Made by a program: the position numbers and the translations under genes. The notes under the pieces are model-generated. The model was not told the origin of the DNA. It saw only the letters and a program-made list of their open reading frames with translations, and made no database searches. This document shows, in pieces, positions 1 through 24,408 of a DNA stretch of 24,408 nt. Origin of the DNA: a virus; the IMG/VR virus record IMGVR_UViG_3300007734_000908, positions 1 to 24,408 of that record; one strand, 5' to 3'. Every line of letters begins with the position of its first letter. Within the stretch, counting starts at the first letter, position 1.

Positions 1-1
1 A

Positions 2-142
2 TGGGTAGCCATTGATGACTTGAATATGAGTCCACAAGCAAATGGAGGACATGGATTGGAGAATTTTGTTTTAACTCCTCGTTCAACTGAAGGAATAAAA
101 CAATCAGGAATAAAAGAACAAATATTAGGATACTTAAAATAA
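2..142 (+). CDS. C-terminal part of a HAD-like protein (5' end outside window)
   Basis: Open frame entering from the left edge and ending at TAA 140-142; 46 residues are visible and no start lies in the window. The visible part begins WVAIDDLN and continues with NFVLTPRSTEGI before a final helix. A WVAIDD segment followed by a short NFVLT strand resembles the end of small HAD-superfamily phosphatase domains, where the DD pair is the last acidic motif that holds Mg2+. That is family knowledge applied to a fragment, so the exact function (phosphatase or nucleic-acid end-repair type) is open. The gene ends 37 bases before the next start, and the next promoter lies in that gap. Confidence 0.5.
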   Translation, partial: WVAIDDLNMSPQANGGHGLENFVLTPRSTEGIKQSGIKEQILGYLK

Positions 143-154
143 ATTTCGTATATT
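125..154 (+). promoter_or_regulatory. Putative -33/-7 promoter for the 180-1025 gene
   Basis: TATATT at 149-154, preceded by TTTCG as at the other promoters of this class. The -33 element is imperfect: TTA at 125-127 with a 21-base spacer instead of TTG with 20. Predicted start of transcription is about 161, leaving a short A-rich leader before the ATG at 180. Confidence 0.5.
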
Positions 155-179
155 TAGGTATAAATAAAAAGATAAAGCT

Positions 180-1025
180 ATGAAAAAATATAAATTAATA
201 AAAACCTACCCAGCATCTCCTAAGCTAGGATTTGTAGTAGCACAGAAACCTTGTGGAATATATTACAATATGGAGACTGGAATTCACTATGGTTCGGCAA
301 TACTTGAAAATTATCCTGAATACTGGGAAGAAGTAATTGAAAAGGATTATGAAATTCTAATATCAAGAGTAGTACCACAAGAAATACTTTCAGTAAAACG
401 TCTCTCAGATGGAGAAGTATTTACGGTAGGTGATTTAATTAAAACACCTTTTTCGGATGCTGTACGAATAACAAGATTCCAGAACCCAGAAGGAAACGAG
501 TATTTTATTGAGATACCAACCGGCTTTACTCGTTTATCAACCATTGAAAAAGTAAAACAACCAATCTTTTTTACACAAGATGGAAAAAATTTTTTCATAG
601 GAGATACAGTATGGTATGTAAATAAAGAGAATCTATACTACGACTATGCTATTGTAATATCACAAACCTCATTTAATTCTAGCACACATGCTTACTTTCT
701 AACAAGACAAGAAGCAGAGGATTATATTTCAAGAAACAAAATTCTTTTTATAACAGAGGATGGATATGGTATTAAAAAAGACGAAGTAGTATATGTAGTT
801 GACGGAAGACTTAATAGCATTGATATGATAAGCAACTTTGTACCAAAAGACTATCCATCATTTAAAGCTTTTTCAAACTCAAAGGCAGCTGAGGATTATA
901 TTATTCAACACAAGTATACTCTTTCAATAGAAGATTTTTGGGAGTTTGTTTCTTGGGGAGGAAGCACTATTGCAAAATCTAAACGATTAAAAAGATTAGT
1001 AAAAGAAAGATTAAACATAAAGTAA
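180..1025 (+). CDS. Unknown phage protein with repeated EDG-type domain
   Basis: 281 residues, no signal peptide or membrane segment. I do not recognise a characterised family. The protein is modular: residues 130-187 (from FFTQDGKNFFIGD to DYISRNK) and 189-245 (from LFITEDGYGIKKDE to DYIIQHK) are two copies of a unit of about 58 residues, each a TxDG turn, a GD or KDE beta turn, aromatic-rich strands and a closing acidic helix AEDYI. A more diverged copy seems to start near residue 75 (LSDGEVFTVGD). The N-terminus holds a YYNMETG...NYPEYWEEV element. I have the impression that similar units recur in proteins of Bacteroidota phages, but no role is known to me. It has its own promoter and is followed by a homing endonuclease. 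ATG 180 is preceded by AAAGCT, near the common AAAGTT-ATG context. Confidence 0.75.
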   Translation: MKKYKLIKTYPASPKLGFVVAQKPCGIYYNMETGIHYGSAILENYPEYWEEVIEKDYEILISRVVPQEILSVKRLSDGEVFTVGDLIKTPFSDAVRITRFQNPEGNEYFIEIPTGFTRLSTIEKVKQPIFFTQDGKNFFIGDTVWYVNKENLYYDYAIVISQTSFNSSTHAYFLTRQEAEDYISRNKILFITEDGYGIKKDEVVYVVDGRLNSIDMISNFVPKDYPSFKAFSNSKAAEDYIIQHKYTLSIEDFWEFVSWGGSTIAKSKRLKRLVKERLNIK

Positions 1026-1050
1026 AATAGTTTGTTTTTACATGCTGGTG

Positions 1051-1067
1051 ATATTTATAATAAACAT
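1051..1067 (+). promoter_or_regulatory. TATTTATA-class promoter before HNH endonuclease
   Basis: ATATTTATAATAAA, closely matching the elements at 9261 and 15358. TATTTATA begins 20 bases before the ATG at 1072, as at the other sites (18-21 bases). It lies downstream of an in-frame ATG at 1042, so it also argues for the 1072 start. Confidence 0.5.
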
Positions 1068-1071
1068 TAGC

Positions 1072-1716
1072 ATGGATTACAAAAAAGTATACGACAGTAT
1101 TATCACTAGAGCAGAAAATAGACAATTAGAAGGGTATGGAGAAAAACATCACATCATTCCAAAATGTCTAGGTGGAAGTAACAGGAAAGAGAATTTGGTT
1201 AAACTGACTGCAAAAGAGCATTGGATATCACATTTACTTCTTGTAGAAATCTATCCAGAATATCCTAAACTAAAGCTAGCAATTAGAATGATGATGGTCA
1301 AAGGTATTAACCAAGAAAGAAAAGTTATAACCTCAGGAAGGCAATTTGAAAGACTTAGAATACAAGCAGCCAAAGCTCACAGTAGCTTAATGCTAGGAGT
1401 TTCAAAAGCTCCATTTACAAAAGAGCACAGGGATAATATTAGTAAAGCAAAACTAGGAAAACCAGGTGCTAATAAAGGAAAAGCTTTAACTAAAGAGCAT
1501 AGAGCAAATATAGGATTAGCAAGCAAAGGAAGAATCTCAGGAGATAAAAATCCTATGAGAAACAAAGAGGTCCTGGATAAACACCCAGCACTTTTTAATA
1601 ATGAAAATAATCCAAGTAAAATAAAAACACAATGTCCACATTGTAAGACTCTTTCCGGAAAAGGAAATTACAGTAGGTGGCATGGAAATAGTTGTAAAAA
1701 TAAAAAAGATGAGTAA
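1072..1716 (+). CDS. HNH homing endonuclease with NUMOD3 repeats
   Basis: 214 residues. The HNH core is HHIIPKCLGGS followed by NLVKLTAKEHWISHLLL (residues about 25-60), with the paired histidines and the downstream Asn and His of the beta-beta-alpha metal site. Short NUMOD3-type DNA-binding repeats follow (TKEHRDNISKAKLGKPG and a second TKEHRANIG unit), then a C-terminal zinc finger CPHC...WHGNSC. Free-standing endonucleases of this kind cut intron-less or endonuclease-less alleles and copy themselves in. Start chosen at 1072, not the in-frame ATG 1042, because the paralogue at 9280 starts with the same MDY(K/Q)K(V/I)Y and because a promoter motif lies at 1051-1067. The last 8 bases overlap the metallophosphoesterase start, as expected for a mobile gene settled between two operon genes. 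Confidence 0.85.
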   Translation: MDYKKVYDSIITRAENRQLEGYGEKHHIIPKCLGGSNRKENLVKLTAKEHWISHLLLVEIYPEYPKLKLAIRMMMVKGINQERKVITSGRQFERLRIQAAKAHSSLMLGVSKAPFTKEHRDNISKAKLGKPGANKGKALTKEHRANIGLASKGRISGDKNPMRNKEVLDKHPALFNNENNPSKIKTQCPHCKTLSGKGNYSRWHGNSCKNKKDE

Positions 1717-2437
1717 AATTCGTATCTCCGTAATTTCGGATACACACACAAGACATGGATTGATTCCAATGGAAGACCTTCCAGGCGGAGACCTTCTCAT
1801 TCACTCCGGAGACATAATGAACTCAGGATACAACAAACATGACATTCATAGTTTCTGTACTTGGTTTCAATCTCTAAAACAGTATGAAGATAAAGTATTT
1901 ATAGCAGGTAATCATGATCGTTTATTTGAAAACGAACCACATGAAGTAAAAGGATACTTAAAAGATTATCCACTAATTGATTATCTTCAAGATGAAGAAT
2001 TAGTTTTATATGGAGATGGACCAAACGGAGAATTTACTGAAGATAACATTCGTATTTACGGTTCACCTTGGCAACCAGAATTCTATTCTTGGGCATTCAA
2101 TTTACCAAAAAATGGAATTGAGATAGCAGGCAAATGGGAAGCAATTCCTGACAACACAGACATTTTAATCACTCATGGTCCTGCCTTTGGAACTTTAGAT
2201 ACAGTAAAAGGAAGACAGTATGATAATTTAGGATGCGAGTTATTAGCAGAGAGAATTGAAATAATAAAACCAAAAATTCATGTATGCGGTCACATTCATT
2301 CAGGATATGGTTATGAGTTTAAAGATGGTACTCACTTTTTCAATGCTTCAGTATTAAACGAGCAGTATAATTACACTCAAAAGCCAATGACGTTCGATTG
2401 GGATAAGGAGACAAATACAATTGAATTTGTAAAATAA
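1709..2437 (+). CDS. Metallophosphoesterase (calcineurin-like)
   Basis: 242 residues carrying all metal-binding motifs of the calcineurin-like fold: SDTH (D11, H13), GD (D35), GNHD (N68, H69), ITHGP and GHIH near residue 195. Length and motif order resemble the MPPED/UPF0046 group of cytosolic cyclic-nucleotide or phosphodiester hydrolases. Substrate cannot be read from the sequence; in a phage it could act on nucleotides, nucleic-acid ends or host signalling nucleotides. Start set at ATG 1709 (MSKIRISVISD), which puts the first motif at the usual distance from the N-terminus; an upstream in-frame ATG at 1682 lies deep inside the endonuclease gene. It ends directly before an intrinsic terminator. 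Confidence 0.85.
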   Translation: MSKIRISVISDTHTRHGLIPMEDLPGGDLLIHSGDIMNSGYNKHDIHSFCTWFQSLKQYEDKVFIAGNHDRLFENEPHEVKGYLKDYPLIDYLQDEELVLYGDGPNGEFTEDNIRIYGSPWQPEFYSWAFNLPKNGIEIAGKWEAIPDNTDILITHGPAFGTLDTVKGRQYDNLGCELLAERIEIIKPKIHVCGHIHSGYGYEFKDGTHFFNASVLNEQYNYTQKPMTFDWDKETNTIEFVK

Positions 2438-2442
2438 TTGAT

Positions 2443-2470
2443 AAAAGGCTTGCTTACGCAGGTCTTTTTT
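2443..2470 (+). terminator. Intrinsic terminator after metallophosphoesterase
   Basis: Hairpin AGGCTTGC (2446-2453) / GCAGGTCT (2458-2465) with loop TTAC, 8 pairs including two G-U, flanked by A's and followed by a T run to 2470. The same bases hold the -33 TTG and most of the spacer of the next promoter. Confidence 0.85.
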
Positions 2471-2478
2471 CGTATATT
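2450..2478 (+). promoter_or_regulatory. -33/-7 promoter overlapping a terminator
   Basis: TTG 2450-2452, spacer exactly 20 bases, TATATT 2473-2478. The -33 TTG lies inside the 5' arm of the terminator hairpin. Predicted start of transcription about 2485, upstream of the ATG at 2505. Confidence 0.75.
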
Positions 2479-2504
2479 TAAGTATAATTTAAAACACAAA
2501 GGTT

Positions 2505-2756
2505 ATGAAAAAGTTTTTAGAATTTATTTGGGTTCTAATAGAACCCATAGTGTCATTCATAGTAGGAATAACTATGGGCACTTTAGCTTTACTCTGGGTA
2601 TTTACAGGGTTTGGAATTTTAATAATATTTGCACCCAATATACTCCCAACACCTGAGTGGGTTAGATGGAGTGTAGTAGTATTTGATGTTTTATGTATAT
2701 TAATGATACTATATGGGGCAATAAAAGATGCTTATCAAAAAGTTTATAAAAATTAA
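2505..2756 (+). CDS. Small membrane protein
   Basis: 83 residues, mostly hydrophobic. A long apolar stretch from about residue 8 to 44 could span the membrane twice, broken near Gly21-Met24, and a second stretch covers about 54-72; the C-terminus (KDAYQKVYKN) is basic and probably cytoplasmic. No family recognised. First gene of the operon that runs to about 5051, directly behind the promoter at 2450-2478; ATG preceded by AAAGGTT, the common initiation context in this window. A membrane-remodelling, superinfection-exclusion or lysis-helper role is possible but unsupported. Confidence 0.75.
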   Translation: MKKFLEFIWVLIEPIVSFIVGITMGTLALLWVFTGFGILIIFAPNILPTPEWVRWSVVVFDVLCILMILYGAIKDAYQKVYKN

Positions 2757-2766
2757 AACAAAGGTT

Positions 2767-3111
2767 ATGTTTAAAAGATTATTCAAGTACACACCCACAC
2801 AACAAGAGCAACAATTCATAGACATTGTTACTAAACTTTTAGATCATCCTAAAACATCTTTAAGGATGACACCACTTACTAATAAGTACTTTCTTATTAA
2901 TGAGCAGAAACATTATTACGTTTTACTTCAAAACTCAGGAGTGCAGCTTACAAACACAAAGTTCTCTTTCTGTAAATCTATTCATCCAAAAGCGTATGAT
3001 AAGATCATAGAAACTATTCATTCACATATTGAAGCCAACAGACAAGCCTTAGAAGAAAGGTTATTTAAGAATGAAACAACAATGCTGGATTCAGTACTAA
3101 CAAGTTTATAA
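2767..3111 (+). CDS. Unknown small phage protein
   Basis: 114 residues, mixed alpha/beta, no membrane segment. Begins MFKRLFKYTPTQQEQQ and ends with an acidic amphipathic helix. No family recognised. The start at 2767 is preferred over an in-frame ATG at 2728 because its leader (AACAAAGGTTATG) nearly repeats the leader of the gene at 2505 and because 2728 would overlap that gene. The next gene starts 2 bases after the stop. Confidence 0.7.
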   Translation: MFKRLFKYTPTQQEQQFIDIVTKLLDHPKTSLRMTPLTNKYFLINEQKHYYVLLQNSGVQLTNTKFSFCKSIHPKAYDKIIETIHSHIEANRQALEERLFKNETTMLDSVLTSL

Positions 3112-3113
3112 TT

Positions 3114-3767
3114 ATGACACTACAATCACAATACAATCAATTTTTAAAACATAATCCAGACTCAACCTTTTCATTCAATGAATGGATGAAATGGCACAGT
3201 CACCAAATGGAACAAGCTATAATCCAGATGATGCAAGACGATGAAGAATTAGGATTGTATGATTACGACTGGTGTAAAGGAAAGGTAGTATTACCAAGAG
3301 AAGAAATCAAACTTGAAGATGTTTTTAATGATGACAAGAAAGAAAACATTAAAAAGTTTATTCACGAAGTAAAGTCTATTCCTACAGAAGAAATACTTGC
3401 CAATAGAAGTAATGCTTATCAATTTATTGATTTTGATAAACAACCACTTGAAGAAAGTCAAAATCTTAAAAACTTTAAAAAATTGGTAAGTGATGAAGTC
3501 TCTCCAGCAATGAAAGAGTTTATTAAGGAAAAGGAAACACTTGAAGAAGCTGCTTTAGAATTTGCTAAAGACCATCACGAAATGTATGAAACAAGCAATC
3601 TTGGTTCTATGCATTTTGGATTTTGTTGGGGTGCTAAATGGCAACAACAAAGAAGTTATATTGAGGAAGAAGTTATAGATATAGCAAAACAGGCTTTTGT
3701 ACTTGGAAAAGATTTTGGACTAATAGGTACATTTAATGAATGGTTTGAACAATTTAAAAAGAAATAA
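3114..3767 (+). CDS. Unknown phage protein, GAKWQQ-type
   Basis: 217 residues, strongly acidic and helical. The N-terminal 30 residues (a Q-rich FLKHNPDSTFSFNEWMKWH segment) look like a separate small module. The C-terminal part has FGFCWGAKWQQQRSYIEEEV and ends FNEWFEQFKKK; this GAKWQQ/EEWFEQFKK pattern is common in small proteins of Bacteroidota phages, where it has no assigned function to my knowledge. No catalytic motif seen. Its stop overlaps the next start by one base (TAATG), suggesting translational coupling. Confidence 0.75.
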   Translation: MTLQSQYNQFLKHNPDSTFSFNEWMKWHSHQMEQAIIQMMQDDEELGLYDYDWCKGKVVLPREEIKLEDVFNDDKKENIKKFIHEVKSIPTEEILANRSNAYQFIDFDKQPLEESQNLKNFKKLVSDEVSPAMKEFIKEKETLEEAALEFAKDHHEMYETSNLGSMHFGFCWGAKWQQQRSYIEEEVIDIAKQAFVLGKDFGLIGTFNEWFEQFKKK

Positions 3768-4003
3768 TGGAATTAAACCCTTATGTAGGACCATTTCTAT
3801 TAAATAATGGATTTGAGAAACGAGAAGACAATAATTACTATAACTCAGAATGTACTGTATTAGTTGCAGATTATTATTATGAAGTAATATTTAAAGATCC
3901 AATATGTGGAGGGAGTTCAATGTTTACAGACTCTTGGTCAATATATCATTTAATAGGAATTTTGACTTGGTTTGATTTAATAGATAAAAATTATAAAAAA
4001 TGA
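3767..4003 (+). CDS. Unknown small protein
   Basis: 78 residues, rich in Tyr, Asn and Asp; beta-strand-prone core (TVLVADYYYEVIF) and a C-terminal hydrophobic helix. Not recognised. Coupled to both neighbours: TAATG with the gene before, ATGA with the gene after. A host-takeover peptide is possible from position in a run of tiny genes, but nothing in the sequence shows it. Confidence 0.65.
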   Translation: MELNPYVGPFLLNNGFEKREDNNYYNSECTVLVADYYYEVIFKDPICGGSSMFTDSWSIYHLIGILTWFDLIDKNYKK

Positions 4004-4218
4004 AACAATTCTTAGCATCTACCATTGTAAATGGTAATGAAATTAAATTAGTAAAAGAAAATGGTGGATACTTTATTCACTGGGGAGAGCATGACAAAAC
4101 AAAAGCTATAAAGGAATTGTTAACACCTTCAGGAAGAAAACCTTCTCAATCAAGTGCACATAAGAAATTCTTGGAAGCAGCAAAAGCAGCACAGTATTTA
4201 AAATTTAGTAAATTGTAA
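4000..4218 (+). CDS. Unknown small basic protein
   Basis: 72 residues; a short N-terminal beta hairpin (IVNGNEIKLVKENGGYFIHW) and a Lys/Ala-rich helical C-terminus. Not recognised. Starts inside the stop of the previous gene (ATGA) and its own stop overlaps the next ATG by one base. Confidence 0.65.
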   Translation: MKQFLASTIVNGNEIKLVKENGGYFIHWGEHDKTKAIKELLTPSGRKPSQSSAHKKFLEAAKAAQYLKFSKL

Positions 4219-4460
4219 TGGCAGCAGAAAGCAACACACCAGTAGATATTGAAATCTGGATTGAAAAAGTAATCAAGTCATGTGAGACAGTAAGACATCG
4301 TATCAATGCTGAGAAATTATTAGATGCATACATCGATAGGTTGAGAGAGGAAGGAATGCCTTTTTACCAAACAATGCATATTGATGATAAGTTTCAAAGT
4401 CTATTATGGGATGTAAAAGAGGAAATAAAAAATAAACAACTTCCAGATGAACAAAAGTAA
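4218..4460 (+). CDS. Unknown small helical protein
   Basis: 80 residues, predicted almost wholly helical, with heptad-like segments around residues 12-45 and an acidic end. Not recognised. Start fixed by the TAATG overlap with the gene before; the next gene starts 14 bases before this stop. Confidence 0.65.
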   Translation: MAAESNTPVDIEIWIEKVIKSCETVRHRINAEKLLDAYIDRLREEGMPFYQTMHIDDKFQSLLWDVKEEIKNKQLPDEQK

Positions 4461-4734
4461 TATACAGCCAGTATCAGAAATAGAAGCCGACAAAAGACGT
4501 TTATGTGAAATCAGATTTGATTGTTACGTAACAATGCATGATTCAGGTACAAGAACAATTGAGGGAGGAATGTTAGGAGTATCAAAAGATTTACCACCAC
4601 AATGGTTTAAAAGTCAATCAACAATGACCCTAGAAGAAATAAAATATCAGAGTCATGAACTATTAGGACTTAGATTAAAGCAAATGTTATTTGAATTGGA
4701 ACAAGCAATTGAAAAGTATGAGCAGAGAAATTAA
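4447..4734 (+). CDS. Unknown small protein
   Basis: 95 residues: N-terminal region with FDCYVTMHDSGTRTIEGGM (probably beta) and a C-terminal helix of about 30 residues rich in Glu and Leu (from MTLEEIKYQSHELLGL). Not recognised. Overlaps the previous gene by 14 bases and the next by 17 bases in other frames, typical of tightly packed phage early genes. Confidence 0.65.
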   Translation: MNKSNIQPVSEIEADKRRLCEIRFDCYVTMHDSGTRTIEGGMLGVSKDLPPQWFKSQSTMTLEEIKYQSHELLGLRLKQMLFELEQAIEKYEQRN

Positions 4735-4879
4735 AAAATGCGTACTAGAAATACTTGATGCTCTTTATGATAGAGCCGGGTTCGATGACTGGTGGGATAG
4801 AATAGGTGAGGAATTAAATGATGAGATTACTGAAGAAATAGAAGAAATAGTTAGACGTAGATTTGAAAAAAATGAATAA
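4718..4879 (+). CDS. Unknown small acidic protein (FDDWWDRI type)
   Basis: 53 residues starting MSREIKKCVLEILDAL. It has a conserved-looking core GFDDWWDRIGEELNDEI followed by an acidic helix; similar D-x-W-W small proteins occur in many Bacteroidota phages without known function. Start at 4718 chosen over ATG 4691 because the longer form would overlap the upstream gene by 44 bases and adds residues unlike the rest. The next gene begins at ATG 4872 inside its end. Confidence 0.6.
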   Translation: MSREIKKCVLEILDALYDRAGFDDWWDRIGEELNDEITEEIEEIVRRRFEKNE

Positions 4880-5051
4880 ACTAGATAAACAATACTCAGA
4901 AAGTATTAAGGAAGCATACAAAAAGTATGAGGATAATTGGCTAAAGGAGAATCCACCTTTTGCTGGTCCTTATACAAGTCCTTGTTTAACGATAGAGGAA
5001 TTTATAAATCAAATACAAGTTAATAGTAAATTTGCTAAGGAACAGAAGTAA
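4872..5051 (+). CDS. Unknown small protein, last gene of the small-gene operon
   Basis: 59 residues starting MNKLDKQYSESIKEAY; helical N-half, then a Pro/Gly loop (NPPFAGPYTSPCLTIEEF) and a terminal helix. Not recognised. ATG 4872 overlaps the upstream stop by 8 bases; a TTG 9 bases further up is an unlikely start. Followed by a late-type promoter. Confidence 0.6.
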   Translation: MNKLDKQYSESIKEAYKKYEDNWLKENPPFAGPYTSPCLTIEEFINQIQVNSKFAKEQK

Positions 5052-5065
5052 TATCATCCTAGCAG

Positions 5066-5080
5066 ATATTTATTATAAAA
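5066..5080 (+). promoter_or_regulatory. TATTTATT-class promoter before structural-type gene
   Basis: ATATTTATTATAAAA; TATTTATT begins 21 bases before ATG 5088. It resembles the elements in front of the homing endonucleases and sits before the only structural-looking gene here, which supports a late role. Confidence 0.5.
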
Positions 5081-5087
5081 TACATAA

Positions 5088-5426
5088 ATGGCAACATATA
5101 CAGCAGATCAATTATACGGAAATGGGGTACAGGGTGAAAATATCACTACATCACTGACATTCACATTCAGCAATCCATCAGGGTCTTCATACTTTATAAT
5201 AGAGACAGTACAGGATGCAACAGGTAGTTTTAGTGGAAAACAGCAAACCACTAACGGAACTTGGGTACCATCAAGTGCAACCATGGGAGCAGTTAACTCT
5301 TTATACTTTGCAGCAGTAGTAGTACCGCCAGGAGCATCATCAGTAATTCTCACACCAACTACTTCAATCACAGGAACAAATTATAGGATGAAAGGAACTG
5401 GAGCATTTAGTGTGGTTGTTGCTTAA
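5088..5426 (+). CDS. Putative virion structural protein (small beta-sandwich)
   Basis: 112 residues beginning MATYTADQLYGNGVQGE, rich in Ser, Thr, Gly and Val with alternating hydrophobic strands, no charge clusters, and ending FSVVVA. This composition and the NPSGSSYFIIETV...GTNYRMKGTGAFSV pattern match small beta-sandwich proteins (head decoration, tail or fibre-associated) that I associate with large tailed phages. No signal peptide. It is a single-gene unit: a late-type promoter before it and a strong terminator after it, set apart from the early-type genes around it. The exact position in the virion cannot be told from sequence. Confidence 0.65.
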   Translation: MATYTADQLYGNGVQGENITTSLTFTFSNPSGSSYFIIETVQDATGSFSGKQQTTNGTWVPSSATMGAVNSLYFAAVVVPPGASSVILTPTTSITGTNYRMKGTGAFSVVVA

Positions 5427-5448
5427 CACTTAATTGAAAATAATTAAC

Positions 5449-5476
5449 AAAAAGCTTGCTTCGGTAAGCTTTTTTT
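5449..5476 (+). terminator. Intrinsic terminator with UUCG loop
   Basis: Stem AAAGCTTGC (5451-5459) / GTAAGCTTT (5464-5472), loop TTCG closed by C-G, followed by T's to 5476. Terminates the structural-type gene; its 5' arm carries the -33 TTG of the next promoter. Confidence 0.9.
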
Positions 5477-5484
5477 CGTATATT
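5456..5484 (+). promoter_or_regulatory. -33/-7 promoter overlapping a terminator
   Basis: TTG 5456-5458 within the hairpin arm, 20-base spacer containing the tetraloop, 3' arm and T tract, TATATT 5479-5484. Drives the two membrane-protein genes; predicted leader about 13 bases. Confidence 0.75.
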
Positions 5485-5503
5485 ATAATATCAAAGGCAA
5501 GTT

Positions 5504-5818
5504 ATGAGAGCACAGAAGTTAAAAGTAAGAAAGATTATAAAGGAATACAAAGCAGCTACTACAAAAGAAATTTGGGAAGGAGTAAGAGATAATTTTACTT
5601 TTGGTTTCATTGGTGCAACTTTAGTAGTATTTATAGCAACAAGAACAGATATAGCAGTACTACTAGGATACTTACTTTACTATAACTTCATGGGTACAAT
5701 TGTAAACAGACCAAAGTACGTTACAGATTTAGGAAAGCTAATTGTATTCCCTCTTCCTTCAGCACTAGGAGCATTTACAGGATATAAACTATCATACATC
5801 TTACTCAACTTTATATGA
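5504..5818 (+). CDS. Membrane protein, function unknown
   Basis: 104 residues. A basic, probably cytoplasmic N-terminus (MRAQKLKVRKIIKEYKAAT) precedes two or three hydrophobic segments at about 32-46, 50-66 and 78-102. No family recognised. ATG preceded by CAAGTT; its last four bases (ATGA) overlap the start of the next membrane protein, so the two are probably translated together and may form one complex. Confidence 0.75.
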   Translation: MRAQKLKVRKIIKEYKAATTKEIWEGVRDNFTFGFIGATLVVFIATRTDIAVLLGYLLYYNFMGTIVNRPKYVTDLGKLIVFPLPSALGAFTGYKLSYILLNFI

Positions 5819-6153
5819 ATTTTATAATAGGATTTCTTCTAGGCCTAGCGGCACAGATAATGACCTTTATACAATTACAAGGTCAGTTTAAATTTGAATG
5901 GGCAAAAGAGAATCCTTTCTATATGTCTCTACTGGGTATCCCTTTATCTCTCCTATACTTAGGATCAGTTAAACATCTTGTAGCACATTTTGAAGGACAG
6001 CTTTGGCCTTCACGTCTATTAGGATTTGCAATAGGGGCAATAGTATTCACTGGAATGTCTTGGATATGGTTTAGAGAACCTTTATCTTTGAAAACTTTAA
6101 TTTGCCTAGCATTAGCACTCTGCATAATGGGTATACAGCTTTTTATGAAATAA
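5815..6153 (+). CDS. Four-helix membrane protein, SMR-like
   Basis: 112 residues with four hydrophobic segments (about 2-19, 34-50, 65-83, 90-110). Length, four helices and the final pattern WFREPLSLKTLICLALALCI resemble small multidrug resistance/DMT-type proteins, in which a conserved acidic residue in helix 1 carries protons. Here helix 1 (FIIGFLLGLAAQIMTF) has no Glu, so it is unlikely to be an ordinary drug/proton antiporter. Partner of the upstream membrane gene (ATGA overlap). Role in infection unknown. Confidence 0.7.
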   Translation: MNFIIGFLLGLAAQIMTFIQLQGQFKFEWAKENPFYMSLLGIPLSLLYLGSVKHLVAHFEGQLWPSRLLGFAIGAIVFTGMSWIWFREPLSLKTLICLALALCIMGIQLFMK

Positions 6154-6188
6154 ACCTAGAAATATTGCACTGTTTCCATAAAAAGTTG

Positions 6189-6202
6189 CTATTTATATCA
6201 AA
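6189..6202 (+). promoter_or_regulatory. TATTTATA-class promoter upstream of a small RNA unit
   Basis: CTATTTATATCAAA, preceded by G; the same 15-base GCTATTTATATCAAA recurs at 24292-24306. No start codon lies 18-21 bases downstream, unlike the other sites of this class; a structured stretch follows instead. Confidence 0.45.
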
Positions 6203-6294
6203 TAAGAAGGTACTGGTCCTACCGATAAAAACATTACGGAGATTTTAAAAATTTACTACGGACCAGGTAGTTGTTTTTAATTTCTCCTTTTTTT
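6200..6294 (+). ncRNA. Candidate small RNA or cis-regulatory RNA with alternative folds
   Basis: Gene-free stretch of 148 bases (6154-6301). Fold A: TACTGGTCC (6211-6219) pairs with GGACCAGGTA (6260-6269), one bulged base. Fold B: 6238-6251 pairs with 6274-6287 (12 of 14 positions) around an inner hairpin ACTAC/GTAGT (6255-6259/6267-6271), followed by seven T's: a terminator. The arms cross, so the folds either exclude each other or form a pseudoknot. The only open frame across it (from 6206) has no start codon. With a promoter motif at 6189 this reads as an RNA of about 95 bases, or a leader controlling the homing endonuclease at 6302. No known RNA family recognised. Confidence 0.45.
6238..6294 (+). 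terminator. Intrinsic terminator before GIY-YIG gene
   Basis: Long stem GGAGA..TTAAAAA (6238-6251) / TTTTTAA..TCTCC (6274-6287) with a two-base T-T mismatch, followed by T's 6288-6294. Ends the membrane-protein operon and/or the small RNA. Confidence 0.65.
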
Positions 6295-6301
6295 ATTTAA
6301 T

Positions 6302-7030
6302 ATGATAGGAATTTATAAAATAACAAGTCCAAGTGGAAAAATCTATATTGGACAGAGTGTAAATATTAAAAAAAGAGAGAAAGAGTACCTAAGTACAAGC
6401 AACTGCAAGAGCCAAGTAAAACTACACAACTCACTATTAAAATATGGTTTCTCTGAACATATATTCGAAGTTGTAGAAGAGTGCAAGGTAGAGGTACTGA
6501 ACGAACGTGAGAGATATTGGCAAGATTTCTATAATGTACTCAAAGAAGGATTGAACTGTAGACTGACAGGAACAGAAGATAAATCAGGAAAGATGTCTAA
6601 ATATTCTATAGAAAGGATGTCACAAAGTAGTGGCAAAGCAGTACTTCAGTATACAACTGAGGGATTACTTGTCCAAGAGTGGAGATCAATTAAAGAAGCA
6701 GCCAAGATTCTAAAAGTCGATATAACAAATATATCAGCATGCTGTAGAAATAAAATTAAATCCTCAGGTGGTTTTATTTGGAGATACAAAGCAGGTACAG
6801 TGGAAAACACTATCCAGGTTGAAAAAGTAGGGTATCAATCTCAAATAGAAAAACTAAACAAGCCAATACTCCAGTACGATAAAAGTATTAACTTTATTAA
6901 AGAATGGAAATCCCTTACCGAAGTTACAAATACACTAGGAATACGACAAGGAGACATTTCAGCCTGCCTTACAGGAAGACAGAGAGTTGCAAAAGGATTT
7001 ATTTGGAAATATAAAATACTACCTAAATAA
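6302..7030 (+). CDS. GIY-YIG homing endonuclease with two NUMOD1 repeats
   Basis: 242 residues. The N-terminal catalytic domain has GIYKI (residues 3-7) and KIYIGQSVNIKKRE (the YIG motif and the catalytic Arg region), with a Glu/Asn-rich end near residue 70-85. Two DNA-binding repeats of the NUMOD1 type follow: about 115-165 (AVLQYTTEGLLVQEW...GGFIWRYK) and about 187-240 (PILQYDKSINFIKEW...KGFIWKYK). A free-standing mobile nuclease; no intron boundaries visible. It lies behind a terminator, so expression may need read-through, as is common for homing genes. ATG 6302 has no nearby AAAGTT context. Confidence 0.85.
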   Translation: MIGIYKITSPSGKIYIGQSVNIKKREKEYLSTSNCKSQVKLHNSLLKYGFSEHIFEVVEECKVEVLNERERYWQDFYNVLKEGLNCRLTGTEDKSGKMSKYSIERMSQSSGKAVLQYTTEGLLVQEWRSIKEAAKILKVDITNISACCRNKIKSSGGFIWRYKAGTVENTIQVEKVGYQSQIEKLNKPILQYDKSINFIKEWKSLTEVTNTLGIRQGDISACLTGRQRVAKGFIWKYKILPK

Positions 7031-7060
7031 TTTGGAAGCATAGAATAAAGTCCGTATATT
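7029..7060 (+). repeat. Promoter-containing direct repeat, copy 1
   Basis: 32 bases, from AATTTGGAAGCATAG to CCGTATATT, nearly the same as 7945-7976 (four or five differences). Contains a complete TTG-N20-TATATT promoter. Confidence 0.7.
7032..7060 (+). promoter_or_regulatory. -33/-7 promoter for clpP
   Basis: TTG 7032-7034, 20-base spacer, TATATT 7055-7060, right after the GIY-YIG stop. Predicted leader about 11 bases to ATG 7078. Confidence 0.75.
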
Positions 7061-7077
7061 AAAATAAAAACAAAGTT

Positions 7078-7644
7078 ATGATACTAGAATTACCAAAACC
7101 AAAACAAAGAAATTTATTTTTTACAAAAGATGTAGATGCTGAAAGTATAGCGAAACTAACAGAAGCTCTTATTGAAATAGAAGAAAGTGATAAGGATCTT
7201 AAAAAGATTTACGAACTCTATGATTTAGTATATACACCAAAACCTATTAAAATTTATATAGATTCTTATGGAGGGTATGTGTATCAATGCTACGGATTAC
7301 TGAGTGTAATGAAAGCATGTAAAACTCCAATTCATACAATTGTAACAGGATGTGCAATGAGCTGCGGATTCTTAATGGCTATTACAGGACATAGAAGATT
7401 TGCATATCCAAAATCAACCTTAATGTACCACCAAATATCATCAGGATCTTGGGGTAAAGCAAAAGACATAGAGGAACGTATTGTCGAAACTAAAAGACTA
7501 CAAAAGATGTTAGAACAACATACTTTAGAGCATACCGGTGTAACAAAGGAGAAACTTAAAGAAGTTTATAAGACAAAATTTGATTGGTACATGACTGCGA
7601 AAGAGGCTTTAGAGTTAAAAGTACTAGATGAAATTCTTAGTTAG
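7078..7644 (+). CDS. clpP: ClpP-like serine protease
   Basis: 188 residues with the full ClpP fold pattern: IYIDSYGGYVYQCYGLL (oxyanion-loop region), nucleophile Ser95 in GCAMSCGF, His118 in LMYHQ and Asp169 in KFDWYMTAKEALEL, followed by LKVLDEI. The catalytic triad is intact. The Ser motif differs from the bacterial GxAASM, and an extra loop near residues 33-52 is present, so it is diverged from host ClpP. No Clp ATPase is in the window. In phages such proteases serve as capsid-maturation proteases or as partners or modulators of the host Clp system; the neighbours here are metabolic, so the second is as likely. Start ATG 7078 is in an ACAAAGTT context behind its own promoter. Confidence 0.88.
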   Translation: MILELPKPKQRNLFFTKDVDAESIAKLTEALIEIEESDKDLKKIYELYDLVYTPKPIKIYIDSYGGYVYQCYGLLSVMKACKTPIHTIVTGCAMSCGFLMAITGHRRFAYPKSTLMYHQISSGSWGKAKDIEERIVETKRLQKMLEQHTLEHTGVTKEKLKEVYKTKFDWYMTAKEALELKVLDEILS

Positions 7645-7653
7645 AATTAAGAT

Positions 7654-7959
7654 ATGGAAAATAAACTAGAAACATGTCACCACTGCGGCGAACAAAAAGA
7701 AGATTGCTATCACGGATATATATCACTACTTATTCCACTTCCTCGAATAGAAGAAATGATTGACAAGTGGGGAAGAAAGGATTGGTGGAAAAACTTAGAA
7801 AGAGAAGATCTTACTGAAGATGAAATGAAAGAACTTGATGGTTTAGCCACATACGATCAATTACTGAATACAGTTGGGAGAGGAGTTCAGTGTGATGATT
7901 GCGCAAAGAAAGAATCAGAACTCTATGAAAAATATTATCCAAAAAATTTGGAATCATAA
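7654..7959 (+). CDS. Small zinc-finger-like protein
   Basis: 101 residues. Two cysteine pairs, CHHC (Cys8, Cys11) and CDDC (Cys80, Cys83), separated by an acidic Trp-rich helical region (KWGRKDWWKNLERED), suggest one split zinc site. No family recognised; could bind nucleic acid or protein. Its last codons contain the -33 TTG of the following promoter, so coding and regulatory sequence overlap. Confidence 0.7.
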   Translation: MENKLETCHHCGEQKEDCYHGYISLLIPLPRIEEMIDKWGRKDWWKNLEREDLTEDEMKELDGLATYDQLLNTVGRGVQCDDCAKKESELYEKYYPKNLES

Positions 7960-7976
7960 AATAAAGTACGTATATT
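7945..7976 (+). repeat. Promoter-containing direct repeat, copy 2
   Basis: Second copy of the 32-base unit at 7029-7060. Its first 15 bases also encode the C-terminus NLES and stop of the zinc-finger-like gene. Confidence 0.7.
7948..7976 (+). promoter_or_regulatory. -33/-7 promoter giving a leaderless or near-leaderless transcript
   Basis: TTG 7948-7950, 20-base spacer, TATATT 7971-7976. The next ATG is at 7982, only 5 bases after the -7 element, so the predicted transcription start falls on or next to the start codon. Confidence 0.7.
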
Positions 7977-7981
7977 ATAGT

Positions 7982-8137
7982 ATGAGAGAAATTAACGAAC
8001 ACCTAAAGCAAGTTATGGGGATAAAGAAAACAAAAGAAGAGAAGAGCAAAGATACTAAGATGATACTAGTCACTTGGTCAGCTATCGGAATAGTAACAGT
8101 AGTATTATGGACAATAATCTACAACCTAATATTTTAA
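7982..8137 (+). CDS. Small single-span membrane protein
   Basis: 51 residues: a charged, Lys/Glu-rich N-terminus (MREINEHLKQVMGIKKTKEE) and one C-terminal membrane helix at about 29-50 ending NLIF, i.e. a tail-anchored layout. Not recognised. ATG 7982 is chosen because the promoter -7 element ends at 7976; longer frames starting at 7874 would overlap the upstream gene and cross the promoter. One base separates it from queD. Confidence 0.65.
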   Translation: MREINEHLKQVMGIKKTKEEKSKDTKMILVTWSAIGIVTVVLWTIIYNLIF

Positions 8138-8138
8138 T

Positions 8139-8711
8139 ATGAAAAAGATCCAATACATTTCCCGTAAAGGGAATTTTGATTCAGGTCATAGAGTAATGAA
8201 TGAGTTTATGAAATGTTTTAACATTCATGGACACACGTATCTTTATGAACTGACATTCTCATTTGAGAATATGGAAGAGATCGGTTATGCAATCGACTTC
8301 AAAGAGATTAAAAGAGTATTCTGTCAATGGATAGATGATATTTTAGATCATGGAATGATTCTTAATCCAAAAGATGAATTACTTATTCAGACTACAAAAG
8401 ACTATGGAACTAAGCTTTGGTTGATGTCTCTAAACGGAGAAGGAGAGTATTGTAATCCTTCAGTAGAGAATATTGCTAAAGAAGTATTCCTAGCAATGAA
8501 TATACTTTCAGATACTTTATATGCAAATACCCCAACAGGATTAAAGATTCACAAAGTACAAATCTATGAAACACCAAACTGTTCTACAGAATGTGTATTC
8601 GATAGTATTTCTGAAAATGAATATGTAAACTTTGCAAAAGCAAATAAGCAAGCTATTAAAGCTTACGCAGTAGAAAAAGGAGTATTAGAATATGATGATA
8701 GAAAAAAATAA
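8139..8711 (+). CDS. queD: 6-carboxy-5,6,7,8-tetrahydropterin synthase (QueD)
   Basis: 190 residues of the 6-pyruvoyl-tetrahydropterin synthase/QueD T-fold. Zinc ligands His17 (FDSGHRV), His30 and His32 (NIHGHTY); catalytic Cys26 just before them; His71 in LDHGMILNP; Glu144 in VQIYETPNCST for pterin binding. It turns dihydroneopterin triphosphate into 6-carboxy-tetrahydropterin, step two of 7-deazaguanine synthesis, between FolE (12722) and QueE (9800), both present here. Longer than the usual 120-140 residues because of an insertion at about 82-112 and a C-terminal helix, seen also in other phage versions. Same operon as the small genes around it. Confidence 0.92.
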   Translation: MKKIQYISRKGNFDSGHRVMNEFMKCFNIHGHTYLYELTFSFENMEEIGYAIDFKEIKRVFCQWIDDILDHGMILNPKDELLIQTTKDYGTKLWLMSLNGEGEYCNPSVENIAKEVFLAMNILSDTLYANTPTGLKIHKVQIYETPNCSTECVFDSISENEYVNFAKANKQAIKAYAVEKGVLEYDDRKK

Positions 8712-8712
8712 T

Positions 8713-8922
8713 ATGAATAAAGAAATTAAACTATCGAAAGAAGAAGCAGAACAATTGTTCGGTGAAATCGATAACGAAGGATTTGGTTATTGGGTTGAGG
8801 AATATGGATACGATGGAGAAGAAGATCCTGAACTAATAGAGCTTTGTGAAGAAGCTAAAGCTGCTATGAAGAAATTAAGAAAGCATATTGATGCTATTTG
8901 GGAACATTATGAAATCGGATAA
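8713..8922 (+). CDS. Unknown small acidic protein
   Basis: 69 residues, very acidic (EEYGYDGEEDPELIELCEEA), helical. Not recognised. Start placed at ATG 8713, one base after the queD stop; ATG 8692 in the same frame would overlap queD by 20 bases. Acidity could suit a DNA-mimic or anti-restriction role, but that is speculation. Confidence 0.6.
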   Translation: MNKEIKLSKEEAEQLFGEIDNEGFGYWVEEYGYDGEEDPELIELCEEAKAAMKKLRKHIDAIWEHYEIG

Positions 8923-8923
8923 T

Positions 8924-9055
8924 ATGGTAGCAACACATAACTTAACAATGGATGAGTTCCATCAGTACTTACAAAATGTAATAGACTCTAACTTAAATCT
9001 AAGACAAAAAGTAGTAGCGGTAGAAAGATATATAAAACAAATAACAGGTAGATGA
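8924..9055 (+). CDS. Very small unknown protein
   Basis: 43 residues (MVATHNLTMDEFHQYLQNVI at the start), one base after the previous stop and coupled to the next gene by an ATGA overlap at 9052-9055. Helical; not recognised. Supported mainly by spacing and by the absence of an intergenic gap otherwise. Confidence 0.55.
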   Translation: MVATHNLTMDEFHQYLQNVIDSNLNLRQKVVAVERYIKQITGR

Positions 9056-9228
9056 AAAGAGTAGTTATAAAATTTATTAAATTCCTAGCTCATAAAATAG
9101 GGTACGACGTAGCATTAGTAGAATACACTCCTGGAGAAATAAGTCTACAAGGGGATGTAAGACTTCTAAAATTTGTGGATACTATAAAGTACATGCAACA
9201 TATTCGTAAAGTAAAAAACATAGAATAA
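9052..9228 (+). CDS. Very small unknown basic protein
   Basis: 58 residues, basic N-terminus (MKRVVIKFIKFLAHKIGYDV), a short beta section and a basic C-terminal helix. Not recognised. Start lies in the stop of the previous gene (ATGA). It is the last gene before the HNH endonuclease insertion, which begins behind its own promoter motif. Confidence 0.55.
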   Translation: MKRVVIKFIKFLAHKIGYDVALVEYTPGEISLQGDVRLLKFVDTIKYMQHIRKVKNIE

Positions 9229-9260
9229 TAGGTGTGACAGTTGGTAACGGAAATCTACTA

Positions 9261-9274
9261 CTATTTATAATAAA
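9261..9274 (+). promoter_or_regulatory. TATTTATA-class promoter before HNH endonuclease
   Basis: CTATTTATAATAAA, preceded by CTA, identical over 17 bases to the site at 15355-15371. Core begins 18 bases before ATG 9280. Confidence 0.55.
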
Positions 9275-9279
9275 AGAGT

Positions 9280-9819
9280 ATGGATTATCAAAAAATTTAC
9301 AGCCAGCTGATACTAAAAGCTAAAGAAAGAAGGACAGTTGAAGGATATAAAGAGCTTCATCATATTATTCCTAAATGCGTAAAAGGAACTGATGATGTAA
9401 ATAATCTAGTAGAATTGACAGCCAAAGAGCATTTTATAGCACATCTACTTCTTACTGAGATTTATCCTAAGAGTCAAAAACTAAAGTATGCTTTATGGAT
9501 GATGGCAAGTATGGAAGCTCCTAATCAAAATAGGTATAAGGTTTCTGCAAACATGTACAGAATTATAAAAGAGCAGATAGCAAAAAAAAGCATAGAGCAT
9601 AAACAAAAAATCTCAGAAGGACTAAAAAGAGCCTACCAAGAAGGAAAAAGAGTTTCAAATGCAGGAAAGATAATGCCAAAGGAATTTGGAGAAAAGATTT
9701 CTAAAGCAAAGAAAGGAATGGTAGGAACAAATAAAGGCATTCCGATGTCGGAGGAACAGAAGAGAAAAATATCAGAAACATTAAAAAATAGAAATAAAAA
9801 TGGGATTAAAAAGAATTGA
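9280..9819 (+). CDS. HNH homing endonuclease, paralogue of 1072 gene
   Basis: 179 residues. HNH core HHIIPKCVKGT and NLVELTAKEHFIAHLLL, nearly matching the endonuclease at 1072; both start MDY(K/Q)K and share about the first 80 residues. Then NUMOD3-like repeats (HKQKISEGLKRAYQEG, FGEKISKAKKGM, SEEQKRKISETLKNR). It lacks the C-terminal CxxC finger of its paralogue. Inserted just before queE, overlapping its start by 20 bases. Confidence 0.85.
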   Translation: MDYQKIYSQLILKAKERRTVEGYKELHHIIPKCVKGTDDVNNLVELTAKEHFIAHLLLTEIYPKSQKLKYALWMMASMEAPNQNRYKVSANMYRIIKEQIAKKSIEHKQKISEGLKRAYQEGKRVSNAGKIMPKEFGEKISKAKKGMVGTNKGIPMSEEQKRKISETLKNRNKNGIKKN

Positions 9820-10579
9820 GGATTTTAATAAGACGCTTCCTATTATTGAACTATACACTGCAGTGCAGTCAGAGGGAAGTAGAGCAGGATATCCTACAGT
9901 AGTAATTCGAACTACTGGTTGTACACATCGCTGCTGGTTCGGAGATGGAGGTTGGTGCGACAGTTGGTATAGTTCTATTCATCCAGAAAAGGGAAGTTCA
10001 ACTTTCCAAGATATTATTAACATGTATGATAAGAATCCTCACATCACAGAGATGATGCTAACAGGAGGATCACCAACCATGCATCCAGCATTAGTAAACG
10101 AACTAACACATTTTGCACATGACAGAGGAATTTTTATTACTATTGAAACAGAGGGATCACATTTCCTGGAAACAGACTTTCCGATTAATTTACTTAGCAT
10201 TAGCCCTAAGTTTTCTAACTCTATTCCACGGGTGGGTATATCTACTCCAGGAGGTGATATCGTCGACGAAAAGATGGTTAAGCAACATAATAAGTTAAGA
10301 TTAAATTATGATGCAATATCTAAATCAATTGCTTATCATTCCGATTATCACTTGAAGCCAGTATGGGATGGAGAGGATCAAGAAGCATTGGCAGAGATTA
10401 TGAATTGTATTAAAATGCTAGACATACCTCAAGACAAAGTATGGTTCATGCCAGCAGGAGATTCAAGAGAGGCTTTATTCAAATCATATCCAAAAATGTT
10501 TGATTGGGTGAGAGATAATGGTTATAGATTAACCTGGAGACCTCACATCATTGCATTTGAAGACCAAAGAGAAGTATAA
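9800..10579 (+). CDS. queE: 7-carboxy-7-deazaguanine synthase (QueE), radical SAM
   Basis: 259 residues. Converts 6-carboxy-tetrahydropterin to 7-carboxy-7-deazaguanine (CDG) by radical SAM ring contraction. N-terminus IIELYTAVQSEGSRAGYPTV is the typical QueE substrate/SAM entry; cluster cysteines Cys41, Cys45 and Cys53 form CX3CX7C rather than the common CX3CX2C. MLTGGSPTMHP is the SAM-binding GG motif, IETEGS and LSISPKFS are later conserved strands. Start ATG 9800 lies inside the end of the HNH gene; it leaves a normal QueE N-terminus, so the mobile gene has not damaged it. Acts with FolE, QueD and QueF encoded here. Confidence 0.92.
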   Translation: MGLKRIEDFNKTLPIIELYTAVQSEGSRAGYPTVVIRTTGCTHRCWFGDGGWCDSWYSSIHPEKGSSTFQDIINMYDKNPHITEMMLTGGSPTMHPALVNELTHFAHDRGIFITIETEGSHFLETDFPINLLSISPKFSNSIPRVGISTPGGDIVDEKMVKQHNKLRLNYDAISKSIAYHSDYHLKPVWDGEDQEALAEIMNCIKMLDIPQDKVWFMPAGDSREALFKSYPKMFDWVRDNGYRLTWRPHIIAFEDQREV

Positions 10580-10589
10580 AAAATAAAAT

Positions 10590-11165
10590 ATGGAAAATCA
10601 AATCACAAAAAAGTTTATAGACATTCTAGGCCCTATAACGGATGTTAGAATATGCTTTGGCAATTATAGTGAAGATTCATCAGTAGGAGGTCAGAATATA
10701 GCTGCACTAACTGATGAACAAAAACAACAAGTAGAGCAGCTTATAAAAGAGCACTACCTTGCCAAAGAAGTTAAATGGATAAACCATGTCGGAGGAGCAT
10801 CAAAACCAGGAGAAGCAGTAGTAGCTAAAACACATAAATTAGTAGATGAAGACTACGAAACATATGAAGGGAAAACTCTCTATGTTTATCAAATTATGTT
10901 TTCACCTAAAATGTATGATCCAAAAACAATTCATGAACCTGTAAAAGACGGATGTACATTGACACCTCTAGTATATAATCCAGAAACATTTACACCTTAT
11001 AGAAAAATTGTAATTGAATTCTCTCCAGAGTACACACAGGAAATACTTACAGAAGAGGATATGAGACAACACCTAAGAGGTAAACTTGAAAAAGTATTTA
11101 CCGACCCAGGTAGTTACATACCGGAAGGATTTAGAGCATGTATGTTACGGTTTGCAGTAAAGTAG
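10590..11165 (+). CDS. Unknown phage protein downstream of queE
   Basis: 191 residues, alpha/beta, no membrane segment. Features: FGNYSEDSSVGG near the N-terminus, an Arg/Glu-rich C-terminus ending GFRACMLRFAVK. Not recognised. It is 10 bases after queE in the same operon, so a link to deazaguanine metabolism is possible but unproven. Confidence 0.7.
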   Translation: MENQITKKFIDILGPITDVRICFGNYSEDSSVGGQNIAALTDEQKQQVEQLIKEHYLAKEVKWINHVGGASKPGEAVVAKTHKLVDEDYETYEGKTLYVYQIMFSPKMYDPKTIHEPVKDGCTLTPLVYNPETFTPYRKIVIEFSPEYTQEILTEEDMRQHLRGKLEKVFTDPGSYIPEGFRACMLRFAVK

Positions 11166-11172
11166 TAAAGTG

Positions 11173-11364
11173 ATGGTAGCAAAAGCAACACCTTTCGAAA
11201 CATTAAGAGTTCTTCATAACCTTTGGAAAAAAGGACACTTAGACACCTCACGGCTAAAGTACTTACTACTAGCAGGTTCTTCTCTACAGCTAACAGTTCT
11301 AGCAAATGGAGAAATAAAAGCACAATCACTAGACGGACAAGAAAAATATTCAATCAACCAATAA
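11173..11364 (+). CDS. Unknown small protein
   Basis: 63 residues; helix-rich N-half (TPFETLRVLHNLWKKGHLD), beta-strand C-half. Not recognised. ATG 11173 preferred over the GTG three bases before it. Follows the previous stop by 7 bases. Confidence 0.6.
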   Translation: MVAKATPFETLRVLHNLWKKGHLDTSRLKYLLLAGSSLQLTVLANGEIKAQSLDGQEKYSINQ

Positions 11365-11372
11365 ATAAAAAA

Positions 11373-11672
11373 ATGACGTTACAAGAATTAATTACCCTAG
11401 CAGGAGATAGAGACCTATCGAAATCATATCCAAAAGCAGATGGAGTTTACATCTGGGATTATAAATTAGAATATGATGCTACCAATAATTTTGAATTACA
11501 ATTAAGACTAATACCAAGTGATTCAGGCAAAGCCGGATTCAAAGATAAAGTATCAGTAGATGAACTTATCAATTACGTACTAGAAGAAACAAACCCAGAA
11601 CTACCAGCAGATCAAATTCTTTCAGAGATGAAAGTTGTAGGAGCAGAAGGAATAACAATAGCAAGAATCTAA
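11373..11672 (+). CDS. Unknown small acidic protein
   Basis: 99 residues, acidic, alpha/beta (MTLQELITLAGDRDLSKSYP at the start). Not recognised. ATG 11373 is 8 bases after the preceding stop in an A-rich leader; the longer frame from 11223 lies in the coding sequence of the gene before and is Arg/Lys-rich and unlike protein there. One base separates it from the secreted nuclease. Confidence 0.65.
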   Translation: MTLQELITLAGDRDLSKSYPKADGVYIWDYKLEYDATNNFELQLRLIPSDSGKAGFKDKVSVDELINYVLEETNPELPADQILSEMKVVGAEGITIARI

Positions 11673-11673
11673 T

Positions 11674-12252
11674 ATGAAAAAGTTTTTATTACTACTCCTA
11701 CTTCCGTTAGTAGGATTCGGACAACTAAGAGACAGTATTTACGTTAAGACAGACATCTACGAGGTGATGTACTCTGAAAAATTAGAACAACCACTTTGGG
11801 TAAAGTATACAGTAGCTTGTACCGGAGCCGGAGCTTCTAGAAAAGGAATGGATTTTTATGTAGATAAAACAATTCATACTTCTGATGCAAAGGATTACGT
11901 GAACAATGTCTACGATAAAGGACACTGTGCACCAGCAGCAGATTTTAATTGCAATAAAGAAATGTTATTTAAAACATTCTCCTATTTGAATTGTACTCTT
12001 CAAAATGATAGATTAAATAGAATTCATTGGAGATTGCTTGAAGATTATGAAAGATTACTAGCAGTCACTGAAGGACCAGTCAATGTTGAAATACGAATTG
12101 TGTTTGACAAAAATCCCAGCAGAGTACCTGGGGGTGCAGCTATTCCTACCTCTTTCCTTAAAATTATTAAAACAAAGAACAAAACACTTAAGTTTTTCTT
12201 TAAGAATGAGCCACCAACCAAGCCGACGTTTGTTGACTATCAAATAAAATAA
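11674..12252 (+). CDS. Secreted DNA/RNA non-specific endonuclease (NUC1/NucA family)
   Basis: 192 residues. N-terminal signal peptide: MKK, then a leucine run, then GFGQ with likely cleavage after Gly16, a form common in flavobacterial exported proteins. The mature part has DKGHCAPAADF (catalytic His84), then SYLNCTLQNDRLNR.HW..LE, which matches the DRGH...N...LNRG.W..LE signature of the beta-beta-alpha-metal nucleases; Asn106 is the likely metal ligand and Glu123 the conserved acid. Predicted to act in the periplasm or outside the cell on DNA and RNA. Possible uses are destroying competitor phage DNA at entry, scavenging nucleotides or clearing DNA at lysis. Sits among metabolic genes. Confidence 0.82.
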   Translation: MKKFLLLLLLPLVGFGQLRDSIYVKTDIYEVMYSEKLEQPLWVKYTVACTGAGASRKGMDFYVDKTIHTSDAKDYVNNVYDKGHCAPAADFNCNKEMLFKTFSYLNCTLQNDRLNRIHWRLLEDYERLLAVTEGPVNVEIRIVFDKNPSRVPGGAAIPTSFLKIIKTKNKTLKFFFKNEPPTKPTFVDYQIK

Positions 12253-12254
12253 GT

Positions 12255-12650
12255 ATGTCGCTAAAGATAGGAAATAAGATTTACTTAAGCTGGGATGATA
12301 TAACTATTCTAGTAGAAGATCTATGCAATACAATAGCATCATCAGGAGCACAAATCAAATCGATAACAGGGATTGAAAGAGGAGGATTAATACCAGCAGT
12401 AATGATCTCCCATAAGCTAAACATTCCTTACGTAACGAAAATCAATAAGGATACTCTTGTTGTAGATGACATTTGTGATACAGGAGAGACGTTAAAAAAT
12501 ACTGTAGCAGGCTATACAGCAACACTTCATTATAAGAAAACAGCAATAACTACTCCTGACTTCTATGCAAAAGAAGTAGGTACAGAGTGGTTGATCTACC
12601 CTTGGGAGAGAAGCGATAGTGATGCTATTCAAGATTATTTAAAAAAGTAG
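12255..12650 (+). CDS. Phosphoribosyltransferase, xanthine/guanine type
   Basis: 131 residues. The type I PRTase PRPP loop is VVDDICDTGETL (residues 69-80); ITGIERGGLIPAVMIS is the upstream PPi loop and EWLIYPWE is the hood segment that, with its PWE end, is typical of XGPRT-like enzymes (Gpt). Would join a 6-oxopurine to PRPP. In this setting it could salvage guanine released when the transglycosylase swaps bases in DNA, an inference from neighbours. Compact compared with the roughly 150-residue Gpt. Two bases after the nuclease gene. Confidence 0.82.
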   Translation: MSLKIGNKIYLSWDDITILVEDLCNTIASSGAQIKSITGIERGGLIPAVMISHKLNIPYVTKINKDTLVVDDICDTGETLKNTVAGYTATLHYKKTAITTPDFYAKEVGTEWLIYPWERSDSDAIQDYLKK

Positions 12651-12679
12651 TTGCAGAATAGAATAAAAAATGTTATATT
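12651..12679 (+). promoter_or_regulatory. -33/-7 promoter for folE
   Basis: TTG 12651-12653 directly after the PRTase stop, 20-base spacer, TATATT 12674-12679. Predicted transcription start about 12686, i.e. right at the 5' end of the riboswitch-like element. Confidence 0.75.
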
Positions 12680-12686
12680 AAATAAA

Positions 12687-12721
12687 ACGGAGTCGTAGAA
12701 CCTCCATAAAAACAAAACTAT
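12687..12721 (+). promoter_or_regulatory. Candidate preQ1 class I riboswitch controlling folE
   Basis: P1 GGAG (12689-12692) / CTCC (12702-12705) encloses loop TCGTAGAAC, followed by an A-rich tail ATAAAAACAAAACTAT. Compared from memory with the Thermoanaerobacter tengcongensis preQ1-I aptamer (loop UCGCAGUAAC, tail with AACAAAAC), the loop matches except for C-to-U and loss of one U, the tail shares AACAAAAC, and C12701 takes the place of the ligand-pairing C. Pseudoknot P2 can form from GTAG (12695-12698) with CTAT (12718-12721), immediately before ATG 12722. Ligand binding would therefore cover the start region. P1 is short (4 pairs), which is the weak point. Confidence 0.68.
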
Positions 12722-13429
12722 ATGTCAAATAAAAAATTTATCGACGGTACAGAATTAGTACAAGCCGGATTCGCTAATGGAATATCAACACAATTGGCTA
12801 AAAAACAATTAACTGAAGGTCCAGAAGCAAGATTAACTGAAGTAGAAAAGCAACATATTATTGAAGATGCTGCTGAAGCATTTGGTAACTTCCTTACAGC
12901 TTTAGGATGCGATTGGAAAAATGATCCAAACTCTTCTGATACTCCTAAAAGAGTTGCAAAGGCTTATGTAAATGATTTATGGGCCGGACGATTTGAACCG
13001 TTAACAAGAATTACAGCATTCCCTTCAGATGGGTATGATGGAATTGTATTTGAAGGAAACATTCCAGTTACCTCAATGTGTTCACACCATCACCAAACAA
13101 TTACAGGAAAGGTTCATATCGGATATGTTCCTTCAGCAGATGGAAAGGTAGTAGGACTTTCAAAACTAAATCGAATTGTAGAGCAATTTGCTCGTAGAGG
13201 AGCTATTCAAGAACAGTTAACAGTTGCAATTCATAATGCAGTAGATAAGATCTGTGAGGGTAATCTAGGAGTGGCAGTTATGATTGAAGCAGGTCACAAT
13301 TGCGTAAGCTGTAGAGGAGTAAAGCATGAAGGAGCTTCAATGAAGACAGCAAAGCTAACAGGATGTTTCTTAGAAGAAGATTCGGCAAGAGCAGAGTTCT
13401 ATCAATTTACAAAAGGATATAAACTTTAA
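12722..13429 (+). CDS. folE: GTP cyclohydrolase I (FolE)
   Basis: 235 residues. Converts GTP to 7,8-dihydroneopterin triphosphate and formate, the entry step of the deazaguanine (and folate) pathway. Core motifs: TPKRVAKAY, then VTSMCSHHHQTITGKVHIGY with zinc ligands Cys120 and His123, GLSKLNRIVEQFARRGAIQE, and EAGHNCVSCRGVKHEG with zinc ligand Cys194. The extra N-terminal 45 residues are variable in this family. It stands behind its own promoter and a preQ1-like aptamer, so expression is probably lowered when preQ1 accumulates. Feeds QueD (8139). Confidence 0.95.
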   Translation: MSNKKFIDGTELVQAGFANGISTQLAKKQLTEGPEARLTEVEKQHIIEDAAEAFGNFLTALGCDWKNDPNSSDTPKRVAKAYVNDLWAGRFEPLTRITAFPSDGYDGIVFEGNIPVTSMCSHHHQTITGKVHIGYVPSADGKVVGLSKLNRIVEQFARRGAIQEQLTVAIHNAVDKICEGNLGVAVMIEAGHNCVSCRGVKHEGASMKTAKLTGCFLEEDSARAEFYQFTKGYKL

Positions 13430-13440
13430 AATCAAACAAA

Positions 13441-13638
13441 ATGAATTATTGGCAAGTAACTGTGCAATTGGAGCACGAAAATGACCGAGGTCGTATACAA
13501 AGAGTAAAAGAACTCTACCTAGTAGATGCAATTTCAGCAACAGAAGCTGAAGCAAAAATCTACACAGAGTTCGAAGGAGAGTCTAACTTTACAGTAGTGG
13601 GAGTTAATCAATCAAAAATTATTAAAGTAATTGAATAA
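13441..13638 (+). CDS. DUF4494-like small protein
   Basis: 65 residues. The pattern W-x-V-x-V, then QRVKELYLVDAISATEAEAKIY and a terminal strand matches my knowledge of DUF4494, a family of unknown function almost confined to Bacteroidota and their phages (usually longer, with YLVDA.SFTEAEAR). Follows folE by 11 bases and ends in front of an intrinsic terminator. Confidence 0.7.
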   Translation: MNYWQVTVQLEHENDRGRIQRVKELYLVDAISATEAEAKIYTEFEGESNFTVVGVNQSKIIKVIE

Positions 13639-13642
13639 TAAG

Positions 13643-13664
13643 TTGGCTCTTCGGAGCCAATTTC
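13643..13664 (+). terminator. Intrinsic terminator with UUCG loop, short U tract
   Basis: TTGGCTC (13643-13649) / GAGCCAA (13654-13660) with loop TTCG, perfect 7-pair stem, followed by TTTCTT. The first three bases are the -33 TTG of the next promoter. The short, interrupted T run suggests partial termination. Confidence 0.75.
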
Positions 13665-13671
13665 TTATATT
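13643..13671 (+). promoter_or_regulatory. -33/-7 promoter overlapping a terminator
   Basis: TTG 13643-13645, 20-base spacer made almost wholly of the hairpin, TATATT 13666-13671. Drives the operon with the DpdA-like and formyltransferase genes. Confidence 0.75.
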
Positions 13672-13687
13672 AATAAAAAGTAAAGTT

Positions 13688-14335
13688 ATGACTAAATTAG
13701 AACAAGCACAAGGAAAGTTAATTGATTTGCTTACAAACCAAGTCGTAGATTTATCTATGATGTCTAAGATTGAATTAGGAGATGATGTAATTTTTCAAAT
13801 CCGAGTACTTCAAGATAGAATTAAGAGTTTAAAAACATCAGTACCTTTTATTGATGAGGTAGAGGAATTTAATGCCTTAATGGGTAAACCAAATGCTTAT
13901 GAACCAAACATCCCCGAAAGAAAAGAATGGGAATTTGTATACAATTTCATCCTTGAAGAATTGGAAGAATATAGAGAAGCTTGCGAAGGAGGAGACATCG
14001 TTGAGGTTCTGGATGCTTTGTGCGATATTACTTATGTTGCCACTGGGAACGGTACTATGTTACATGGCCTTAAGGATAAGATATGGCCAGCATATCAAGA
14101 AGTTCAAGCTTCAAATTTATCAAAAGCTTGCCAAACAGAAGACGAAGCTAAAGCAACTGTCATTCAAAGATCGAGTGAGCAAGGTGAGGAGTGTCATTAC
14201 GAAAAAGTTGGAAACTATTACATCGTTTATAGAACAAGAGATAGAAAAGTAATGAAGAATGTTAATTACTTCCGTCCAGATCTTTCACAGTTCTTTACTC
14301 AAGAACAGTTAAGTAAATTTAATAGAATAAAATAA
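13688..14335 (+). CDS. MazG-like NTP pyrophosphohydrolase
   Basis: 215 residues. The central part is an all-alpha NTP-PPase: FNALMGKPNAYEP, then EELEEYREA (Glu90-Glu94 region) and DALCDITYVATG (Asp109, Asp113), the E..E and D..D pairs that bind Mg2+ and the triphosphate. GLKDKIWPAYQEVQASNLSK completes the domain as in phosphoribosyl-ATP-pyrophosphohydrolase/Cof-like phage proteins. Residues 150-215 form a C-terminal extension of unknown role. Hydrolyses a (d)NTP to the monophosphate; here perhaps balancing dNTP pools or lowering host alarmones. ATG 13688 in TAAAGTT context; an upstream in-frame ATG at 13631 crosses the terminator and promoter. Confidence 0.8.
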   Translation: MTKLEQAQGKLIDLLTNQVVDLSMMSKIELGDDVIFQIRVLQDRIKSLKTSVPFIDEVEEFNALMGKPNAYEPNIPERKEWEFVYNFILEELEEYREACEGGDIVEVLDALCDITYVATGNGTMLHGLKDKIWPAYQEVQASNLSKACQTEDEAKATVIQRSSEQGEECHYEKVGNYYIVYRTRDRKVMKNVNYFRPDLSQFFTQEQLSKFNRIK

Positions 14336-14337
14336 AT

Positions 14338-14598
14338 ATGCAACAGGCATTAGACCATTTAGAAAAGCATAAAGTATTTATTGATACTTTAGGTATAGAT
14401 ATGATTCCTTTATCGGAAGCTTACAAAGCAATTCAATTATCAGTAGACCAGCAACTAACAAATGTAACAGCAATGTTAGAGGATAGCTTATTAAAATTAG
14501 GAGTAGATATAAACGAAATACAAGACGAATTAGAAAATGATCAAAATAGCACACGAGAGTCCGAAATCAATATTCAAAGAGGTACAGAAGGTAACTGA
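14338..14598 (+). CDS. Unknown small helical protein
   Basis: 86 residues, helical, acidic, Gln/Leu-rich (LSVDQQLTNVTAMLEDSLLK). Not recognised. Two bases after the MazG-like gene. Its last 62 bases overlap the start of the dpdA-like gene in another frame, and the tail from about residue 68 (DQNSTRESEINIQRG) is low in structure, so the end may simply be read-over into the next gene. Confidence 0.6.
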   Translation: MQQALDHLEKHKVFIDTLGIDMIPLSEAYKAIQLSVDQQLTNVTAMLEDSLLKLGVDINEIQDELENDQNSTRESEINIQRGTEGN

Positions 14599-15331
14599 CT
14601 ATGACTATGCACTAGTCCACTTATTTGAAGAAGATCCTGAATACTTGAAGCAATTTCAAGAGGCAAAAGAGAATGGAAGAGAAATTATTTTAGATAATTC
14701 TATCTTTGAATTAGAAGAAGCCTTTGATGCAGAGAAGTTTGCAGGATGGGTATTGGAATTAAAACCAGATTGGTATATAGTTCCGGATGCTTTAGAGGAT
14801 GCAAAGAAGACTTGCAATCAAATGGCAGAGTGGAATATGAGATATAAAAATCTTCCAGGAAAGAAAATAGGAGTTGTTCAAGGAAAAACATATCATCAAA
14901 TTAAGGCTTGTTACGAGTATATGGATAAGATTGCAGATGTAGATATGATTGCAATTTCTTTTGATTATTCGTACTATGCTGAAACAATTCCACATCCTAA
15001 CAAGTATGTTAGTTGGATGCTAGGAAGGGTTAAGCTACTGGGAGACTTATTGAGAGACGGTTCTATAAATCAGAATAAGCCTCACCATTTACTAGGGACT
15101 TCGCTTCCGCAAGAAGGACTTTTTTATAAAGATTATAAATGGATTTATTCAATGGATACGTCTAATCCTGTTGTAGCAGGAATAAAAGGAGTAGAGTACA
15201 GAGAAGAAGGTCTTTGGCATAAAGAATCTCAAAAATTATTTGAATTAATTAATCAACCAGTAGATCAAATAGATATTAATAAAGTACTATACAATATAAA
15301 TAAATTTAAGTATTTTTGGAAAAGTAAATAA
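14537..15331 (+). CDS. dpdA: DNA 7-deazaguanine transglycosylase (DpdA-like, TGT superfamily)
   Basis: 264 residues. TGT-like TIM barrel: ILDNSIFELEE (Asp53), WYIVPDALED (Asp84), IGVVQGK (112-118, matching the FGIVQGG strand of tRNA-guanine transglycosylases), HHLLGTSLP (matching RYLMGVGTP), and SMDTSNPVVAG (Asp207 at the place of the catalytic nucleophile, D.S.P like DC..PT). The TGT zinc site CxCxxC is missing, as in short phage DpdA proteins. It would cut guanine from DNA and insert a deazaguanine base. Its pathway partners folE, queD, queE, queF and a formyltransferase are in this window. Start MIKIAHESP taken at 14537 despite a 62-base overlap. Confidence 0.82.
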   Translation: MIKIAHESPKSIFKEVQKVTDYDYALVHLFEEDPEYLKQFQEAKENGREIILDNSIFELEEAFDAEKFAGWVLELKPDWYIVPDALEDAKKTCNQMAEWNMRYKNLPGKKIGVVQGKTYHQIKACYEYMDKIADVDMIAISFDYSYYAETIPHPNKYVSWMLGRVKLLGDLLRDGSINQNKPHHLLGTSLPQEGLFYKDYKWIYSMDTSNPVVAGIKGVEYREEGLWHKESQKLFELINQPVDQIDINKVLYNINKFKYFWKSK

Positions 15332-15357
15332 GTATTTACTTAAATGTGGATTACCTA

Positions 15358-15371
15358 CTATTTATAATAAA
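15358..15371 (+). promoter_or_regulatory. TATTTATA-class promoter before GIY-YIG endonuclease
   Basis: CTATTTATAATAAA, 17-base identity with the site at 9258-9274. Core begins 21 bases before ATG 15380. Confidence 0.55.
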
Positions 15372-15379
15372 GAAGAAGT

Positions 15380-15970
15380 ATGAAAGTAGTAGGGTATAGG
15401 ACAGTAAACAAAGTAAACGGAAACTATTATTACGGAGTTAGAACTTTAGTTAGAGATAATGATCCGTACCTGGGATCGGGTATTAGATTAAAAGAAGCAG
15501 TAAGAAAGTATGGTAAAGAATCTTTTATTCGAGAAGACTTGATAATATTTAATACATTTAAAGAAGCTTTAGAATGGGAAAGAGTTGTAATAACAGAAGA
15601 GCTGCTCCAAGACCCTAGATGTTATAATTTAAAACCAGGGGGAGCCGGAGGAAGTTTACCTTGGAGTGAAGAGAAGAAAAAAGAGGTAGTAGAGAAAGGT
15701 TCTTATAAAAAGTCTAATACAACAAAAGAAAAAATATCTCAAGCACATAAAGGGAAAACTGGAAGCTTCTTAGGTAAATCTCATTCAGAAGAATCTAAAG
15801 AAAAGATGTCAAAAATACGTAAAGGAAAGCAAGGAACTTTTTTAGGAAAGTCTCATTCAGAAGAGAGTAAGCAAAAGATGAGAAAGCCAAAAACAGAAGA
15901 ACAGAAACAGAAAATTAGGGAAGCATTAAAAAAATATCATACAGATAGAAAAAATGGAAGCAAAGTATAA
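15380..15970 (+). CDS. GIY-YIG (Seg-like) homing endonuclease with NUMOD3 repeats
   Basis: 196 residues. N-terminal domain: VVGYRTVNKVNGNYYYGVRT (GIY/YIG strands in the divergent Seg-like form), PYLGSGIRLKEAVRKYGKE (catalytic-helix region), LEWERVVITEELL (catalytic Glu region) and YNLKPGGAGG. Three NUMOD3-like repeats follow, two of them near-identical (GSFLGKSHSEESKEKM and GTFLGKSHSEESKQKM), pointing to recent internal duplication. Placed between the transglycosylase and the formyltransferase genes with its own promoter motif; its end overlaps the next start by 17 bases. Confidence 0.82.
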   Translation: MKVVGYRTVNKVNGNYYYGVRTLVRDNDPYLGSGIRLKEAVRKYGKESFIREDLIIFNTFKEALEWERVVITEELLQDPRCYNLKPGGAGGSLPWSEEKKKEVVEKGSYKKSNTTKEKISQAHKGKTGSFLGKSHSEESKEKMSKIRKGKQGTFLGKSHSEESKQKMRKPKTEEQKQKIREALKKYHTDRKNGSKV

Positions 15971-16160
15971 AGTAGGAGAAAAAGTTCGGTTTAACCATTC
16001 AGGAGAAGGTATCCGAGAAGGAGCTGTCTTTGGAACATATAATTTAAAAGGGGAACTAAGATATAGTATTAGAGATCATTCAGGTATATATGCTGCTCAT
16101 GAAGGAGTCTTTTATACTATGAATGAAGATGAAATAATAGAAAGGATAGATGAAGATTAG
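15954..16160 (+). CDS. Unknown small beta-barrel-like protein
   Basis: 68 residues; KYKVGEKVRFNHSGEGIREG followed by GTYNLKGELRYSIRD has the look of a small SH3/KOW-type barrel. Function unknown. Overlaps the endonuclease before it (17 bases) and the formyltransferase after it (11 bases). Confidence 0.6.
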   Translation: MEAKYKVGEKVRFNHSGEGIREGAVFGTYNLKGELRYSIRDHSGIYAAHEGVFYTMNEDEIIERIDED

Positions 16161-16680
16161 ACCTTGGATAGCATTTTTTAGTCAAACAGGATCAGAGATC
16201 GTAGAAGTATCAAAGCTATTAGGAAGATGGCCTGACCTTATAGTTACAAACGAAAGACCAGAGCATCTTAGAAAGATTCATTCGGCTTTAGAGGATAAGC
16301 ATTTAGTCTTTGTGGAGAATAAGCCTACAGATGAGGAACTGTCGATGGTAATCGGTTCGTACGGAAATCCACTTGTAACTTTACATGGATGGTTACGAAT
16401 TATGCCTCCCTATATTTGTAATAGATTTGAAATCTATAACGGACATCCAGGACTTATAACTGAATATCCAGAATTAAAAGGAAAAGATCCTCAGCAAAAA
16501 GCTTTTGATCTAGGATTAGAATCTTCAGGATGTGTTATTCATAGAGTAACAGAAGGAGTTGATGAAGGAGAGATACTTCGAAGTAGAAAAGTTTCTATAA
16601 AAGGGTTGGAGATTGGAGAATTATTTCATATCTTACATAGTATATCAGTAAGTCTTTGGGTAGACTTCTTAAAAAATTAG
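16150..16680 (+). CDS. dpdN: Formyltransferase of PurN type, likely preQ1 formyltransferase (DpdN-like)
   Basis: 176 residues of the PurN/formyltransferase fold. IAFFSQTGSEIVEVSKLL is the N-terminal nucleotide-fold strand and helix; LHGWLRIMPPYI precedes IYNGHPGLI with catalytic Asn97 and His99; SGCVIHRVTEGVDEGEIL carries Asp138, completing the Asn-His-Asp triad that moves a formyl group from 10-formyl-tetrahydrofolate to an amine. A true PurN would sit with purine genes; this one lies between a transglycosylase and queF, so the acceptor is probably the aminomethyl group of preQ1, free or in DNA. Published work on phage deazaguanines named such a predicted dPreQ1 formyltransferase DpdN. Somewhat shorter than PurN (about 200). 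Confidence 0.75.
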   Translation: MKIRPWIAFFSQTGSEIVEVSKLLGRWPDLIVTNERPEHLRKIHSALEDKHLVFVENKPTDEELSMVIGSYGNPLVTLHGWLRIMPPYICNRFEIYNGHPGLITEYPELKGKDPQQKAFDLGLESSGCVIHRVTEGVDEGEILRSRKVSIKGLEIGELFHILHSISVSLWVDFLKN

Positions 16681-16682
16681 TT

Positions 16683-17207
16683 ATGAAAAGAATAGCATTA
16701 GTAGGAGCATCATCAGTAGGAAAGACTACAGTATATGAATTGCTTAAAAGTAAACTACCTGAGTATGATTTTATAAACGAATCAACAAGAACAGTAGGAG
16801 GGTATGGATTTCCTATTAATGAAGCAGGAACTTCTGAAACACAACTAGCTATTAGTAGCTTTCATTTAGAAGCATTATTAACTCCTAAAGATGTAATCTT
16901 AGATAGATGTTATCTGGATCTACTAGTATACTCTACCTATATGGATAATTTATCCAATAGTGCTTATACCTATATCTTAGATACTTGGATGAGAGTTAGA
17001 GATCAGTATACACATTTTATTTACTTCCCTATCGAATTTGCATCAGTAGACGATGGAGTAAGAAGTATAAATGAAGAATGGAGAACTAAGATTGATAAGC
17101 AATTTGAAACTAATCTAAAAGCAATTAAATTTGCTGGAGGAGATTATTTAACAGTAACAGGAAGTCCTAATCAAAGAGTTGAACAAATATTAAACTATAT
17201 AAAATAA
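16683..17207 (+). CDS. P-loop ATPase/kinase (NadR/AAA_28-like)
   Basis: 174 residues. Walker A GASSVGKTT (8-16), INESTRTVG (an acceptor-site Glu, Arg region), VILDRCYLDLLVYS (the DR motif of nucleoside and nucleotide kinases, 72-84), IYFPIE (strand before the lid) and a Lys/Glu-rich lid. This order is that of NadR-type and deoxynucleoside kinases (AAA_28 family). Substrate unknown; in this operon a nucleotide or deazapurine nucleoside is plausible. ATG 16683 comes 2 bases after the formyltransferase stop with AGTT before it. Confidence 0.75.
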   Translation: MKRIALVGASSVGKTTVYELLKSKLPEYDFINESTRTVGGYGFPINEAGTSETQLAISSFHLEALLTPKDVILDRCYLDLLVYSTYMDNLSNSAYTYILDTWMRVRDQYTHFIYFPIEFASVDDGVRSINEEWRTKIDKQFETNLKAIKFAGGDYLTVTGSPNQRVEQILNYIK

Positions 17208-17208
17208 T

Positions 17209-18135
17209 ATGACACAAGAATTAAATCAAGCAGAAGTAATAAAACTTGCAGGAAAACATTTAGGACAAGTAGGTGGAGCTGGTTATAGCGATACTTACGA
17301 TCCAAGTCTATTGGTAGAGATTCCACGTTACTTGAATAGAGAAGCGTATGGAATTGATGATAACGATCTACCATTCGTAGGAGGAGATGTATGGAATGCA
17401 TATGAAGTATCTGCAATCACCACAAAAGGACTTCCGGTAGTTGGAATGTTAAAGATCTGGTATCCAGCAAATTCAAAATTACACGTAGAGTCTAAATCAA
17501 TTAAATTGTATTTGAATTCATTCAATATGACTCAACTAGGAGAATCAGATCATGAATGTATTGCTTTACTAAAAGAGAGAGTAAAGAAAGATTTATCCGA
17601 CTTACTTCAGACAGAAGTGGAAGTAGAAATGTTTACCTCAGACTATACTCCAAGTTATTCTTTTAAAGGATATGCACCACTAGATGCTTTAATTGACTTA
17701 AATGCAATTGAATTTACTTCTTATCATTCAGATGCAACACAATTGCAAGCAGACGAAGTAGATGAAGATTTTGAAATAGGAGAGATAAAAGTACAGTCTA
17801 ATCTTTTAAGATCAAATTGTAGAGTAACAAATCAACCAGACTGGGGTGATGTATTTATTCACATTAAGCCTAAAGCAGGAGTTGTACCCAACCTACAATC
17901 ATTAGCAAAATATATTGTAAGCCATAGACAAGTAAGTCACTTTCATGAAGAGATTTGTGAGATGATCTACATGCACTTAAAAGAAGCTTATACTCCAGAA
18001 GAATTAATGGTAGCTTGTTTATACACTCGTAGAGGAGGATTAGATATTAATCCAATTAGAGCTTCACATAAAGAATTAATACCAGGATTCTTTACAGACA
18101 TTCACTGTAGAATGGAAAAAACATTACGTCAATAA
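17209..18135 (+). CDS. queF: NADPH-dependent preQ0 reductase (QueF), two-domain type
   Basis: 308 residues, bimodular T-fold QueF like the Escherichia coli enzyme. N-half: DVWNAYEVSAITTKGLPVVG and VESKSIKLYLNSFN (the ESKS substrate motif, Glu94). C-half: LLRSNCRVTNQPDWGDVFI with nucleophile Cys204 and Asp211, FHEEICE with His246 and Glu247, and YTRRGGLDINPIR. All residues needed to form the thioimide with preQ0 and reduce the nitrile to the aminomethyl of preQ1 are present, which argues against the amidotransferase-type QueF-like proteins. An acidic insert at about 180-192 makes it longer than usual. One base after the kinase; its last base is the first of the next gene's ATG. Confidence 0.92.
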   Translation: MTQELNQAEVIKLAGKHLGQVGGAGYSDTYDPSLLVEIPRYLNREAYGIDDNDLPFVGGDVWNAYEVSAITTKGLPVVGMLKIWYPANSKLHVESKSIKLYLNSFNMTQLGESDHECIALLKERVKKDLSDLLQTEVEVEMFTSDYTPSYSFKGYAPLDALIDLNAIEFTSYHSDATQLQADEVDEDFEIGEIKVQSNLLRSNCRVTNQPDWGDVFIHIKPKAGVVPNLQSLAKYIVSHRQVSHFHEEICEMIYMHLKEAYTPEELMVACLYTRRGGLDINPIRASHKELIPGFFTDIHCRMEKTLRQ

Positions 18136-18605
18136 TGGCTAACGAACCACAACAGACCTTTCTGGAAAATCTAAAAAAGGGAGGTCTTGGTGAACAAGCT
18201 GTTATTAAAGTCTTATCTGAAAAATTACAAGTACGAGATTTAACAGACTACACTGAGAATAAAGCCTATCAGCAAAAAGGATTAGATATAGAATTTTTAA
18301 ATACAAAAACCAATGCTTGGGATAGAGCTGATATTAAAACAAACATCTCAGTAACAGATCTAACTTTTTTAGAACTTTATAAAAGAGAAGGAGTATTAGG
18401 ATGGTTTCATACAACTAAGTCAGATTGGATTATTTGCTACAGCCTGCATACAGAAAAGATATATTTTTATAGTGTAAATGAGATGAGAAATTATATTAAT
18501 GACAGAATAACAAAGAATAATATAAACATGTCGTATCTCAAAAACGGAGCCACTGGAGTATGGTTACCTGTAGAGAAGAATATAATTATAAAAAAGTTTG
18601 AATAA
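18135..18605 (+). CDS. PD-(D/E)XK-type nuclease
   Basis: 156 residues. Motifs in order: GLGEQAVIKVL (Glu20), KGLDIEFL (Asp51) and RADIKTNI (Asp66-Ile-Lys68), the E...D...(D/E)xK arrangement of restriction-endonuclease-like folds, with following strands WIICYSLHTEKIYFYSV. Could be a Holliday-junction-type, recombination or host-DNA-degrading nuclease; the sequence does not decide. If it cuts unmodified DNA, the phage deazaguanines would protect its own genome, an inference from neighbours. Last gene of the operon, running into a terminator. Confidence 0.65.
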   Translation: MANEPQQTFLENLKKGGLGEQAVIKVLSEKLQVRDLTDYTENKAYQQKGLDIEFLNTKTNAWDRADIKTNISVTDLTFLELYKREGVLGWFHTTKSDWIICYSLHTEKIYFYSVNEMRNYINDRITKNNINMSYLKNGATGVWLPVEKNIIIKKFE

Positions 18606-18629
18606 AGTTGGATTTCTCCAACTTTTTTT
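18605..18629 (+). terminator. Intrinsic terminator before DNA polymerase gene
   Basis: AAGTTGGA (18605-18612) / TCCAACTT (18617-18624), loop TTTC, perfect 8-pair stem with seven T's. Holds the -33 TTG of the next promoter in its 5' arm. Confidence 0.9.
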
Positions 18630-18637
18630 CTTATATT
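18608..18637 (+). promoter_or_regulatory. -33/-7 promoter for DNA polymerase, overlapping terminator
   Basis: TTG 18608-18610, spacer 21 bases, TATATT 18632-18637; predicted leader about 13 bases to ATG 18657 (context ATAAGTT). Confidence 0.72.
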
Positions 18638-18656
18638 TAAGGATACAAAATAAGTT

Positions 18657-20990
18657 ATGCAAATAGAAAAAAAATACTATCATGTTGATAATATTGAAAT
18701 GGTCAACCTTCTTATCAATCATATTAATCAATCAGAAGTACTTGCTTACGATACTGAGACGACAGGATTAAATGTTAGAAAAGATGAAGTAGTAGGATGG
18801 TCAGTATCAGGCGATGAAGGGATAGGATTTTATCTTCCAACTCAAAAATGGAATGCAGAAACAAATCAACTAGAGGAATGTATCATTGGCGGAAAAGGAG
18901 CACATGGTATTACTAAAAAGTTACTCCCGCTGCTTAAGGGTAAGAGACTAGTAATGCACAATGCTTCTTTTGACTGCCGTATTACTAAGAACTATTACGG
19001 AATATCTTTATTAGAAGATCTTTGGGTAGATACAGCGCTCCTTGTTCATACAGTACAGGAAGAAGGAGCCGGTATGGGTGTGTTTGGTCTTAAACCTTTA
19101 GCAATCTCTATTCAGAAAGAGATTGGATTAAATGTAGAAGAAGCAGCCAATAAAGAACAGGTAGAGTTAAAAGAGTCTATTAAAGCAAATGGAGGATCAA
19201 CTACAAAAGATCTTTATGAAATCTACAAAGCAGACATGGTAATTCTTTCTAAGTATGCTGCAGCCGATACGGATTTAACACTTAGAGTTTGTAATCACTT
19301 TTTAAAAGTATTAGAGGAAGAAGGATTAGAAAAATTCTTCTTTGAGGAGGAAGTAATGCCTCTTTATAGGGAGGTAACTGTTCCAATGGAAGAGTTAGGA
19401 GTAGCTTTAGATCTTCCTTTACTGGAAAAGACTAGAGAGGATATTATAAATGACCTACAATCAAACAAAAAAATTGTAATTGACAGTATATTAAGCATTC
19501 CAGAAGCAAAAGAGTGGGTAGTTGATACAGCTTTACATACTTATAAACCTTCACACAAAGGTAATTGGGCACAGAATTTAGTTATGCTTCATTCACTTCC
19601 TCTAGAAAGAAGTCAGAAGACTGGAAAGTATTCGTTAACTAAAAAAGCTATTGACGAATTAGAAGAGAGTAACGTAAAACAATTCTTATTAACAGGAGAT
19701 TTATCCCTATTAGATGAAATGGAAATTGTTAGAATCTCTATGTCAATGTGGAAGGAAGACAACGAAGGAGAATATTTGAATATTCAGTCTAAGAAACACT
19801 TAGGTGAGATTGCTTTTAAGTATATGGGAATCAAACCTCTTACTCAAACTAAAAAAGGTCAAGATCAATTCGATATGGATATGTTAGAGGAGCTTGCAAA
19901 GACTCATACATGGGCAAATAATCTTAGAACATATAATAAGTTACTGAAGATTAAATCAACTTATATTGATAGATTCTTAGACGGACAAGAAGATGGTAGA
20001 TATTATTTTTACTACAAACAAAACGGCACAGTATCAGGAAGGTATGGTTCAGACGCTCAGCAATTACCTAAACCTAAAGAAGAAGGAGAAGATACTCCAC
20101 TACTTGTAAAATATACAAACGTAGTAAGGGAGTTCTTAATTGCAGGAGAAGGAAGAAAGTTAATCGATAATGACTACACTTCTCTAGAACCTCACTGCTT
20201 TGCTTCTGTAGCAGGTGATATTAATCTTCAAGAGATTTTTAACAATGGATGGGATTTTTATTCTACTGTTGCCATAAGAACTGAGAAGCTAGATGAAGAT
20301 AAAGTAAAGTATCCGAATGGTGTTTCACCTGATACTAAATCTCCTATCTTTCTAAAAAAATTAGATCCAGTAAAAAGGAACCAAGCTAAATCTTATTCAC
20401 TAGGAATTGCATACGGAATGGAGTCATATGCATTAGCAAAAACTTTAGACATATCTCAGAAAGAAGCAGACGCTTTAGTAGCAGGTTACCTAGATGGTTT
20501 TCCTCAACTAAAAGAGTGGAGAGTTAATTCTAGAGAGCAAGTAAAGAGACACGGTTTTATTCAAAATAAAGTAGGACGAATCAGACACTTACCTAAAGTA
20601 AAACTTATCTTTGAAAAGTATGGCGATCAAGTATTAGATTGGAGATTTAGAAAAGATTTAGAGACTACCTACGGAAAAGATCCTGTAATGCAGATGTATA
20701 GAGATTACCGAAATGGATTAAACAACTGCTTGAACTATCAACTACAATCACTAGCAGCGGCGGTTGTAAATAGAGCAGCAATTCAGATTAATAGAAAAGC
20801 AAAAGAGTTAGGAATAGATGCTAGAGTACAAGCTCAGATTCATGACCAGTTAATCATAAATGTAAGAGAGGATCAAGCAGAAATGTTTATGCCTTACGTA
20901 CAGGAATTAATGGAATTAACAACACAATTACCAGGAGTAACACTAAAAGCACCGCCACAAATAGCAAATAATTTTGCTGAAGGCCATTAA
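18657..20990 (+). CDS. polA: Family A DNA polymerase with 3'-5' exonuclease
   Basis: 777 residues; replicative phage polymerase. Proofreading domain: ExoI AYDTETTGL (Asp32, Glu34), ExoII MHNASFDCR (Asp106), ExoIII YAAADTDLTL. No 5' nuclease domain. Polymerase: GTVSGRYGSDAQQLP (460s), motif A LIDNDYTSLEPH (Asp506, Glu511), motif B KRNQAKSYSLGIAYG (Arg574, Lys578, Tyr586), motif C AQIHDQLII (His729, Asp730). Two points differ from E. coli Pol I: Leu582 at the place of Phe762, and Gln731 where motif C normally has Glu (HDE). Inserts near 340-410 and 545-570 lengthen it. Single-gene unit with its own promoter, before groES. Confidence 0.95.
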   Translation: MQIEKKYYHVDNIEMVNLLINHINQSEVLAYDTETTGLNVRKDEVVGWSVSGDEGIGFYLPTQKWNAETNQLEECIIGGKGAHGITKKLLPLLKGKRLVMHNASFDCRITKNYYGISLLEDLWVDTALLVHTVQEEGAGMGVFGLKPLAISIQKEIGLNVEEAANKEQVELKESIKANGGSTTKDLYEIYKADMVILSKYAAADTDLTLRVCNHFLKVLEEEGLEKFFFEEEVMPLYREVTVPMEELGVALDLPLLEKTREDIINDLQSNKKIVIDSILSIPEAKEWVVDTALHTYKPSHKGNWAQNLVMLHSLPLERSQKTGKYSLTKKAIDELEESNVKQFLLTGDLSLLDEMEIVRISMSMWKEDNEGEYLNIQSKKHLGEIAFKYMGIKPLTQTKKGQDQFDMDMLEELAKTHTWANNLRTYNKLLKIKSTYIDRFLDGQEDGRYYFYYKQNGTVSGRYGSDAQQLPKPKEEGEDTPLLVKYTNVVREFLIAGEGRKLIDNDYTSLEPHCFASVAGDINLQEIFNNGWDFYSTVAIRTEKLDEDKVKYPNGVSPDTKSPIFLKKLDPVKRNQAKSYSLGIAYGMESYALAKTLDISQKEADALVAGYLDGFPQLKEWRVNSREQVKRHGFIQNKVGRIRHLPKVKLIFEKYGDQVLDWRFRKDLETTYGKDPVMQMYRDYRNGLNNCLNYQLQSLAAAVVNRAAIQINRKAKELGIDARVQAQIHDQLIINVREDQAEMFMPYVQELMELTTQLPGVTLKAPPQIANNFAEGH

Positions 20991-20993
20991 AAG

Positions 20994-21022
20994 TTGTTTC
21001 TTTAGATATTTATTCATATATT
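20994..21022 (+). promoter_or_regulatory. -33/-7 promoter for groES-groEL, with embedded TATTTATT motif
   Basis: TTG 20994-20996, 20-base spacer, TATATT 21017-21022. The spacer contains TATTTATT (21007-21014), the core of the second promoter class, so this operon may be read in two phases. ATG 21054 is 31 bases after the -7 element. Confidence 0.68.
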
Positions 21023-21053
21023 ATTAAAACAAGTTATTAATTAAAATCAGTTT

Positions 21054-21359
21054 ATGTCAAAGACGTTACAAGCAAACAACGACAGAGTTATTATCAAACC
21101 TGTCGACCAGTCAGAAGAAATGTACGGAAGTATCATTATTCCGGACATGGGTAAAGAAAAGCCCGAAATGGGAGAGGTTATCTCAGTAGGTCCAGGACGC
21201 CAGTCTGAATTTGGATCATGGATAGAAGTTAAAGCCAAAGTTGGAGATGTAGTATTAATTCCTAAGATCGGTTCAATGCGAATTGACTTCGAAGGAGAAG
21301 AATATTTTATTACACCAGACAGAGAAATTTTAGCAACAATTAAAGAATCACAAGAGTAG
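21054..21359 (+). CDS. groES: Co-chaperonin GroES, phage-encoded
   Basis: 101 residues, full GroES fold: NNDRVIIKPVDQSEE, the mobile loop around EEMYGSIIIPDMGKEKP with the hydrophobic IIIP tripeptide that docks on GroEL, GEVISVGPG, KVGDVVLIP and a C-terminal strand REILATI. Forms the heptameric lid of GroEL. The mobile loop differs from the bacterial GGIVL form, which may tune binding to its own GroEL partner. Two bases before groEL; same operon. Confidence 0.93.
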   Translation: MSKTLQANNDRVIIKPVDQSEEMYGSIIIPDMGKEKPEMGEVISVGPGRQSEFGSWIEVKAKVGDVVLIPKIGSMRIDFEGEEYFITPDREILATIKESQE

Positions 21360-21361
21360 TT

Positions 21362-23002
21362 ATGAGTAAACAAATTAGTTTCGGAAAAGATTCCAGAGAA
21401 AAATTACGTTCAGGAGTAGATCAATTAGCAGATGCAGTAGTATGCACACTAGGTCCTTCAGGAAGAAACGTATTTATTCACCGTCAAGGTGCAAGTCCAA
21501 TTTCAACAAAGGATGGTGTAACAGTAGCAAAAGAGATCACATTAGAAGATCCAGCAGAAAATACTGGAGCACAAGCTGTAAAAGAAGTAGCAATCAAATC
21601 AGCAACACAAGCTGGAGATGGAACTACTACAGCAACATTACTTGCAAGAGAAATTTATGTTCAAGGTTTAGATGCTTTAGCAGATTCAAATGCAGTAGAA
21701 GTAAAAAGAGGGATTGATACTGCAGTAAAAGCTGTTGTAAAGTATTTGCAGGATGATTACTCAAAAGACATTACAGACGAATTGCAATTAAAACAAGTAG
21801 CAACAATCTCAGGTAACAACGATCCTGAAGTAGGAAATCTTATTGCAACAGCAATGGATAAGGTCGGTAGAGATGGTTTAGTAACTATTGAAGAATCTAA
21901 GACAGGAGATACTTATCTCGAAACTGTAGAGGGTATGCAATTCAACAGAGGATACAAATCTCCATACTTTGTTACAGATAACAATACTATGACCTCAGTA
22001 TTGAACAATCCTTTAATTCTTATTACAGATAAAAGATTACAGCATATTAAAGAGATGTTACCACTACTAGAATCAGTATCTCAACAAAATAAAGACTTAC
22101 TTATCATTGCAGACGATATTGATGCAGAGGCATTATCAACACTTGTTGTAAATAAAATGAGAGGTGTACTAAGAGTAGTAGCTGTAAGGGCTCCTGAATT
22201 TGGAGACAAAAAGAAAGCAATGCTAGAAGATATTGCAACCTTAACTGGAGGTACAGTTGTTTCATCGGAGAAAGGAATGAAGCTTGATAAGTTTGATCCA
22301 AATTGGTTTGGTAAAGCTAGAAAAGTAATTGTAGGTAAAGATGAAACTACCATTGTAGATGGTAAAGGATCTGAAGAAGCAATCAATCAAAGATTAGATG
22401 AATTAAAAGAACAAATCGATAATACAGTTTCACCTTACGAGAAAGAAATCTTACAAGACAGATTAGCAAAACTTATTGGAGGAGTAGCAATCATACATGT
22501 TGGAGGTCATACTGAAGTAGAGATGCGTGAAAAGAAAGATAGAGTTGATGATGCACTTCATGCAACACAAGCAGCCTTACAGGAAGGATACTTACCTGGA
22601 GGAGGAATTGCTTTATTAAATGCAGCAAACTATCTACAAAATATCTTAGAAGGAGATATAACCTCTCATCCAGATCAAGAGAAAGGTATCGATATTGTAA
22701 TCAGAGCAATCAGAAAGCCATTCGAACAAATTCTATTGAATGCAGGAGAGACTCAAGACAAGATTGAGGACAGAGAATTAACTCTACTTGCAGGAGATAA
22801 ATGGTTAGGATTTAATCCAAGAACAGGGCAATACGTTAACATGTTAGATGAAGGTATTATTGATCCAACTAAAGTAACAAGACTAGCTTTAGAAAATGCA
22901 GCATCAGTTGCAGGAACAATGTTAATCACAGAGTGTGTAATTGTAGACAAGAAAGACAATAAAGAACCACAAGGGGAAGTCAATCCTATGGACTTTATGT
23001 AA
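21362..23002 (+). CDS. groEL: Chaperonin GroEL, phage-encoded
   Basis: 546 residues, full length. Equatorial ATP site: LGPSGRNVFI, STKDGVTVAKEI (Asp51), GDGTTTATLLA (Asp86) and DRVDDALHATQAA with the ATP-hydrolysing Asp. GGG loop at YLPGGGIALL. Apical domain around 190-370 with the usual substrate-binding helices (QHIKEMLPLLESVSQ). The C-terminus ends VNPMDFM instead of the bacterial GGM repeats, so the cavity floor differs. Would fold phage capsid or other proteins, with the phage GroES just upstream. ATG 21362 in TAGTT context, directly after the groES stop. Confidence 0.96.
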   Translation: MSKQISFGKDSREKLRSGVDQLADAVVCTLGPSGRNVFIHRQGASPISTKDGVTVAKEITLEDPAENTGAQAVKEVAIKSATQAGDGTTTATLLAREIYVQGLDALADSNAVEVKRGIDTAVKAVVKYLQDDYSKDITDELQLKQVATISGNNDPEVGNLIATAMDKVGRDGLVTIEESKTGDTYLETVEGMQFNRGYKSPYFVTDNNTMTSVLNNPLILITDKRLQHIKEMLPLLESVSQQNKDLLIIADDIDAEALSTLVVNKMRGVLRVVAVRAPEFGDKKKAMLEDIATLTGGTVVSSEKGMKLDKFDPNWFGKARKVIVGKDETTIVDGKGSEEAINQRLDELKEQIDNTVSPYEKEILQDRLAKLIGGVAIIHVGGHTEVEMREKKDRVDDALHATQAALQEGYLPGGGIALLNAANYLQNILEGDITSHPDQEKGIDIVIRAIRKPFEQILLNAGETQDKIEDRELTLLAGDKWLGFNPRTGQYVNMLDEGIIDPTKVTRLALENAASVAGTMLITECVIVDKKDNKEPQGEVNPMDFM

Positions 23003-23024
23003 TATTAATTTAAAATCAAATAAA

Positions 23025-23192
23025 ATGAACAAACAAGAGTTATTCGAAAAGATTGACGGGTTGTACGAAGAGTTTAAAGCTCAACACAACGGAACAACTA
23101 AAAAGTCACAAGCCAATGCAAGAAAGGCAATTGGAGAGGTTAAGAAATTAATCACAGAGTACAGACAAGCGTCCGTAGCAGAGCAAAAATAA
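23025..23192 (+). CDS. Small histone-H1-like (Hc1-type) protein
   Basis: 55 residues, starting MNKQELFEKIDGLYEEFKAQ. The second half (SQANARKAIGEVKKLITEYR) matches the compact helix of Bacteroidota Hc1/histone-H1-like proteins, which have an acidic first helix, a Lys/Asn turn and an (A/V)RKA..E.K.L...R second helix. Those proteins bind DNA and compact the nucleoid. The Lys/Ala-rich tail of longer family members is absent. Could package phage DNA or alter host nucleoid. Follows groEL by 22 bases. Confidence 0.6.
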   Translation: MNKQELFEKIDGLYEEFKAQHNGTTKKSQANARKAIGEVKKLITEYRQASVAEQK

Positions 23193-23196
23193 GAAA

Positions 23197-23249
23197 GGGA
23201 CCGAGAGGGGAGGGGGCGTCAAAACCTCCTCACCGAAGGTGTCACGCGC
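23197..23249 (+). other. GC-rich structured island (packaging site or RNA element?)
   Basis: About 53 bases, from GGGACCGAGAGG to TCACGCGC, far richer in G and C than anything else in the window and non-coding. GGGGAGG (23207-23213) can pair with CCTCCTC (23225-23231), loop GGGCGTCAAAA; then CACC-GAA-GGTG (23231-23241). The sequence contains CCTCCT, the 16S anti-Shine-Dalgarno core. G-run, GTCAAA and a later CACGCG also recall cos regions near HNH/terminase genes of cos-type phages, from memory only. No T tract follows, so it is not an ordinary terminator. Confidence 0.5.
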
Positions 23250-23277
23250 AAATTTAAAACAAAAATAAAATAAAGTT

Positions 23278-23751
23278 ATGACAGTAATTGAAATAATTGT
23301 ACTAATACTTACAATAGTAGGATTAGCAGGAGTAATAGGTTATCAGTTAACAAAAGGACAGCCTTACCTAAAAGACATGGTTCAAGATGTAAAAGACATC
23401 GAAGTAAAAACCGAACAAGTAGCAAATGAATTGTACAACAAAGACTTACGTCCAATTGTAGCAAAGAAAGCTCCAAAGAAGGAAAAAGTAATCGAGCAAG
23501 TAGAGGCTATGAAAAAAGTTATAGATGCACACGATACCTTATTTGAGGAGATTGCCAGAGTAACCTCACAGGACATTACACAGGAAGTTATAGAGAAGGT
23601 AGTAGAAATTGCCAAAGTAACGCCAGAGGAGACCACTATAAAGGTACAGCCAGTTATAGAGAAAGTTAAAGAAATAAAACCAGAGTTTCCAATTGACAAG
23701 CCTAAGAAAAAAAGAAAGTACTACCCAAGAAAGCCTAAAACAACTATCTAA
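23278..23751 (+). CDS. Membrane-anchored coiled-coil, Lys-rich protein
   Basis: 157 residues. One N-terminal membrane helix (about 4-23, IIVLILTIVGLAGVIGY), then a long Lys/Glu/Val-rich helical region with heptad character (35-130), then a Pro-containing basic tail (KPKKKRKYYPRKPK). N-in or N-out orientation not certain. Not recognised; the basic tail could bind nucleic acid or acidic proteins near the membrane. ATG in ATAAAGTT context after the GC-rich island. Confidence 0.7.
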   Translation: MTVIEIIVLILTIVGLAGVIGYQLTKGQPYLKDMVQDVKDIEVKTEQVANELYNKDLRPIVAKKAPKKEKVIEQVEAMKKVIDAHDTLFEEIARVTSQDITQEVIEKVVEIAKVTPEETTIKVQPVIEKVKEIKPEFPIDKPKKKRKYYPRKPKTTI

Positions 23752-23753
23752 CA

Positions 23754-24044
23754 ATGTCAGATTCAATCGCCAAATACAATGAATTAGTCGAGAAGGAAAC
23801 CTCTCTATTAAGGTCCGAACATCAAAGGAGTATTGAGAGTATTGTTGAGATACTGCAAGCAGCTAAGAAAGCAAAACTAAGAAGTGCTTTATTAAGACAG
23901 GTGTTAAAAATCTCGCAAGAGGCACCAAATCTTACCCCTAGCACTGTCTTTCAGATAGCAGCAGATGTAGTCAAGGTAGATGAATTATGTAACACATACA
24001 CAAATAAAAATGGAACAACAACCAAGAATCAATTTAACAATTGA
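23754..24044 (+). CDS. Unknown helical protein
   Basis: 96 residues, almost wholly helical (HQRSIESIVEILQAAKKAKL...), with a Thr/Asn-rich unstructured end. Not recognised. Two bases after the upstream gene; overlaps the next gene by 35 bases in another frame. Confidence 0.65.
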   Translation: MSDSIAKYNELVEKETSLLRSEHQRSIESIVEILQAAKKAKLRSALLRQVLKISQEAPNLTPSTVFQIAADVVKVDELCNTYTNKNGTTTKNQFNN

Positions 24045-24243
24045 TCAAACTATGCCTGTAGAGTGCGAGAAATGTAACCACGTTTACTTCGAAGAAGCAC
24101 TTCATATTCGCAAGGCCTCCGGCCTATTAACAGGAACAGGTCAAACAACCTATATGCCTATTCCGGTATTTGCTTGCAAGGCCTGCGGCCATGTCAATAT
24201 TGAGTTTCTTCCAAAGGAACTGAAAGACTTAGATGAAGAATAA
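24010..24243 (+). CDS. Small zinc-ribbon protein
   Basis: 77 residues with two CxxC knuckles, CEKC (Cys19, Cys22) and CKAC (Cys56, Cys59), about 33 residues apart, and ACGHVNIEFLPKE after the second: a zinc ribbon. Unknown role; zinc-ribbon proteins of this size occur in large phages as structural or transcription-related factors. ATG 24010 chosen because the longer frame from 23980 lies within the upstream gene. Ends at a strong terminator. Confidence 0.7.
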   Translation: MEQQPRINLTIDQTMPVECEKCNHVYFEEALHIRKASGLLTGTGQTTYMPIPVFACKACGHVNIEFLPKELKDLDEE

Positions 24244-24257
24244 ATACTAAGATAAAC

Positions 24258-24289
24258 AAAGGGAGGCTATAATTAGTCTCCTTTTTTTT
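24258..24289 (+). terminator. Strong intrinsic terminator
   Basis: GGAGGCTA (24262-24269) / TAGTCTCC (24274-24281), loop TAAT, 8 pairs with one G-U, preceded by AAA and followed by eight T's. Confidence 0.92.
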
Positions 24290-24292
24290 GTG

Positions 24293-24306
24293 CTATTTAT
24301 ATCAAA
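24293..24306 (+). promoter_or_regulatory. TATTTATA-class promoter for the last gene
   Basis: CTATTTATATCAAA just after the terminator; 15-base identity (GCTATTTATATCAAA) with 6188-6202. The next ATG is 66 bases downstream, a longer leader than at other sites; the leader has a weak hairpin TTAGTT/AACTAA (24336-24354). Confidence 0.5.
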
Positions 24307-24371
24307 GAGTTACTATAAAATTTTGTTACTATTAATTAGTTGTATTCTAACTAACTTAAAAAAATATTTTA

Positions 24372-24408
24372 TGGGATTTTTCAGTATCTTTAAAAAATCA
24401 AATGATTA
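24372..24408 (+). CDS. Start of a gene cut by the window edge
   Basis: Twelve codons visible (MGFFSIFKKSND) after a late-type promoter and an A/T-rich leader ending TATTTT-ATG. Nothing can be said about function; a late (structural or packaging) gene would fit the promoter class. Confidence 0.5.

Follow-up and report, generated by a model that had tools for sequence, protein, structure and literature searches.

A probable class I preQ1 riboswitch in the folE leader of a virus related to Flavobacterium phage immuto

The folE gene of this virus is preceded by a short leader, which raises the question of whether a riboswitch governs the gene, and of which kind. The window, by which we mean the whole 24.4-kb virus record that was analysed, is kin of Flavobacterium phage immuto, with 85.6% identity across the folE region; the leader features and pathway genes given below are on its plus strand. 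Read directly from the sequence, the leader is bounded by a stop codon whose last base is 12650 and by the folE start codon (12722), and it begins with a Bacteroidota-type promoter (12651-12679), consisting of TTG at 12651-12653 and TATATT, of the TAnnTT type, at 12674-12679. The promoter is followed by the hairpin GGAG-UCGUAGAAC-CUCC at 12689-12705, then by AUAAAAACAAAACUAU, and then by the AUG. The loop TCGTAGAAC at 12693-12701 ends in C12701, and CTAT (12718-12721) stands directly before ATG 12722. A preliminary description had proposed a switch of the preQ1-I type here, and its coordinates for the stem P1, the loop, C12701, the A-rich tail, the promoter elements and the ATG were correct when re-read in the sequence.

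The gene behind the leader encodes GTP cyclohydrolase I (FolE, 12722-13429; Pfam PF01227, 3e-45). The window also codes for QueD (8139-8711; PF01242, 8.7e-27), QueE (9800-10579; Radical SAM, 8e-8, and QueE models), and, within the folE gene run, QueF and a DpdA-like protein. QueF, of the preQ1 synthase family (17209-18135), matched PF14819 (2.7e-33) and PF14489 (1.8e-20), which bears out the earlier claim that the same phage carries this enzyme; its match to TIGR03138 (8e-78) was under the cut-off of that model. The DpdA-like protein, downstream of folE (14537-15331), matched nothing in Pfam or NCBIfam and belongs to PHROG 19058, a group of unknown function; it was assigned by way of an immuto homologue that is annotated as DpdA. 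No QueC was identified in the window proteins examined, but it was found in immuto and 13 further records of the 20 searched. The modified base dPreQ1 has been reported in the DNA of the QueF-bearing viruses Dp-1 and HVTV-1 (PMC6884629). The biosynthesis genes are interspersed with ORFs that resemble homing endonucleases: those at 6302-7030 and 15380-15970 matched GIY-YIG/NUMOD1 and NUMOD3 in Pfam, and those at 1042-1716 and 9280-9819 are HNH-like by eye, with no Pfam match. A GroES-like ORF, a GroEL-family chaperonin (PF00118) and a ClpP-family protease (PF00574) were also seen, at 21054-23002 and 7078-7644.

Among FolE relatives in IMG/VR, the same hairpin was often found just 5' of the start codon, and immuto has the folE-type element as well. 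Many of these relatives carry a second copy of the leader about 2-3 kb upstream, before a small membrane-protein ORF that is followed by queD and queE; no second copy precedes queD in this window. Pattern scans of IMG/VR that were blind to gene content, the first of which was too strict and gave 0 matches, yielded 114 distinct sites. Every site with readable downstream sequence (110 of 110) precedes folE, folE2 or queD/queE: 64 stand before the small ORF of the queDE operon, 39 before folE, 5 directly before queD or queE, and 2 before folE2, and at the remaining 4 of the 114 the sequence ends 47-81 bases on. Two contigs have an unrelated ORF first after the leader, then the small ORF, queD and queE. 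A TAnnTT element lies 1-19 bases 5' of P1 in 100 of 103 leaders. FolE and FolE2, which come from different protein families, catalyse the same reaction; in contig L132 the leader precedes FolE2 (GTP cyclohydrolase IB, 8336-8942; PF02649, 1.6e-25), so that here the enzyme family has changed and the control element has not.

The conserved small membrane protein (65-107 aa) that most relatives encode between leader and queD has the core PDxKxHQxxSFIKSGIRIxGY...EIVGIIEELV. It was seen in L026 (779-982), L113, L130, L148, L156 and the queDE operons of the 12-kb relatives of the window, and the L026 copy had no match in Pfam or PHROG.

An A-rich leader with a fortuitous hairpin is the simplest explanation of such a site. 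Adenine is the most frequent base ahead of the other ORFs of these viruses, and the folding energy of the window site, from single-sequence folding, is ordinary (z -1.0). The recurrence of the element at 114 sites, its exclusive gene association and the covariation described below speak against this explanation, and the run A4C was seen in no more than 7.7% of the leaders of their other ORFs, so that we regard chance as practically negligible. A descriptor of the type II core of the Tte riboswitch (from Thermoanaerobacter tengcongensis) gave 1 match in the window against 0.005 expected from Markov-shuffled windows, a result that is somewhat favourable because the descriptor was written after the site had been seen. 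It was confirmed that the folE leader element is real and beyond chance.

The stem P1, whose 5' strand GGAG (12689-12692) and 3' strand CUCC (12702-12705) are defined by covariation, was paired in 98.8% of cells among 61 sequences. Its outer pair was AU in 33, GC in 15 and UA in 10 of them, and its third pair was UA in 47 and AU in 14, while the closing G-C was present in 61 of 61, its G and C being partly set by the search pattern. None of 500 shuffles reached as high a covariation score, and shifting the partner register abolished it. Mapped on the FolE tree, the GAG and the GUG stem type each require 7 changes; 5 and 6 of these are made unavoidable by supported branches, indicating repeated compensatory change (or exchange of leaders).

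The first part of the loop, UCGUAG (12693-12698), corresponds to U6 C7 G8 N9 A10 G11 in Tte numbering, and it is followed by a two-base L2 (AA) and the specificity base C12701, equivalent to C15 (12699-12701). U6, A10, G11, A14, C15 and C16 are invariant in the set A2 and C7 is nearly so, this conservation being in part a consequence of the search pattern; in members added later, G8 (UCACAG) or A14 varies. In the structure of Tte, the ligand is read by C15 (PMC10622847) and also contacted by U6 and A29, and C7, G11, C30 and A14 form the ceiling of the pocket (PMC10622847, PMC11625349); the floor corresponds to G5, here G12692. The residues that contact preQ1 in Tte are conserved in the phage leaders. 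Behind the stem, an A-rich L3 (12706-12712) leads to C30 (12713) and N33 (12716). An A-run and then a C, 7-9 bases after P1, were found at 83 of 83 leader sites with a pattern that required the hairpin only; among these sites the FolE-selected loci had not been chosen for A-run and C, and the pattern-selected ones had. The candidate aptamer, from the start of P1 to N33, is 28 bases long (12689-12716).

The preliminary description had drawn the pseudoknot P2 as four pairs, GTAG/CTAT. These pairs are able to form in the window sequence; they are lost in close relatives, and we rejected this P2 as unconserved. A Tte-like pseudoknot of G12698-C12713 and U12696-A12716 (G11-C30 and N9-N33) is better supported by the comparison of leaders. 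N9 covaries with the third base after C30, with U-A in 39, U-G in 9, C-G in 4, G-C in 2, A-U in 1 and G-U in 1. In members without U9, N9-N33 is paired in 8 of 14 against 2.8 after shuffling (p 0.001, uncorrected for kinship), and this register is better than the neighbouring ones. G11-C30 never varies and so gives no covariation signal. Tte has C9-G33 at the N9-N33 position.

The Rfam search that the preliminary description had proposed was negative. When cmscan was run against Rfam, at the gathering cut-off and at E up to 10, nothing was listed; a search of the record with only RF00522, the class I model, at the same E limit gave one match, at 12683-12727, of 10.3 bits against a cut-off of 39. 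The related leaders scored at most 21.8 bits. The printed consensus of RF00522 carries the letters of type I, GGUUC...UCCC. As a calibration, IMG/VR was searched with Tte-like patterns, which turned up two further viral contigs with a type II aptamer: L281, linked to yhhQ, was unlisted with RF00522, and L282, linked to queT, reached 21.4 bits. As RF00522 fails on both, a missing Rfam match is not evidence against a type II aptamer. In seven contigs found with a widened Tte pattern, only L281 and L282 were aptamers before transporter genes, and the rest, lacking a stem or a plausible gene, were rejected. RF00522 searched against 395 Bacteroidota genomes gave 1 match over the cut-off and 4 weak ones, with no que gene noticed among the downstream ORFs listed, which were read without a profile search. 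Additional RF00522 matches in G005, G009 and, once, G013 were set aside, as they are not the phage leader element.

Less circular evidence came from models of our own, whose E-values are rough. R2, built from queD/queE leaders of other phages only, found 12685-12720 in the window with 33 bits (E 1.8e-5), the next best match having 13 bits. R3 was built from three sequences, Tte, L281 and L282, without any folE or queDE leader; we take its Tte sequence to be that of the crystal construct. It placed 12686-12724 first in the window with a modest 17.2 bits (rough E 0.026; next 12.5), and its six best matches in 115 kb of phage DNA were all folE, folE2 or queDE leaders. R1, the phage model, does not find L281 or L282, which marks the phage group, with its two-base L2, as a distinct sub-variant. 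A match of R1 in phi13:1 (W02 658-693, 19.6 bits) has no loop and was rejected. R1 found no leader in 396 Flavobacteriales genomes, a weak test with strict filters, and blastn of the 35-base queDE-type element against cultured phages gave no true match.

A conserved hairpin that is not a riboswitch should also be considered: the pathway genes could be coordinated through an RNA thermometer, or through a protein of phage or host that binds the RNA. A stem of four pairs close to the start codon could be enough for this, and the GUG/CAC members are also able to form a shifted hairpin. Such a site would hardly account for a pocket that matches Tte letter for letter, a C at fixed distance, N9-N33 covariation, the first rank of the site with R3 and the strict limitation to genes of the preQ1 pathway. 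We regard this explanation as improbable.

Most of the contigs in this analysis are fragments. In those selected by FolE alone, the leader and QueF occurred together in 20, the leader only in 1, QueF only in 3 and neither in 11 (Fisher p 9e-6, uncorrected for kinship); phages with the leader thus usually encode QueF. The three contigs with QueF and no leader are L074, L086 and L052 (G784, G789, G779), and two of their QueF proteins are divergent (38-41% identity). The same fold could have preQ0 or another 7-deazaguanine of the pathway as its main ligand rather than preQ1. Type II aptamers separate preQ1 from preQ0 only 17-fold (PMC11625349), and one leader contig shows no visible QueF, though it is a fragment of 18.8 kb. 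The leader nevertheless tracks QueF in the FolE-selected contigs and the pocket matches that of preQ1 binders, and so we consider a ligand other than preQ1 rather unlikely.

Taken together, the data make the folE leader very probably a preQ1 riboswitch of class I, closest to type II and carried by a phage, in which the ligand would block the initiation of folE. The earlier proposal of a preQ1-I-type switch on folE is well supported by the comparative evidence of covariation, core and pathway genes; its P2 as drawn has to be replaced, the negative RF00522 search is no refutation of it, and the element of many relatives stands before a queD/queE operon too. Both types of class I have been reported in Bacteroidota. 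The leader has the short P1 (about 4-6 bp in class I) closed by an invariant G-C, the strictly conserved C before the P1 3' strand, the A-rich L3 with a loop pseudoknot, and the location before preQ1 pathway or transport genes that characterise class I. The type II features, AC directly before the P1 3' strand and the U6 C7 ... G11 core, are present in the loop, whereas the UC before the P1 3' strand and the UU atop the 5' strand of type I are replaced by AC and UC.

The element shares with Tte the H-type pseudoknot plan, the closing G-C of P1, U6 C7 G8 N A10 G11, AC before the P1 3' strand, the A-rich L3, C30 and, at +3, a base that can pair with N9. It differs in that its L2 has two bases and not three, its P1 is often only 4 bp, it has no Shine-Dalgarno sequence, its A-tract being the likely expression platform, and it is borne by phages before folE and queD/queE for DNA modification. 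L281 (4325-4361, before a Vut_1, YhhQ-family, gene) and L282 (2494-2533, before queT) have the same core motif and the L3-C-A-A-G plan, but they carry an AAGG Shine-Dalgarno sequence, transporter genes, the loop UCGCAGUNAC and, like Tte, an L2 one base longer than in the phage group. The switch of the Bacillus subtilis queC operon (class I type II) also controls de novo pathway genes, but it has a longer loop, acts by transcription termination (PMC11625349) and has a fully paired P2 like that of the preliminary description, a type unconserved in the phage group. The glutamine riboswitches of marine phages (Melnitz and others, PMC9004378) are likewise carried by phages and absent from the host, but they have another aptamer and ligand, and the Melnitz one lies at a tmRNA gene and not at a biosynthetic pathway. 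In the literature searched, which covered few subscription journals, a preQ1 riboswitch in a phage, or one tied to the modification of DNA instead of tRNA, was not found.

Flavobacterium ribosomes work without a Shine-Dalgarno sequence, and adenines at -3, -6, -12 and -13 together with low structure promote initiation (PMC6847099). In the window, -12 and -13 (12710 and 12709) lie inside L3, and -6 (12716) is N33. Adenine stands at -10/-11 in 93-94% and at -12 in 80% of 113 sites, compared with 54-58% in other leaders. In 111 of the 113, P1 begins 29-37 bases ahead of the AUG, so that the untranslated region is little more than the aptamer. As L3 coincides with the A-tract of Bacteroidota initiation, ligand binding would probably block initiation directly; repression by the ligand would follow the known class by analogy. 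Transcription would start just before the hairpin, and at low ligand the A-rich stretch before the AUG would be free for a Bacteroidota ribosome to initiate without a Shine-Dalgarno sequence. When preQ1 (less likely preQ0) builds up, C12701 would pair with it, L3 would dock in the minor groove of P1, and G12698-C12713 and U12696-A12716 would complete the pseudoknot, which ends five bases short of the AUG. The A-tract would thereby be covered and the initiation of folE blocked. The second copy that many relatives carry may do likewise for the queD/queE operon. On balance we favour the view that this is a phage-specific preQ1-I subtype, in which L3 doubles as the A-tract landing site, the platform needs neither Shine-Dalgarno sequence nor terminator, and the product feeds back on DNA hypermodification.

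Type II members escape the Rfam PreQ1 model, and the number of such switches is therefore probably underestimated. The leader would offer a very small system for riboswitch action on ribosomes that do not use the Shine-Dalgarno sequence, and it would suggest how a phage stops drawing on host GTP once the modified base suffices.
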